From Rivularia sp. T60_A2020_040 (lineage in GTDB: Bacteria > Cyanobacteriota > Cyanobacteriia > Cyanobacteriales > Nostocaceae): DNA of 64,000 bases. The position numbers were made by a program, and so were the translations under genes. The notes under the pieces are model-generated. The model had not been told where the DNA came from and searched no databases. It saw nothing but the letters and a program-made list of their open reading frames with translations. The stretch spans positions 1-64,000 of the forward strand of contig JACYMD010000028.1 in the NCBI GenBank assembly GCA_015272215.1, written 5' to 3'. Numbering within the stretch: the first letter of the stretch is position 1; every line of letters begins with the position of its first letter. This document shows positions 1-64,000 of this stretch, piece after piece.

Positions 1-27
1 TGATAACTACATTTCAATAGCATATTA

Positions 28-498
28 TCATGTCATTTTTCTTGCGTTTGCCCTGCTAATCTGAGAAGATTGCAGCGCTTCCACGGAATAGGGTAAGCGA
101 ATTAAGTTATAACCCAAGCTTTTGATATGACGAAGCATTTGCTTGTAGTCTCTTACCCATAAACCATGAGGTGCGTGGGTTTTAACTTCCATCCCAAACC
201 AATTAATACCCCGTAGGGAGACTACTTTATCAGTACTATCAACTATATGAGAACTTCGTGTATAAAACGGAGGCACCATGGTAGTAGCTGCCACAGAAGT
301 ATTACCTTTAAATGTCCCGATTAATTGAGAAAAGCCAAAACTTAAACTTATACACAAGCATCCAACTATCAAGCCCGTGAGGATATGTTTTTTGATTCTT
401 CTCAACTTTCGGCTTCTTTTAGGAATAGAAAATAAGCTCCATATACTCTGTTTCAAACTATTGAAGATACTACGGGTAATGGGTAAGTGAAGCAGCAT
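28..498 (-). pseudogene. Truncated glycoside hydrolase family 5 (cellulase-like) N-terminal fragment
   Basis: The 156-residue product has a basic N-terminus, one hydrophobic segment (about residues 40-62, signal anchor or signal peptide), then a stretch very like the start of cyanobacterial GH5 cellulases (LRGINWFGME, then APHGLW, then IKSLGYNLIRLPYS, residues about 95-140). GH5 domains need roughly 300 residues, including two catalytic glutamates. Here the frame closes shortly after the first beta-alpha units, and the two alternative frames also hit stops within the next tens of bases, so the catalytic part is missing from this window. It lies just downstream of an exopolysaccharide glycosyltransferase on the same strand (7 bp gap), so it may be the remnant of an EPS-modifying hydrolase. 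The break could be deletion or rearrangement near position 1-30. Family assignment is fairly firm; the pseudogene status is inference. Confidence 0.6.
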
Positions 499-505
499 AA
501 TTATT

Positions 506-1657
506 TTACATAGAACTGATTGTACTCTTTACACTGTCATAGAAATGTTCTCGGCGCAGCACAGACCATGTAAGTCTGTTATCAAGCAGTTTTTCCTGTT
601 CTGCTTTTTTAAACGCTAATAACTGGATTAAACTACAGGCGAAACTTTTTGGCTCATCGGCTATTTTAATCGCAGACGGATAGCTAGAGATACCACGCAT
701 GGCTACATTTGTCGCTACTATGGGACTTCCCGAAGCGATAGCATCCAGAGTTTTAATTTGAATTCCACCACCACTAATAGAAGGAATCGCAATCACTTTT
801 GCTAATCCCATAAATGCTTGTGCATCAGTTACAAAACCGCAATATTTGACATTGGGATATCGTTCGATTAACCATTTTGCACCAGAGCCAGCAACATGAA
901 TTGAGATATTTGTCGGTAAATGAGGATAAACCGCTTGGAAAAACCACTCTAAACCAGACTTATTTGCTTTCCATGTCCAGCTACCGATGATGCCAATATC
1001 ATAGTTTTTGATTGCTGAATTTTTTGCTGGTATTGTCCAGCTAGAAGGTAGATGAAACACTTTACTACTTTTATTTTGAGTATAAAAGTAATTAGAATCA
1101 TCAGAGGTTAAAGTCCATACTTGTTTTGAGGAAGCAGCTAAATGGTCTTCCATTCTTTTTATCAGACGAGTTTCTCTTTTGTATATGTATTTTGATAGAT
1201 ATTTTTTAGCATTTTTTAATTGTGTTTCATAAAGTTGATGTTCTACATTGTGAGCAATAAATATAACTTGGGATTTTTGATCTAATAAAGGTAATAACCA
1301 ACCTAATTGTGCATGATCGATGATAATAATGTCGTAGTTATTGACCTGTAAAAGATTTTTGATTTTTGTCAAATATTTTTGAGAATAATATTTTGCTGCT
1401 GAGTAAGGAAGCTGTTTCCATATGCTTAAAGCCATCCAGATAAATGGATGATATTTTGATTTTTCTGTTTCTATATATCGTTGTTCAACTACAATTTCAT
1501 CGCCATTTCCGGAATTAATATCATCTGGACGCTGATAACCGACAACTAATACTTGATGTCCGGAGTATTTTAAAGCGTTAATAAAACAGTGAGATGCAAT
1601 TTCACCACCAGTTTTTCTTCCACTGGGAAGAACGGTTGTTAAATACAAAATTTTCAT
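506..1657 (-). CDS. Glycosyltransferase family 4 (GT-B fold)
   Basis: 383 residues, the usual size of a GT4 enzyme. The N-terminus (MKILYLTTVLPSGRKTGGE) is the Rossmann-type opening of GT-B glycosyltransferases with a glycine-rich acceptor-side loop. The C-terminal nucleotide-sugar region carries SISGGGIQIKTLDAIASG followed by SPIVATNVAMRGI, the typical GT4 donor-binding stretch. It is predicted to transfer a sugar from a nucleotide donor to a lipid-linked oligosaccharide at the cytoplasmic face of the membrane. It is followed in the same direction by the GH5-like fragment and preceded by a second GT4 gene (31 bp gap) and a polymerase-like gene, which fits an exopolysaccharide cluster. Sugar specificity cannot be read from the sequence. 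Confidence 0.85.
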   Translation of the reverse strand: MKILYLTTVLPSGRKTGGEIASHCFINALKYSGHQVLVVGYQRPDDINSGNGDEIVVEQRYIETEKSKYHPFIWMALSIWKQLPYSAAKYYSQKYLTKIKNLLQVNNYDIIIIDHAQLGWLLPLLDQKSQVIFIAHNVEHQLYETQLKNAKKYLSKYIYKRETRLIKRMEDHLAASSKQVWTLTSDDSNYFYTQNKSSKVFHLPSSWTIPAKNSAIKNYDIGIIGSWTWKANKSGLEWFFQAVYPHLPTNISIHVAGSGAKWLIERYPNVKYCGFVTDAQAFMGLAKVIAIPSISGGGIQIKTLDAIASGSPIVATNVAMRGISSYPSAIKIADEPKSFACSLIQLLAFKKAEQEKLLDNRLTWSVLRREHFYDSVKSTISSM

Positions 1658-1688
1658 TGATTGAGTAAACTAAAACTATAGAAATAAT

Positions 1689-2885
1689 TTAAATTAATGA
1701 CTTAATATCCGATACGACTTCATGTATGACTTGAGTTCCAAATAGTGATTCAAGTAGTTTTTGCTCGATATGAGTTTTTTGAACATTGCATAGTAAGTTA
1801 ACAATTGCTGCTGCAAAAGATTGTGTCTCGGAAGCAATTTTGAAGTACTGTTTAACTGAAAGAGGTAAACCCGCTATTCCTTGGGGTGTAGAGACAATCG
1901 GTTTACCAGCTACTAACATTTCTAAGGATTTAATACTAACTCCACTACCTGTTAAAACTGGATTAATTAATACCCTTCCGGAATTATAAATTTCTGTAGA
2001 AGATGACGGATTGATGCTTAAATCCACACCATCGATATTTTCACATAGCTGTCTAATTTTATTTATCGGTTTTGCTCCAGCGATTAAAACTTTTACATTG
2101 GGTAATTGGGAACGAATTTCAGGCAAAACTTGAGTTAAGAACCAAATAATACCAGCTACATTATTATTAGAATATAGATTACCTAAAAACACAACATCAT
2201 ACTGAGAATCATGATGATTTTTTTGGTAATTATTATCTAGGTTTTGAGAGTTATTAAACTCCATTAAAGGAGGTAAATAGCGTCCATTTTTAAATCCATG
2301 AGATTTCCAAAAGTTTAAATCTTCTGGGGAAATATCATAGAATAAAAGACTATTCTTTAATAATGATTTTTCATATTGTTCTAAATGAGAAACTGATAAA
2401 TATCTTTTAATTTTACTTGTGCCAATTGCCGAATTAAATAATCGCTGATAATACAGATGTTCAATGTTGTGACAGCGAGTAACTATCGGTATATCAAAAC
2501 ATTGACTAAGTTGAGATGCAACATCTCCACCATGAATACCATCTAACCAAACAACATGAGGTTTAAAAGCACGAACTTGAGAGATTAAATCATTTAATTG
2601 TTGCCCCCTAACAAGTCTAGAAGTAACTTCTAAAGGATAGCGGAATAAATTTAACATTCTGCTAGCTTTAGCACATAAATTATATTGAAATGGAATCAAA
2701 TAAGTAGAATTAACATATTTTTTGATTTCGGCTATTTCGTCATAATCGGGAACTCGATCAAACCAGCATATAAGCTGTAGTTCAACACCAATTTGAGCAA
2801 AAGCCTTGATTCGCCGCCACATATCTATCCTTCCGCCGTGAATAGCAGGATAAGGAATATCATGACATACTAAAGTCATCTTCAT
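1689..2885 (-). CDS. Glycosyltransferase family 4 (GT-B fold)
   Basis: 398 residues. The N-terminus (MKMTLVCHDIPYPAIHGGR) has the glycine-rich loop of GT-B enzymes that act on lipid-linked glycans. Near the C-terminus INPVLTGSGVSIKSLEMLVA and KPIVSTPQGIAGL form the donor-binding motif, closely parallel to that of the neighbouring glycosyltransferase downstream, so the two may be distant paralogues acting at successive steps. It starts 4 bp after the end of the O-antigen-ligase-like gene, indicating one transcription unit. Predicted cytoplasmic or peripheral membrane enzyme of exopolysaccharide repeat-unit assembly. Donor and acceptor are unknown. Confidence 0.85.
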   Translation of the reverse strand: MKMTLVCHDIPYPAIHGGRIDMWRRIKAFAQIGVELQLICWFDRVPDYDEIAEIKKYVNSTYLIPFQYNLCAKASRMLNLFRYPLEVTSRLVRGQQLNDLISQVRAFKPHVVWLDGIHGGDVASQLSQCFDIPIVTRCHNIEHLYYQRLFNSAIGTSKIKRYLSVSHLEQYEKSLLKNSLLFYDISPEDLNFWKSHGFKNGRYLPPLMEFNNSQNLDNNYQKNHHDSQYDVVFLGNLYSNNNVAGIIWFLTQVLPEIRSQLPNVKVLIAGAKPINKIRQLCENIDGVDLSINPSSSTEIYNSGRVLINPVLTGSGVSIKSLEMLVAGKPIVSTPQGIAGLPLSVKQYFKIASETQSFAAAIVNLLCNVQKTHIEQKLLESLFGTQVIHEVVSDIKSLI

Positions 2886-2889
2886 ATTG

Positions 2890-4212
2890 TTAGTTATTTT
2901 CGGGAAATGTTTTCATATTTATCCATTTTTCTTCGATTAAAGAAGAAGTATTATATTGATAGTTTTTAGCCAGAGGATACTCAATAGCAAGGGAAAAAAC
3001 AGTAGAAACATAGACTATCCAAAAAATACTATTAGTTTCTACAAGGGTGCTTTCACTGATGTTGTACATCACTAAGAAAGTTAAATATATTAAAGGCCAA
3101 ATACCTTCTATACATTTGGTGATTCGCAACCACATTACTCCCCGGAAATAAGTAGTAATAAAGCTCAGTAAAAATACTGACAAGCCTGCAATACCTAATT
3201 CTGCAAATAAATCCATAAAGCCGTTGTGTCCATATGGACATTCCCAGGCAAGGGTACGCCAAAGATAAGCTGTAATTTCACTGTTCCAATCCCTCCAAAC
3301 AGCATTAAATCCATAGCCTAACCAAGGACGTTCTTGGATTAAATCAAACATTGCACTCCATATATCGGTGCGTCCAGTTAGAGTTAAATCTCTGCCTAAT
3401 GCATCAGCAACAACTGGTAAATTATCTAGCAATAATGTAGATATGCTGCCAACTGTCAGTATTAATGCAATTATCAACGGTATTAATTGGTTGTAATTGC
3501 TTCGCCAACTTCTATAAAGAAATAAAATAACTGTTAGAGATAGAAACACAACTAGAGACGATTTAGAAGTTGAAAGTACGATTAAAGCGATGGAAAGAAT
3601 ATAGCCAGCCCAGGGAATCCAGCGATATTTAAGATTACGAATGGGATTACTCATCGCAACAAATAAAAACACCATGCTGCTGAAAACCATCAATCTACCC
3701 AAAATATTTTTATGAGTCATGATTCCCCGCCAAGCACCCGCATGAATTCCTCCTTCTTGAACCGTCATTAAGCCATATTTTGGTAGCGCAATGGCAAATA
3801 TAAAACTGAGTACAATTACTATTCCTAAAGCAATTGCTAATAGCTGTAATTGTTCTCTTAAAGTGAAACGCATCGCCATGTACACGGCAAATACACTTGT
3901 TCCTAACAGCAATCCGCTACGTCGTGGAGTCACATCCGGTGCGAAAGTCCATAAAATTGAGGCTATAACAATTCCTAAAAATAACCAGATCCAAATATCT
4001 TTTTGTGCAACACGAACAAAATTTTTCTGATGCGCTGCTATTAGCAAGAAAGTAATTGTATAGATTCCCATAAAAAATTTGGGACTGTAGGGATCACTAC
4101 TTATTCCCCCACTACTTCCACCTTCTATAAGTACAGGTATCAAGGCACTTGTAGAAAGAAAAAGAGTAAATACAACAAATATCTTTTCGGTTAGCTTTGG
4201 CAACTTTGGCAT
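2890..4212 (-). CDS. O-antigen ligase / Wzy-like polysaccharide polymerase family membrane protein
   Basis: 440 residues with about eleven to twelve hydrophobic segments. A long periplasmic loop between the late helices contains GRTDIWSAMFDLIQERPWLG and YGHNGFMDLFAELGIAG, the hallmark R-and-H-containing motifs of the O-antigen ligase/Wzy family (Wzy_C). Members polymerise or ligate undecaprenyl-linked glycans at the outer face of the inner membrane. In this context (two GT4 genes downstream, Wzz/BY-kinase and flippase on the diverging arm) it is most likely the polymerase of an exopolysaccharide. It is the first gene of the minus-strand arm, and about 1.45 kb of non-coding DNA separates it from the plus-strand arm. 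The alternative, a ligase that attaches O-antigen to lipid A, is less likely here. Confidence 0.85.
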   Translation of the reverse strand: MPKLPKLTEKIFVVFTLFLSTSALIPVLIEGGSSGGISSDPYSPKFFMGIYTITFLLIAAHQKNFVRVAQKDIWIWLFLGIVIASILWTFAPDVTPRRSGLLLGTSVFAVYMAMRFTLREQLQLLAIALGIVIVLSFIFAIALPKYGLMTVQEGGIHAGAWRGIMTHKNILGRLMVFSSMVFLFVAMSNPIRNLKYRWIPWAGYILSIALIVLSTSKSSLVVFLSLTVILFLYRSWRSNYNQLIPLIIALILTVGSISTLLLDNLPVVADALGRDLTLTGRTDIWSAMFDLIQERPWLGYGFNAVWRDWNSEITAYLWRTLAWECPYGHNGFMDLFAELGIAGLSVFLLSFITTYFRGVMWLRITKCIEGIWPLIYLTFLVMYNISESTLVETNSIFWIVYVSTVFSLAIEYPLAKNYQYNTSSLIEEKWINMKTFPENN

Positions 4213-5665
4213 ACCGAATATATTTCCTAATATATTATTTTTCCCTGAATAAAAATACCTAAAATTTCCAGGTATTGTTAAACTTCATCCTTCTTTTAAA
4301 TCAATTAACTAATGAAGTCTTTTAATTAATGAATTAATTAACTCATTTTGTCAATAGATGATTTTGATTTGATTTAAACGTTCAAATTATGTTTAATCAC
4401 TTGATGTTTTTTCTGATTTTCAAGCTTGAAAAACCTGATAAACTATGTAAAGCATGGCTTGTATAGTTCGGTGCAGAGAGAACATTTTATATATACTGAA
4501 TATATGATTAAAAATATTATGCGTGTTTTTACTGCTTTTAGCAATGTTAATCAACCAAAATTTTACTTAATCTTCATCGGCTAGTCCGATTTGAGTAAAG
4601 TTTTGATTAATTTATGACTTACGCATTGGCATAGTGGTAAAATAACGCACTTCAATACAGGTGTCCTCTATCAATAGGTATCGGACAATTATAGAAATCG
4701 GTAAACCTTCAACAGCACAATGCAATCTGCAATATTACACTCTATTTTTGCTGTCGGAACCAAAGCAAATTGGGTGCAGCTTGATTCGCGGAGATATAAT
4801 CCGAAAGATTTGTTTGATATATAGGAATCCTCCGTAGATTTTTGTATGCCCTTCGGGCACGCTACGCCTTCGCGTAGCGCGGCAAAGCCTTAATTATTTG
4901 TGTAGGGAGGCTTTCTTGCTTTGATGATTCTATTCGATTAAGGTGTACTGAGTTTTTTCAATTTTCAAGTCGGATTCCTCTAGTAACCGACATAATATTT
5001 AAATAGAAGCAGGAATTTTAATTTTAAGTGTTGCTGACAAAAAAATAGTATAAAACATATTTATAATCTCTAGGTATGCGGACTTGATTATTTTTTCTCT
5101 AAAAAATATCATAATACTATAAAAGGAGTAAATTTAATAACCCTTTACTATAGTGATATTCATGCAAATTCAGTTACAATAAACTTTGTTCATTTCAATC
5201 ATTTGTTCGTTAAAAAAAATGTCCTCTGAAAAAGTCATTTCTAATTGGAATGAATTGCAGATAAATCTATCCACAAAATTTCTTCGTGAAGATGTTTTAG
5301 ATAATTTGCTCCGCGCAAGACTCTTTGAATACTACATATACTCTTGCTTTTGTCAAGATGTAAGTCCTATAATTCAATAAAATATGTTGAAGTTATCGCT
5401 CTATTATTAAGTTTCAAACAAGATATGTCCTAGCCTGTCAGAGAAATTATTGAGATGTAGTAATATGCAAATACCTTAAAGCGAAGCATCTCAATTTCAT
5501 TACTGTATTAATACAATGCTATGGACGCTGCCGAAAATCAGTAAGACGTGAGAAATAACCATAGTCAGTATTTAAATTATCTTTACGAACAGGTTAGTAA
5601 CACAATATTGACAATTGTGTTCTCCACTGAAAACGTATATTAAATTGTTGGAAATGAGATTTTGA
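4213..5665. other. Long intergenic region between the two arms of the polysaccharide locus
   Basis: About 1.45 kb, AT-rich, separating divergently transcribed clusters; promoters for both arms should lie here but none could be placed with confidence. It contains a MITE-like element at 4820-4983. A short frame of 53 codons starting with ATG at 5219 is open, but it has no recognisable motif or clear ribosome binding site and I do not call it a gene. No tRNA or structured RNA was recognised. Confidence 0.6.
4820..4983. mobile_element. MITE-like element, copy 1 (TAGGAATCCT ends)
   Basis: The stretch begins TATAGGAATCCTCCGTAG and ends GGATTCCTCTAG, giving imperfect terminal inverted repeats. It is almost identical over its whole length to 28883-29053. 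Inside is a hairpin-prone GC-rich stretch (CCCTTCGGGCACGC, then GCCTTCGCGTAGCGCGGC) unlike the AT-rich surroundings. It has no coding capacity, so it is a non-autonomous element if mobile. Confidence 0.75.
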
Positions 5666-7993
5666 ATGGAAACACAAATGCCAATCACAGAAGAAGATTT
5701 GCAGTCTCTAAGTAAAACTGATTCTTTATCTAGAGAGCCATATTGGTTATTAAAAAGACCTGAAAATTTGGAAGAAGATAACATTCCTTTTGGTCGCATT
5801 TTCTCAATTTTACGTCGTCGAGCAGCTTTAATTGCTAGCGTCGCAGTCATCGCAACCACAGGAGCTGCTTACTTCAGTTCTACTCGTACTCATTCCTATG
5901 AAGGCAAATTTCAATTACTAGTTGAACCTTTAAGAAATTCTGAAAGCGAACTGTTAGTTTTACTGTCTCAAACTCTTCAGCAAGATGTCAATAAAATTAC
6001 AAGAGACAATACTACGGCTTTAGATTATCAGGCTTTACTAGAAGTTTTAAAAAGCCCGAAAATTATCGAACCTGTAGTTGAGGAAATACAGGCTAAATAT
6101 CCCGGAATTAGTTATAGCAAACTGGTTGGTGGTGCCAATTCGGGGAAAGTTCCTACCGCAGTTAAAGATGGTACTTTACACATTAGCCGACTTTCTCAGG
6201 GTGAAATTGAATCTAGAATCATCGAAATTCGCTATAAGGATTCTAATCCCGATCAAGTTTTGTATGTGTTAGATAAAGTTTCTCAAGCTTATCGAAAATA
6301 CAGTCTCGAACAAGAGCAAACGAATTTACGTCAAGGAATCAAATTTGTTGAACAGCAGATTCCCAAGTTGCGCTTACGAGTCAATACACTCCAAGGACAA
6401 ATGCAGCTTTTTCAGCAGAATTACAATTTATTTAATCCTGAACTTCAAGGAGAACAACTACTTAACAGAGTCGATCAATTGCAAGCAACCAAAATAGAAG
6501 CCTCGAAAAAACTCGCGGAAAGCAAGTCGCTTTATGATTCTTTACAAAAACAGTTGGGAATGTCCCAAGATAATGCAATCGCAGCTTCAGCTTTAAGTGA
6601 ATCACCGCAGTATCAAGAAATACTCAAACGAGTTAGGGATATAGAAGCGGAAATTGCCACCGAGTCAGTGCGTTTGAGTGATGCTAATCCGGTAATGCAG
6701 TCTTTACGAGAGCGACGAGCCAAATTAATACCTTTATTAAAGCGGGAAGCACAATTGGCTTTGGGTTCAAATGTTTCCGAAGAATTACAGAATCCCCAGG
6801 TAGGAGTTTATCAAAATTCCGTTCGTCGCCAACTAATTCAGACAATGGCTGAAACTGCAAACCAAATTCAGTTATTAGAAGCGAGCTTGAAAGCTACCGA
6901 TGATGCTTTAATCGGATTAAATCAACAAATCAAACAATATCCCGTAATTGCTGGTAGATATGCCAATTTGCAACGGGAATTACAAGTTGCTAGCGATACT
7001 CTCAAGCAGCTTTTAGGTAAACAAGAAGCACTACGGGTAGATGCTGCTCAGCAAGAAGTTCCTTGGGAATTAATTATGCCTCCAAGGCTACCCCAAGATA
7101 AAAATGGTAACGCGATCGCAGATGCTTCTAAAGGCAAGCTCGATATTATTTTAGGAGGAGTTGCAGGTTTACTATTAGGTGTTTTAGTTGCTTTTCTTTT
7201 AGAGAATGCTCAGAATGTTTTCCACGATTCCCAAGAAGTGAAACGAAGCGCCAAATTACCTTTATTAGTCACGATTCCTTATTTAAAAGCAATCAAAAAA
7301 TTAGCTCCTACTGAACAAGAACTAGTTTATACCCTGCAAACGGAAGAACGCTGGCTTCTCCAAAATGGCAGTGGTAAAAATCAATACGAGAAAGCTTCTC
7401 CCTACACACAAGCTTTTTATTCTTTGTATACCAGAATTCAAGCTTTTCGAGAGCAAACAAATATTTGTTCATTAATTGTGACATCAGCTACTTGCGGAGA
7501 AGGTAAATCTACCGTGGCGACAACTTTGGCCAAAACAGCCGCAGAAGCTGGTTTACGGGTGCTGTTAGTGGATGCTAATTTGCAAAATCCTCAAATACAT
7601 CACAGCTTGGGTTTGGTAAATACTCAGGGATTAAGCGAAATACTTTCCCAAGGTTTAGATTTAAACGATGCAATTGGACAATCTTATCAAGAAGAAAATT
7701 TATTTGTAATCACCGCAGGAGAAATACCCCGCCATCCAGCAAAGCTATTTTCCTCACCGAGAATGCAAAATTTTGTTAAGCGATCGCAAACTGATTTTGA
7801 TTTAGTAGTCTATGACAGTCCCCATGTTTTGGGACGTTTAGATACCAGTATTTTAACGACTCATGCTGATGGAATTTTAATGGTTGTAGGATTAGGTAAA
7901 ACTGTTCGTCCCTCACTTTCAACAGCATTGGATGAATTGAAAGCTGGGCGTAATCGGATTTTAGGTTTAGTTACCAATACTTTAGAATCCTAA
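5666..7993 (+). CDS. Polysaccharide co-polymerase Wzz fused to BY-kinase-like ATPase
   Basis: 775 residues. A Wzz-type domain comes first, with a membrane segment at about residues 48-70, a long coiled coil (about 215-470) and a second membrane segment (about 491-513). The C-terminal cytoplasmic P-loop domain shows SATCGEGKSTVATTLA (about 605-620) as Walker A, LLVDANLQNP (about 634) at the Walker A-prime position and DLVVYDSP (about 711) as Walker B. This is the layout of bacterial tyrosine kinases that set chain length and gate export of capsular or exopolysaccharide. Two oddities: the usual DADLRRP-type Walker A-prime reads DANLQNP, and the C-terminus ends LGLVTNTLES with no tyrosine cluster, the usual autophosphorylation site. 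It may therefore regulate by ATP binding alone. The flippase gene follows 60 bp downstream. Start: ATG after a GAG-rich stretch; a second ATG lies four codons in. Confidence 0.9.
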   Translation: METQMPITEEDLQSLSKTDSLSREPYWLLKRPENLEEDNIPFGRIFSILRRRAALIASVAVIATTGAAYFSSTRTHSYEGKFQLLVEPLRNSESELLVLLSQTLQQDVNKITRDNTTALDYQALLEVLKSPKIIEPVVEEIQAKYPGISYSKLVGGANSGKVPTAVKDGTLHISRLSQGEIESRIIEIRYKDSNPDQVLYVLDKVSQAYRKYSLEQEQTNLRQGIKFVEQQIPKLRLRVNTLQGQMQLFQQNYNLFNPELQGEQLLNRVDQLQATKIEASKKLAESKSLYDSLQKQLGMSQDNAIAASALSESPQYQEILKRVRDIEAEIATESVRLSDANPVMQSLRERRAKLIPLLKREAQLALGSNVSEELQNPQVGVYQNSVRRQLIQTMAETANQIQLLEASLKATDDALIGLNQQIKQYPVIAGRYANLQRELQVASDTLKQLLGKQEALRVDAAQQEVPWELIMPPRLPQDKNGNAIADASKGKLDIILGGVAGLLLGVLVAFLLENAQNVFHDSQEVKRSAKLPLLVTIPYLKAIKKLAPTEQELVYTLQTEERWLLQNGSGKNQYEKASPYTQAFYSLYTRIQAFREQTNICSLIVTSATCGEGKSTVATTLAKTAAEAGLRVLLVDANLQNPQIHHSLGLVNTQGLSEILSQGLDLNDAIGQSYQEENLFVITAGEIPRHPAKLFSSPRMQNFVKRSQTDFDLVVYDSPHVLGRLDTSILTTHADGILMVVGLGKTVRPSLSTALDELKAGRNRILGLVTNTLES

Positions 7994-8053
7994 TTAACGT
8001 TAATCGCTTAAAGCCGATACATCAAAATTTAATAACTTCCGACTAAACAAATT

Positions 8054-9400
8054 GTGAATTTCTTAAACCCAATTACCAGGTACATCAAGAAAAAAGTATC
8101 TAGCCAGTTCATTCGTAATCTTGGCTGGCTGGGTATGGCTGAGATATTTTATCGAGTCTTACGTTTAGGATTAGTAGTGATCATTGCCAGGTATTTAACT
8201 CGCTATGATTACGGTTTGGGAGCGATTATTCTGGCGGTGCGAGAGTTTGCAATTACTTTTGCTGATGTCGGTATCGGTGCAAAGATTATTCAAGCTGATG
8301 AGAAAGAACTTCCGCAGTTATGTATTTCTGCTTTTTGGTTAAACTGCTTGATTTTTGCCAGTTTATTCATGATTCAAGCTCTTGCGGCATTTCCTATTGC
8401 TTGGTTTTATCAAAGTAAAGAGATTATTTTTCCGATTATTGTTACCGGAATAGCTTATTTAATTTGGCCTATTCACGGTATTCAAAAAACTTTAATTCAA
8501 AGAGAAAATCGGTTTAAAGTCATCGCATTTACCAATACAGTTCAATACTCCGTTTCGGGTATATTGACGGCACTATTCGCCGTTATGGGTATGGGAGTAT
8601 GGGCTTTTGCACTGCCGGTTGTGATAGTTGCTCCCTTAGAAATCATCATATATTACAAATATCATTCCTGGCGACCTCGTGAAGGATTTACAACAGTATA
8701 TTGGGATGAAATATTAAATTTTGGCAAACATATTCTCGGTGTGGGATTGCTGAAAACTTTGAGAAATAATTTAGATTATTTAATTGTTGGACGTTTTGTC
8801 GGCATTGAAGAATTAGGAATCTACTTTTTTGGTTTTAATGCTGGTTTAGGAATCAGTTTAAGTATCATTAATGCTATTAGTTCGGTAATGTTACCTCATT
8901 TATGTTCAGCACGTACAGAATGGCTGGAATTCCAACGTCGTTATTTCCACAGTCTCAGAACTATTGCTTTGATCATTATTCCTTTTGTATTATTTCAAGC
9001 TAGTTTAGCTCCTATTTACGTTCCCATTGTTTTTGGTCAACAGTGGATAAGTGCTATACCAATTTTAATATTAATTTGTTTATCAGCGATTCCCAGGCCT
9101 TTTGCAGATGCAGCATCCCAATTATTAGTAGCTGTGGGAAAACCTCATTTAGATTTACGATGGAATGTCATATTTACCAGTTTATTTGCTCTCTTCTTAT
9201 TCATGGGAGTTAATATTCCAATTATTGCCAATACTTTTTTAGATTTCGATACTGTGAATAATTTGACATTAATTTTAGGAAAAAACTGGAAAGTTATCAG
9301 CATAGCTTTATCTGTTTTATTAGTTCATGGGATATTCTTGCCATTTTTTACCATATGGGCTACACGTTATGTGTTTCCCAAGAAATTTCAGAAGTCGTAA
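8054..9400 (+). CDS. Wzx-like polysaccharide flippase (MOP superfamily)
   Basis: 448 residues with about 12-14 hydrophobic segments. The early part reads NLGWLGMAEIFYRVLRLGLV, then ARYLTRYDYGLGAIILAVREF and DVGIGAKIIQ, typical of polysaccharide biosynthesis/flippase family members. Such proteins flip undecaprenyl-diphosphate-linked repeat units across the inner membrane. GTG is the likely start. It lies directly after the Wzz/BY-kinase gene on the same strand and completes, with the polymerase-like gene at 2890-4212, the Wzx-Wzy-Wzz set. No priming glycosyl-1-phosphate transferase is visible in the window. Confidence 0.88.
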   Translation: MNFLNPITRYIKKKVSSQFIRNLGWLGMAEIFYRVLRLGLVVIIARYLTRYDYGLGAIILAVREFAITFADVGIGAKIIQADEKELPQLCISAFWLNCLIFASLFMIQALAAFPIAWFYQSKEIIFPIIVTGIAYLIWPIHGIQKTLIQRENRFKVIAFTNTVQYSVSGILTALFAVMGMGVWAFALPVVIVAPLEIIIYYKYHSWRPREGFTTVYWDEILNFGKHILGVGLLKTLRNNLDYLIVGRFVGIEELGIYFFGFNAGLGISLSIINAISSVMLPHLCSARTEWLEFQRRYFHSLRTIALIIIPFVLFQASLAPIYVPIVFGQQWISAIPILILICLSAIPRPFADAASQLLVAVGKPHLDLRWNVIFTSLFALFLFMGVNIPIIANTFLDFDTVNNLTLILGKNWKVISIALSVLLVHGIFLPFFTIWATRYVFPKKFQKS

Positions 9401-9932
9401 AATAGAATTTTTAGTATATTTTTATGCTTTTTAACAAAATAAAAACCCGTTTTTTTTAAGTATTAATACTATTTTTTGTTGTTTATAGTAATTAAAAGTA
9501 CTGAAAGTTGGAGATTGAGCGCGATCGCAATTACTCGCTTCTCTTACCGATAAAAAAACCCTACAGTGCTGAGTCGAAAATCTGCTGTGCAGTCAGATTT
9601 AATTGTGGAAAACACCGAGAAATTATCGGGTTATTTCCTCGACATAAAGTTTTGACATATTCCCCATCCAGTAAATTACAAACAAAAATAGCAGGTTGTT
9701 TGGGCTAATTCCTACTCCCCCGAACCCCTCTATGATTACCTTTCAGCCTTGTTAATGCGGTTCATCTCTTTTTACCTCTTTCCTCTGTCTTGAAAAGTTG
9801 CTCATGGGGGTTTCCCCCAAGAGCACACTTTCCGCTGCGGTTTTTTAATAGGTAATCTTCTGCGGGCAAGGGAGTAGGATTTGGTAATGAGTTAAGAGTT
9901 AACAGTTTATTTCCCCCCATCCCCCCATCTTC
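9401..9932. other. Intergenic region holding a repeat element
   Basis: About 530 bp between two convergently ending genes. Its right half is the TCCTACTCCC-ended repeat at 9710-9879. The left part has a HIP1 octamer near 9520 and no convincing gene; a 66-codon open frame there has no start signal or motif. Confidence 0.6.
9710..9879. repeat. TTACTCC-ended repeat family, copy 1
   Basis: The left end TCCTACTCCC (9710-9719) is the perfect reverse complement of the right end GGGAGTAGGA (9870-9879). The inside holds a GGGGGTTTCCCCC hairpin and the string GGTAATCTTCTGC, which recurs in the copy at 52571-52681. A third related copy lies at 13432-13593. About 170 bp, non-coding. Confidence 0.65.
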
Positions 9933-10874
9933 TTACTCCATACTACAAACTGCTTGCATAAACTGTTGAGAAACAAATGGTAAAATTTCTCTACTTTTAG
10001 CGTTTGTTTTCCCTTCTGTAAATACCACTAATAAATAAGGACGTTTATCCGGTATTTCAATATAAGCTGCATCATGACGAACTTGAGAAGTCCAACCGGC
10101 TTTTGACCAAATTTTTGCTTCTACAGGAAGACTACCACCTGAAAAACCTGTGATTTGGTCTTCTTCTACATCTTGGGGTAACTCGTCGGGGTTCAAACTG
10201 CGCTTCATGATATTCATCATTTCTTGGGAACGACTTGCACTAACTGCAACCCCACCCACAATCCCGTGTAATAATCTAGCGATCGCATTAGTAGTTAACA
10301 TATTCCGATTTTCTAAAAATTGTCCGTAAAAAGCTCGTTCCCGTCCGTAGGGGCCATCACCCCAAGTTTTCTGACAAACATTTACTGTATGTAATTCTTC
10401 CCATCCCAAAGACTGTAAATAGCGGTTGACAATATGACGTTGTTGTTTCCAAGTTTCAAATGGTCCTGGTGATAATTCTGGTCCCGAAGTAGTCCCCGTT
10501 AATACATCGACAATCAAGCTAGTAGCATCATTACTTGAATCGATAATCATATCGCGTATGGCTCGCTGTAGCTCTGCCGAGTCTTCTACCATACCTTTTT
10601 CCAGCCATTCATGTATCGCCAGCAAATAAAATAATTTGACTACAGAAGCCGGATAAACTGTTTCGACACCGCGATAAGTAAAACCACGGACGGGATGATT
10701 CCAAAAAGCATCTGGAGTTAAAGCACCACCAGTATTTACAGATACCGGCGGGTCATAGATAATCCAAGTTACAGCAATTTGGTTACGAGCTAACGTAGAA
10801 AATTCAGCCCAAGTAGCTTCTAATATACTATTACCAAGTGTTTCGAGTTGTTCGTCGCGGTTAAAGAAAAACAT
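9933..10874 (-). CDS. Class A beta-lactamase-like serine hydrolase
   Basis: 313 residues. It carries the three catalytic signatures of the penicillin-recognising serine hydrolase fold: SxxK as ASVVKLFYLLA (serine near residue 76), an SDN-type motif as SSNDATS, and KTG replaced by KAG in WSKAGWTSQVRHDAAYIE. No obvious N-terminal signal peptide is seen, unusual for a periplasmic enzyme. Cyanobacterial homologues are annotated as serine hydrolases; a true beta-lactamase function is not shown by the sequence. It diverges from an NlpC/P60 peptidase gene 52 bp away, suggesting a shared promoter region and a role in cell-wall turnover or recycling, which is inference. Confidence 0.85.
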   Translation of the reverse strand: MFFFNRDEQLETLGNSILEATWAEFSTLARNQIAVTWIIYDPPVSVNTGGALTPDAFWNHPVRGFTYRGVETVYPASVVKLFYLLAIHEWLEKGMVEDSAELQRAIRDMIIDSSNDATSLIVDVLTGTTSGPELSPGPFETWKQQRHIVNRYLQSLGWEELHTVNVCQKTWGDGPYGRERAFYGQFLENRNMLTTNAIARLLHGIVGGVAVSASRSQEMMNIMKRSLNPDELPQDVEEDQITGFSGGSLPVEAKIWSKAGWTSQVRHDAAYIEIPDKRPYLLVVFTEGKTNAKSREILPFVSQQFMQAVCSME

Positions 10875-10926
10875 CGTTACCGTCCGATTTTGATTTAAAC
10901 TTCGTTGTTATTACTTACAAAGTTTT

Positions 10927-11634
10927 ATGGTTTCTCAAGAGGAATTGCAAGCAAATTTTGAATATGTAACCCAAGCCGATTTGAATATCTATGATTCTCC
11001 TGAATGTCTGAGTCTGTCAACTCAAGCCGAAAAAGGCAGATATTTACGAGTAATCCTAGAAACATTAAATCAAACTTCACTCAAGGTATGCTTATCTGAA
11101 GATGATTATCCCGGTTGGTTATTAATTAAGGATTTAAACGTATTATCTCCAGCGGCTCAACCAAAACAAATTAAATCATTTTCCGCAGTTCAAATAAAGC
11201 AACTTTTACCGTCAGTCATCGCTTTTACCCAAAAAGCTATGGAACAACCAAATTATTACCTTTGGGGTGGCACCATTGGACCAAATTATGATTGTTCGGG
11301 ACTGATGCAAAAGGCTTTTGCTTCGGTGGGAATTCGCTTACCCAGAGATGCTTATCAGCAAGAAGCTTTTGTTCAACAAGTTTGTACTGTGGAGAATTTT
11401 GATTTAAATTCTTTAGAGCCGGGTGATTTAATCTTTTTTGGCACTCCTCAAAAAGCCACTCATGTAGGTCTTTATTTGGGAGATGGTTGTTATATCCATA
11501 GTTCTGGAAAAGATCAAGGACGAAATGGTATTGGAATTGATTGTCTTTCGGAACAGGGAGATGAGGTTAGTCGGTCATATTATCAACAGCTACGAGGTGT
11601 AGGAAGGGTGGTAAGCAGTTATATCCCTTCATAA
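10927..11634 (+). CDS. NlpC/P60 cell-wall endopeptidase with N-terminal SH3-like domain
   Basis: 235 residues. The N-terminal ~80 residues look like a bacterial SH3 domain (short beta strands, YDSPECLSLSTQAEKGRYL). The C-terminal NlpC/P60 domain has the catalytic cysteine in YDCSGLMQKAFASVGIRLPR (about residue 122), a histidine in KATHVGLYLGDG (about 179) and a third polar residue in CYIHSSG (about 191). This layout matches the characterised cyanobacterial gamma-D-glutamyl-L-diamino acid endopeptidases of Anabaena and Nostoc. It would cut the stem peptide of peptidoglycan between D-Glu and the diamino acid. No signal peptide is visible, which suits a recycling enzyme. Only 31 bp separate it from the next plus-strand gene. 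Confidence 0.9.
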   Translation: MVSQEELQANFEYVTQADLNIYDSPECLSLSTQAEKGRYLRVILETLNQTSLKVCLSEDDYPGWLLIKDLNVLSPAAQPKQIKSFSAVQIKQLLPSVIAFTQKAMEQPNYYLWGGTIGPNYDCSGLMQKAFASVGIRLPRDAYQQEAFVQQVCTVENFDLNSLEPGDLIFFGTPQKATHVGLYLGDGCYIHSSGKDQGRNGIGIDCLSEQGDEVSRSYYQQLRGVGRVVSSYIPS

Positions 11635-11665
11635 AGGCTAAGGATAAATGAACGGAGGGTTTTAG

Positions 11666-12688
11666 ATGAGAAATGGGTTTGTTTCTGGAAGTTTGACGGT
11701 TAAGGAAGATGCCATATCTCCCGCTCTCGATGTTTCGGTGGTAGTACCAGTTCATAATGAAGTGGAAAGTTTACCTCATTTACTCGAAGCAATTTCATCC
11801 ACTTTGATTGCAAGTAATGTTAGTTACGAAATTATCTGCGTTGATGACGGTTCTACTGATGGTTCTGTACAATTACTTAAACAGCAAGCACAAATTCGTA
11901 CTGACCTAAAAAGTATCATTTTACGACGCAATTACGGTCAAACTGCGGCAATGGCAGCCGGTTTCTTCCATGCACAGGGCAAATGTATTGTAACTTTAGA
12001 TGCCGACTTACAAAATGACCCCGTAGATATCCCGATGTTATTGGCAAAGTTAAATGAAGGTTACGATTTAGTCAGTGGTTGGCGCAAAAATCGTCAAGAT
12101 GCCGCTCTCACCCGCTTATTACCTTCCAAAATTGCCAATTGGTTAATTCGTCGCATCACCAGTGTGAATATTCATGATTATGGTTGTTCGCTTAAAGCTT
12201 ATCGTACCGAACTTGTAGCAGATATGAATTTGTACGGTGAACTACACCGTTTTCTTCCTGCTTTAGCTTATATCGAAGGTGCCAGAATTACCGAAATGCC
12301 TGTCCGTCACCACCCACGTCGTTTTGGTCGCAGTAAATACGGTTTAGGTCGTACTTTCCGAGTCATGATGGATTTGTTTACTATCGCATTCATGAAGAAA
12401 TTCCTCAGCCGTCCCATGCACGTTTTTGGATTGTGGGGCTTGATTTTTATGGTGTCTGGTGGCGGAATCAGTCTTTATCTTAGTTGGACTAAATTAGTAT
12501 TAGCTGAAAATATTGGCGATCGCCCTTTATTGATTTTAGCTGTGTTGCTCTTAGTCACCGGAGTACAGCTATTTTGCTTTGGGTTACTCGCTGAATTATT
12601 AATGCGTACTTACCACGAATCCCAAGGTAGACCTATTTACCGCATCCGCGAAGTTGTACAACATCAAATCTATCAAGATAATTCTTAA
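11666..12688 (+). CDS. Membrane-bound glycosyltransferase family 2 (DPM1/GtrB-like)
   Basis: 340 residues. A GT-A domain starts VSVVVPVHNEVESL, with VDDGSTDGS as the nucleotide-binding motif, TLDADLQNDP as the DxD-type motif and RRNYGQTAAMAAGF between them. Two hydrophobic segments near the C-terminus (about residues 250-275 and 285-310) anchor it. This is the layout of polyprenyl-phosphate hexose transferases (ArnC, GtrB, DPM1 type) that load a sugar on undecaprenyl phosphate. The ATG follows GGAGGG at a good distance (near 11654), fixing the start. It could feed a sugar into the polysaccharide or glycolipid pathways nearby; substrate unknown. Confidence 0.88.
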   Translation: MRNGFVSGSLTVKEDAISPALDVSVVVPVHNEVESLPHLLEAISSTLIASNVSYEIICVDDGSTDGSVQLLKQQAQIRTDLKSIILRRNYGQTAAMAAGFFHAQGKCIVTLDADLQNDPVDIPMLLAKLNEGYDLVSGWRKNRQDAALTRLLPSKIANWLIRRITSVNIHDYGCSLKAYRTELVADMNLYGELHRFLPALAYIEGARITEMPVRHHPRRFGRSKYGLGRTFRVMMDLFTIAFMKKFLSRPMHVFGLWGLIFMVSGGGISLYLSWTKLVLAENIGDRPLLILAVLLLVTGVQLFCFGLLAELLMRTYHESQGRPIYRIREVVQHQIYQDNS

Positions 12689-13646
12689 TCACTTATTTAT
12701 GTTTCAATCGCAAGAAGTCTCACATCTACCCGCAAGGAAAATGTTTGGGATGCCAATAATGCGGTGTGGCTGTGCCTCCCGCATTCTCTCCGTAAAAATA
12801 CTCCACTTAAATATTATTAGTTCTTATTACGACTCTTAATACTTAAGTAAAAGTGATAAATAAAACATCTGCCCACTATATATTTCAGTATTTCGTTACA
12901 AAAAAATACAATTCTTCTCTCTATTGAAATTATTCTCATTTGTAATTGCGAATCTTTTCATTAACCTAACCAATTTAACTTGTTTTTTCGACGTGATATA
13001 GATTACTTTTTGTCGTATAATAATTTTGGATACAATCTGTAGGGACTTTCTTATCTTTATTTCAATCTGATAATTTTCAATCAAACAACGAATACAACAA
13101 AGTTGTCAGATATGCAAGAGTTTTTATAACCAATTTTTGAAAAAATTTGAAAATTTAGAAAAAAAAATTTTTATATTTACGGTTTTTCTGGTATTATTAT
13201 TTTTATAAAGCTTATTTTTTATAATGGGAATATTGCTGCTTCAAAAAAAATTGCTTAACCCCCATTATAAGAATATTCTTTTACCTTTCTCTGATTGTAT
13301 CACAACCGCTGCATTTTTCAAATTTTGCGGAGAATAAAACAATAAAAGTACAAAAGCACTATTTTAGAGAGAATATCAAAGAGATGTAAAGTAATGTAAC
13401 ATAGGAAATGTAGTTTTCGATTTGAAGTGATTTACTCCTATCCAGTTGTAAAATTACCATTCACCCTTGTTGGTACGGTTGATCTCGATGAAACCTGCTT
13501 CCTCCGTGTTAAGAGCGTCAAGCATCGGTTTTTATTTTCTCCCTGGAGGGAGACGCTGCGCGAACGGTAATCATAAAGCCCGGAAGGGAGTAAGAGCTTC
13601 ATAACAAACTACAAATCAGAAACCTCACACAAGAATTGCATCTGCC
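12689..13646. other. Intergenic region, AT-rich, with repeats
   Basis: About 960 bp. Near 12715-12800 is a stretch whose translation (LPARKMFGMPIMRCGCASRI) I recognise as a commonly dispersed cyanobacterial repeat, not a gene. Around 13220-13270 an inverted repeat (ATAATGGG ... CCCATTAT) is seen. The right end is the repeat element at 13432-13593. No gene could be supported. Confidence 0.5.
13432..13593. repeat. TTACTCC-ended repeat family, copy 2
   Basis: Begins TTACTCCTATCC and ends GGAAGGGAGTAA, giving terminal inverted repeats of about seven matched bases plus partial extension. It shares TTAAGAGCGTC and a following T-rich tract with the copy at 52571-52681. An internal hairpin CTCCCTGGAGGGAG lies near 13540. 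It sits 53 bp upstream of the MFS gene and could affect its transcription. Confidence 0.6.
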
Positions 13647-14888
13647 GTGAAAGTATTATTAACAGTAGATAGCCAAGTAAGGCGAAACCTGCTAGCGTTA
13701 TTTGCAGCAGGTTTGTTATTTTGGGCTAGTTTAGCTTCATTACTGCCAACTTTACCGCTTTATATTGAAGATATAGGAGCGACAAAACAGCAGATAGGCG
13801 TAATAATGGGTAGTTTTGCCATTGGACTATTGATATTTCGCCCATTTTTAGGTCAAATAGCAGATCAACGCGGTCGAAAAATCGTGTTGATAATCGGTAT
13901 TATATCAGCAGCGATAGCTCCGATGGGCTACAATTTTGTGCAATCAATACCATTGTTAATGGTAATACGGGCTTTCCACGGTATTAGTATTGCAGCCTTT
14001 TCCACGGGATTTTTGGCATTAGTTGCAGATATTGCGCCAGTAGAAAATCGTGGGGAATTAATCGGCTATATGAGTTTAGTTAATCCAGTTGGTTTAGCAA
14101 TTGGGCCAGCTTTAGGTGGATATTTAATGGAAGCTGCTGGTTATACTTCATTATTTATATTATCCACAGCTTTGGCTTGTCTGGCATTATTATGTACCAT
14201 ACCAATTATCAATCCCATAGTTCCAGTAGAGGAGCAAGTAGTTGATAACGACAGTCCATTTTGGAAAAAATTGATTAGTCCGAGAGTGAGGATTCCGGCT
14301 TTTATCTTGTTAATCATTGGTTTGATTCTTGGTAGTTTACATACCTTTGTACCATTATTTATCAAATCAACCGAAGCAGAGTTAAATCCTGGATTATTTT
14401 ACACCGTAGTGGCGATCGCCAGTTTTTGTTCAAGGTTATTTTGCGGAAAAGCCAGCGATCGATTTGGTAGGGGTTTATTTATCACATTGAGTTTAGTTTG
14501 TTATAGTTTGGCATTACTATTATTATGGACAGCCAATAGTTCAGAGGATTTCTTATTTGCAGCGACAATCGAGGGAATTGGTGGTGGGACAATAATTCCG
14601 ATGATTGCAGCGATGATTACGGATAGAGCTTATCCTCAAGAAAGAGGAAGAATATTTAGTTTATGTATGGTAGGCTTTGATATTGGTGTTGCTCTTGCAG
14701 GGCCGATTTTTGGTTTAGTCGCTCAACACATTGGTTATCGCAACATATTCGGATTTAACTTTGCGATCGCTTTAATCGCAGTAATTATTTTTATGACTTT
14801 ATCAAGTAAAAATGTATCTGCTTCCTTACGCTTCGCTTTTGGACGTGGTGTTGATATTTATTCACTCAATAAAGTAGGAGTTAGTTGA
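13647..14888 (+). CDS. Major facilitator superfamily transporter
   Basis: 413 residues with about twelve hydrophobic helices in two halves of six. The loop between helices 2 and 3 reads GQIADQRGRKIVL, the MFS motif A (GxxxDRxGRR type), and its counterpart in the second half reads GKASDRFGRGLFI. These are inner-membrane proton- or solute-coupled exporters or importers; the overall pattern resembles drug/metabolite efflux proteins, but no substrate can be assigned. The start is GTG with no strong ribosome binding site, so a later start is possible. The gene ends in a tract of TTGACAG heptamers. Confidence 0.85.
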   Translation: MKVLLTVDSQVRRNLLALFAAGLLFWASLASLLPTLPLYIEDIGATKQQIGVIMGSFAIGLLIFRPFLGQIADQRGRKIVLIIGIISAAIAPMGYNFVQSIPLLMVIRAFHGISIAAFSTGFLALVADIAPVENRGELIGYMSLVNPVGLAIGPALGGYLMEAAGYTSLFILSTALACLALLCTIPIINPIVPVEEQVVDNDSPFWKKLISPRVRIPAFILLIIGLILGSLHTFVPLFIKSTEAELNPGLFYTVVAIASFCSRLFCGKASDRFGRGLFITLSLVCYSLALLLLWTANSSEDFLFAATIEGIGGGTIIPMIAAMITDRAYPQERGRIFSLCMVGFDIGVALAGPIFGLVAQHIGYRNIFGFNFAIALIAVIIFMTLSSKNVSASLRFAFGRGVDIYSLNKVGVS

Positions 14889-14915
14889 CAGTTGACAGTT
14901 GACAGTTGACAGTTA
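14884..14915. repeat. Heptanucleotide STRR (TTGACAG)n
   Basis: Four tandem copies of TTGACAG overlap the stop codon of the MFS gene. Heptamer short tandem repeats of this kind are a known hallmark of heterocystous cyanobacteria. Confidence 0.85.
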
Positions 14916-14972
14916 GGAGTTAGTACCAGCGGAGTTAGGAATTTGGAGTTATGATTTATGACTGATAAGTGA

Positions 14973-16100
14973 TTACTCCCCATTGCTTGTTGCTGCTTTT
15001 AATAAAGTAAACCAAAAACGAGAACCTGCATTTTCACGAGGGGTAAAACCAATTTCTCCTCCCCAACGTTCTACTGTAATTTTACAAAAATAAAGTCCTA
15101 GTCCAGATTTACCCGATTTTTTTTTACCTTGAGTAAACTTTTGAAATAAAGTATCGGCAATTTCTTCTGGAACACCACTTCCTTGATCTTCTACACTCAC
15201 AAGAATATAATCCTCTTGTTGTTGTAAATTGATGGTAACTGTGGTGTCTGGGGGGCTATGACGAAAAGCATTTTCGATCAAGTTTGCTAAAATCCGATCT
15301 AAACGCGATTTATCACCAACTATTCGCCAATCAGCTGTTAAATCTATATCTTCGGATAGTTGTAACTGCATTTGATTGAGTGTAAAAGTTGGCGTGAATG
15401 ATTCGATGGCATCAAGCACAGATATTAAAACATCTGGTGCGGTTTCAATATCATCTGTAAAGCTTTCTAAAGATTGAATTTCTTGAGAAAATGCGTTTAA
15501 GATTTCTCGAATCAGCATTTCTTGTTTAATAGTTTGCTTTCTACCGATTTCTAAACGTTCTCTACCTTTTTCAGTTAAATTTTCTAATTCTAGCAGAGCC
15601 AAACAACAATTAATACCACTTAACTGTCCGGCAACATCGTGTATAATGCAGTGAATTAAAACTTCTTTTTTCTGATTTTCTTTAAGAATATGTTGATAAT
15701 TGAGCTTATTTTCTCTAGCTTGCTGAATTAGACTTTGTTTCTCGGTGTAAGCATCGCTCATTCTTTCGACGAGTAATATTTTTTTGTGATTTGCCAAAAG
15801 AGCGGAAGCTTCAAAATGAAATTCAGTTCCAGATATGTCTAAATCCGTCCATATTCCAGATTTTAAAAGTTTTTGATCGTTTCTTTGCCAATATTCTTCC
15901 GCATCAATCAGAAAGTTCTCTAAAAAAGGAAACTCTTCTTCAGGAATTAAGATTTCCATTCCTGGTTTAAAAATTTTACGACAAAATCGTCTCACCCATT
16001 TGGGGATACTTCCAGAAATTTTAAATTTACCAACATCAAGTCTTTCTAGAACTAAGATATCTAAAGCAGCAAAAATTTCCGCTGTTATTGATTCACTCAT
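14973..16100 (-). CDS. Sensor histidine kinase with N-terminal PAS-like region
   Basis: 375 residues, no membrane segment. Residues about 10-125 look like a PAS-type sensory region ending in a helical linker. The dimerisation helix holds IIHDVAGQLSGI with the phospho-accepting histidine near residue 154. The ATPase domain has the N box NLIENAFRHSPPD, the G1 box DQGSGVP and the G2 box GKSGLGLYFCK. It is a cytoplasmic kinase that should phosphorylate a response regulator, but none is encoded nearby. It is last in a same-strand cluster with a PAS-like protein, a Ras-like GTPase and an OmpA-domain protein (114 bp gap upstream), so it may respond to the GTPase or share its input. The functional link is inference. 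Confidence 0.88.
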   Translation of the reverse strand: MSESITAEIFAALDILVLERLDVGKFKISGSIPKWVRRFCRKIFKPGMEILIPEEEFPFLENFLIDAEEYWQRNDQKLLKSGIWTDLDISGTEFHFEASALLANHKKILLVERMSDAYTEKQSLIQQARENKLNYQHILKENQKKEVLIHCIIHDVAGQLSGINCCLALLELENLTEKGRERLEIGRKQTIKQEMLIREILNAFSQEIQSLESFTDDIETAPDVLISVLDAIESFTPTFTLNQMQLQLSEDIDLTADWRIVGDKSRLDRILANLIENAFRHSPPDTTVTINLQQQEDYILVSVEDQGSGVPEEIADTLFQKFTQGKKKSGKSGLGLYFCKITVERWGGEIGFTPRENAGSRFWFTLLKAATSNGE

Positions 16101-16214
16101 AATTAAACAGTCGTAGAATTAATATTTTATATCAAGTCCTAATGATTAGTTATTGTTCCCTGTTAACTGATAACTGATAACTGATATTAGATATTTCGTA
16201 CCGAAATAATATTA

Positions 16215-16595
16215 CTATGATTTGCGCTGCATTAAGCGAGAAGAATTGACTTGTTGTTGAACTTTAAAGATTTGCATTTCATCCCAAGTTGCATCTAATA
16301 GTAAAACCCAATCTCCATCTGTTTCAGGGAACAAATGCACATCCGCACAAATTCCACGTTCGATTTTAATGCAGGGTAAAAACAATGGAAAATCATCAAG
16401 TGGTAAAAGCCCTTCCAGAAAGAAAATTTGTTGACTAGCGTCAATTCCCTGTTGTAAATCGACTATTCCATATTCAGTTAATTTACCACCCCAATTAGAT
16501 AGACATCCATTTTTCCCTACAAAAATATATGCTAGAGAACGACTTTCTTTCAGAAAATTAACAAGATAATTACTGACAGGAAAAGGGATATCCAT
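16215..16595 (-). CDS. Small PAS-like protein in a GTPase cluster
   Basis: 126 residues, no membrane segment. The pattern LAYIFVGKNGCLSNWGG, then an internal helix, then paired beta strands (CADVHLFPETDGDWVLLLDA) and a final helix WDEMQIFKVQQQVN looks like a single PAS domain with its exit helix. A similar exit pattern appears in the histidine kinase encoded next. It begins 4 bp after the GTPase gene ends, so the two are almost certainly co-translated. It probably acts as a sensor or adaptor for the GTPase and kinase. The PAS assignment rests on pattern alone and needs a profile or structure comparison. Confidence 0.7.
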   Translation of the reverse strand: MDIPFPVSNYLVNFLKESRSLAYIFVGKNGCLSNWGGKLTEYGIVDLQQGIDASQQIFFLEGLLPLDDFPLFLPCIKIERGICADVHLFPETDGDWVLLLDATWDEMQIFKVQQQVNSSRLMQRKS

Positions 16596-16599
16596 GCAT

Positions 16600-17097
16600 T
16601 CATCCTTTCATTATTTTAGAAGCAAGTATATTAAAAATTTCTTCTACATTTAATCCAGTTTTTGCACTAGTTTTAATCGTATTCCATCCCTTGTTTTCAA
16701 GAGCCTCAATATTTGCAGAATCTAACTCCCATTCATCTTGTAAATCCCACTTATTCAACACTAAAATAAAAGGCACTTTACCTAAATTGTCTTCAACTCG
16801 TTGTTGTAATTCAACAGCTTTTTCCAAAGTTGTTTTTCGTGTTCCATCCACTACTAACAAATAACCAGATGAACCTCTTAAATAAGAAGTTCTTAATTTT
16901 TGAAACTCATCTTCTCCATACAAATCCCACAAAATCAAACTTAATTCTTGTTCTTTTACTTGTACTGTTTTTTTATCAATTTTTACCCCTACAGTGGTTT
17001 GATATTTTTCCGAAAATATGCTGTAAACGAATTTAGCTACTAAGCTTGTTTTACCAGTAGCGAATGCACCTACCATACAGATTTTTTTCTGGAGCAT
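16600..17097 (-). CDS. Small Ras/Rab-like GTPase
   Basis: 165 residues, the size of a bare Ras-superfamily G domain. All the G motifs are visible: P-loop GAFATGKTSL (residues 10-19), switch I threonine in KYQTTVGV, DxxG as WDLYGEDEF (switch II), NKxD as LNKWDLQDE, and SAK as TSAKTGLN. The Rab-type WDTAGQE is changed to WDLYGED, so the catalytic glutamine is replaced by glutamate, which may alter hydrolysis. No lipidation signal is seen. The gene is packed between an OmpA/roadblock-like protein (16 bp gap) and a PAS-like protein (4 bp gap). Bacterial relatives such as MglA act as polarity switches with roadblock-fold partners; that parallel is inference here. Confidence 0.9.
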   Translation of the reverse strand: MLQKKICMVGAFATGKTSLVAKFVYSIFSEKYQTTVGVKIDKKTVQVKEQELSLILWDLYGEDEFQKLRTSYLRGSSGYLLVVDGTRKTTLEKAVELQQRVEDNLGKVPFILVLNKWDLQDEWELDSANIEALENKGWNTIKTSAKTGLNVEEIFNILASKIMKG

Positions 17098-17113
17098 TAG
17101 CTATTTTACTCCT

Positions 17114-18949
17114 CTATTTAGATTTAGCAGTGTCGTCTATGATAACCTTGAAAGAGACTCTACGATTAAGTTTTTTTTCTTCTGGGGTTGATTCAGGACG
17201 TAAAATATTTTCAGAGTCTAAAGATTTTGTCCGAAAATAATTTTTGTTAATACCTTGGGATGTAAGATAAGCTAAAATCTTCTCGGCACGATTTTGAGAA
17301 AGTTTGATATTTGCTTCTTTATCTCCTAAACTATTTGCATATCCCTCAATTTCGATGAAAATCTCTTTTTCTAAAGATTTAGCAGCATCAATGAGATTTT
17401 GTAATTTTGGTAATAATTTTAAAAGTTTTTCTGTTTCACCTGGTAAAAATTGGGTTGTATTATTTTCAAAAAGCAAGATGATTTCTTCAATTTCTTGTTT
17501 ATAAGTATTAAGTTGTTCAATATCTAAGTTAGTCAGACTATCATCTTGATATTTATTAATTCCCAAAATAGATAGAGATGATTGTTGTTGTCTCGCAGAT
17601 AAAATCCATTCACGAGGAGCAAAACCTGTAGCGTTTAAAACACCGTTCTCATCAAGTGTAAAAGTAACAGTTTTCGGTTTTTGTAGAAAATTTTCGGCTC
17701 TTTTGACAATAATTTCTTGTTCTAAAGATATAAAAGGTTTCCATTGATAAACAACCACTTTTTCATTAATATTCAATTGTTTCATTAACTGATTTGGTTC
17801 AACTGCTAATGGATCACGCATCCCTGTTACCAAATATTTACCATTTATTATATCCGTTTTAGTCACCAAAATTCCCGGTTGAGCTTGCAAAGTTTTTAGA
17901 TAATTATGCCAACGTTGATTATCTCTAATGACATTAAATCCCCAAATACCTAATACCGTCGTCAGTATTGCCACAGAAACCCATGCATAAGTATATTTGG
18001 TGTTAGTGGGATTTCGATAATGGGATTCCAGACAATTTTCTAAATAGGGTTTACTAGCTACAAAAGGTTGAGTATCACCAGAAAAATTTTCAATTTCTCG
18101 ACTTAATTTTAAATGTATTTTTTCTAAAACATTCTTAAAGACAATTCTTAACTCTTCCGGTGCATTTCCGCGAATAATACCCGCTAAAACTGCTGTAGGG
18201 CCCTCTTCAATCCAAATTGTCAATTCCCCAAATTCTAAAGTATGTAGCCCCTCATGCTTTCGTACTTCAAAAGAGTCTCTGACAAAATCTTGAATCGCTG
18301 TCAACATTGCCGAAACCAAAGATGGGTCTTGAGCCGCTACCTTGGATGCTACTATATGCTGTAAAATCAATCCGCTATGCTTGTGAATCAGAAATACCTG
18401 TTCTACACGGTAAATCAGCGTCCGTAACAGCACAACTTCGGCAAAGGATTTCCCCGTTTGTCTTGCTTCTATTCTCCACTTTAGACTTTGTGGTGAAGCA
18501 CTGTATTCTAAAGCCCGATTAAACGACTGTAGCATTTCATCCAAAGTTGTGGCGATCGCCTTTCTTGTCGCAGGACCAATAATTGGGAAAATAGCTTGGG
18601 AAAGTATGTTAATATCTTTTTTGACAGAAGATTCAATCGCTTGTTCAACAGTAGGAATCATCGCTTCAGACAAGCGATTATCTTGCATTGTCCGCAAAAT
18701 AATCGCTTCGGGAAGCATCTTACTGATATCTTCAGCATCAACTTGAGGATTATCCAATTTTTGGTAAAATTTATCAAGTTTTGCTTGCTCAACTCCTAAA
18801 AGTAAACTTCGCAATTCAGTCAATTCATTCAATTCATCTAATTCATTGAATTGATTATTCTCTTTAATATTATTATTTTTATTACTATTATTACTATTAT
18901 TATTTATTACAGGTTCTTCTGCTAATCTATTGCCGTTATAATTATTCAT
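17114..18949 (-). CDS. OmpA-domain membrane protein with roadblock-like region
   Basis: 611 residues. In order: an asparagine-rich N-terminus (residues 16-28), a helical region, a region at about 175-300 whose predicted order of strands and helices (VEQVFLIHKHSGLILQHIV, helix, LHTLEFGELTIWIEEG, TAVLAGIIRG, helix) resembles the roadblock/LC7 fold, one membrane segment (YAWVSVAILTTVLGIWGFNV, about 322-342), a BON-like region, and a C-terminal OmpA-like domain (about 525-605) with EIEGYANSLGD, LSQNRAEKIL and LNRRVSF. The N-terminal half should be cytoplasmic and the OmpA end periplasmic, bound to peptidoglycan. A small GTPase follows 16 bp downstream, so a GTPase regulator tethered to the cell wall is plausible. 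The OmpA call is firm; the roadblock call is inference. Confidence 0.8.
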   Translation of the reverse strand: MNNYNGNRLAEEPVINNNSNNSNKNNNIKENNQFNELDELNELTELRSLLLGVEQAKLDKFYQKLDNPQVDAEDISKMLPEAIILRTMQDNRLSEAMIPTVEQAIESSVKKDINILSQAIFPIIGPATRKAIATTLDEMLQSFNRALEYSASPQSLKWRIEARQTGKSFAEVVLLRTLIYRVEQVFLIHKHSGLILQHIVASKVAAQDPSLVSAMLTAIQDFVRDSFEVRKHEGLHTLEFGELTIWIEEGPTAVLAGIIRGNAPEELRIVFKNVLEKIHLKLSREIENFSGDTQPFVASKPYLENCLESHYRNPTNTKYTYAWVSVAILTTVLGIWGFNVIRDNQRWHNYLKTLQAQPGILVTKTDIINGKYLVTGMRDPLAVEPNQLMKQLNINEKVVVYQWKPFISLEQEIIVKRAENFLQKPKTVTFTLDENGVLNATGFAPREWILSARQQQSSLSILGINKYQDDSLTNLDIEQLNTYKQEIEEIILLFENNTTQFLPGETEKLLKLLPKLQNLIDAAKSLEKEIFIEIEGYANSLGDKEANIKLSQNRAEKILAYLTSQGINKNYFRTKSLDSENILRPESTPEEKKLNRRVSFKVIIDDTAKSK

Positions 18950-19086
18950 TACTATTTTTTAATTTTCTAATAATTAAACTTAAATAAATTCAATCAAAAA
19001 GTCATTCATTTATTTAACAGTTATCAATTAATCATTATAACTGTTAAATAATAACTGATTGTTGATAACTGTTAATTGTTAACTGA

Positions 19087-19692
19087 TTATTGAGAATTCA
19101 AGCGCAAAGCTAATTCCGAAAATAAAGCAGCTAATTGAGAACGATCTGTTTTTTCACTACGAAGTTCATAGGTTTCCCGCTCTAATAAACCGATAAGTTC
19201 TTCATACTTTTGACGAATATCATCATGTAAATTTTGAGATTGATTAAAAATTTGCTGCCGTAACTCTCGCTGAATTTTATTTGCTTCCTCATCAATTTCA
19301 GCCATCTTCTTCTCTAAAGATTCAGCAACTTTCTTCTGCTCTTCAGTAATCACTTTCAATGCTTCATCACGCTTGACTTGCTCACTTTTCGTCTTAGCAC
19401 CCAAAGCATCTGTTTCTTCTCTAATATAAGTTTCTAACGAATCTAATCTTTTTCTCGTCTCATCCCTTAAATCTGTACATTCTTTAACTAAACGCTCTTC
19501 CAAACGAGAAAACTTCTTATCCAATTCTCGCATTTGAGAACCAACTAAAATATCTCTAACTTTATGCAAGCTATTATTTTCATGAATCTCAGGATTACTA
19601 TATCCTACAGGCTTACTAGTATCTCTAGTTGATACTATTTGTCCTGTTTCTCGCGAAATATTATTGTTGTGTTCTTCCGACGAATTCATCAT
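19087..19692 (-). CDS. Coiled-coil protein of unknown function
   Basis: 201 residues, highly charged, with a near-continuous coiled coil from about residue 50 to 185 (runs of E, K, R with heptad leucines and isoleucines). No membrane segment or signal peptide. The ATG follows AGGA at a fitting distance. It is the first gene of the same-strand cluster leading to the OmpA/roadblock-like protein, GTPase, PAS-like protein and kinase (137 bp gap), and may serve as a scaffold for them. I do not recognise a named family. Confidence 0.7.
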   Translation of the reverse strand: MMNSSEEHNNNISRETGQIVSTRDTSKPVGYSNPEIHENNSLHKVRDILVGSQMRELDKKFSRLEERLVKECTDLRDETRKRLDSLETYIREETDALGAKTKSEQVKRDEALKVITEEQKKVAESLEKKMAEIDEEANKIQRELRQQIFNQSQNLHDDIRQKYEELIGLLERETYELRSEKTDRSQLAALFSELALRLNSQ

Positions 19693-20342
19693 TCAAATTC
19701 CTAATAACATCTTTTTATTCCGCCAACAAGGTCGTAATTTTATTCATACACCCTGACCATAATACGTAGTAACTTATACTCATGTAATTAGGTACAAACT
19801 TTAACTACTCAGCTAGGTAGCATCGTAAAAATAGCAGCAAAAAAACATCCTCCTTAAGATTGATCTTAGATTATATATTAGAAATTATTATTGTTAGTAT
19901 AACTATTATTAACTAGAATAAATAAATTTTCATTAACATTTGATTAACAATATTGAGTTATCTGGACTAAAAAGCGGGTTGATGACAAAACTCTGAATTG
20001 ATCAAAATCTTGATTTTTGCGATTGTTGAGAATGGGACAAAATATGCATTTTTGGTGATTTGCGATCGCAATGGTGGTAATTGTGAGATTGAGTTAACAA
20101 TCAGGAATAAAGAACAGCGAGAAGCAGTAAATAGATTGTTTTAGAGTAATTTTTCTTTAATTAAGTAATCTAAAACAAGTTTTGAGAAATTGTTGACAGA
20201 AGTATTGTTTGATTCAAAAAATGTGATGTTTATGATTTGAGTAATTAAATATTACCATTATGACTGACCTGAGATAAAAGGGGGTTTTTGGCTTGATAAT
20301 AGATAAACAAGGAGCATTATAGCCTGACAATAAAGGCAATAA
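19693..20342. other. Intergenic region upstream of the GTPase cluster
   Basis: About 650 bp, AT-rich, with a HIP1 octamer near 20064. It should contain the promoter of the minus-strand cluster, but no site could be assigned. Confidence 0.5.
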
Positions 20343-20668
20343 AGTTGTGAAAATTATCTGAAAGATTTTAGTCAGTTACTTATTGATAAGAAAGAAATAA
20401 TAGTAGAAAACTGGCTTAAAAAAGTTCATGAGGACAATCAGATTGAAAGTAGCTGTGATTTATCTCGTCTAGCTATAGTAAATCAGCTTGAATATGTTTT
20501 ACTAGCTTTAGCAACGGTTATTTGTAAAAATCAACATTTTTGGATTTTGAGTCGGTAGTAGAAGCGAGTTTAAACCATGGAATTCTGCGTGCCGAGCAAG
20601 GTTATGATGCTTCAGAAATAGCTAGAAAATATCATTTGTTTCGTCAAGAGATATTTTCGATTTTATAA
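20343..20668 (+). pseudogene. Remnant of an RsbRD-N-like sensor domain, frameshifted
   Basis: Two adjacent frames together read like the N-terminal domain found on many cyanobacterial sensor kinases. The first frame gives FSQLLIDKKEIIVENWLKKV followed by a stretch ending LALATVICKNQHF, then runs into a stop. The second gives DFESVVEASLNHGILRAE, then QGYDASEIARKYHLFRQEIF and a stop at 20666-20668. The shift lies near 20536-20545. There is no good start codon in frame and nothing of a kinase domain follows, so this is a decayed fragment. The family name (RsbRD N-terminal type, helical, often preceding a histidine kinase) is from memory of such proteins. Confidence 0.7.
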
Positions 20669-20763
20669 GTAAGTAAAAATCAAAATAATTATCATGTGTT
20701 ACTCCCTAATCTATGAGAATAACCAAAAATTTTAACGCTGCTCATAATATCCAATATGATAAT

Positions 20764-21492
20764 TTAAAGAAAACCCTCTTCTTTTAAAATAGTTAAAGCA
20801 TTTTCCGCAGCCATTTTTTTAGCTTCTGGAATACTTTTTCCGGTACCTTCTCCGTATTTTCGATTATCTACAAATACTTCACAGAGAAATTCTGGAGCAT
20901 GAGGTAAACCACCGATTTTTGTTGAAATATACTTAGGAAGTAATGGTGGATTTTGGGGAATGTGTCGTTGAACCCAGACTTGAAATTGATTTATTGCATC
21001 GAGATGAGAACGAGATTCAAGTATTTCTTCAGGTACAGAATCAAATAACGGTTCAATAACATCACGTACTACTTCAACATTGAAATTGTTATCCAGATAA
21101 TAAGCTGCAATTACAGCTTCAAAAGTATTGCTAAGTAAATTGGGATTTTGAAATCCTTTTTCACGAATAGCACCCTTACCCAATCGCATCTTTTTGTCTA
21201 AACCAACTTCCAAAGCAAACCTTGCTAACTGCTTTTGATCTACTAATGCTGAACGTCTACGAGTTAATTGATCTTCTTCAATATTTGGATGACGACGATA
21301 AAGATAGTCTCCACTCAGATAAGTCAATAAAGCATCACCCAAAAATTCTAAGCGTTCATTATGTTCTCCTGATTGAGGATTTTCGTGAACGTAAGAGCGG
21401 TGAGTTAATGCACTACGCAAAAGCGAATTATCTTGAAATTTCTCTTCTTGAATAATTTCTAAAAAGTTATCTTGTTTGGGTTTTTTTTTCAT
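20764..21492 (-). CDS. rnc: Ribonuclease III
   Basis: 242 residues, the usual size. The catalytic RNase III domain has the signature NERLEFLGDALLTYLSGDYL with the metal-binding acidic residues, and a second acidic cluster in NTFEAVIAAYYLD. The C-terminal double-stranded RNA binding domain (about residues 165-240) ends with GKSIPEAKKMAAENAL, the typical final helix. It cleaves double-stranded RNA in rRNA and mRNA processing in the cytoplasm. Single gene, divergent from chlD with a 319 bp spacer; no era or rncS-type neighbour is present. Confidence 0.95.
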   Translation of the reverse strand: MKKKPKQDNFLEIIQEEKFQDNSLLRSALTHRSYVHENPQSGEHNERLEFLGDALLTYLSGDYLYRRHPNIEEDQLTRRRSALVDQKQLARFALEVGLDKKMRLGKGAIREKGFQNPNLLSNTFEAVIAAYYLDNNFNVEVVRDVIEPLFDSVPEEILESRSHLDAINQFQVWVQRHIPQNPPLLPKYISTKIGGLPHAPEFLCEVFVDNRKYGEGTGKSIPEAKKMAAENALTILKEEGFL

Positions 21493-21811
21493 TGATTTAG
21501 CAACTAATAAAAGTAAAACTTATTTGATATTATTCTGCTATTTTGACAACAGAAACAGATATCGCCTTCAAAAGTCCAGTTATACTATCAATAGCATGAT
21601 AACTTTGATAATCAACATGGCGATCGCCCTAGTAGAGTGGACGCGCAAATAAAGCAACCATTAAACATTCATCAAAAGCTGATATGATTGGCTTTTGCCC
21701 CTTCTGCCCCCTGCCTTCTTACTTGTGCGAACTGTACTAGCTATATGATTCTCGGCTGCCAAACCAAGGTAAGCTAAATTTAGACTAATTAGACTAATTA
21801 TTATCTAAAAA
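21493..21811. other. Intergenic region between rnc and chlD
   Basis: 319 bp between diverging genes, presumably holding both promoters. A HIP1-like GGCGATCGCC lies near 21617. No hairpin or RNA gene recognised. Confidence 0.5.
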
Positions 21812-23851
21812 ATGGCTGCATCCAGTATTATTTCTACTGTGACAACTTTTCCTTTAACCGCTGTCGTTGGTCAAGAAGCGATTAAATTAGCTTTACTATT
21901 AACAGCAGTCGATCCAGAATTGGGAGGAGTCGCGATCGCAGGGCGTAGAGGAACTGCAAAATCAGTGATGGCTCGGGCGATTCACGCTTTATTACCACCG
22001 ATTGAAGTTGTCAAAAATTCGATTAGTAATTGTAATCCCAATCAACCGCAAGAATGGGATGAAGATTTATTGTGTAGAGACGTTAAATTTAACGTCTCAG
22101 ATATCGAAACCGAAATCATCCCCGCACCGTTTATCCAAATTCCTTTAGGAGTCACTGAAGATCGACTTTTGGGTTCGGTAGATGTGGAAAAATCAGTTAA
22201 GCAGGGAGATACCATATTTCAACCGGGTTTACTCGCAGCAGCTCATCGGGGAGTGCTGTATGTAGATGAAATCAATCTTTTAGATGAGCAAATTAGTAAT
22301 CAACTTTTAACTGTACTATCGGAAGGACGCAATCAAATAGAACGAGAAGGAATCAGTTTTCAACATCCTTGTAAACCGTTATTTATCGCTACTTATAATC
22401 CCGAAGAAGGAAATTTGCGAGAACATTTACTTGACAGAATTGCCATTTCCCTGTCAGCAGATGGTGTTTTAGGTTTAGATTTACGAGTTGAAGCAGTAGA
22501 ACAAGTAATTGCTTATTCTCGTTCTCCCCAAGAATTTCTTCAACAGTATACCGAAGATATCGACTCAATCAAAACTCAAATTGTTTTAGCACGGGAATGG
22601 TTGAAAGAAGTTACCATCACTCATGAACAAATTAACTATCTTGTCGAAGAAGCAATTCGCGGTGTAGTTCAAGGACATCGTGCCGAATTATTTGCAGTAC
22701 GAGTTGCTAAAGCTTCCGCAGCCCTGGATGGACGAGATAAAGTCAACCCCGAAGATTTACGTCGTGCAGTGGAATTAGTCATAGTACCCCGTGCAACAGT
22801 AATTCAAACACCACCAGAAGAACAACAGCCACCACCACCACCTCCACAAAGCCAAGAACAATCAGAAGACGAATCAGAACAAGAGCAAGACGAACAACAA
22901 GAAAAAGAGGATACTGATGACGAATCAAATCAAGATGAACAAGAACCACCAGGAATACCTGAAGAATTCATCTTTGATCCAGAAGGTGTAATTTTAGATG
23001 AAAGTGTACTGTATTTTGCTCAAACGGCACAGCGTCAAGGTAACTCCGGAAGTCGCGGTTTAATATTTTCCGACGATAGAGGAAGATATATCAAACCGAT
23101 GTTACCCAAAGGAAAAGTTCGTCGGATTGCTGTAGATGCCACATTAAGAGCCGCAGCACCATATCAAAAAGCACGACGACAAAGACATCCCGGTAGAAAC
23201 GTGATTGTAGAACAAGGTGATATTCGCGCCAAACGTTTGGCAAGAAAAGCCGGAGCATTAATCATATTCGTTGTAGATGCTTCCGGTTCAATGGCACTCA
23301 ATCGGATGCAATCAGCCAAAGGTGCCGTCATGCAATTATTAACAGAAGCATATCAAAACCGCGACCAAGTGGCTTTAATTCCCTTTCGAGGAGAGCAAGC
23401 AGAAGTTGTATTACCACCCACACGTTCTATCACCCTAGCTCGTACCCGTTTAGAAAAAATGCCTTGTGGTGGTGGCTCACCTTTAGCTCACGGTTTAACC
23501 CAAGCAGCTCACGTCGGTTTAAATGCTCAAAGAAGCGGAGATATCGGACAAGTTGTCATAGTCGCTATTACCGATGGACGGGGTAATATATCATTATCCC
23601 GTTCTTTAGGAGAACCCCAAGAACCTGGAGAAAAACCAGATATCAAAGGGGAATTATTAGGAGTAGCCGCGAAAATTCGCGCTCTAGGAATCCAATTATT
23701 AGTAATCGATACCGAAAGCAAATTTGTCTCTACAGGGTTCGCCAAAGAACTAGCCAAAACAGCCGGAGGTAAATATTATCATCTACCTAAAGCCACAGAT
23801 AAAGCCATCGCCGCAATGACAAAAGGCGCGATCGCAAATTTTAAAAGTTAG
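21812..23851 (+). CDS. chlD: Magnesium chelatase ATPase subunit D
   Basis: 679 residues, typical of ChlD. The N-terminal AAA+ domain has a Walker A-like [20 protein letters not shown] (about residue 44) and Walker [14 protein letters not shown] (about 147). A proline stretch followed by a long acidic linker (about 330-390) joins it to the C-terminal integrin-type von Willebrand A domain with the MIDAS motif [11 protein letters not shown] (about 488). With ChlI and ChlH it inserts Mg2+ into protoporphyrin IX, the first committed step of chlorophyll synthesis; ChlD is the platform that binds ChlI and contacts ChlH. chlI and chlH are not in this window. A HIP1 octamer lies at the very end of the gene. 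Confidence 0.97.
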
Positions 23852-23860
23852 GAGTTAATT

Positions 23861-24230
23861 CGTAGGTTGGGTTAGACGCACGACAATATTTGATAATTAA
23901 CCGATTAATTGGTATTGCGTCGTAACCCAACATCAACTTTTTAAGTAATCCCAATCGTTTCAAGCTTTTTGGTTGTTATCGTATATCTTGTTTTATTTTG
24001 CTCCAAAGTTCGTAGGTTGGGTTGAGGAACGAAGCCCAACATAATCTGGAAAACTCAACAAAATAATTTAAATCAAAACAATGTTAACTATCCAACGAAA
24101 CAACTTGCTTCATCCATAAATTTATGTCGGATAATTCATTATTAAACCAAAACACTGATGTTGGGTTACGACGTAATATAAATTAATTGGTTAATCATTA
24201 AATCTTTTCGTGCGTCTAACCCAACCTACA
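23861..24230. repeat. Inverted-repeat element with GTAGGTTGGGTTAGACGCACG ends
   Basis: The left end at 23862-23882 is the exact reverse complement of 24209-24229 over 21 bases, and the homology continues imperfectly inwards (AACCCAACATCAAC against GATGTTGGGTTACGACG). A third, internal copy of GTAGGTTGGGTT followed by GAGGAACGAAGCCCAAC lies near 24011-24040. About 370 bp, no coding capacity. It fills the spacer between chlD and dusA. Sequences of this GTAGGTTGGGTT type are dispersed in filamentous cyanobacteria. Confidence 0.75.
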
Positions 24231-24318
24231 ATTTTTCTAATTTTATATATTTTATTTGAAATCAAAACACTGATTCATAATTAAATTTGTAACTCCTAAC
24301 TCTTAACTCTTTCTTCCC

Positions 24319-25287
24319 ATGCCCAATTCTTTAAGTATCGCCCCAATGATGGATCGAACAGACCGTCATTATCGTTATTTTATGCGACAAATTACCCGTC
24401 ACACTTTACTTTATACGGAAATGGTAACGAGTGCGGCAATTTTACATGGAGATAAGCAACATTTATTAGGTTTCTCTGCCGAAGAAAAGCCCTTGTCATT
24501 ACAAGTTGGAGGTGATAATCCCCTAGATTTGGCAGAATGCGCTCGCATTGCCGAAGCTATGGGTTATGACGAAATTAATTTGAATGTCGGTTGTCCTAGC
24601 AGTCGTGTACAAAGCGGTAATTTTGGTGCTTGTTTGATGGCACAACCTGAACAAGTCGCCGATTGTGTCGCAGCGATGATTAATGCTACAAAAATTCCCG
24701 TTACTGTCAAACATCGTATTGGGATTGATGATTTAGACCGTTACGAGGACATGGTAAATTTCGTTAATATAGTTTCCCAAGCTGGTTGTCGCCATTTCAC
24801 TGTCCATGCTCGTAAGGCTTGGTTACAAGGGTTAAGTCCTAAAGAAAACCGCGATGTTCCACCTTTAAGATATGATGACGTGCATCGATTAAAACAAGAT
24901 TTTCCTGATTTATTTATTGAAATTAATGGTGGATTTACAACTTTAGAACAGGTTATGCAACATTTACAGTCAGTCGATGCTGTGATGATTGGACGTGCTG
25001 CTTATGATAATCCCTACCTTTTTGCTACTGTTGATCAAAGTATTTATATGCAAGAAATTCCATCTGTTACCAGACATCAAGTCGTAGAAAATATGTTCGA
25101 TTATATCGATAAGTGGGTGGCGAAAGGTTTCAAACTCAATAAAATTACCAGACATATGCTACAACTCTTCACCGGAAAACCTGGTAGTCGCGCTTGGAAG
25201 CAGTATATTACAGAAAATTCATCTCGTTTCGGAGTTGGTTCTGAAGTTGTACGGGAAGCTTTAACAAAAGTACCTTCCATTTTTTAA
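24319..25287 (+). CDS. dusA: tRNA-dihydrouridine synthase DusA
   Basis: 322 residues. The opening SIAPMMDRTDRHYRYFMRQI is the DusA form of the family's FMN-barrel start. The catalytic cysteine is in NLNVGCPSSRVQSGNFGACL (about residue 93). HFTVHARKAWLQGLSPKENR is the signature separating DusA from DusB and DusC, and MIGRAAYDNPYLF ends the barrel. It reduces U20/U20a in the tRNA D-loop with NADPH and FMN. Single plus-strand gene after the repeat region; no partner genes needed. Confidence 0.95.
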   Translation: MPNSLSIAPMMDRTDRHYRYFMRQITRHTLLYTEMVTSAAILHGDKQHLLGFSAEEKPLSLQVGGDNPLDLAECARIAEAMGYDEINLNVGCPSSRVQSGNFGACLMAQPEQVADCVAAMINATKIPVTVKHRIGIDDLDRYEDMVNFVNIVSQAGCRHFTVHARKAWLQGLSPKENRDVPPLRYDDVHRLKQDFPDLFIEINGGFTTLEQVMQHLQSVDAVMIGRAAYDNPYLFATVDQSIYMQEIPSVTRHQVVENMFDYIDKWVAKGFKLNKITRHMLQLFTGKPGSRAWKQYITENSSRFGVGSEVVREALTKVPSIF

Positions 25288-27404
<2,117 letters not shown>

Positions 27405-27710
27405 TTCTGAGGTGATTGGGGGATGGGGAAATGGTCAATCCACCCCGCAGTACGACGAGATTGCTAAAATGCTATTACCCATTACCCATTACCCATTACC
27501 TATTACCGAATATATTCAATTTAGTTAAAAACTTTGTTGCTGATGTTTGGGAAGGGAGTAAGTCGAAAGTGCGATCGCCATGTGATGAATTTGGTCAATT
27601 GATTGATATATGGGTTGAATATATGACAAATTTTTGAGGCGCAATAAAATTTTCATTGACCAATCAATTGCTATATATAAACCGATTAATTGGGCAAAAT
27701 TTTACCCATA
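27405..27710. other. Intergenic region with TTACCCA repeats
   Basis: About 306 bp between convergent pgm and sigF. It has five copies of an ATTACCC-type heptamer at 27474-27508 and a GCGATCGCC near 27572. Short open frames here have no support. Confidence 0.6.
27474..27508. repeat. Heptanucleotide STRR (ATTACCC)n
   Basis: Five tandem ATTACCC/ATTACCT heptamers, the reverse strand of the GGGTAAT tracts elsewhere in the window. Confidence 0.85.
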
Positions 27711-28502
27711 TCATCGGACGGTAGCTGCTACTGGTTGTGGTTGTTGCATTAAACCCATTAAGTCATCAATTCCTTTTTGTAAATACCGGGTTACTGTCAT
27801 TGGACTAGTACCAATTTTCTTAGCTGCATCTTTACGGGAAAATTCCTTTAAGAATACCAATTCTACTGCCATCCGAGGCTTTTCCTCTAACATCCCCATA
27901 GCGCCATGGAGTTGTTGACGCTCTTCTTCTAAGTGTTGCTGAGCGGCTGTATGAGGACAAGGTAATGCTTCACCCAAGGTAATTTGACAATCAACATAGT
28001 TCACAACAGTTGCATCTAAACTTAAAGGCATCCGATTTTGAACCGCTAATTTGGTTTCTTGCCATTCTTGTACCGACACTTTCAGTTGGCGAGCAACTTC
28101 CAAATCTTTGGGCTGTCTGCCTAAAGTATCCGCTAATTCTTTACGTACCTTTTGCCCTTCATTGTACAATTCTTGCCAACGACGGGGAATTTTTAATAAA
28201 GTACTGCGATCGCGTAAGAAGTGCAGCATTTCACCCCGAATATACGGGACAGCAAAGGAACTAAATGCGTATCCTTGAGTGGGATCGAAACGTTCAATTG
28301 CTCGAATTAAACCGAAGTAGCCAATTTGTTCTAAATCTTCATAAGGTTCATTACATTGATGACTAAATTTATGAGCCATTTTTCGTACTAAACCACTATG
28401 CAATTTTACGAGTCTGTTACGAAGTTTAACAGAAGGATTCTGGTGATATAGACATAATAATTCCATACCATCAGACCGAAGAGAAGACTGAATTACTGCC
28501 AT
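27711..28502 (-). CDS. sigF: RNA polymerase sigma factor SigF (group 3)
   Basis: 263 residues. Region 2 is clear: EDLEQIGYFGLIRAIERFD followed by FSSFAVPYIRGEMLHFLRDR. Region 3 follows (LADTLGRQPKDLEVARQL), and region 4 holds the helix-turn-helix FSRKDAAKKIGTSPMTVTRY. The length and these sequences fit the cyanobacterial SigF type of the SigB/SigF/SigG group. In Synechocystis SigF drives pilus genes and motility, and in Nostoc it is tied to hormogonium development; that role here is by family. The ATG follows AAAGGAAA. No anti-sigma factor gene is adjacent, so any partner-switching regulators are elsewhere. Confidence 0.93.
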   Translation of the reverse strand: MAVIQSSLRSDGMELLCLYHQNPSVKLRNRLVKLHSGLVRKMAHKFSHQCNEPYEDLEQIGYFGLIRAIERFDPTQGYAFSSFAVPYIRGEMLHFLRDRSTLLKIPRRWQELYNEGQKVRKELADTLGRQPKDLEVARQLKVSVQEWQETKLAVQNRMPLSLDATVVNYVDCQITLGEALPCPHTAAQQHLEEERQQLHGAMGMLEEKPRMAVELVFLKEFSRKDAAKKIGTSPMTVTRYLQKGIDDLMGLMQQPQPVAATVR

Positions 28503-28882
28503 ATAATTTCCTTTAGGGACTCTTTTTCCTGTAAAAAAACTGAGCCGAGTAAAGTTTTATCAAAGCTGTAATTATTTTCTAAGCTAATCCTTTTTCACAC
28601 CATTCGTTGTTTCACTGAATTTACAAGGTGCTAAACCCCTCAGATACGTATTTGTACGCATTTTTCTGTTCTTCACTATTTAGGTTATATGTCAAGATAA
28701 ATAGTTTTTATTCGCTGAAAACTTGAATTGGACTAAGTTTGATTACTGATAATTTCTCAGTGCCACGGTTACGGTGAGTACATATATTCCAGAATCTAAA
28801 TCGAATATCGGAACCATTACCCATTACACTCTAAAAACAACTTAAATAATTACTTTTGCCAAGATTTTGTTTAAATAAAGAA

Positions 28883-29053
28883 TATAGGAATCCTCCGTAG
28901 ATTTTTGTATGCCCTTCGGGCACGCTACGCCTTCGCGAAGCGTGGCAAAGCCTTAATTATTTGTGTAGGGAGGCTTTCTTGCAAGACGCTTTCATGATTC
29001 TATTCGATTAAAGTGTACTGAGTTTTTTCAATTTTCAAGTAGGATTCCTATAG
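28883..29053. mobile_element. MITE-like element, copy 2 (TAGGAATCCT ends)
   Basis: Begins TATAGGAATCCTCCGTAG and ends AGGATTCCTATAG, so the terminal 12 bases are perfect inverted repeats (TATAGGAATCCT against AGGATTCCTATA). Nearly identical to 4820-4983; the differences are a short insertion after GGCTTTCTTGC and scattered single bases, including GCGAAGCGTGGC in place of GCGTAGCGCGGC. The base change GCGAAGC keeps the internal hairpin paired. No coding capacity. Confidence 0.8.
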
Positions 29054-29111
29054 TTAGTTTGGGAAGGCTAATAAACTCATACATAACCCTGCATTTCTCA
29101 CAAACCAGAAG

Positions 29112-29137
29112 GAAGTAGGGAGTAGGGAGTAGGGAGA
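29112..29137. repeat. Heptanucleotide STRR (GGGAGTA)n
   Basis: About three and a half tandem copies of AGTAGGG, a short tandem repeat of the class found in heterocystous cyanobacteria. Confidence 0.75.
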
Positions 29138-29259
29138 AAATCAATTTGTCATTCAATGCTTACCACGGCTCTTGTGAGAAATCCAGTTAAGGGTTTAACT
29201 ACTTATAAGTAGCGTTCTCAGTCAAAATTCTTAAAGTAAAGAAAATTGGTCAATTAAAC

Positions 29260-30234
29260 ATGGATATTAAAAATGGTTTTGTCGGTACTGTCGGAAATAC
29301 ACCATTAATTAAACTAAAAAGCTTTAGCGAGGAAACGGGATGCGAAATCTTGGGTAAAGCAGAATTTCTCAATCCCGGTGGTTCTGTTAAGGATAGAGCC
29401 GCGTTATATATCATTGAAGATGCTGAAGCTAAAGGTTTACTCAAACCTGGTGGCACTGTTGTCGAAGGAACTGCTGGTAATACTGGTATTGGCTTAGCAC
29501 ATATCTGCAATGCTAAAGGTTACAAATGTTTAATTATTATCCCCGAAACCCAATCACAGGAAAAAATGGATGCGCTTCGAGCTTTGGGGGCAGAAGTTCG
29601 TGCTGTTCCGGCTGTACCCTACAAAGACCCCAATAATTATGTAAAATTATCTGGTAGAATTGCCTCTGAAATCGAAAATGCTATTTGGGCAAACCAATTT
29701 GATAATTTGGCAAACCGTCAAGCCCATTATGAAACTACCGGACCGGAAATTTGGACGCAAACTGATGGTAAAATTGACGCTTGGGTAGCTGCTACTGGCA
29801 CTGGTGGAACTTTTGCTGGTGCATCAATGTTCTTGAAAGAAAAAAATCCCGATATTAAATGCGTTGTTGCAGATCCGATGGGTAGTGGACTTTACAGTTA
29901 TATCAAAACTGGTGAAATTCAAATCGAAGGTAGTTCCATTACTGAAGGTATTGGCAACAGTCGTATTACTGCTAATATGCAAAATGTACCCATTGATGAT
30001 GCTATCCAGATTGATGACAAGGAAGCTTTACGAGTCGTTTACCAACTTCTCAACAAAGAAGGTTTATTAATGGGTGGTTCTACTGGAATCAATGTTGCTG
30101 CCGCAATCGCGATCGCCAAACAAATTGGACCTGGACATACTATTGTAACTATACTTTGCGATAGCGGCGCTCGTTATCAATCTCGGATATTCAACCCCGA
30201 ATGGTTAAAATCAAAGGGTTTTGAAATTACTTAA
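29260..30234 (+). CDS. Cysteine synthase family PLP enzyme (O-acetylserine sulfhydrylase-like)
   Basis: 324 residues. The PLP lysine is in FLNPGGSVKDRAAL (about residue 44), the substrate loop is EGTAGNTGIG, the PLP phosphate loop is ATGTGGTFAG, and the end reads CDSGARYQSRIFNPEWL. It makes cysteine from O-acetylserine and sulfide, or a related beta-replacement. The substrate loop reads TAGNTG where classic CysK has TSGNTG; with other features it resembles the 'cysteine synthase 2' group rather than the main CysK. So it may be a second isozyme. Single gene; a hairpin lies just after the stop. Confidence 0.88.
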   Translation: MDIKNGFVGTVGNTPLIKLKSFSEETGCEILGKAEFLNPGGSVKDRAALYIIEDAEAKGLLKPGGTVVEGTAGNTGIGLAHICNAKGYKCLIIIPETQSQEKMDALRALGAEVRAVPAVPYKDPNNYVKLSGRIASEIENAIWANQFDNLANRQAHYETTGPEIWTQTDGKIDAWVAATGTGGTFAGASMFLKEKNPDIKCVVADPMGSGLYSYIKTGEIQIEGSSITEGIGNSRITANMQNVPIDDAIQIDDKEALRVVYQLLNKEGLLMGGSTGINVAAAIAIAKQIGPGHTIVTILCDSGARYQSRIFNPEWLKSKGFEIT

Positions 30235-30242
30235 AAGTTTTA

Positions 30243-30265
30243 GAGACGTAGTATGATTACGTCTC
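30243..30265 (+). terminator. Stem-loop after the cysteine synthase-like gene
   Basis: GAGACGTA (30243-30250) pairs perfectly with TACGTCTC (30258-30265) around a 7-base loop. It begins 8 bp after the stop. No T-run follows, so it is a weak intrinsic terminator or an mRNA-stabilising hairpin. Confidence 0.5.
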
Positions 30266-30346
30266 TCATCAAGTTAAGATTTGTAAAATAGTATTGAATT
30301 ATACTGTTTAATTATTGATGTTATATATGAACTAACAATTAATAAT

Positions 30347-30616
30347 ATGAAATGGGTTCGAGTTTGCCAAAATCGTAGTTGTAAAAAGCAAGGTGCTGTT
30401 AAAGTGTTAGCAGCTTTTAAAGTTAATGTTGTTTCTGAAGTGACGGTTACAAGCAGCAGTTGTTTGGGACAATGTGGTAATGGACCGATGGTATTAATAT
30501 TGCCGGAAATCGTTTGGTACAGTCACGTTAGTCCCGAAGAAGTACCTTTAGTAGTAAAACAGCATTTATATGGTGGTGAAAAGGTAATACGGATGCTTTA
30601 TGATCGATTTCATTAG
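30347..30616 (+). CDS. Small thioredoxin-like 2Fe-2S ferredoxin-type protein
   Basis: 89 residues. Four cysteines in the spacing CQNRSCKK ... SSSCLGQCGNGPMVLILPE match the 2Fe-2S thioredoxin-like fold (the NuoE/Shethna-type cluster domain). Such single-domain proteins are common in cyanobacteria and carry electrons or sense redox state; the partner is unknown. A protein with a DUF5331-like N-terminus is encoded 54 bp downstream on the same strand and may be co-transcribed. Confidence 0.8.
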   Translation: MKWVRVCQNRSCKKQGAVKVLAAFKVNVVSEVTVTSSSCLGQCGNGPMVLILPEIVWYSHVSPEEVPLVVKQHLYGGEKVIRMLYDRFH

Positions 30617-30670
30617 ATGGTTGATAGTTAATTATTGTTCCAATTGTCCGATAAAATTCCCTATATAGAA

Positions 30671-31357
30671 ATGAATATCAAGCAACTACGCGAATCGTTA
30701 AAAATCAAGTGGGTGAGGTACTACCATCAAAATCGTCCTTGGTTGGCAAAAATGCGAATTTGGGGAACTTATAATGGTTATCGTCGCCCTTCGAGCGGTT
30801 TTATTTTGGCAACTTTATCTGTTTTAGAACCTCAACTCGATGAAATTTTCCCTTTTATACTCGAATTAAATAATAATCCCGATCAAATTATTGCTGCATT
30901 AGGTCTTAATTTTAATCCCGATGAGCAGCTACATTTAATTAAAAATATAGATAATGATCAAAATATTCATCAAATTCATCAAAATAAACAAGATGGAAAA
31001 ACTGACGAATCTCCATCATCAACTTCAACCGCAATTACTAAAATACAAAACCTTCGTCTCTCGCAAAAAATTATTTCTACATCAGAATCAGTAGAAAGAG
31101 AATTCCAAATTTTTTCGGAATTAATCAGAGAAAATCCCCATCAACCTGTTTTAGAAGCAAGCATAATTGCTCAATTAGAAAGCGAGGAAGAAATTTTATC
31201 TTTACTAACAATGTGTGAGGAATCCGAAGCACAACCAGAAACCGAACAGATTAAATCAACATCAAGCAAAAAGCTTTCCAATCTTGCTTCTTGGATAGAT
31301 GAATTTTGTCAAGGTACTGATTGGGATAGAGAAGAAGCTATTTTTATTCCTTTTTAG
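30671..31357 (+). CDS. DUF5331-like conserved cyanobacterial protein
   Basis: 228 residues from the ATG at 30671; an in-frame TTG at 30635 would add 12. The N-terminal ~75 residues (LRESLKIKWVRYYHQNRPWL, then YRRPSSGFILATLSVLEPQL) resemble a cyanobacterial domain I know as DUF5331. The rest is low-complexity and acidic with serine runs, followed by a helical end with SNLASWIDEFCQG. No membrane segment. Function unknown. A GGTCAAA heptamer tract begins immediately after the stop. Confidence 0.7.
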   Translation: MNIKQLRESLKIKWVRYYHQNRPWLAKMRIWGTYNGYRRPSSGFILATLSVLEPQLDEIFPFILELNNNPDQIIAALGLNFNPDEQLHLIKNIDNDQNIHQIHQNKQDGKTDESPSSTSTAITKIQNLRLSQKIISTSESVEREFQIFSELIRENPHQPVLEASIIAQLESEEEILSLLTMCEESEAQPETEQIKSTSSKKLSNLASWIDEFCQGTDWDREEAIFIPF

Positions 31358-31444
31358 TCAAAGGTCAAAGGTCAAAGGTTGAAGCTTTAAGGTTATAGAT
31401 TAGTCGTAAACAACTGTCAACTGTCAACTGTCAACTGTCAACTG
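31358..31444. repeat. Two heptanucleotide STRR tracts (TCAAAGG)n and (CAACTGT)n
   Basis: TCAAAGG is repeated three times at 31358-31380 and CAACTGT nearly five times at 31411-31444. The second tract runs into the stop region of the converging ygfZ gene. Confidence 0.85.
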
Positions 31445-32420
31445 ATTTAACTTCTGGGTATTGGTGAGAAACGAATGGAACTGATACAACTTCCCCTTCA
31501 CAACTTCCTACTTTTACTTTTAAACCGACTCCACCGGCTTTAGTGCGAATGTAACCCAATCCGAAATAGCGATCGCCATTTTGAGTACAGCTAGTAATTT
31601 TACCGACTTTTTCATCATCTGCTGTAATTATTGTTCCTGGTTCCACATTAGCATTTAAACTAATACCCCACAAATTTTGTTTTACACCTTTATAAGTATT
31701 TAATCTAGCAATGGTTTCTTGTCCTATATAACAGCCTTTGTTGAAAGAAATTGTTTGCCATAAACCGACTTCTAAAGGATTGTAATCATCAGTTAATTCC
31801 GTTTCTGGTTGCGGTCTACCTTGTAATATTCGTAACATTTCCCAATCGCGATCGCTAATTTCGACAGCACCAGCTGCGATGATTGTTTGCCAAATAATTT
31901 CTTGTTGATTGGCATTAAAAATCATAGTATACCCTGGGGAAGCTAAACCACTACCGACAGCAATAATACTTTGTACATCTTGATTAATCAAAGGAATATG
32001 AGTACCATAGGGTTTACCGATAATTTCTGAAGCGTGTAATTTTTCGATAATAGCATCGCTTTGTGGTCCGATGAGACTAAAAGTTACAGTTTCTTGAGTT
32101 ACATCGGTTAACTGTACCTTGTCAGCAAAGAAAATATATTTATCTAACCATTGCATCAAATATTCACGTCGGTTAGGAGAAACTAGTAATAAAACGGCAT
32201 CTTCGGTAACATAAGCAGTTGCTAAATCAATAGTACGAGCGGTAGAGGTGACAAAAACGGTATCACATCCTTCTCCCGGTTTAAGACTTTGAAAATCGTT
32301 TGTACTTTGATTGTGTAAAAAACGCAAACGATCATTATCTGTAACTTTGATGCGTCCCCAGTGACTGCGATTGTAGACACCAACTTGTGTTTCTACTGTT
32401 TGGATAGCTGATGCGGACAT
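31431..32420 (-). CDS. ygfZ: Folate-binding YgfZ/GcvT-fold protein
   Basis: About 329 residues from the ATG at 32420 (reading MSASAIQTVE); an upstream in-frame codon at 32489 is less likely because the added residues are low-complexity. The signature FNKGCYIGQETIARLNTYKG (cysteine near residue 229) is the invariant K-G-C-Y-x-G-Q-E motif of the YgfZ/Iba57 family. The N-terminal two thirds has the GcvT-like folate-binding fold (LRFLHNQSTNDFQSLKPGEG). YgfZ helps assemble or repair certain 4Fe-4S enzymes and needs folate. Converges with the preceding plus-strand gene. Confidence 0.92.
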   Translation of the reverse strand: MSASAIQTVETQVGVYNRSHWGRIKVTDNDRLRFLHNQSTNDFQSLKPGEGCDTVFVTSTARTIDLATAYVTEDAVLLLVSPNRREYLMQWLDKYIFFADKVQLTDVTQETVTFSLIGPQSDAIIEKLHASEIIGKPYGTHIPLINQDVQSIIAVGSGLASPGYTMIFNANQQEIIWQTIIAAGAVEISDRDWEMLRILQGRPQPETELTDDYNPLEVGLWQTISFNKGCYIGQETIARLNTYKGVKQNLWGISLNANVEPGTIITADDEKVGKITSCTQNGDRYFGLGYIRTKAGGVGLKVKVGSCEGEVVSVPFVSHQYPEVKSVDS

Positions 32421-32574
32421 GGTGATTTTAAATTTAAGATTTTGGGATTTATTTGTTTTAGATTTATTGTATAATATCAGGCTCGGCAAATTATTTATTA
32501 AAAATATTAGTAATTTTCTCTATTACCCATTTTAATCACGGATTAAAAAGGATTACACGGATAAAAAGGATTTT

Positions 32575-32603
32575 AATTACCAATTACCAATTACCAATTA
32601 CCA
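32575..32603. repeat. Heptanucleotide STRR (ATTACCA)n
   Basis: Four tandem copies of AATTACC, of the same family as tracts at 37124-37152, 38048-38154, 42250-42287 and 27474-27508. Confidence 0.85.
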
Positions 32604-32675
32604 CAAAAAAGGATAAATCATTTGACGATTCACCCTTCTATACACCGTTAATTAATCTAACAGCAGTAAATACTA

Positions 32676-33695
32676 CTAGATGTTAGTTCTGTTATCTTTA
32701 ATTTCTACTGTAGCAGGTTCTGTATCGTGCAATTCAGTTTCATTGGGATTGACAACTGAAGCAGAATTATGATTTTTAGAATCTTTGGCTGCATTTTTAA
32801 CAGACTTTGCTGCATCATTGGCAGAATGTTTCACATCTTGACCTGCTTTTTTAGCAGAATCTGCCATTCCTTTTGTAGAAGACTTCACATTTTCAGCGGC
32901 TTTTTTAGTAGATGACTTCACATCATCAACTGCACCTTTAACAGAGTTTGCAGCGTTTTTCACAGATGGTTTGACATCTTCTTTGACTTCATTTACAGCA
33001 CCCTTAACAGAGTTTGCAGTCTCTTTGATGGATGGTTTAACTTCTTCAACAGCATCTTGAACCGATTTTGAGACAGTTTTCATCGCAGGTTTAGCTTCTT
33101 CTGCTGCACCTTTCAAAGAGTTTGCAGCACTTTTGATAGCAGGTTTAGTTTCATCAACCGTACTTTGTACTGAATTAGCAATATTTCTGACAGCAGGCTT
33201 AGCTTCTTCCGATACACCTTTAACTGCTTCAACTACAGAAGGCTTAGATTCTTGAACTGTATCTTTAATTGCTTCTGCGGTATCGACTACAGAAGGCTTG
33301 GCTTGCTCAACTGTATCTTTTACTTGTTCTACCACACCTTTAATAGAAGGCTTAACTTCTTCTGCTGTATCTTCTACTACATGACCTACAGTATCGATGG
33401 CGCTATTTGCGTGTTCAGCTACAGTTTCAGCAGCATCAACAACACCTTCTACAGTTTTATCAACAGCTTCAGATGTACCCTTACCAACCATTGCACCAGC
33501 TGCTGCACCGGCTACTGCACCAAGAATTCCTTTTCTTGCACCGAGTAAACCACCAATTGCAGCTCCAGCAACCGCAGCACCAATACCAGAACCCCCAGAA
33601 TTAGACTCTGAATTCTTTTGTTCTTGTTCTTGCTCTTGTTGCTCTAAGTTCTGATTTTCTGCTTGATTTTCTAAAGGTTGGTTGTTCTCATTCAT
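32676..33695 (-). CDS. LEA-like / glycine-zipper repeat protein
   Basis: 339 residues from the ATG at 33695, which follows GAGGAAA; an upstream ATG at 33719 has no such site. After a glutamine/glutamate-rich start comes a glycine-zipper stretch (GIGAAVAGAAIGGLLGARKG, GAVAGAAAGAMVGKG; about residues 35-72). The rest is an extended amphipathic helix of repeating 11- to 22-residue units of the type KPSVKNAANSVKGAV, rich in A, K, V, S and E. This pattern is that of late-embryogenesis-abundant (group 3) proteins that protect membranes and proteins during drying. A role in desiccation or salt tolerance is inferred from composition. Another LEA-like gene is at 57856-58434. Confidence 0.75.
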   Translation of the reverse strand: MNENNQPLENQAENQNLEQQEQEQEQKNSESNSGGSGIGAAVAGAAIGGLLGARKGILGAVAGAAAGAMVGKGTSEAVDKTVEGVVDAAETVAEHANSAIDTVGHVVEDTAEEVKPSIKGVVEQVKDTVEQAKPSVVDTAEAIKDTVQESKPSVVEAVKGVSEEAKPAVRNIANSVQSTVDETKPAIKSAANSLKGAAEEAKPAMKTVSKSVQDAVEEVKPSIKETANSVKGAVNEVKEDVKPSVKNAANSVKGAVDDVKSSTKKAAENVKSSTKGMADSAKKAGQDVKHSANDAAKSVKNAAKDSKNHNSASVVNPNETELHDTEPATVEIKDNRTNI

Positions 33696-34040
33696 AATAA
33701 TAATTTCCTCAGTATTCAATATTCAAACTGCTTAATTAAAAAAAATGCAGTTTATCAAACAGTATTAATTTAACAATTCAAATTTTGGAATTACACCAAC
33801 TTTAGGGAGACATTACGGAGATTGTGATTCAGTCGGAAGTTGGAGATTTAGAATTTGTGGGGTATATGTCAGGTTTTGATGATTGTTTTGTGGTGTTACC
33901 GATGTTTGTGGTAAAAACCCGACTTCTGAATAAATCAGACTTCTGTTACAAGAGGTTATGGAATGAACATTAACTCATCTTTATAATTACTGTAATTGCT
34001 AATAGTAATTAATATTAATTAAATAATAATACAGTTAATT
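33696..34040. other. Intergenic region with AAGTCGG half-element
   Basis: About 345 bp between diverging genes. AAAACCCGACTTCT lies at 33914-33927, followed by a second GACTTCT at 33938-33944, a partial copy of the AGAAGTCG palindrome family seen near 58526 and 63804. Nothing else recognised. Confidence 0.55.
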
Positions 34041-34634
34041 ATGATAATTTTTTGGCGTACTATAGCGATTGTGATAATTGTAATTTGTGTCAATTGCTTT
34101 GATTCTACAAGCGTTAGTGCAACAGCAATATCCGATTCTCAAAATATAGTATGGCGGAATGCTTATAATGCATCAATTGCAGGTGTATATAATCCTAGTA
34201 CCAAGGAAATAGAATGGAAACAAGCTCGTCATGCGGGGATTGGAGGTGTATATAATCCGACTACTCAACAAATCGAGTGGAAACAGCTATTTCATGGAGG
34301 AGTTGCAGGTGTATATAACCCGACTACTCAACAAATTGAGTGGAAAGAGGTTGTAAAATCTGGTGTTGCAGGTGCGTATAATCCGATGATACAGCAAGTA
34401 GAGTGGAAAGAAGTTGCTTTTTCCGGGGTTGCGGGTGTATATAATCCCATGATGCAAAAAGTAGAATGGAAAGAAGCATTCAAATCGGGTGTTGCGGGTG
34501 TGTATAATCCGATTACACAAAAAGCCGAGTGGAAACAAATGTTAAATTCCGGAGTTGCAGGAGTTTGCACTATCGAAGGATATTACACCTTAAATAGTTC
34601 ATCGTTTTATGGAGTTATGGCTGATTTTGATTAA
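34041..34634 (+). CDS. Secreted protein of 21-residue tandem repeats (GVAGVYNP...EWK)
   Basis: 197 residues. A hydrophobic N-terminus (residues 1-28, ending ...FDSTSVSATA) looks like a signal peptide. It is followed by about six tandem units of 21 residues with the consensus GVAGVYNPxTQQxEWKxxxxS, from about residue 46 to 172; a seventh unit starts (GVAG) and breaks off at VCTIEGYYTLN. Each unit has an invariant Y-N-P and E-W-K, suggesting a short beta hairpin per unit in a solenoid or sheet. I do not recognise the family. The gene overlaps the convergent neighbour by 20 bp at its 3' end. A structural or surface role is inference. Confidence 0.75.
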   Translation: MIIFWRTIAIVIIVICVNCFDSTSVSATAISDSQNIVWRNAYNASIAGVYNPSTKEIEWKQARHAGIGGVYNPTTQQIEWKQLFHGGVAGVYNPTTQQIEWKEVVKSGVAGAYNPMIQQVEWKEVAFSGVAGVYNPMMQKVEWKEAFKSGVAGVYNPITQKAEWKQMLNSGVAGVCTIEGYYTLNSSSFYGVMADFD

Positions 34635-35136
34635 TTGGATGTGTTTCCTGTGATTCTGGTAAATTAGCAAAGATTTCCTCAACAACTCGCTTTGCTTTAA
34701 CATCGAGTAAATTCCATTCCACATCCCCAGATTCATCTAGTAAACTAGTATCAATATCAACTTTGTCATCAGTAAGGGTGTATTCGAGAAAGCAAACCTG
34801 GTAGCATAATTCCCATAAATCCACATTTACTTGTTGCTCTTGACGCTGCAAGCACAAATGGTATCCTGGATGGGGCGTTGGCAACAATCGTAATCTTTCT
34901 TTGATTTGTTCGGCTTGTTGGGGTGTTGCAGTTTCAAGTTCTTGGATCAATTGAGTAACTATTGCTTTAGTTTGGTCATTTGTGTCAGCAGCCCAAACCA
35001 GTACGTCATGATAAGTTCCTTTCCAGGAAGAATTATCAAGTAACTTGCGAACATTGTCAATAACACGAATAAATGCTGGTTGCATGAGTAGTTCAGCCTG
35101 TTGCCATGCTAGTGAGTTTGTGATTTTAGGTGGCAT
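34615..35136 (-). CDS. Conserved hypothetical protein, soluble and acidic
   Basis: 173 residues, no membrane segment or signal peptide. Helical content is high (MPPKITNSLAWQQAELLMQP, AADTNDQTKAIVTQLIQELE) and the C-terminal half is acidic (TLTDDKVDIDTSLLDESGDV). I know no named family. It overlaps the 3' end of the plus-strand repeat-protein gene by 20 bp. It diverges from a Ser/Thr kinase gene 166 bp away. The length, codon use and absence of internal stops support a real gene. Confidence 0.65.
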   Translation of the reverse strand: MPPKITNSLAWQQAELLMQPAFIRVIDNVRKLLDNSSWKGTYHDVLVWAADTNDQTKAIVTQLIQELETATPQQAEQIKERLRLLPTPHPGYHLCLQRQEQQVNVDLWELCYQVCFLEYTLTDDKVDIDTSLLDESGDVEWNLLDVKAKRVVEEIFANLPESQETHPINQNQP

Positions 35137-35302
35137 TGTTAGTAAACAGAAATGTTGAAATCAATATTCACAATGTGTATTTATAGAATACTGTGCTGAC
35201 GGCGAAAATCTTCTTGGTTACAAAGCGGATATTGTCGCAGTACAGATGGAGATATTTAGTACGTCCCCCATTAGTTGGGTGTTAAAACGTCTGGAGTGAA
35301 AT

Positions 35303-37111
35303 ATGATAGGCAAACTACTAGACTCTCGTTACCAAATAGTAAAAGTTCTCGCAACGGGTGGGTTTGGAGAAAATTATATAGCAAAGGATACCAAAAGACC
35401 GGGTAATCCGATTTGTGTTGTCAAGCATCTCAAGCCTACCACCACTGAAAAGAAAATGTTTGACACTGCGAAACGTTTGTTTCAAAGTGAAGCCGAAACG
35501 TTAGAAAAGTTGGGTAATCATGACCAAATACCGAGATTACTAGCTTATTTCGACGATAATCACGAATTTTTTTTAGTACAAGAATTTATTGAAGGACATC
35601 CTTTAACTGATGAATTAGTTAATGGGGAACGTTGGAATGAAAATCAAGTTATTCAAATGTTGTTGTCCGTTCTCTCAATTTTAGAATTTGTTCATAGCCA
35701 AGGTGTAATTCACCGGGATATTAAACCCGATAATATCATTCGTCGTTACAGTGATGGTAATTTAGTTTTAGTTGATTTTGGTGCAGTTAAGAAGTTACGA
35801 GCTTCTTACGGTTTGGGTTGTTTTGAGGCTATGGAGCATCCTTCGGCTACAGTGGCAATTGGTACTCCCGGTTATATGCCGACAGAACAAGGACAAGGTA
35901 GACCAAGGCACAATAGTGATATTTATTCCTTGGGAATTATTGCAATTCAAGCGCTCACGGGGATTGCGCCAATGGATTTACAAGAAGACCCGCAAACGGG
36001 AGAATTAATCTGGGAGCATTTAGTATCTATAAGCCGCGAATTAGAATTAGTCTTAAGTAAGATGGTGCGCTATCACTTTAAAGAGCGCTACCAAAGTGCC
36101 ACTGAAGCGCTGCAAGCCATCAATTTATTTGCCAAGGATATAGTACCCCAACAATATCCCCAACTGCGGACACAATCTTTTCCCTCCCAACATTCTCGGA
36201 TAGCGACGATTGCTGTTGCACCTAGTAATCCCTATCAACCAGTAAAAGCAGTCCCCCAACAGGTTCCTCGCGGTGCTAAAGGTCCAGATTTTTTACAAAT
36301 ACTTATTTTATTCTGTTTAGCTGGCGGCGCTGCTGTTGCAACTCCGGTTATCGTCAATAATGTAAACAACTTTGCAAATAATTTTACTGGTACAACAGCA
36401 TCTGCAAACTGTTCGGTAATAGTTGCGGCTAATTCCAATATTCGTTCCGAACCTAGTACTTATACTAATAATGTTTTAAAAAAAGTATCTAAGGACACTC
36501 CTTTTGAAGTTACAGGTAAACGAACAAAAAAAGGTTGGGTAGAGCTAAAAACTAATATCGACGATTCTGCTTGGGCGCATTCCGATGTGATTCAAAACCC
36601 AGAACAATGGATTACTTGTCTACGAGACAAGGGAGTTGCCGTTAAAACCGTTGACGAAAGCGGATTGATTGCAGCTCCACCCCAGCCGAATCCGGTAATT
36701 GAATACGAAAACGTCAAGCCAGTCGAAAATAGCCAACAAGACGATAAAGTTGTAGAACAAGCCAGAGAAAAATATGAATCCGGAGATTTAAAAGGCGCGA
36801 TCGCAATTTTAGAATCTCTTGCTCCCAATGACAAGAATGCCAAAGAGGCGAGTGAAATGATTAATCAATGGCAAAAAGATTGGGGTAAAGCGGAAGATTT
36901 CTTCAACGATGTAAATACAGCGATTTCCGAAAAAAAATGGGATAAAGTCCAGGATTATCAAAAAAATCCGCAAAAATTGCCCAATATTGATTATTGGCGC
37001 AAGAAAGTTGATCCTTTAGTTCAGGAAGCCGTTGAAAATACCAAAAAAAGTTTTTCTAGATTCAAACTAGAGGATACAGAAAAAGCGGAGGAATTAGGGA
37101 ATAGGGAATAG
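35303..37111 (+). CDS. Membrane Ser/Thr protein kinase with SH3-like domain
   Basis: 602 residues. The kinase domain (about residues 8-275) has a glycine loop LATGGFGENYIAKD, the lysine in VVKHLKP, catalytic loop VIHRDIKPDNII (about 140), DFGAVK, and the activation segment GTPGYMPTEQGQGRP that is typical of cyanobacterial eukaryotic-type kinases. One membrane segment (FLQILILFCLAGGAAVATPV, about 331-350) is followed by an SH3-like extracytoplasmic domain (SNIRSEPSTYTNNVLKKV; about 370-430) and a helical, TPR-like tail. So it is anchored with the kinase inside and an SH3 sensor in the periplasm. An ATG after GGAG sets the start. Targets are unknown. Confidence 0.92.
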   Translation: MIGKLLDSRYQIVKVLATGGFGENYIAKDTKRPGNPICVVKHLKPTTTEKKMFDTAKRLFQSEAETLEKLGNHDQIPRLLAYFDDNHEFFLVQEFIEGHPLTDELVNGERWNENQVIQMLLSVLSILEFVHSQGVIHRDIKPDNIIRRYSDGNLVLVDFGAVKKLRASYGLGCFEAMEHPSATVAIGTPGYMPTEQGQGRPRHNSDIYSLGIIAIQALTGIAPMDLQEDPQTGELIWEHLVSISRELELVLSKMVRYHFKERYQSATEALQAINLFAKDIVPQQYPQLRTQSFPSQHSRIATIAVAPSNPYQPVKAVPQQVPRGAKGPDFLQILILFCLAGGAAVATPVIVNNVNNFANNFTGTTASANCSVIVAANSNIRSEPSTYTNNVLKKVSKDTPFEVTGKRTKKGWVELKTNIDDSAWAHSDVIQNPEQWITCLRDKGVAVKTVDESGLIAAPPQPNPVIEYENVKPVENSQQDDKVVEQAREKYESGDLKGAIAILESLAPNDKNAKEASEMINQWQKDWGKAEDFFNDVNTAISEKKWDKVQDYQKNPQKLPNIDYWRKKVDPLVQEAVENTKKSFSRFKLEDTEKAEELGNRE

Positions 37112-37123
37112 GGCTGGGGGGAA

Positions 37124-37152
37124 CAATTACCAATTACCAATTACCAATTACC
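37124..37152. repeat. Heptanucleotide STRR (CAATTAC)n
   Basis: Four tandem copies of CAATTAC between convergent genes; same family as several other tracts in the window. Confidence 0.85.
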
Positions 37153-37158
37153 TTTTAA

Positions 37159-37752
37159 TTATTTAGTCCTAGGTGCTTCTAGAATTTGTTCTTGTACAGG
37201 ATTTGTATTTACGATAGGAGTCTTGCGCTGTAAGTCAGCATCGTAAAAATAAACGCGACTGCAATACTGAGTAGAACTAGAACAAGTCGCTTCAATAGCA
37301 ACATTACTCACATTGTTGACATTAAGGGATAAATTTGCTGCTTGTGTTGGAGCAACAGTAACAGTTTGAGTTGGTTGTCCATCCAAGTAAAATTTAATTT
37401 GAATACTAGGACTATTTACATTATTGTCACGCATCCCAAAACCCAAATTTAAAGTTTCAAACACATTTTGAGGACGATTATCCGGTTTAATTTTACAAGT
37501 TAAAGCAGCCGAACGATAGCCCGGACTCAAGTAAAATTTACTATTGTAAACAGCTTTACCGATAGAAATATCAAGTTTTTCCATACGGACACTACCGATT
37601 CCACTTTTAACACAATTAGCTCTCAACAAAGAAATCGGACGCATTTGTTTTTGTTGTTGAGCAGTTGCTTCACCCAAAGGAAAGAGAGCGGGTAATATTA
37701 CCGCAATTGGTAGAATAATTGAACCAATTAATTTATTTTTTTTCATTGACAT
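37159..37752 (-). CDS. Secreted protein, possibly NPCBM-like
   Basis: 197 residues with a classic signal peptide (MSMKKNKLIGSIILPIAVIL, cleavage likely after GEATA). The mature part is beta-rich with four cysteines. The end (VSNVAIEATCSSSTQYCSRV, then YFYDADL) is reminiscent of NPCBM carbohydrate-binding modules, as is FETLNLGFGMRDN, but this is a weak resemblance. Single gene; the kinase gene converges on it. Role unknown. Confidence 0.65.
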   Translation of the reverse strand: MSMKKNKLIGSIILPIAVILPALFPLGEATAQQQKQMRPISLLRANCVKSGIGSVRMEKLDISIGKAVYNSKFYLSPGYRSAALTCKIKPDNRPQNVFETLNLGFGMRDNNVNSPSIQIKFYLDGQPTQTVTVAPTQAANLSLNVNNVSNVAIEATCSSSTQYCSRVYFYDADLQRKTPIVNTNPVQEQILEAPRTK

Positions 37753-37893
37753 TCAAAATTAATTTCAATCAAACGAAGTAAAAGTCTAAGGATTTTGGAT
37801 TTTAGATTTTAGATTTTGGATTGACTCCACGGATAAATCCGGTTTGTACCATCAAGGAATATAGCAAATTTCAGTTGAGTCCAATACACTAAA

Positions 37894-37954
37894 ACCTCAC
37901 CCCCTTCCCCTCTCCTAATATACGGAGAGGGGTGCCCGGAGGGCGGGGTGAGGT
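37894..37954. repeat. Palindromic element ACCTCACCCC...GGGGTGAGGT
   Basis: Outer arms ACCTCACCCC and GGGGTGAGGT are exact inverted repeats, and an inner pair CCCCTCTCC and GGAGAGGGG nests inside them, giving a long two-part hairpin. This GC-rich palindrome type is widespread between genes in cyanobacteria. Confidence 0.75.
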
Positions 37955-38047
37955 AAAATTTGTATTTCACCCAAGTGAAAACCGCTATATTTGGTCAAAA
38001 TCATGATACCTAATTGTTTGGACTTTTTTTTGTATCAAGGAATGGAA

Positions 38048-38154
38048 TTGGTAATGGGTAATTGGTAATTGGTAATGGGTAATTGGTAATGGGTAATTGG
38101 TAATTGGTAATGGGTAATGGGTAATGGGTAATGGGTAATGGGTAATGGGTAATT
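38048..38154. repeat. Long heptanucleotide STRR (GGTAATT / GGTAATG)n
   Basis: About fifteen heptamers, alternating GGTAATT and GGTAATG, end close to the 3' end of the SdrD-like gene. It is the longest such tract in the window. Confidence 0.9.
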
Positions 38155-38239
38155 CTTCACTATTCCCTATTCCCTTCCAAAAAAAGGGATACGAAAACCC
38201 GCATCCCAAAGTTGTAAAGGAAGAGTTTATTGATTGAAA

Positions 38240-41200
38240 TTAATCAACTCTGACGCGGAAACGAACAAATCCAAATTGTCCACCAGCAGGTAAAGTACCT
38301 AAATTCGTAAGTACAGCACCATTTGCAGGAGTACCATTACGGCAAATATTTTGAAAATCTGCGGGTACTGGTGCTAAAGGTGATAGGAATGTACCGTTAT
38401 CCGCACCGTCACCACCTCCATTGACAAGAATACTACCGGCTACAAAAGTTGTATTGCTAGGAATTAAGTCGCAGAACTTGACATTTTGCAAACTTTCTGC
38501 ACCTTCACTTAAGAAGTAAATAGTATATTCTACGATGTCACCGCTTTGTACGGGTGTTTCTAAGCGAGTAATACCTACAGGTGAAGATTGTGGAGATGAA
38601 TTGAGTACATTATCATCATCGTCGCTGCCGTCATCTTGAAATTGATTGAAAGCAACTCCACTAATCGGTTGATTACCTCTCAATACATTGGTAATACGCT
38701 TGACTAAACGTAAGTTTATCGGACCTGATGCACCCAAACGACCGGGACGGAAACCAAAGTCAACCTCATCTGTGTCGGGATTTGCTTGAGTTAACTCAGC
38801 ACTTAAGGTTGTTTGAGTGGTAGGACTAAAGTCAGTAGGTCTTGCAGATTCTACAGTGTATGTACCAAGAGGTAAATTATCAAAAGTATAGTTACCATTT
38901 TGGTTAGTGGTTGTGGTTCCAAAATCCCTACCTGCGGAATCTCTCAAAGTTAATTGAACTCCGGGAATTCCGGGTTCCCCTTGATCTTGTACTCCATCAC
39001 CATCTGTATCATTGAAAACAGTATCGCCGATAGAACCGGGTAATCCAGTCATTCTGATACCAAAATCAGCACTATCTAAGTTTTGATTGGGTTCCAGACG
39101 TACCGGAATTGGATTAGCACCTGTGGTTAGAATACTACCATCAGGAAGCGCCATCTGTACTTGATAATTTCCTGGTGGAAGATTGTTAAAGGTATATCTA
39201 CCAGGGGTATTTTGGTTAAAAGCAAGAGTTTCAGTGTTATCGGTGCGCTGTTCATCTATTTGGTCATCCGAAGTACCAAAAACACCATCTTCTCCGGGAC
39301 GAATTAATCTAACTAAAACACCGCTAACTCCCGGTTCACCTTGATCTTGAATGCGGTTAGCATTTACGTCAGCAAAAACCGTATCACCAATGGAACCTTG
39401 GGTTGGTGGTTGAAAACCAAAATCAACTGTATCGATATTTTGACCAGCTTGTAAAGTCACTGGGTTTGGTTGAGTCAACGTTGGATTCAAACCTGGAGGA
39501 GGATTCTCAATTGTAACGGTGTAAGTACCCGGTGCTACGGTGAAATTGTAGATTCCATTTTCTCCAGTAGTAGTTCTCGCCACTTCATTTCCGTCAGTAT
39601 TTCGTAGAACTAAGGTAATTCCGGGGATTCCGATTTCGTTTAAGTCAGGAGTACCATCCCCATTGTTATCGTAGAAAACGAAGTCTCCAATTGTGCCAAC
39701 TTGTTGCGCTGAGAAACCAAAGTCAGCAGTATCAAAGTTTTGATCGCGTTGTAAAGAAATAGTACTTGGTGGTGTTTGAGTCGGACTTAAACCATCGGGA
39801 GGATTATTTACTGTAACTCTGTAGTTACCAATAGGTATATCGGGGAAACTATATCTACCGTTACTATCGGTGGTAGTGGTGGTGACGGTAATATCATCTG
39901 AGGTACCCAATTGATTATCCGGACCCGGACGAGTTAAGGTAACTACAACGTTGGGAATTCCCGGTTCACCTTGGTTTTGAGTTGCATCGCTGTTATTATC
40001 CCGATAAACGGTATCGCCGATTGTACCCGTGGGTTGGGTGAAGCCAAAATCAGCGTCCTCGAAATTTTGACCCGCATTTAAATTAATCAAACCATTAGGA
40101 GTTTGGGTTGGAGTCAATTCGCGAATTGGTTCCTGAGATTGGTCGTTAATGGTAACTCTGTAAGTTCCCGCAGACAAATTGGGGAAAGTGTAACGACCAT
40201 TTGCATCGGTTCTAGTTAGACCACTGGTATCATCATCATCAAGACTATCACCAAATACACCATCAGGTCCGGTACCGGCATAGTTGACAATTACACCAGC
40301 AATTCCCGGTTCACCTGGGTCTTGTTGACCGTTATTATTAATATCTCTGTAAACCGTATCCCCAATTGTTCCCGTACCTTGTTGTGTTGGTGCTAAACCA
40401 AAGTCAATGGTATCTAAATTTTGATTGGCTGGTAAATTAATTGTCTGTGGTGGGGTTTGAGTGGGTGTTAAACCATCGGGATTGGTAATCGTAACTCGGT
40501 AATTACCCGCAGGCAAATTAGGAAAACTATAATTACCGTTTTCGTTGGTAGTTGTAGTTTGCGTGGTATCGTCAGGAGTACCAAATTCACCGTCGGGACC
40601 GGGAAGGGTTAAAATAACCGTTACCCCTGGAATCCCAGTTTCACCTTCGTCTTGAGTATTATTACGGTTAGTATCTGTGTAAACCGTATCCCCAATACTA
40701 CTTTGTCCTTGACCTAATTGTCCCGGTACAAAACCAAAATCAACTGTATCGATATTTTGACCTGGTTGTAACGCTACAACATCCGGTTGGGTTTGAGTCG
40801 CAGTATCTCCTTCCCTAGGACTCGTTGCGGTAACTCGGTAATTACCCGCAGGCAAATTAGGAAAACTATATCTACCTTCGGTGTTAGTAGTTGTAGTTTG
40901 GGTGGTATCATCGGCAGTGCCAAGCTGACCATCGGGACCGGGAAGCGTCAAAGTAACTGTTGCTCCTTCAATACCCAGTTCACCTGCATCTTGGACATTG
41001 TTACGATTGGCATCGGTATAAACAGTATCTCCGATACTACCTACAGAAGATGGTGCATAACCGAAATCAGCAGCATCAAAATTATTACCCGCTTCTAAGA
41101 CAATAGTTTGTGGTGGTGTTTGAGTCGGAGTTAAACCATCGGGAGGATTATTGACAATAACTCGGTAATTACCCGCAGGTAAGTTAGGAAAACTGTATCT

Positions 41201-42217
41201 ACCGTTATCGTCAGTAGTAGTATTCTGGGTAGTATCGTCGGGAGTGCCAAGTTGACCGTCGGCACCGGGACTTGTCAAAGTCAAGTTAATTCCAGGAATA
41301 CCCGGTTCATCAGGATTTTGAGTACTGTCACCGTTGGTATCACGATAAACTGTATCACCGATTGTAGCTGCATTATTGACGGGCGCACAAATAGTAAATG
41401 GTGCTAAACCGATAGTTTGATCTTGTCCTGGTTCACCGAATTCCCTTCCCACTTGATATTGAATGCGGATTTGGTCTATGGCACCTCCTGGTGTGATGGA
41501 AACGTTGCCTTCACCTTGGGCGGGAGTTGAATTATCGACGATACCCAAAGCAGAATTCCCGGAAATTCTCGTAAAATTACCCAGGGATTGTAAATTAACG
41601 GGGACATTAGAAGTTTCATTAGATGCTGTTACCGTAACTACATCTTGGAAAGTTCGACCGCTATCTCGCGGACCATCGCGGTCAACATCTAATAAAGTTA
41701 AAGGTGATGCTAAGGTGACGCTTTGAGCAAAAGTAATAGTAAAAGCCGCGCTACCCGGAGAAAGATTACCAGTTTCCGGAGGTTTACCTGGTCCAATATT
41801 TAATCGTAAATTCGGTCCGGGAATACCACCGTAAATATCAGTACCAACTCTTGATTCGGTTCTATCAATAACTTGACCGGGAACTTCTTCGGTAATCGTC
41901 AAGATGGTACGGATACCGCCAATATTATACTCTTGTGTTAAATCTGATAAGTTATCACTAGGACGTAACTGTACTGTTTCTGGTGCAGTTCCCGCAGGAC
42001 AACTGGCTGTAGTTTGTGCAATAGCTTTACCGGAACCAAATATGGGTACTTGAGGTACACCCAATAATGCTGCTAATAAGGTTGTGGAGAGAAAGGGTAC
42101 AGAAATGTTGTGATGAGGAGGTGAAGTATGATATCTGCTCCGGAGACGTTCCGCTAACACCACCTTACCAGCGTTGCCTTGAGTAATTGCCGATAAATGC
42201 TTAAATAAAGCTTTCAT
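38240..42217 (-). CDS. Giant exported SdrD-B-like repeat protein
   Basis: 1325 residues from the ATG at 42217, which follows AGGA; a TTG six codons upstream is unlikely. An N-terminal signal region with an extended basic start ends near SGKAIAQ. A ~215-residue domain follows, then eight repeats of about 110 residues (about residues 285-1165), each starting GDTVYxDxNxNxxQDxGExG and ending NxDTxDFGF, the SdrD-B/Cna-B-like fold. Asp/Asn-rich calcium-binding-type loops (DTNGDSTQNPDE, DTDGDGVQDQGE) recur. The last ~155 residues look like a DUF11-type domain (GDIVEYTIYFLSEGAESLQN) with cysteines. Surface or periplasmic stalk-like protein; the gene ends a four-gene exported-protein cluster. No LPXTG or sorting anchor is seen, as expected for a Gram-negative. 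Confidence 0.88.
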   Translation of the reverse strand: MKALFKHLSAITQGNAGKVVLAERLRSRYHTSPPHHNISVPFLSTTLLAALLGVPQVPIFGSGKAIAQTTASCPAGTAPETVQLRPSDNLSDLTQEYNIGGIRTILTITEEVPGQVIDRTESRVGTDIYGGIPGPNLRLNIGPGKPPETGNLSPGSAAFTITFAQSVTLASPLTLLDVDRDGPRDSGRTFQDVVTVTASNETSNVPVNLQSLGNFTRISGNSALGIVDNSTPAQGEGNVSITPGGAIDQIRIQYQVGREFGEPGQDQTIGLAPFTICAPVNNAATIGDTVYRDTNGDSTQNPDEPGIPGINLTLTSPGADGQLGTPDDTTQNTTTDDNGRYSFPNLPAGNYRVIVNNPPDGLTPTQTPPQTIVLEAGNNFDAADFGYAPSSVGSIGDTVYTDANRNNVQDAGELGIEGATVTLTLPGPDGQLGTADDTTQTTTTNTEGRYSFPNLPAGNYRVTATSPREGDTATQTQPDVVALQPGQNIDTVDFGFVPGQLGQGQSSIGDTVYTDTNRNNTQDEGETGIPGVTVILTLPGPDGEFGTPDDTTQTTTTNENGNYSFPNLPAGNYRVTITNPDGLTPTQTPPQTINLPANQNLDTIDFGLAPTQQGTGTIGDTVYRDINNNGQQDPGEPGIAGVIVNYAGTGPDGVFGDSLDDDDTSGLTRTDANGRYTFPNLSAGTYRVTINDQSQEPIRELTPTQTPNGLINLNAGQNFEDADFGFTQPTGTIGDTVYRDNNSDATQNQGEPGIPNVVVTLTRPGPDNQLGTSDDITVTTTTTDSNGRYSFPDIPIGNYRVTVNNPPDGLSPTQTPPSTISLQRDQNFDTADFGFSAQQVGTIGDFVFYDNNGDGTPDLNEIGIPGITLVLRNTDGNEVARTTTGENGIYNFTVAPGTYTVTIENPPPGLNPTLTQPNPVTLQAGQNIDTVDFGFQPPTQGSIGDTVFADVNANRIQDQGEPGVSGVLVRLIRPGEDGVFGTSDDQIDEQRTDNTETLAFNQNTPGRYTFNNLPPGNYQVQMALPDGSILTTGANPIPVRLEPNQNLDSADFGIRMTGLPGSIGDTVFNDTDGDGVQDQGEPGIPGVQLTLRDSAGRDFGTTTTNQNGNYTFDNLPLGTYTVESARPTDFSPTTQTTLSAELTQANPDTDEVDFGFRPGRLGASGPINLRLVKRITNVLRGNQPISGVAFNQFQDDGSDDDDNVLNSSPQSSPVGITRLETPVQSGDIVEYTIYFLSEGAESLQNVKFCDLIPSNTTFVAGSILVNGGGDGADNGTFLSPLAPVPADFQNICRNGTPANGAVLTNLGTLPAGGQFGFVRFRVRVD

Positions 42218-42249
42218 TTTGTGCTTCCTAAACAACGAAAATTAAAGAA

Positions 42250-42287
42250 TTGGTAATTGGTAATGGGTAATTGGTAATTGGTAATTG
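42250..42287. repeat. Heptanucleotide STRR (TTGGTAA)n
   Basis: About five tandem TTGGTAA/TGGGTAA heptamers in the 106 bp spacer between two genes of the surface cluster; the CTTTAAC heptamers at 42300-42322 follow. Confidence 0.85.
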
Positions 42288-42323
42288 TTAACTCCTAAAC
42301 TTTGACCTTTAACCTTTAACCTT

Positions 42324-44630
42324 TTATCTTCTTCTTTCAATTTGCAAATCTTGTTCTTGGTCTTCAATAATCAGGTCTATACCCCTAACATCTTTAAAGA
42401 TGATTTCAGTACGTCGATCGCGGGCGAAATCGACTATATCTGTACTACCAGGAACTTTACGTTGAGATTCACCAAAGGAACGTATGGTCATTCTTTCTGG
42501 TGCAATTCCTTGACGTAATAGATAATTTCTGGTAGATAATGCTCGTCGTCTACCTAATGCTTGGTTATAAGCATCACTCGCACGAGGGTCGGTATGACCT
42601 TGCAATTCGATGACGATGAATGGATATTGTTTAAGTACTTCTGCTACGCGGTCTAGTACTTTTGCACTTTCGTCACTAATGAAAGATTTATCTAGGGCAA
42701 AGTGGATGTTGCGTGGTACTTGGATACGAATCGGTTCCGGTGGCGCTTCTGGTGGTGCTGGTGGTGGTGCTGGTGGTTCTGGTGGCGGTGGTGGTACTGG
42801 TCTAGAAACGCACTCAGGGGGATTTATCGGGTCAATTCTCGGTGTAACATTCACCGTGGGTGGGGTATCAACGGTACCAATCATTGACGCTGCCGCAGGT
42901 TCCGATGTACCGTACTTGGGGTCAGTGGCGATCGCACTAATTACATCGCCGGTTTGGACGTTTTCTAGTTGAGCGGTAAATCTACCGTCTTCCCCAGCAG
43001 AAACTATAGTTAAGGGTTCGCTTAATGCACCGTATCCGGGTTGATAAATGGCGTTTTCCCCGCGCTGATAATCAGAAAGCCGATAAATTGTAATTTCACT
43101 ACCTTGATCTGCTTTACCTGTGACGGTGGCAGTTGTACCTTGATTTGCAAAGGCTTTTTCACTGAATTCGGGAGCGTTAATTGCCGCATTTCCGGTGTCT
43201 TTGCGACGATTTGCGGAGTTACGTCTGGGATTAGGACCATCTCCGCGCTGAAAGTCAATTACACCCAGGTTCCCTTGACTGTTGAGGTCGATACTCAATC
43301 CTTCTAATGCCGCGAATTTATTATTGCGAATATCGTTACGTATGGCAATTTCTCTTCTACCAATATCGTTTCTAGGAAAGGCTGTAACTACTACCCCAGG
43401 TCCGGTTTGATGGTCAATTTCGTTACCAATTACTTGATGTTCGCTGCCCATGACGAAAACTGCTGCTCGTCGGAGTCTTCTACCGTTATAAGTAATTTTA
43501 TTATTTTGTACGAGTATCTTACCTTGGGGTTTGAATAAATAGACACCAGCGCCGTCGTTAGCACAAATTAAGTTACCCAAGATTTGCGAGTTATCCACAA
43601 CGCCTTCAAACCTCAAAGCATCAGGCATTCCATCGATACCGTTACCGATAATAATGTTTTGCTCTACCTGTGTATTGGAGGCTCTAACTGAGGTAATAAT
43701 TGCACTACCGGCATGATAAGAAATCCGGTTTTTGCGAATTGTCGCACCTTGGCTATTAAATAAATAAACCCCAAAAGCGGAAATTTGATCGGGCATTCTT
43801 TCATCGGTAGTTATGCCCAACCAGTTATTTTCAATCACCACGTTTTTCGGGGGTATATCTCGTTCCCGAAACGGAAAGTTACTCGCAGGTGGTTTCTGTT
43901 GACTGATGTCGGGAGGAGGTAAACGGTGAGCGATGACAATATTTCCTGGTGGAGTTGTCAGAGTTGCGGGTTCGGGTTTACCGTCGTAAATCAATGCACT
44001 TCCCAATTGTTGTTTGATGGGTTCGGCATTAAAACCGTACATATTCAAACCGCGAATAGTGATATTATCCGCAACCACTGTTAAACCGCGAAATACTTCT
44101 TGTCCGGTTGCGGGTTTAATTGTCACCAAGGGAATGGGAATCTCAATTTCCGCAGTTGCGGAAGTATTAGGATCGTATCCCGGTTGGGTACTTCCATCAA
44201 TTGTTAATCCTGGTACCGCTAAATCGGGTAACACCGTTTGTAACTCTATAGTTGTGGCACCACTGGGTAAATTAAATTCAATGGTGCTGCTACCAGTGGC
44301 GGGAGTAATTTGAGCTTGTTCAGCGCTGCTGAGTTGTTGGGGGGTTAGAGTTCCGTTGACAACTTCAATGGCTTCGCGCAAAGTTAATTGAGCATCCGCC
44401 GTTATCGGACCATCTGCATTGCTATTTACTACCACTCGCACGGGAGTGGGTGATGGGGCAATTGGGGCAGCCGGAGTTTGTGCAAATACTCTCGAAGCTA
44501 AGACTCCGTTAAAGCAAGTAGCTAACCCTAAAGGCAGAACGTAAAATATTTTTTTATTCGGTAAAAGCGAACAACTCACCTTTAACCTTTGATCTATAAC
44601 CTTTGACCTTTTAGACCTTTTTTTCGACAT
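42324..44630 (-). CDS. Exported beta-helix protein with C-terminal OmpA domain
   Basis: 768 residues. The basic N-terminus and a hydrophobic stretch (IFYVLPLGLATCFNGVLASR) form the signal peptide, ending near VFAQTP. VVVNSNADGPITADAQLTLR, followed by EAIEVVN, resembles the CSLREA-type start. Residues about 150-470 have parallel beta-helix rungs (VIENNWLGI, IRKNRISYHAGSAI, VEQNIIIGNGID). A proline-rich linker (about 605-630) precedes an OmpA-like domain with IELQGHTDPRASDAYNQALG, RRRALSTRNYLL and FARDRRTEIIF, whose D and R bind peptidoglycan. The protein therefore links a carbohydrate- or surface-facing beta-helix to the cell wall. Start ATG follows AGGA. Part of the surface cluster; function inferred only. 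Confidence 0.88.
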   Translation of the reverse strand: MSKKRSKRSKVIDQRLKVSCSLLPNKKIFYVLPLGLATCFNGVLASRVFAQTPAAPIAPSPTPVRVVVNSNADGPITADAQLTLREAIEVVNGTLTPQQLSSAEQAQITPATGSSTIEFNLPSGATTIELQTVLPDLAVPGLTIDGSTQPGYDPNTSATAEIEIPIPLVTIKPATGQEVFRGLTVVADNITIRGLNMYGFNAEPIKQQLGSALIYDGKPEPATLTTPPGNIVIAHRLPPPDISQQKPPASNFPFRERDIPPKNVVIENNWLGITTDERMPDQISAFGVYLFNSQGATIRKNRISYHAGSAIITSVRASNTQVEQNIIIGNGIDGMPDALRFEGVVDNSQILGNLICANDGAGVYLFKPQGKILVQNNKITYNGRRLRRAAVFVMGSEHQVIGNEIDHQTGPGVVVTAFPRNDIGRREIAIRNDIRNNKFAALEGLSIDLNSQGNLGVIDFQRGDGPNPRRNSANRRKDTGNAAINAPEFSEKAFANQGTTATVTGKADQGSEITIYRLSDYQRGENAIYQPGYGALSEPLTIVSAGEDGRFTAQLENVQTGDVISAIATDPKYGTSEPAAASMIGTVDTPPTVNVTPRIDPINPPECVSRPVPPPPPEPPAPPPAPPEAPPEPIRIQVPRNIHFALDKSFISDESAKVLDRVAEVLKQYPFIVIELQGHTDPRASDAYNQALGRRRALSTRNYLLRQGIAPERMTIRSFGESQRKVPGSTDIVDFARDRRTEIIFKDVRGIDLIIEDQEQDLQIERRR

Positions 44631-44776
44631 TGCTCACATCCTGTGACACCACATTTGACCGAATTTTAGATTTTAGATTTTGGATTTTGGATTAAGTAAA
44701 ATAAGTCAAAATCCCTGCCTGCATCCTCATCCGTCAACGACCTAAGTAATTAAACGCAATAAACGGATGAATGCAA

Positions 44777-47700
44777 TTACTTTTTCAAATTGTTTATCAG
44801 CTTGACTTGAGAAGATTTGATATTGGGGATTTGAGATTGTTCTCTTCCCTCTTCCCTTCTCAACCGATTCACTAGTTGACTAGATTGATTTTTCTTCAAA
44901 CGTTCAGTTAACTTTGTCTTGGGTTTCTCAGATTGAGAACCATTTCTGACTAAAGGTGAAATCTCCGATTCCTGCTCTTGTTTGGGTACTGGTTTTTGTA
45001 ATCCAAATCCGCCAAATAATTCATTCAATTTCAAGCTGACATTGAGATATAATCCACCTTCGGAACGGTAGCCGGTAAAATCGCGATCGTCTACGCTACC
45101 AAATGCATAACCTACTCCCAAACGTAAATCTGGAGTTAAATAATATCCACCTTCTACAGCAATTCCGAATTCGTCGAAGTCCGCATTACTATTGGAATTT
45201 TGACCAATCCAACGTCCTTCTACGGCTAAGTCGGTACGGTAGCCCAATTTATAGGTAGCTCGTGCTTGCGCCAAGTTCACTGTTCCCTCATAACGTTCTC
45301 TGTCAAAATAAGTTACACCGTTACGCAGAGCATATTTACCGAAAAATTCCCATCGCCAAGAAGGTGCATAGATTCCTTCTGCTGAAAATACGTGTCCGGT
45401 GGCTGTAGAACTTCCTGTAAACTGATTTTCGGGTATAGAATCAAAGTTTTGTCGCCATTCGTATTTGAGCAAGCCGTTAAATTTATCGTTAGTCGGATCG
45501 CGATAAGCTAAACCAATTTTTAAATTAGCGGTGTCTCCCAATTCTTCAAATCTGACTCCTTCAGTACCGCCCAAATTGCTGATGTTAGAAGGTAAAAATA
45601 CGTTGGCTTCACCGGCTTGCTGATAACGCACTAATGCAGTTAAGGCAGGGGAAATTTTACCTGCCGCACCCGCAGAAATAAAGGTGCTGTTACCTTCTTC
45701 TCCATCGCGCAATTCAAACCTACCGCTGGCTTTAAAGTCCGGATTATCGGTATATTCCAACCCGACGCTGTACACAGAACCGGAAAACAATCCCAAGGAA
45801 GATGCCGTTTGTCCAACTGCGTAATATTGCGGAAATCTATCTCCCGCAGCAGTCGCATTAAAGATGTTTCTAAATACGTATTGATAACCCAAACTCAACC
45901 GCAATCCCGGCGCGATGGGCATTCCGTGATTAACTCCTAATGCACCTTGTCCCTGCATACCGTTGAAGCCCGATAGTACCGAATACCGTCCGTTGAAGGT
46001 AGTATCTTTAGCTAAGTTGTAATCAAGTAAAGTATCTAAAGTGGTCAGGGAATTACCTTCTAACAAGCTGGTATCGTCAAACCATTGATGTGCCAGTCTA
46101 AAGGTAACTCCTTCAAAGGCTTGCCAATCTAACCCTAATGTGGTTCTGTTGGGATAAAGTGGGTCGGAACCGTCGATATTAGCTTCATTGAGCGCTTGAA
46201 AAGTCAAAGATGGAGTCAAAGGCACTTTCAACCGGGAAACAATCTGCTCCGCATCACCACTCAACACATTATTTATCCTATCTTCCCGCGAACGATTCAC
46301 GTATTCGACACTAGCATCCGCAAAGCCAAACTTTTGTAAAATACCCGCTCGGAAAGTCTTTAATTCGTTATCCAAAGCTTGCCCCGGACGTGCTTGGGGT
46401 TGGGGATCGAATAAATCAAAGAAGTTTACTAAACCTGTGGCAGCCCTACCGAAGTTTTCTTCCACATCGTAGGATATACCTAGAGTTGTAGTATCAGTTA
46501 ATTTACCCAGTAACCCCGCACCATAACGAGTTTGTCCGGGTGAAAAGCTGAAAGTAGCGTTGTTATTAAAATTCTCCTCCACCGAACGGTAATAAGCATT
46601 CAAGTTCACGCGGTCGTTTAAATTACCAATCGCTTCTACTCGATAAGCATTACCTTGTTGATTTTGTCCGCCACCGATATCGCTTTCCGAACGAGCATAT
46701 TCACCGAGAATCTTACCCCAACGACCGAAGGAAAATTGGAAATCTGCTCCATACAATTCAAAATCGCGATCGCCTTGATCTTCTCTCAAATAAGAACCGG
46801 CGATAAATGACTTATTATCAAAGTTTTGGGAAATGTTAAATTGCGCTCTTGCACCGTAAATATTGCCATCTTCACCAAATTCCGGCTGGTAGGTGACAAC
46901 AATTTGTCTTTGCAGAGTTGCTCCAAAAGGATTAAGTTCTGTTGCTAAAATTGGACTAAAGAGCCTAATTGTGCCTCGATCATAATCTATTTCGTAATCT
47001 CTACCGCGATATAATTGCTGTCTTTTAACAACAGTACCCGGACGGTTAATTTCTTCTGCTTCTAAATAAACATTCTCACTTCCAGGAACTAACAACCGTC
47101 GGGATAAAAAGTAATTACCGCTGATACCTATAGGCACAAAAGTATCCCGCTGAAAACCTTCGACGTTATTGGCATATAAACCAGTTATCTGCAACGGACC
47201 AAAACTATAATTACCTTTAAAACCGTGCAGTTGACGTGAAATTCCACCGTAAAGCTGGGAAGGTCGAGAAAATTCCTCGGTGTTATAATCCCCCCACATG
47301 GCATAATCGGGGTCTGCTCCAGGTACTTTGGAACTGCGCTCAAACCGAGCATAAAAGCTGTCTATGGAAGGTGTAGTAGGAGTCACCGTAGAACTATCAC
47401 CATATACAGGATACTGCTGCTCGCAAAACTGAATCCCGCCAAATAAACTGTTTCTACCTTCACAATCCTGGTTAATCGGTCGCTCGCTATTAAAAGCTCC
47501 AGTAAACAACCATTCCCCTACTTTACCAGTCGCAAATACCTGAGAACTCAAATCTACCTCTGTGCCACTGCTTGCTTCTGGGTTGAGGAATTCTCTCCGA
47601 CTACCCCAAAAATTCGTTCCCCTTGCACCGATTCGCAGGTTGACAATACCCGTAACTAAGGAAGGTCGTAAATAGGTAGTAAATTCGACTTGGGTGTAAG

Positions 47701-48658
47701 CTTCTATCGGCTGGTCAATCAGTTCGTTATTAAATAGAGTTGTATCTCTACCGCTTTCTAAGAGAATTTCTCCATCAATTGCTCGCTCTCTCTGTCTCAG
47801 GGTAGATGTGGGTTTTTTAATTTTATGAACAGCCGCCCGGATACGCACAGATTGAGGTTTCAATCCTGATTGCAAAGTGGCGATAAACTCACCGTTGATG
47901 GCACGGGCTTGAAATCCCGGTGCATCTTTGTCTTGATCGGAACCGATAAATTTACCTGCACTGCTCGTTAGAGTTACCAATACATCTCTTGGAATAACCT
48001 GCCCTTCTTTGTTGACTATCTGTCCTCGAATTTGAATTGTCGAACGTCCATCAGCCTGCACTACCGGATCTCCTACTGCTGAAATATCCAGTTGCACTTC
48101 ACTACGACTTCTCTCGCTCCTCCCAGGTGTAGAATTCTCTTGGAGAGGATTTAAGGGTTCCACTTGGGTTTTCTGGTTGTTAGGAGTGGTAGGAGCCTCA
48201 AATAATGACTCTCCTTGTTGTTCAAACAAAGAGTCTGGCTGTGAACTTCCCCCAGAATTAGGAGATACTGGACTGTCTCCTATTTGTGCAAGCTCAACTG
48301 ATTGCTGTGGAGTTGGAGAAATCTCTTGAGTTTTATCCTCTTTTGATGTCTCCGCAGACAGTGAAACTTCAGAGATGGAAGGATTTCCCGGCTCTTGACT
48401 TTTTACCTCTTTTACTGTACCGAGAGCCTCTCTTAATCTAAGACTAATGTCTAATTGAGTCTTTTCATCTGATTCAGCAGCGACAGCAGCGTTAGAAGAC
48501 ATTGCAGAAAATCCGACAATCGCCATAACGATCGGTAAAATTCCGGTGCCACCGAACTTTAATAAGACAGATAACATCCTATGGAAAAATTGTTTTTGGT
48601 GACGATATTTATGACTATTGCTCAATCGCACGTGAGATTTAGTTAATTTCTTAATCAT
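44777..48658 (-). CDS. Large outer-membrane beta-barrel protein with Ig-like domain
   Basis: 1293 residues. After a long basic leader and a hydrophobic segment (about 35-60) comes a low-complexity spacer, then an invasin-like Ig domain (about 188-290: QLDISAVGDPVVQADGRSTI, then VLVTLTSSAGKF). From about residue 325 to 1215 the sequence is an unbroken alternation of amphipathic strands with aromatic girdles and asparagine/glycine turns, typical of an outer-membrane barrel; the count of strands is well over twenty. A charged C-terminal tail of ~75 residues follows. The start codon overlaps the stop of the upstream gene (ATGA, 48655-48658), so the two are translationally coupled. Possible roles: export pore, receptor or adhesin. 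I do not recognise a named family; Ig-plus-barrel is the firm part. Confidence 0.85.
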   Translation of the reverse strand: MIKKLTKSHVRLSNSHKYRHQKQFFHRMLSVLLKFGGTGILPIVMAIVGFSAMSSNAAVAAESDEKTQLDISLRLREALGTVKEVKSQEPGNPSISEVSLSAETSKEDKTQEISPTPQQSVELAQIGDSPVSPNSGGSSQPDSLFEQQGESLFEAPTTPNNQKTQVEPLNPLQENSTPGRSERSRSEVQLDISAVGDPVVQADGRSTIQIRGQIVNKEGQVIPRDVLVTLTSSAGKFIGSDQDKDAPGFQARAINGEFIATLQSGLKPQSVRIRAAVHKIKKPTSTLRQRERAIDGEILLESGRDTTLFNNELIDQPIEAYTQVEFTTYLRPSLVTGIVNLRIGARGTNFWGSRREFLNPEASSGTEVDLSSQVFATGKVGEWLFTGAFNSERPINQDCEGRNSLFGGIQFCEQQYPVYGDSSTVTPTTPSIDSFYARFERSSKVPGADPDYAMWGDYNTEEFSRPSQLYGGISRQLHGFKGNYSFGPLQITGLYANNVEGFQRDTFVPIGISGNYFLSRRLLVPGSENVYLEAEEINRPGTVVKRQQLYRGRDYEIDYDRGTIRLFSPILATELNPFGATLQRQIVVTYQPEFGEDGNIYGARAQFNISQNFDNKSFIAGSYLREDQGDRDFELYGADFQFSFGRWGKILGEYARSESDIGGGQNQQGNAYRVEAIGNLNDRVNLNAYYRSVEENFNNNATFSFSPGQTRYGAGLLGKLTDTTTLGISYDVEENFGRAATGLVNFFDLFDPQPQARPGQALDNELKTFRAGILQKFGFADASVEYVNRSREDRINNVLSGDAEQIVSRLKVPLTPSLTFQALNEANIDGSDPLYPNRTTLGLDWQAFEGVTFRLAHQWFDDTSLLEGNSLTTLDTLLDYNLAKDTTFNGRYSVLSGFNGMQGQGALGVNHGMPIAPGLRLSLGYQYVFRNIFNATAAGDRFPQYYAVGQTASSLGLFSGSVYSVGLEYTDNPDFKASGRFELRDGEEGNSTFISAGAAGKISPALTALVRYQQAGEANVFLPSNISNLGGTEGVRFEELGDTANLKIGLAYRDPTNDKFNGLLKYEWRQNFDSIPENQFTGSSTATGHVFSAEGIYAPSWRWEFFGKYALRNGVTYFDRERYEGTVNLAQARATYKLGYRTDLAVEGRWIGQNSNSNADFDEFGIAVEGGYYLTPDLRLGVGYAFGSVDDRDFTGYRSEGGLYLNVSLKLNELFGGFGLQKPVPKQEQESEISPLVRNGSQSEKPKTKLTERLKKNQSSQLVNRLRREEGREQSQIPNIKSSQVKLINNLKK

Positions 48659-49590
48659 TGTTTACCCTCCGAAAATGCAGGCGTAACCCCAAAATTCACC
48701 CGCACCATACTTCCAGGTGATAATTTCACCAAGCGTGACGGGCTATTTGTTTCAATAAAGTATTTATTCGGAGCTAGAGAGTAGCCTGGTAAACTAGTCA
48801 AATCCAGCGCCGCAGAACGATAACCGGAAATCACATTAGCTAAAGAATACATCCCGTTAGCATCGGTAACAATGCGATTGCCATCATCCATGTAAATCAC
48901 CGCATTCGGTACCCCAGGTTCGTTTGGCTGTTGTTCGCCGTCAAAGTTTTTATCAATAAATACTCTGCCAATCAAGGTACCGCAGTCGGATAAAATCCCC
49001 GATCTAATCCGCAATCTGTGGCTTGATTGGTTACTCCGCAAACCTCCAGCTTGGGCTTGCGCTAAGTTTGTGCCGCTTCCGCGTACAGCATCTGGAGTTA
49101 GCTCAGCAGCGTAATTAACTATTAAGCTTTCCCCCGGTTGCAAAGTAGCCGTCGAGTTGATTGTGACATTCGTGCCTCGACTCCCAGGATTAATACTTGG
49201 TTCGCTAAACTCCACCGCTTGCTCACCAATAGAACCCCGCAGTGACTGAGAAACAAATCGCAATCCTAACGGTAATCTATCGGTAATGCTGACATTTGTC
49301 GCTGGCGAGCGACCAACATTTTCAAGCCGCAATGTATAAATTACCGTATCCCCAGGTTCCGCAGCCGCGCGATCGCCAGTTTTGAGCAACCGTAAATCTG
49401 CCGGTGAAGCGCTGAGAATTACTTGATTAGAATCAACTCTTTGAACGGGTAAATTATCGGCTCCACTACTGGCAGTATTCTCGATCACTGTTTGACCAAC
49501 AGTCGGTATAATTCCATAAGTAATAACACTCAAGGAACCGATGGTTAAAAAGAGGCTTTTACGCCTTAGCCATGAGATTAAAGACATCAT
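48655..49590 (-). CDS. Exported DUF11 / SdrD-like domain protein
   Basis: 311 residues. A signal peptide (SLFLTIGSLSVITYGIIPTV) is followed by a DUF11-type domain (about 60-185: LRLLKTGDRAAAEPGDTVIY, then NVGRSPATNVSITDRLPLGL) and a single SdrD/Cna-B-like domain (about 205-285: IGRVFIDKNFDGEQQPNEPG, then VTDANGMYSLANV). This combination is often the N-terminal part of large outer-membrane proteins in other bacteria; here it is a separate gene overlapping the barrel gene by 4 bp (ATGA), which suggests a split of one ancestral protein or an obligate complex. It is first in the cluster. Predicted periplasmic or surface-exposed. Confidence 0.85.
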   Translation of the reverse strand: MMSLISWLRRKSLFLTIGSLSVITYGIIPTVGQTVIENTASSGADNLPVQRVDSNQVILSASPADLRLLKTGDRAAAEPGDTVIYTLRLENVGRSPATNVSITDRLPLGLRFVSQSLRGSIGEQAVEFSEPSINPGSRGTNVTINSTATLQPGESLIVNYAAELTPDAVRGSGTNLAQAQAGGLRSNQSSHRLRIRSGILSDCGTLIGRVFIDKNFDGEQQPNEPGVPNAVIYMDDGNRIVTDANGMYSLANVISGYRSAALDLTSLPGYSLAPNKYFIETNSPSRLVKLSPGSMVRVNFGVTPAFSEGKQ

Positions 49591-51454
49591 TGGAAGGCAT
49601 CAATGCAATAAATAGCTAGGTTTTCTCAAGTATTGGCTTTAACTAAAAAGCCATTTTTCTCAAATTCAAATTCTTAACTAGTAGCCAAGAATTGTATCGC
49701 TAAAGTTCACTAAGTTATACGTAATATCGAAGAAAATTTTATTTTTGATTTCTCCTTGTGTGCAAAATGTATATTTTTTTGCAATCAGAGCATATTATCA
49801 ACTACTTGTCAAGATAAAAACCAGTTGCAGATAGGTTTACATCCCGATATTTTAATGCCCTCAAGTCAAACAAACTCAACGAATAAACTCACTAATTAGG
49901 GCTTTTGATCTCAAAATAATTAACCCTGATCCCCAGATTCAACTAAAAATAGTCGGAAAAATGTTTCTATGCAATCCGTACAGTGAAAACATTTTTTACT
50001 GAGTTTCTGTGAATTTATTTACGTAAATCTACCCTTTGAGACGAGAACAAATCTGGATTATCTAGGGACAGAAATTCACCTATTAGACTGCATTTCGTCA
50101 ATAGGGAAATAACCTGACTACCTGGTAAAAATTGCGATCGCAGTTGTTAATTACTCGTGGATAAAACGTGTAACTTATTCGTTAAAGGTATTACGTTTAA
50201 ATTTTTATTGATTGAAATGAGAAAAATTTTGTATCAACAAAGCAATAAGTGTGTTTATCTGAGTAATTTGATATCCGCCGTTTAGTTTTAGGTATTAAAT
50301 AAGAAATATTCATCTTTGCCTCCATTACCTTCACACCACTGTCATAAAATTGCTTAAGGTAGAGTATCCCACGTATGGGCTCTTTTTGAGTCACTAATTA
50401 CATACAGAGAATAATTAAAAGTTTTCAGATTAATTATTCTGTGGGTTTGCTCAGACTTCTACACAGGTGTAGAAGCATATATTTAGAGAACTGAACCTAG
50501 CATTTAGTTGTGCTTGAGAGAACCTTCACTTAATCTTCAGGTATATTTCAGGTTCTCATAAATTAGCATCTTAGAGATGTTTCTTAGACTGTATATTTCC
50601 AATTTACAATTTTGGGACTACTCAATACCTTACTTTGCTGAATCTTTATTTTTTTTAGGTCACACTTCAGTAATATTACTCAGAAAAACCTGACAAGTAA
50701 TCAGGGATGTTGTATTTTCTTATGTATTTTTTTTACATTAATATTTATCAGTAATAAAACCACTAGTGATAATACTTAAGTTTTTCCTTAGCAGTAAATA
50801 AAACAATAAGTAAATATATGCAATATTTTTTTTGCTTATGATATTTGATTTAAACTTAGGATTTTCTAAGCTGTTCATAATTCATAATCAGCAATTTTGA
50901 TCAAGACTTAGCTTATTCTTTGCTTACACCGTTTTTAGGAAAAATATTTTCCAGAGTAAATGTAATATATTTTACAATTTACATCTATTTTGATATATTG
51001 TATTTTACAAATATTTCAGAAGACACAAGTTATTTATTAGACGCAATACTAGTAAAAATAGGTAAACATAGGTGTAAGAAATTTATATAGACAGTTTATG
51101 AAGTGTCTACTATGTGGAAATATTATTGTGTATTCTTTACTTCTTGTTGTCTGTTGTTACTGAAAACGAGATGAATTTAGGGAAGTAATAGCATTGTCAT
51201 GTTCATCAGAAAAACTTATCGCGGTTTCTCGATTAATTGGTTTTATGTGAACTTACTACAAGTAGTCAAAAAATAAGGGAAGATCAGCAATTCATGCATC
51301 TTCCCCCACTAATAGTACGGTGATGATAATTATTTTTAATTTTCGCAATCAAAAATATAGCGAAATTTAATGCAATAATTATTAATAATCAATCTAATAT
51401 TGTCAAAACTGCTTGCGCTGTCATCCTACAAATGCAGCGCGATCGCAGTGAATG
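49591..51454. other. Long non-coding region upstream of the surface-protein cluster
   Basis: About 1.86 kb, the longest stretch without a supportable gene. A 65-codon frame at 50197-50394 has no ribosome binding site or family resemblance. It holds a HIP1-like TGCGATCGCAG near 50133 and a perfect dyad at 50456-50475. AT-rich runs suggest promoter or regulatory DNA, or an unrecognised small RNA. I see no CRISPR, tRNA or riboswitch. Confidence 0.5.
50456..50475. promoter_or_regulatory. Perfect 9-bp dyad, possible operator
   Basis: CTTCTACAC and GTGTAGAAG are exact inverted repeats separated by two bases (AG). The size and symmetry fit a dimeric regulator's binding site, about 870 bp upstream of the surface cluster's first start codon and over 1.6 kb from the start of the next gene, which lies beyond it on the same strand. 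A short hairpin in RNA is the alternative. Confidence 0.4.
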
Positions 51455-52096
51455 TTAGTAAGTATCGTCGTATTCAGGAGTTTCGATACGTCTTTCCGAG
51501 CGAGGAGGTAAAAACTCCGCACGACGTACCGGAGGAGATATGGTATGACCAGCAGAGCCATTGTAAGGATGAATCACCTGTACCGTTCTTGTAGGACGGT
51601 GTTTTGGAGAGAATAAAGCAGAGACTCCAGCAACTACAATACCACCACCAACAGTCAGCGCCATACCACCAACAGCCCAAAGTATATTAGAAGACCACCA
51701 AGCTTCTTGGGGCTGTAGTACAGCTTGTTGCGCGGCATTTTGGTTTTGTTGAGCGTTTAATTGTGATTGGTAGTAAGTTTGTATTTGAGACTGAAACTGT
51801 TGAGTTTGATTCTTCAACTGGTCGTTTTCTCGTTGAAGCATATCAAGTTGGTTTTTTTGACGTTCTAACTGCGTCCGCAATTCAACCGTATCTAAACCAG
51901 GAGGAATCTGGTTGGGATAAACTGGTAAGCCAGGATAAGTACCTGGTTGAGCCATGTAGGGTGGTGCGACTATGGGTGCTTGCACTTGCGGGGTAGCGTT
52001 AAAATTCGGCACGGAATTACCAGAACCCTTCAACAGCAAAAGAGCTGCTAGCCCAGCGACTGCAACTCCGCCAATAAAAGCCATACTTTCACTCAT
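51455..52096 (-). CDS. Membrane protein with coiled coil, unknown function
   Basis: 213 residues from the ATG at 52096, which follows GGGGGAAAA; an ATG five codons upstream lacks this site. One membrane segment near the N-terminus (AFIGGVAVAGLAALLLLKGS), a proline-rich stretch, a glutamine-rich coiled coil (about 72-130), a second membrane segment (ILWAVGGMALTVGGGIVVAG, about 143-165) and a basic, proline/arginine-rich tail. Composition suggests a cell-envelope or division-linked protein of filamentous cyanobacteria, but I do not recognise the family. Confidence 0.65.
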   Translation of the reverse strand: MSESMAFIGGVAVAGLAALLLLKGSGNSVPNFNATPQVQAPIVAPPYMAQPGTYPGLPVYPNQIPPGLDTVELRTQLERQKNQLDMLQRENDQLKNQTQQFQSQIQTYYQSQLNAQQNQNAAQQAVLQPQEAWWSSNILWAVGGMALTVGGGIVVAGVSALFSPKHRPTRTVQVIHPYNGSAGHTISPPVRRAEFLPPRSERRIETPEYDDTY

Positions 52097-52570
52097 AGCG
52101 TTTTCCCCCATAACGCGACAAAATTAAAATCATTGATAATCTATACTCTCTCACACTCATCATTTATACCTTATTCAATTCCATATAATAACCAAAACAT
52201 AAAACTTAGTACCAAGTACTTTTTTTACTACTGGTAATAGCTTTATATATTCAAAATCATATCTGTAAAATTGTCTAGTACAGATAGCTAGATCAAACAT
52301 TGTTGCAATCATTTTTTCATATAAGTTTTTTTTGTTATCAATAAATATTAGTAATCAAGCATCTTTTGCCGAAATTACCCACTAGAATCATTTTCAAGCT
52401 TGTTTGAGCCGTAAAATTACTCGGTTCTCGATACTCACGTCTAAGAAATATCGCTAACTTAACACAAAAATAATTGTCCTAAGAAAATTATGGTGAATCC
52501 AAGTAAGAATACTTATAAAATATCAATTATGTAAAAAAACTCAGTCTATATAGTTATTTCGCACCTTTGC

Positions 52571-52681
52571 TTACTCCTATCCCGCTCGAAAATTACCTAT
52601 TTCTCTTCATTTATTTCCTTTGCGCTAAGAGCGTCTAGAAGGGTTTTTTTTATCGGTAATCTTCTGCCGGTTCGGGAGTAA
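52571..52681. repeat. TTACTCC-ended repeat family, copy 3
   Basis: Starts TTACTCCTATCC (as in copy 2) and ends GGGAGTAA, its inverted form. It shares GGTAATCTTCTGC with copy 1 and CTAAGAGCGTC with copy 2. At 111 bp it is shorter than the other two, so it may be a deleted form. Confidence 0.65.
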
Positions 52682-52802
52682 TTCTTTACTGGCAAAGAAA
52701 ACGGAATTTTCTGTTCTTTGTGATCTTAATATCTAAAGTAGCTTGTATATCACAGTGGATATTTTTGATTAGACATTTATCTTAATTTGGGATTTAAGTT
52801 TT

Positions 52803-52837
52803 GGCTAGGGGTAAAATCCCCGTTAGCTTCACCGGGG
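52803..52837 (-). terminator. Terminator-like hairpins after the ndhL-DUF3007 operon
   Basis: On the minus strand CCCCG and CGGGG (plus-strand 52818-52822 and 52833-52837) form a stem followed by ATTTT, an intrinsic-terminator layout just past the stop at 52867. An alternative stem (GCTAGGGG with CCCCGTTAGC, 52804-52827) shares bases with it, so only one can form at a time. Confidence 0.55.
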
Positions 52838-52866
52838 TTGAGTGTAATTGCAAATAATTTTCAAGC

Positions 52867-53172
52867 TTAATTATCTTCCTGATGTTCCACCTCAGCTAAA
52901 AGTTGATCTCTTTGTTCGGGAGAAAGTTGGTCTAGCTGATGTTGCAAAAAGGCTTTTTCGTATTCTTCTCGTTGTTGATGATAGGTCATTTTATTTCCCA
53001 CCGCACGAAAAACATAGCTGAGCAGCCAGCCAATTAAACCTCCAACCAATAAAACTTGGCTCCAAATACCAGCGCTAAAGCTATTAAAACCTAGAAGCTT
53101 AAAAGCTACATAAGCTAAACCACCGAAACCAAAAACGCCAAATACAATTCCAATAGCGTCAATGCGTCGCAT
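52867..53172 (-). CDS. DUF3007 family membrane protein
   Basis: 101 residues with two membrane segments (AIGIVFGVFGFGGLAYVAFK and AGIWSQVLLVGGLIGWLLSY) and a charged helical end (HHQLDQLSPEQRDQLLAEVE-type). The sequence fits the DUF3007 family conserved in cyanobacteria and plastids. It begins 27 bp after ndhL, so is likely co-transcribed. A link to NDH-1 or thylakoid function is inference from this. Confidence 0.82.
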   Translation of the reverse strand: MRRIDAIGIVFGVFGFGGLAYVAFKLLGFNSFSAGIWSQVLLVGGLIGWLLSYVFRAVGNKMTYHQQREEYEKAFLQHQLDQLSPEQRDQLLAEVEHQEDN

Positions 53173-53199
53173 TTTTAAATATGACCTACCAATACATGA

Positions 53200-53451
53200 T
53201 TAAACTTCAATTTGTCGTCGCCGTGGTCGAAAATTAACAAACGGTGATAGGAGCAATAAACCGGGAAAGAACAAGAACACGAGAAAATACATGAAGCCAC
53301 GTTCAAAGGAACTAACTGAGTACCAGCGAAATTTCATGTAGGTTAAAACCATGACTGGAATCACCAACAGGTAGGAACCCGCCAAAAGTAGGTACATCAA
53401 AGGTACCATGATGGTTTCGCTATTTAAATAAGTGAGTAGACTTGATTGCAT
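53200..53451 (-). CDS. ndhL: NAD(P)H-quinone oxidoreductase (NDH-1) subunit L
   Basis: 83 residues with two membrane helices and the conserved core [20 protein letters not shown], then [20 protein letters not shown], which matches NdhL (IctA). NdhL is a small cyanobacteria/plastid-specific subunit of thylakoid NDH-1 needed for cyclic electron flow and inorganic carbon uptake. Homologues are about 70 residues, so the ATG at 53409 is a possible start; the first ATG has a GGAA upstream. It is followed by the DUF3007 gene. Confidence 0.92.
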
Positions 53452-53742
53452 ATATTTTCCATTATTAACTGGTTGAATATATTTTCTATCATAAACTTAA
53501 GCTGGGACTCAAGGAAGTATCGCTGGTCGCAATATTCCAGAGTAGATTGTATGTTCCTAGAGTATCACAATCACCGTTTTACATGAATTTCAAGCCTTCG
53601 GGATGTGAATCACGACTCAGATATCACAAAAGCGTCAAAAAAAAATTTGAAAAAATGTTGGACAAAATACGTAATTAATGCTCAAATAGATGAGGAGATA
53701 TTTGCTGCTAATAGCTGATATCGACGATTCCCCAAAAAACAT

Positions 53743-54109
53743 GGGGGTGTGGCGGAATGGTAGACGCTACGGACTTAAAAAGTTGAGCCTTGTTGAAGAA
53801 ATTCTACAAGTGGATGCTCTCAAATTCAGGGAAACCTAAATTTTACGTTTAAATCTTACGTAAGATATGGCAATCCTGAGCCAAGCCGAATTAACTTTGA
53901 TTGTTCGGAAGGTGCAGAGACTCGACGGGAGCGACCCTAACGTAATTACAGATAGTTGTTTAATTATTGGTAAAGTCGAGGGTAAAGGGAGAGTCCAATT
54001 CTTAAAACCTGATGTTTGAGAAAACAATCAAGGTAGTAGCGAAAGCTGCGGAAGAATGAAAATCCGTTGACTGTAAAATGTCGTGAGGGTTCAAGTCCCT
54101 CCACCCCCA
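53743..54109 (+). tRNA. tRNA-Leu(UAA), interrupted by a group I intron
   Basis: The 5' exon (53743-53776) starts GGGGGTGTGGCGG and holds the D-arm and anticodon-stem start ACGGA. The 3' exon (54059-54109) continues with AAAATCCGT, the long variable arm, the T-arm GAGGGTTCAAGTCCCTC and CACCCCC, pairing with the 5' GGGGGTG, then A at the discriminator position. Spliced length is 85 nt, right for tRNA-Leu. The anticodon is UAA, with the intron placed after its first base. CCA is not encoded (the next bases are TTA). Confidence 0.95.
53777..54058 (+). ncRNA. Group I intron of tRNA-Leu(UAA)
   Basis: 282 nt. It carries the conserved core: GTGCAGAGACTCGACGGGAG (the R element with GACTC at 53919-53923) and AAGGGAGAGTCC (the S element with GAGTC at 53991-53995), whose GACTC/GAGTC pair to form P7. 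It ends in G (54058), the terminal guanosine, and sits at the U|AA position used by the ancient cyanobacterial and plastid tRNA-Leu intron. It should self-splice with guanosine. No endonuclease gene is inside; a 63-codon frame on the other strand is chance. Confidence 0.93.
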
Positions 54110-54484
54110 TTAATGTTATTTATGGTTTTGTTGTTGTCCCAGATGTAATTGCATTTGGGACAAAATTTTTGTCTTTATATTTGTATTTGTATTTATATTT
54201 TGCGATGCTGAATGTAACCAGCCATATAGAAAATTATTTTCCTGATTTTAATAAATAAACAAGAATTAACTAATTAAGGATACGGTCGAATCCCAGTATA
54301 ATTTTAAATTTTAAATAGTGGTAATTACACAAGTGGTTGCAATATTTTTATCCTCAAATCATAAGTTTATCAAATTTATGTAAAAAATACATAAGTTTAA
54401 AATAATCAGATTGAAGCTCCTGTTTGTGAAGGATAAGCTAGTAAGAATACAAGCAGGAGACTTTTGGGTCTATATAGCCATAAT
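54110..54484. other. Intergenic region after the tRNA gene
   Basis: About 375 bp. TGTCCCAGATGTAATTGCAT followed by TTGGGACA near 54136-54163 forms a hairpin (TGTCCCA ... TGGGACA) followed by AAATTTTTG: a good intrinsic terminator for the tRNA transcript. The rest is AT-rich. Confidence 0.6.
54136..54172 (+). terminator. Intrinsic terminator after tRNA-Leu
   Basis: TGTCCCA pairs with TGGGACA, with an inner match of ATGTAAT with ATTGCAT parts, and AAAATTTTTG follows. It lies about 25 bp after the tRNA 3' end. Confidence 0.65.
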
Positions 54485-55813
54485 ATGATTGTTGATAGCT
54501 TACCGATAATACAGGGTAAAAAGCATCTTCTTGACTTGAATCATAGAGGATTGGATGTGCAGGCTGCACAAGAAAAAGTTTATAGCTTTTTTGTAGAAAT
54601 GGTTCAAAACCATGAACCAGAAGATGTTTTACAAGAATTTAAGAATTTATTTATAGATTGCTTAGATTCAGGTAGCTCAGATTACGAGTTAGGAATCTAC
54701 GACATTTTTGTCGGTAGTAACGAACCGGAGTTTCGTAATACTCTGAAACGGACTTGTTATATATTGATTAATAATTGGGAAAATCGTCGTCAATATAAAT
54801 ATATTCAACAGTTAATTGATTTATTTGCAAATTATACGCCGAAAACAAGTGTAACTAGTTCGAGAAAAATTAATATTTTTAGAGCTTGGTTAATAAACTT
54901 TGTTAATAGTAAGGATTGTCAAGAACTCAAGTTATTTGCGATTAAACACGAAGACCAAAGTAAACTGCATTGGACAAATCGCTATAGTTCTTATTTATTA
55001 ATAGCCCAGTCAACGGATAAAAACAACCCCAAAGAACAACAACAAGCAGCAAAGCGCCTTTCTAAACAATTAAAAGATAAATTTAAATTTGAATTAGCAA
55101 TGTATATTGCTCGTTCTCAATCTGCGGCTTCAAATGTTAATCGTTACCAAAATCCAAGTATTTTGGGAGATGAAGTTTTACGTTTGATTAAAGTACTTGT
55201 TGTGAGAAAGGGTGCATTTAGTTATGAAAATATTGCTCATATCTTTATTAAACAGACTAGGAATCAAAATTTAAAAGATTTTAAAGAAAGCTTGCTGAAG
55301 TATTTGTTATATTCCGTCATTCAACAAGATTTTATTGAAACTTTGCAACAACAGTTATCGGAAAAATTGTTAGTGTGGAAAACAGAATATAACCAAGAAA
55401 CGATTAATCAGAATTTATTGCTGAGAATTTGTAATAAAATCATTGATTATTTAACTTCAGAAAACGGGAAAGAACCCTCCCAGTTATTTACTTTACTGCT
55501 TTCTCAAGGAAATCCACTCAACTTAGTAATTGTACTGCTAAAAATAGTTTTAATTAGCAAAAATTCCCGTCGTCATTTAGAAATGCGGATTGCAAATCTG
55601 ATTTGTTATTATGATATTTATCCTGAAGAAGAATGTAAGTGGGTAATTAATTTCATAGAAATATTTACGATAACGTTTGCAATTTATGCAGATAATGTGG
55701 AATACAATTTAATAAAAATGCAAGAAGATTCTGGTAGTGATGAATTACCACAAAATTTAGATACTTATCGAATATTTTCTCAATTAAAATTACTGAGAAA
55801 AGAAAATTATTAA
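54485..55813 (+). CDS. Conserved hypothetical, helical protein
   Basis: 442 residues from the ATG at 54485; an in-frame TTG at 54464 sits just after AGGAG and is a possible alternative start. Almost wholly alpha-helical with repeated aromatic/leucine patterns (YKYIQQLIDLFANYTPKT, KWVINFIEIFTITFAIYADN), no signal peptide. The pattern suggests a helical-repeat fold. I recognise no named domain. It overlaps the 3' end of the convergent gene by 4 bp. Confidence 0.65.
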   Translation: MIVDSLPIIQGKKHLLDLNHRGLDVQAAQEKVYSFFVEMVQNHEPEDVLQEFKNLFIDCLDSGSSDYELGIYDIFVGSNEPEFRNTLKRTCYILINNWENRRQYKYIQQLIDLFANYTPKTSVTSSRKINIFRAWLINFVNSKDCQELKLFAIKHEDQSKLHWTNRYSSYLLIAQSTDKNNPKEQQQAAKRLSKQLKDKFKFELAMYIARSQSAASNVNRYQNPSILGDEVLRLIKVLVVRKGAFSYENIAHIFIKQTRNQNLKDFKESLLKYLLYSVIQQDFIETLQQQLSEKLLVWKTEYNQETINQNLLLRICNKIIDYLTSENGKEPSQLFTLLLSQGNPLNLVIVLLKIVLISKNSRRHLEMRIANLICYYDIYPEEECKWVINFIEIFTITFAIYADNVEYNLIKMQEDSGSDELPQNLDTYRIFSQLKLLRKENY

Positions 55814-56721
55814 ATAAGACGTTCATCCAACCAAGCAAAACTAGCAGCAATAGTTTCGGCTAAAATGCTAATTAAACGATATAAGCCACTAGCAGCAATT
55901 ATCAACGCGGTGGGAAAAAAGTGCTGTAAAAGTGCGATTGCAGTTGTTTCAAATACTCCTAAACCACCAGGAGCGCCGGGAACAACTAATCCCAATAACC
56001 AAGCAAAACTGAATGCTCCGATGATTAAAGGAATTTGACTTAAACTAATTGATGCTATTGCATATAAAGTAAAAATAAAACCCGCACTACGCAGTAATAG
56101 AAATCCCAATTCTCCTAATAAAGGTAGTAGTGGATAACGATTTAGACTTAAAGAAACACCATTTAAATTATCTGAACTAGATTTGTTTTTCCGACGGTGT
56201 GCAAAACGAATTAATGGATTAAGAAATAAAGGGTGAAGTATAGATAGTACGACAACTAAACTGAATATTTGCCCTATGAATAAAATAACAGAACCGGATG
56301 CCAAGGTAAATTTACTGCATAAAATTACAAGTATTAAAGCTGCTGCTAACATTAATAAGGGTTCGAGGAGTACGCTAATTGTAGCAGCACTAGTACTAAC
56401 CCGGAGATTTTTTGCAGCCATAATTCGTCCGATATAATGTCCTACATTTCCTGGTAAATATTTAGCAATATTTGTTTTGAGGTAAACTTGAATAAGTTGT
56501 ATTGAACTGATTGATTGATGCAATTCTTGAAGAATCCAAGTCCATACCCACCCAGCCCAAGCGTGTGCTAACAAAGTTATTCCAGTGGCAATTGCTAAAA
56601 TTGACCATCCAACTCCATCAATCCGAATCGCGGCAATTTCTTGCCAATTATTTTTTAAAGCGGTTGCTAAAAAAAATAATGTTCCACCTAAAAGTAGCCA
56701 GCGTAAAACTTGCTTAATCAT
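55810..56721 (-). CDS. YbhN/UPF0104-like (LPG synthase TM-type) integral membrane protein
   Basis: 303 residues with about eight hydrophobic segments. KTNIAKYLPGNVGHYIGRIM and VPGAPGGLGVFETTAIALLQ are the two conserved motifs of the lysylphosphatidylglycerol-synthase transmembrane family (flippase-like, UPF0104). Members lack the catalytic aminoacyl domain of MprF and likely move lipids or lipid-linked sugars. Converges on the hypothetical gene at 54485. No neighbour reveals its substrate. Confidence 0.82.
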   Translation of the reverse strand: MIKQVLRWLLLGGTLFFLATALKNNWQEIAAIRIDGVGWSILAIATGITLLAHAWAGWVWTWILQELHQSISSIQLIQVYLKTNIAKYLPGNVGHYIGRIMAAKNLRVSTSAATISVLLEPLLMLAAALILVILCSKFTLASGSVILFIGQIFSLVVVLSILHPLFLNPLIRFAHRRKNKSSSDNLNGVSLSLNRYPLLPLLGELGFLLLRSAGFIFTLYAIASISLSQIPLIIGAFSFAWLLGLVVPGAPGGLGVFETTAIALLQHFFPTALIIAASGLYRLISILAETIAASFAWLDERLI

Positions 56722-57271
56722 TTATTTAATTTCGCTACTCAGTTATTTTGATAGAATAACATAAAGAATAATCGGTTAAACTCACAAAAATTCCAAGTGT
56801 ATTTGATAAAAATAGCCAATGTTTTAAATGTTGAGAAGATTTAGGTTTTTTCAAATGCAAATAAATTACTAATTTTTTTATTTCATTGTTTACAAATAGT
56901 GATTTAAATTACTTTATTTATATTTATCCATAATTTGTCTCAAGTAAGTTAATAGATAAATGGTTTTAATTAATGTTTTAATTAAGATTTTATTAAATCA
57001 CTCTTGAGATGGATTAATAATCATATCAATTTATAACTAAATTTTTATATACTTTTATAGTTATTGATATTTAATTGGCATAATTCAGCAAGAATTTGAT
57101 TACTTAGTGATTATTTAGACTTATATCCCTCCAAAGTCAGAGAAAGGTACTATAAAACTAGTCAAAAAAATAAGACTTTCGCTAGAGGAAACATCTGCTT
57201 TTTTTCATGTAATGTTGACAATTGTGAATCAAATTAAGCATGAATGTAAATCGAATGGGAGGAGAACCTAG
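56722..57271. other. Intergenic region upstream of two small exported proteins
   Basis: About 550 bp, AT-rich; nothing beyond the GGGAGGAG ribosome binding site near 57257 was recognised. Confidence 0.5.
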
Positions 57272-57745
57272 GTGAACCGTTTAACCGGATGTTTAAAAAA
57301 ACTACAACTACGTCAGATTTTGACGATATTTTTAGTTAGTATATTCTTGTGTATGACCAGCATAGTTTTTAGTAATGGTCAATATGCTTTAGAAGTAAAT
57401 TCCAGTAATGCTCTATTACAAGCAGATAAACTAGCTCAATTAGATATTGATTCGCAATTATTGATTGCTGCAAATAAATCTGATGGATTGCTCTATCCTG
57501 GTGCTGAGACTCCCCAAGGTAGAATAGCTAAAGAGAAAGAATTGCCAATTAAGAACTTAGAAAATATCAACGATCCTCAACCTGGTGGATTGATTCAGCG
57601 TAGTCCAGATTTTGGTAATCGTGTTGAAGAAAGGCTTGATGCTGTGAAAGAAACTTTTGAAGAAGCTTCCAGTTTTCTCCAAGATAAAGCTCAAGAAGCA
57701 AATGCTAGACCGGAAACACAGATAAATCCGGCTTTAGGTAGATAA
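57272..57745 (+). CDS. Small exported protein, paralogue of the next gene
   Basis: 157 residues. A GTG start follows GGGAGGAG at good distance. The N-terminus LKKLQLRQILTIFLVSIFLC is followed by more hydrophobic residues as signal peptide. It matches the N-terminus of the next gene's product (RKIQIKQIFTAFVLGTLLFI) position for position, so the two are paralogues by their leader. The mature part is short and polar, with NRVEERLDAVKETFEEASSF, then LQDKAQEANARP, a helix of LEA-like type. I believe this group is catalogued as DUF6658 but cannot verify it. Function unknown. Confidence 0.7.
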   Translation: MNRLTGCLKKLQLRQILTIFLVSIFLCMTSIVFSNGQYALEVNSSNALLQADKLAQLDIDSQLLIAANKSDGLLYPGAETPQGRIAKEKELPIKNLENINDPQPGGLIQRSPDFGNRVEERLDAVKETFEEASSFLQDKAQEANARPETQINPALGR

Positions 57746-57855
57746 AATTAACTTTTCAACAACTAAAGAATCAATTAAGATTTGAAATTTGGTTATTTGT
57801 TATTTTATCAAGTAATCAGTTGTTCAAACATTAAAGTAAAAAACAGGAGTAAACA

Positions 57856-58434
57856 ATGAAGAAAGTATTTGCTGCAATCAGAAAAATTCAAATTAAGCAG
57901 ATTTTTACTGCTTTTGTATTAGGAACCTTGCTATTTATTACCCAAGCTTGTAGTTCTGTGGATGCGAAATCTCCTGATTCTACCTATCGAGGAGGAATGA
58001 ATCAGTATAGCGATGTAGACCCAAGAAGTAAAGGTGCGGAAGCTGCTGCAAAATTGAAAGCTAAGGGTTTAAGAGATAATGCTGAAGTGAATCTTAGAAA
58101 TAAGAAAGGAGAAAACCTCGAAGATTTCGGTAAAAATGTTAAAGAAGGTACTGGATATGCAATAGATAAAGCACAAGATAGTGCTGAAGATTTTGCTGAA
58201 GGAACTAAGCGAGGAATTGAAAATATCAAAGAAAACACTTCTGATGCTTTTGGTAAACTTACTAACAATGCACAAGAAGCAGCTAAAGATGCAAAATTCA
58301 GTACTCAACGTGCGGCTGAAGATGCAAAAATCAATGCTCAACGGGCTGCTACAGATGCGAAATTAGGTACTCAACGTGCTGCTGAAGATGCTGGAAATGC
58401 AGTACAAAGAACCATCAGAGACGCAGTTAATTAA
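57856..58434 (+). CDS. LEA-like lipoprotein
   Basis: 192 residues. The signal ends with a lipobox-like LFITQACSS (cysteine near residue 32), so it should be lipid-anchored. The rest is an amphipathic helix of 11-residue-type repeats (ENIKENTSDAFGKLTNNAQE, AAKDAKFSTQRAAEDAKINA, QRAATDAKLGTQRAAEDAGN), LEA group 3-like. ATG follows AGGAG. A terminator-like hairpin follows the stop. A role in protecting the envelope during drying is inferred from composition. Confidence 0.78.
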   Translation: MKKVFAAIRKIQIKQIFTAFVLGTLLFITQACSSVDAKSPDSTYRGGMNQYSDVDPRSKGAEAAAKLKAKGLRDNAEVNLRNKKGENLEDFGKNVKEGTGYAIDKAQDSAEDFAEGTKRGIENIKENTSDAFGKLTNNAQEAAKDAKFSTQRAAEDAKINAQRAATDAKLGTQRAAEDAGNAVQRTIRDAVN

Positions 58435-58470
58435 TATCAGTTAATACAACTGTTTAATTAACTTTTGATT

Positions 58471-58500
58471 GGGTAGGATATTGAAAACCTACCCGATTTT
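58471..58500 (+). terminator. Intrinsic terminator
   Basis: GGGTAGG (58471-58477) pairs perfectly with CCTACCC (58488-58494) and ATTTTTG follows, 37 bp past the LEA-like lipoprotein stop. Confidence 0.75.
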
Positions 58501-58525
58501 TGCTGTTACTGATTTAATAATCTTT

Positions 58526-58616
58526 AGAAGTCGTGTTTTTGGGATAATTATTTCTAAGACATTTACCACTTTCAGAAAAACGCGACTTCTTGACAGTCGC
58601 AATATTTAGAAGTCGG
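58526..58616. repeat. AGAAGTCG palindromic element
   Basis: AGAAGTCGTGTTTTT (58526 on) and AAAAACGCGACTTCT (to 58590) are inverted ends of a ~65 bp element; a further AGAAGTCGG follows at 58608-58616. The same ends occur at 63804-63867 and in part near 33914. Confidence 0.7.
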
Positions 58617-58629
58617 ATTTTTAAGATAT

Positions 58630-59967
58630 TTACTTTTGTGGATTTTTTGCATACCAAGATTGTAATGCTAACCTGTGAATTTCTTGCCAAGAGATACCGT
58701 ATTTTTGTGCTAATTCCGCACAGTCTGTATACTCAGGATGTACGTTAGTAATAATTTTATTTTGTAGCGTTCCGCTCCAAGCTACTTTAACTTTAACTTT
58801 GCCATATTCTGTTTCTAATTGTTGAATTTCTCTTTGTAATACAGCACGTTGTTGAGTCAAGCGACGAATTCCTAATGTGGTAGTTTCACGAAATAAAACT
58901 GTTTCACATTTCACCAAATTTTCTGGTTGACAAATAACCGTTAATAAAATTCCTGGACGAGATTTTTTCATTCCTACAGCTTGGGTAAAAACATCCAGCG
59001 CCCCAACTGCAAATAATGCTTCAAATATATAACCAATTGCTTGAGGACTGATATCATCAATTTGGGTTTCTAGAACTGAAATATTTTCTAAATAAGGACT
59101 GGAATTATTTTGAGAATTATTTTGAGAATTATGTTTAATATCATTCTCAAATTGATGATTTATTTCATTGTATTCAGCTATGCTACTTCTATGGAAATTA
59201 ACTGGTTTTTGGATAGTTTCACCCAACCAGATACGTAAAATATTCGATATTGGTAAATCTAAATTACCCGCACCCAAACCAACTTTTTCCAAAGTCATAT
59301 CTGGTGGCGAACCGAATTCTGTTGCTAAAGCTGTTACAATAGCCGCACCTGTTGGTGTGACTAATTCCCTTTCAATACCGTTGCTATAAACCGGACAATT
59401 TCGCATTTCCCATAATTTCAATACTGCAGGTACTGGTACAGTCATCATTCCATGTGCAGCGCGGACAATTCCTCCTCCAGTCGGTAACTTAGAGCAGTAT
59501 AGTAAAGGTAATCCTTGGTCATTGCTGTCAATATCCAACCAATCTAAACCCAAGCAAGTACCAACAATGTCCACAATCGCATCCACAGCACCGACTTCAT
59601 GGAAATGTACCTTTTCTGGAGCAATGCCATGTACAGCTCCTTCTGCGACTGCTAGCTGTCGAAATATTGCCAGACTCCAAACTTCAGCTTTTTGTGGTAA
59701 ACCAGCCGATTCGATTATTTGCTCAATTTCTGGTAAATGTCGTCCATGGTGATGGTGATGATTATCAAGTAAATCTACATGAACTTTAGTTGCTTGCTGC
59801 AAATTGCGATTAACAAGTTCATTCCATAATTTATATTCTTGTGTAATTCCTAACTTGTTAAGATTTTCAATTAAATATTCAATACTTACTCCTAAACTTA
59901 CTAAAGCCCCCAAACACATATCACCAGAAATTCCAGTTGGACATTGAAAATAAACAATTTTACTCAT
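58630..59967 (-). CDS. larC: LarC: nickel-pincer cofactor biosynthesis (DUF111)
   Basis: 445 residues in one uninterrupted frame. The opening KIVYFQCPTGISGDMCLGAL, later HFHEVGAVDAIVDIVGTCLG and ELVTPTGAAIVTALATEFGS are the DUF111/LarC signatures. A five-histidine run (DNHHHHHGRHL, near residue 70) sits in the metal-rich loop. LarC inserts nickel into the pyridinium dithiocarboxylate pincer that serves lactate racemase and related enzymes. LarB, LarE and a LarA homologue are not nearby, so the pathway would be dispersed, or the protein has another nickel role. In Lactobacillus the gene needs a frameshift; here it does not. Confidence 0.92.
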   Translation of the reverse strand: MSKIVYFQCPTGISGDMCLGALVSLGVSIEYLIENLNKLGITQEYKLWNELVNRNLQQATKVHVDLLDNHHHHHGRHLPEIEQIIESAGLPQKAEVWSLAIFRQLAVAEGAVHGIAPEKVHFHEVGAVDAIVDIVGTCLGLDWLDIDSNDQGLPLLYCSKLPTGGGIVRAAHGMMTVPVPAVLKLWEMRNCPVYSNGIERELVTPTGAAIVTALATEFGSPPDMTLEKVGLGAGNLDLPISNILRIWLGETIQKPVNFHRSSIAEYNEINHQFENDIKHNSQNNSQNNSSPYLENISVLETQIDDISPQAIGYIFEALFAVGALDVFTQAVGMKKSRPGILLTVICQPENLVKCETVLFRETTTLGIRRLTQQRAVLQREIQQLETEYGKVKVKVAWSGTLQNKIITNVHPEYTDCAELAQKYGISWQEIHRLALQSWYAKNPQK

Positions 59968-60074
59968 GATTACAGTGAACAGTTAACAGTTATCAAATTA
60001 AAATTAGAAGTTGATTTTGCTTTTAATTTTTGAATTATTTGAATTAATTTATTACATACTGCGATTTTTAGTTC

Positions 60075-60740
60075 ATGGCAAAAATTTTTACTCTCCATCC
60101 GGATAATCCGCAAATTCGTAGAATAGAAGATATTATTGCAGCGTTACAAAGTGGTGCAGTTATGCTTTACCCTACCGATACAGTTTACGCCATCGGTTGC
60201 GATTTAAATGTTAAATCGGCAGTGCAGCGAGTACGGCAAATAAAACAGCTAGCTAATGATAAACCACTGACATTTTTATGCCCTTCTCTTTCTAATGTGG
60301 CTACTTATGCTTTTGTCAGTAATACAGCTTATCGGATTATGAAGCACCTGATACCGGGAACTTATACCTTTTTGCTACCAGCGACCAAATTAGTACCGAA
60401 GTTAGTACAAAACCCCAAACGCAAAACTACTGGAATTCGAGTACCTAATAATACCGTTTGTTTAACATTATTAGAAGCTCTAGGAAACCCAATTATTTCC
60501 ACTTCTGCCCATATTCCGGCTTCAGATACTGACGATGAGGAGACATGGATCGAACAAGAATCCTTATCACGGGTAGAGTTATTTGACCGGATGGAAACTT
60601 TAGTGGATGTAATTATAGATACCGGCGAACAACCTGGTTATCAAGTCTCTACGATTGTGGATATGACTGAAGAGCAGCCAGTAATTATACGTCAAGGATT
60701 GGGTTGGGAGCAAGCCGCAACATGGATAGAAGCAAGTTGA
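60075..60740 (+). CDS. YciO/TsaC (YrdC/Sua5)-family L-threonylcarbamoyladenylate synthase-like
   Basis: 221 residues. GAVMLYPTDTVYAIGCDLNV is the YrdC-family nucleotide-binding start; KPLTFLCPSLSNVATYAFVS, PGTYTFLLPATK and TTGIRVPNNTVCLTLLEALG follow in the expected order, and PIISTSAHIPASD completes the fold. The family forms threonylcarbamoyl-AMP for the tRNA t6A37 modification; the YciO branch, to which the spacing fits, is less clearly functional in t6A. Single gene, followed by a hairpin. Confidence 0.88.
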   Translation: MAKIFTLHPDNPQIRRIEDIIAALQSGAVMLYPTDTVYAIGCDLNVKSAVQRVRQIKQLANDKPLTFLCPSLSNVATYAFVSNTAYRIMKHLIPGTYTFLLPATKLVPKLVQNPKRKTTGIRVPNNTVCLTLLEALGNPIISTSAHIPASDTDDEETWIEQESLSRVELFDRMETLVDVIIDTGEQPGYQVSTIVDMTEEQPVIIRQGLGWEQAATWIEAS

Positions 60741-61193
60741 AACCATGAATGGTGTAAAAACGGACTTTATTGCTAAGTGCGTACCGTAATTATGAATAAA
60801 CAATGTTCGGTTCCCCTAAATTTTATTTATGGGGAACCCTAATTACGAATTACGAATTATATTCACCTTGTCTTTTTAATTAATTTAAATACTCCAATTT
60901 CTAAATTGTCACATTCATCAAGGTAAAATGAGCATAGGTACAGCGCGGTTCAAAACCTTACATAACAAAGCTTTTAAGTGATTTAAAGTATTTATACTTA
61001 GGAGTGTGACAGTAGCGTTTTGAAGAAACCCCAAGAAAGCGACACACCGGCATATCCGGAACTTACGGATATTGCTTACATTCATAAGTGTGAGCAGCAA
61101 GCAAGGTTGAGTCTTGATAGATAAAACTTTCTAACAAGCTTTTCCCCAGGCTGCGAGCTGTGTAGTTACGGTGCAGTACCAACAATTAAAAAA
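60741..61193. other. Intergenic region upstream of the HetZ-related gene
   Basis: About 453 bp. A hairpin GGTTCCCC ... GGGGAACC (60809-60838) lies after the TsaC/YciO-family gene, with no T-run. No NtcA-type GTA-N8-TAC box could be placed with confidence. Confidence 0.5.
60809..60838. terminator. Stem-loop between the TsaC/YciO-family and HetZ-related genes
   Basis: GGTTCCCC pairs perfectly with GGGGAACC across a 14-base AT-rich loop. The next bases are CTAATTACG, so it is not a classic Rho-independent terminator. Confidence 0.45.
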
Positions 61194-62426
61194 ATGATGA
61201 AAACAAACTTTGCTAATCTACCGGAATCTACATCTGCTGTTGAAAACGAAGCTGTAAATTTACAGCCCCAGGGAAATAACCAGGATGCTAATAATGTGTT
61301 AATTCAGCAGATACATCAAGAGTTGGAATCTCAAGTTAAAGCTACTCCTGAAACTATTCAATTAATCGCTACACGTATAGCCAAAGAAGTAGAACGCATT
61401 TGCGAGAAAAGCTACCGTATTCAAACATCCGGACAAGTTAAATCTTGGTTATTTAGTTTAGCGCGGCATCGCTTGCAAAAATGCTTGCATTATTATCAAT
61501 TAGGTTCCAGACGCGGTAGAGTAGAATTACATAGCACTCTTGGTTCTATGGTTTACCGTCATATCAGTCTTCCCGGTTGTCAGTTGGGTTTTGATGCACG
61601 TTACAACTTGATTGAAGATTTTCTCCAAGCATTCTATATCGAAGCGATTAAAGCCTTCCGTCGGGAAAACGAATTACCTCAAGACTACACTCCCCGCACT
61701 CGACTGCAATTAGGAGAGTACATGGCATTTACCGAACAGTATGCTAAACGTCGGATTTCCCTACCAGGGAACGCTAACCAACAGTTAATCATCCTCCGCG
61801 CTCAAGGCTTTAGCCGTCGTTTACCTCAAGAAACCACCGTTGACATGGAAATGGCTTTAGAATCTGCCAAATCCGAAGATGCAGAAGCATACCAGCGCAA
61901 CTCTGCTGTTCAACAAGTGCGATCGCAAATGGTTGCACAATCAAATTTTGATCCAGCAGAAGAAGCAGAGCGCGATCGTGTTATTTCTGAATTGATAAAT
62001 TACTTGCAAATTCAAGGTCAAAGTGACTGTGTAGATTATTTATCACTGAAACTCCAAGATTTGAGCGCTCCAGAAATCGATCGGATTCTCGGTTTAACCA
62101 GTCGTCAGCGCGATTATCTACAACAGCGTTTTAAGTACCATGTAGAAAAGTTCGCCCGCACCCATAATTGGCAATTAGTACATCAATGGTTGGGTGCAAC
62201 TTTGGAACAAAAATTAGGAATGTCTTCTACTCAATGGGATGCTTTTGTCAATCAACTTTCGGAACAACAACGTCAAATGTTGGAATTGAAAAGCGATAAA
62301 CAAAACGACCAAACAATTGCCAAAGCACTTAAGTGTACTCCCAAACAACTACAAAAGCGCTGGACTAAGTTGCTAGAATTAGCATGGTCTATTCGTAATA
62401 ACAGTGGTGAAATTCAAGCAGGTTAA
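61194..62426 (+). CDS. HetZ-related protein
   Basis: 410 residues, close to the ~400 of HetZ. The central block (RICEKSYRIQTSGQVKSWLF, LQKCLHYYQLGSRRGRVELH, then STLGSMVYRHI) and the C-terminal putative helix-turn-helix (IAKALKCTPKQLQKRWTKLL) fit the HetZ-related family of heterocyst-forming cyanobacteria. HetZ itself is an early regulator of heterocyst differentiation, usually next to patU genes; none is adjacent here, so this may be a paralogue, not hetZ proper. Probable DNA-binding regulator; a second ATG directly follows the first. A differentiation role is by family. Confidence 0.8.
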   Translation: MMKTNFANLPESTSAVENEAVNLQPQGNNQDANNVLIQQIHQELESQVKATPETIQLIATRIAKEVERICEKSYRIQTSGQVKSWLFSLARHRLQKCLHYYQLGSRRGRVELHSTLGSMVYRHISLPGCQLGFDARYNLIEDFLQAFYIEAIKAFRRENELPQDYTPRTRLQLGEYMAFTEQYAKRRISLPGNANQQLIILRAQGFSRRLPQETTVDMEMALESAKSEDAEAYQRNSAVQQVRSQMVAQSNFDPAEEAERDRVISELINYLQIQGQSDCVDYLSLKLQDLSAPEIDRILGLTSRQRDYLQQRFKYHVEKFARTHNWQLVHQWLGATLEQKLGMSSTQWDAFVNQLSEQQRQMLELKSDKQNDQTIAKALKCTPKQLQKRWTKLLELAWSIRNNSGEIQAG

Positions 62427-63024
62427 ACAAGTAGATTAATAATATTTAACCTACCGCCGCTTTATTTTACTTTTGCAGAATTTACAATGACTATAGATGA
62501 TCGACATCAGTGCTTAAATAGTAAAAACACTCCCAATGTCCCCGACAAATATGATAAATTTGTTTACAGCAGTTAGTTTGTTAGGGGATAAATCAGGAGG
62601 CTCTACTAAGTTGAAAAGGCAATAGGTAATAGGAAATAAAAAACTTTCTCACCTCAAAAATTAATAGTTTTTTCAAATAAACGGTTTGGTTGAATCAGAT
62701 GTTATAAATAAGTTGTAAATCGGACCTCAATTATTTCAAGTTAAGTTAATGATTCGGTGTGTTTGAGCAAAAATATTTTCAAATTGATTTCGAGATACAG
62801 TTATTCGAGAAATTTATGAGTGGGATAGGCATCCCTGCCCGTCGGAATCAGCCTCATAAAGATGAAATATGCTGTATAATAATTTTGACAAATTTACTTG
62901 CACGAAGAACCAGATAAATTTAAATTAGTTAAATTAGATCACAGATGTACCAACTATTAGATTACAATTTATTGAGTTAAGTACATCAAAAAATCTACAG
63001 TTAATAACAAGATACTCAAAAAAA
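62427..63024. other. Intergenic region between the HetZ-related and DUF751 genes
   Basis: About 600 bp. A small hairpin GGGATAGGCATCCC is at 62822-62835. The rest is AT-rich with nothing recognised. Confidence 0.5.
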
Positions 63025-63231
63025 ATGTTTGATGGTTTTTGGGATAACGTGTCTCGCTACCCCCGCTACTTGGTAACTACCGCGTTGGGTATATTTTTGA
63101 ATGCGTTTGGCTGGTTAACACCAATATTTAAGCGCCCTCTCACCTCGATTATTTTTATCGGAATCTTAGTGGGCATTTTTGTGTTTATTTCTTTTACCCT
63201 GCGTGCAATGCTTGGTTTAAGTACAATTTAA
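63025..63231 (+). CDS. DUF751 (Ycf33-like) small membrane protein
   Basis: 68 residues with two hydrophobic segments (about 20-35 and 43-62). FWDNVSRYPRYLVTTALGIF, then PIFKRPLTS, is the DUF751 signature shared with plastid Ycf33. Function unknown; conserved in cyanobacteria. Next to rbfA (86 bp gap). Confidence 0.88.
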   Translation: MFDGFWDNVSRYPRYLVTTALGIFLNAFGWLTPIFKRPLTSIIFIGILVGIFVFISFTLRAMLGLSTI

Positions 63232-63317
63232 TCTAGTAGGCAATTTTTAATGGGTGTTTAACCCTGCATCAATGCCGAGTTTTTTGTAGTAAAACCTCTG
63301 TTAGGAGGGTTATTTTT

Positions 63318-63713
63318 ATGGCTACTAATCGCCGCGTTTCCCGCGTTGCTGAATTAATTAAACGGGAAGTTAGCCTAATGTTGCTCAACGGGATTAAAGA
63401 TGACCGAGTGGGTACGGGAATGGTGAGCGTTACTGATGTAGATGTTTCAGGTGATTTACAACACGCGAAAATCTACGTTTCAATTTATGGTACTGATGAA
63501 GCCAAAGAAGAGACAATGACTGGTTTAAAGTCAGCGACTGGTTACGTGCGTAGCGAACTTGGTTCAAGAATCCGTTTACGTCGTACCCCGGAAGTAATTT
63601 TCTTGGAAGACCGTTCAATTGAAAGAGGTAACAGGGTACTATCGCTTTTAGACAAGATTAAGAGCGAGCAAAAGCCCGAATTGCAAATAGAAACTCAGGG
63701 AGAGGGAGAGTAG
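63318..63713 (+). CDS. rbfA: Ribosome-binding factor A
   Basis: 131 residues. [19 protein letters not shown] opens the family, followed by [20 protein letters not shown] (the KH-like core) and [18 protein letters not shown]. RbfA binds the 30S subunit at helix 1 of 16S rRNA and helps maturation, especially in cold. ATG follows TAGGAGGG, an excellent site. The C-terminal 15 residues are acidic and variable. Confidence 0.95.
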
Positions 63714-64000
63714 TAGAATTTGTTGTTTTGACATGATTTACACGTATTTATACTTAATAAATACGCTGAATTCTCAATGCAATCAAGCTTGGAGAGTTTT
63801 GTAAGAAGTCGGGTTTTTAGGATAAATATCTGTAATCTGAGAGAATATTTCTCAAAACTCGACTTCTGTGATTGTTTTACCTGTTGCGGACGGACTGCGA
63901 TTGAGCATAACAAGTCCCGCTTTAGCTTTAACATCTAAAATTAAATCTAAAAATAAACATAAACATTCACCAAAATATAGCTGTCAAACACCATTTGCAA
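63714..64000. other. Terminal region after rbfA with palindrome
   Basis: About 287 bp to the window end. It holds the AGAAGTCG element at 63804-63867. A frame on the plus strand from about 63868 is open to the end (VADGLRLSITSPALALTS) but is too short to call. Confidence 0.5.
63804..63867. repeat. AGAAGTCG palindromic element, complete copy
   Basis: AGAAGTCGGGTTTT and AAAACTCGACTTCT form imperfect inverted ends of a 64 bp element. It shares ends with 58526-58590 and a half-copy at 33914-33927, so the family is dispersed in intergenic DNA. Confidence 0.75.

Follow-up and report, generated by a model that had tools for sequence, protein, structure and literature searches.

The gene described here lies in a window of 64,000 nucleotides, the whole stretch of Rivularia sp. 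T60_A2020_040 DNA that was analysed. It encodes a protein of seven 21-residue units, the same number being present in its orthologues in three further genomes of the genus, and it is under purifying selection. The explanation that we tentatively favour, while rating it at somewhat less than an even chance, is that the product is a genus-restricted, selectively maintained, secreted protein, the two-stranded units of which may close into a seven-fold ring enabling multivalent binding. Ring or not, the sequence family is real; it is selectively maintained, is found in one genus and at one chromosomal site, and is without a description in the literature and databases searched.

Gene product and repeat array

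The earlier note on this DNA assigned the reading frame to a secreted protein with a signal peptide. The frame is indeed present on the forward strand (Table 1), and the orthologue alignment reveals a signal-peptide-like N terminus, comprising R6, a hydrophobic stretch and a V-x-A27 motif, so that secretion is probable. R6, I10-I13, V25 and A27 are invariant in all four orthologues (that of the window included), residues 2-21 form a helix in the AF2 model, and cleavage would likely occur after V-S-A27. A second copy of the gene is absent from the same genome, the only other match (E 0.046) being the same gene read on the opposite strand, with four stops. A promoter scan of positions 33720-34800 gave one site, which lies within the repeat gene itself; shuffled sequences give more.

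Table 1. Positions in the window of the repeat gene and its parts
Feature	Positions	Strand	Basis
Repeat protein gene, 197 aa plus stop	34041..34634	+	ORF and orthologue alignment
Probable Sec signal peptide, residues 1-27	34041..34121	+	Orthologue invariance, AF2 helix 2-21; cut placed by eye
Unit 1, NIVWRNAYNASIAGVYNPSTK, degenerate W strand	34143..34205	+	Unit alignment
Unit 2	34206..34268	+	Unit alignment
Unit 3	34269..34331	+	Unit alignment
Unit 4	34332..34394	+	Unit alignment
Unit 5	34395..34457	+	Unit alignment
Unit 6	34458..34520	+	Unit alignment
Unit 7, KAEWKQMLNSGVAGVCTIEGY, ends SGVAGV, without YNP	34521..34583	+	Unit alignment
C-terminal tail, residues 176-197, overlapping the end of unit 7	34566..34631	+	Orthologue alignment, AF2

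The 21-residue YNP...EWK periodicity reported previously is borne out by a protein self-identity of 0.477 at offset 21, compared with a best value over offsets 5-59 that never exceeded 0.155 in 2000 residue shuffles. The periodicity begins at residue 35, and TRF likewise recovers the reported 63-bp DNA period, at 34177-34561 (score 246; the doubled period scores 326). YNP and EWK each occur six times at a spacing of 21, starting at residues 50, 71, 92, 113, 134 and 155 for the former and 58, 79, 100, 121, 142 and 163 for the latter. The earlier count of six units thus holds for the motifs, but in register the array comprises seven, opening with a W strand (NIVWR) and closing with a GVAGV strand; the first (NIVWR...) and last (...GVAGVCT) are degenerate, with five regular units between them. 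The description of the units as near-identical was too strong, since adjacent ones share 57-76% DNA identity (41-76% for units across the array) and any two share 24-76% protein identity.

Over the 28 units of the four orthologues, W4 is invariant, G14 and V15 are each present in 27, and E3, K5, G11, Y16, N17 and P18 in 24. Positions 1, 6, 8, 19 and 20 show the largest differences between the window's own genome (G000) and G188, its most divergent orthologue-bearing relative. In the C-terminal tail 12 of 22 residues are invariant among the four orthologues, and AF2 confidence is low.

Age, selection and distribution

The orthologues in G186, G189 and G188 are 90%, 88% and 65% identical to the window protein, all being of 197 residues and aligning without gaps, with seven in-register units in every case and no change of length, a constancy resting on effectively two lineages. 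This count, taken up as a check that the earlier note had proposed, gives no support to its suggestion of recent expansion, which is contradicted by the DNA: units in G186 and G189 match their window counterparts position by position at 89-100% identity, as against the lower identities within the array, and are closer to those counterparts than to their neighbours. Recent expansion was therefore rejected. The array is older than at least the split of the window, G186 and G189 genomes and, given that the end units and unit count are kept, most likely also older than the split from G188.

It seems not to be wholly static. Numbering from 0, units 1 and 2 of G188 are 90% identical to each other and group together in the unit tree, from which it appears that internal units were partly homogenised there later. 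In the same tree units 0, 4, 5 and 6 cluster by position, while the placement of G188 unit 3 next to units 3 and 5 lacks resolution. Judged on plain identity, the same-position unit is the best match for four of seven window units in G188, and for five of seven in the reverse direction. For six genome pairs dN/dS is 0.19-0.32 when the repeat region is taken alone and 0.20-0.43 when the gene is taken as a whole, which reveals purifying selection.

The gene is present in four of the eight genomes of the genus, that of the window included, and no credible relative was found beyond the genus among family genomes, a phylum sample, a contig collection, plasmids, phages and viral contigs. Within 217 family genomes, 21 gave a match at E <= 0.01, four of these being the orthologues; of the remaining 17, 14 have a best match that crosses stop codons, and the three open frames (L015, L019 and L022, E 0.003-0.009) were judged by eye to be unrelated (methyltransferase-like with a different repeat, PEP-CTERM-like and ATPase-like). 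A two-unit profile matched five of 208 genomes, the fifth weakly (G216, E 0.0099, with a stop). In 386 genomes drawn evenly from the phylum, a draw that apparently did not take in G186, G188 and G189, since they are unmatched there, only the window's genome and two weak matches (E 0.005 and 0.009) were recovered. A scan of an 84,980-species contig collection by exact 8-residue peptide patterns, which detects close relatives only, gave one locus, in the MAG Richelia sp. SL_2_1 (the same locus as in G189). Plasmid records, phage records and viral contigs yielded no relative; a Streptomyces plasmid match (E 0.08) was dismissed as antisense to an annotated gene. On the evidence so far, the family thus appears to be genus-restricted.

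All four carriers have the gene between ygfZ and a gene for a 173-residue protein, which is followed by a kinase gene; a gene for a helical, apolipoprotein-like protein adjoins it in three of the four, no match to the latter below 1e-10 being found at the G188 locus. None of these neighbours (YgfZ, the helical protein, the 173-residue protein, for which no family was found, and the Ser/Thr kinase) points to a function via an operon or partner. The four non-carriers (G185, G187, G190 and G191) have the helical and 173-residue protein genes on one contig, which in G191 stops short of ygfZ, and in all four the start of the helical gene and its upstream DNA are recognisable. The interval in the non-carriers contains no HMM remnant of the repeat gene and only short DNA matches (E 0.035 or worse); in G190 this refers to two pieces, ~6 kb apart, of a 17-kb interval, the whole-genome searches of G190 being negative. 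Because the non-carriers form one group in an unrooted tree of two neighbour proteins, a single gain or a single loss suffices to explain the distribution. The interval measures ~0.6 kb in both G185 and G191 and ~17 kb in G190, and that in G187 (L075:4075-7835) encodes a 1086-residue STAND/TPR-like protein and a 167-residue protein; the site thus takes different cargo.

Several other features of the region were observed. The 173-residue protein gene (34615-35136, reverse strand) and the repeat gene share 20 bp, at the 3' end of the latter. Relatives of the 173-residue protein attain its full length only through stops (G186 and G189) or, in the other five, align only to residue 161-162, so the window copy seems to lack a stop that they have near codon 161. 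The helical protein (32676-33719, reverse strand, divergent to the repeat gene) is a Lys/Ala-rich repeat protein that scores over the cut-off of the apolipophorin-III profile and under that of the apolipoprotein profile. The G189 ygfZ-like gene (L070) is interrupted by seven stops in the aligned frame, reflecting either degradation or assembly error. Further along, 38240-42235 (reverse strand) encodes a 1331-residue protein with eight SdrD B-like domain stretches. The window also contains 7-bp tandem arrays, e.g. 15 copies of AATGGGT at 38046-38153, with more at 14883, 27474, 31411, 32575, 37124, 37790 and 42248; similar short tandem repeats are known in cyanobacteria.

Occurrence in a single genus and absence from half of its sampled genomes, which implies that the gene is not essential across the genus, would be in keeping with a secreted protein of structural or decorative type, with repeats serving for stability or bulk only and not for recognition of a specific ligand. 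We consider this rather improbable, however, because E3, K5 and N17, besides being conserved in 24 of 28 units, are identical between G000 and G188.

Predicted fold and its alternatives

In accord with the earlier note, which recognised no family, every match to the repeat protein in Pfam, NCBIfam, PHROGs, PADLOC and PDB sequences was sub-threshold. The best Pfam match, ToMV_Hel_N (E 0.0036; 17.8 bits, the cut-off being 27), covers residues 15-71 and so extends into the signal peptide; NCBIfam and PHROGs gave CtpZ (E 0.014) and phrog_24674 (E 0.0034) as their best matches. A Plectin repeat is sub-threshold in Pfam, at E 0.67 with the protein and 0.085 with two-unit stretches. Of the nine rows that Pfam gives for the protein up to E 10, a range in which HMMER filters remove most matches above ~0.1, none is a WD40, kelch, PQQ, FG-GAP or Asp-box family. 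There is likewise no propeller family in Pfam for the two-unit stretches, and none was found among PDB sequences.

AF2 run on the four orthologues predicts 14 short strands across the repeat, two per unit (pTM 0.68), with a mean pLDDT of 75-88 in 11 of 15 ten-residue blocks and lower values at both ends. When AF2 was run again with the G188 protein, less its signal peptide, as the lead sequence, the strand pattern was very similar (pTM 0.72); the two runs use the same four sequences and so are not independent. Only the best of five models per run is near a mean pLDDT of 70, the other four being at 48-58 and 56-64. The AF2 output as used consists of strand assignments and scores, and not coordinates, so that ring closure is not visible in it.

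Foldseek gave no match at E <= 0.001 for either model (best PDB E 0.36 and 0.37), and those to viral models (best E 0.12, TM 0.30-0.36) were taken as noise. When the Foldseek candidates were given a second look with VIA-align, 86 of 993 and 32 of 998 chains reached Z 5. The best are 4jsp_C for the first model (Z 8.8; 150 residues, rmsd 3.6) and 8ptz_B for the second (Z 7.3; 135 residues, rmsd 3.9), both near noise in that models without a true match typically reach a best Z of 7 to 8 and a Z under 8 may mean a common arrangement only. Both alignments span whole propellers. The matches listed (50 and 47) are, judging from titles, presumably all propeller-containing, some naming the complex only, with the chain guessed; several of the weaker ones for the second model are fucose lectins, which we take to be propeller lectins. 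The top model may thus hint at a ring to which each unit contributes about two strands. The earlier note had proposed structure prediction as a means of recognising a beta solenoid or sheet; beta strands are predicted, but the aligner lists propeller-like chains and not solenoids.

The favoured reading is that, after removal of the signal peptide, the seven strand-turn-strand units (x-I/V-E-W-K ... S-G-V-A-G-V-Y-N-P) would fold into a closed ring resembling a miniature beta-propeller whose blades are two-stranded. Each blade would be an NP-turn hairpin (GVYNP....EWK), six of them continuous, and the seventh would be completed by pairing of the N-terminal W strand with the C-terminal GVAGV strand. 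With its W strand first and its GVAGV strand last, the array has a phase that would allow this but is only consistent with it, because any repeat array may begin in any phase. A ring of this type could offer repeated binding sites outside the cytoplasm, e.g. for sheath sugars or those of other cells. Because every unit has its W and few lack Y, N, E or K, a multivalent binding protein is probable; binding of sugars is a guess by analogy with propeller lectins.

By contrast, the same units might be arranged in an open-ended beta array, either a stacked beta-arch solenoid or a functional-amyloid subunit (in principle curli-like), with ladders of W, Y and N, that polymerises in the sheath. The short strand-turn-strand unit, the (nearly) invariant aromatic and Asn positions and the probable secretion are compatible with such an arrangement, and in both models the two strands of several units are separated by a single residue, which would fit a beta arc. 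That the unit number is equal in all four orthologues argues against an open array, as does the fact that Pfam, up to E 10, lists neither curlin nor any other repeat family save sub-threshold Plectin. Among the VIA-align matches listed, no chain was recognised as a solenoid, curlin or MORN protein, an observation that excludes none of them. On balance, we doubt that the array is open-ended.

Comparison with known repeat proteins

The MORN repeat (PF02493) is also a short unit, of 23 residues compared with 21 here, and by eye the motif order E-W-K ... G ... V-Y ... P, with its W, G and Y, is similar, raising the question of whether the units form a MORN-like single-layer hairpin sheet, through kinship or convergence. 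We regard this as very unlikely. Pfam lists MORN neither for the protein (up to E 10) nor for any of its two-unit stretches (up to E 1), and a PF02493 search of G000 gave no matches at E <= 0.001. The profile test failed: when hhalign compared the two-unit profile with 13 MORN units taken from a single G188 protein, the score was 7.8 over one aligned column, and 15 of 40 column-shuffled controls scored higher. MORN was rejected on the basis of this small test, on one MORN protein.

Curli-type amyloid repeats are strand-turn-strand units of ~20 residues bearing the curlin Gln/Asn motif. The present protein shares the unit type and, probably, secretion, but differs in having no curlin row in Pfam, no apparent Gln/Asn motif and a constant number of units. 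With respect to 21-residue repeats in cyanobacteria, no relevant paper was found in a search that lay mostly outside subscription journals.

Beta-propellers (WD40, kelch and fucose-lectin type) also consist of tandem beta units, and the alignments of the AF2 models to solved propellers take in almost the entire ring, albeit at near-noise Z. Termini located in mid-unit, as in the repeat protein, would allow a composite closing blade. However, no sequence similarity to propellers was found in Pfam or among PDB sequences, and propeller blades are four-stranded, as described in PMC9218822 and PMC3797127. The prediction of two strands per 21-residue unit, in models of moderate confidence, argues against a classical blade. 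According to PMC9218822, cyanobacterial chitinase propellers that are closely related to one another have 3, 4, 6 and 9 blades; since cyanobacterial propellers of high identity can vary in blade number, an unchanging unit number does not by itself mark out a propeller. The terms 'hairpin', 'two-stranded' and 'velcro' are absent from the main text of PMC9218822, and no paper on propellers with two-stranded blades or on hairpin toroids was found, subscription journals again being mostly outside the search. It is conceivable, although we think it improbable, that the protein is a natural toroid of seven two-stranded, 21-residue blades; it would then be the smallest propeller-like ring, limited to one cyanobacterial genus and without sequence kinship to known propellers, and hence possibly a case in which a propeller-like fold arose de novo from a hairpin. 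The fold is hypothetical; if the ring is real, the protein would be a natural half-blade propeller and would enable a direct test of how toroidal folds start from a single hairpin.
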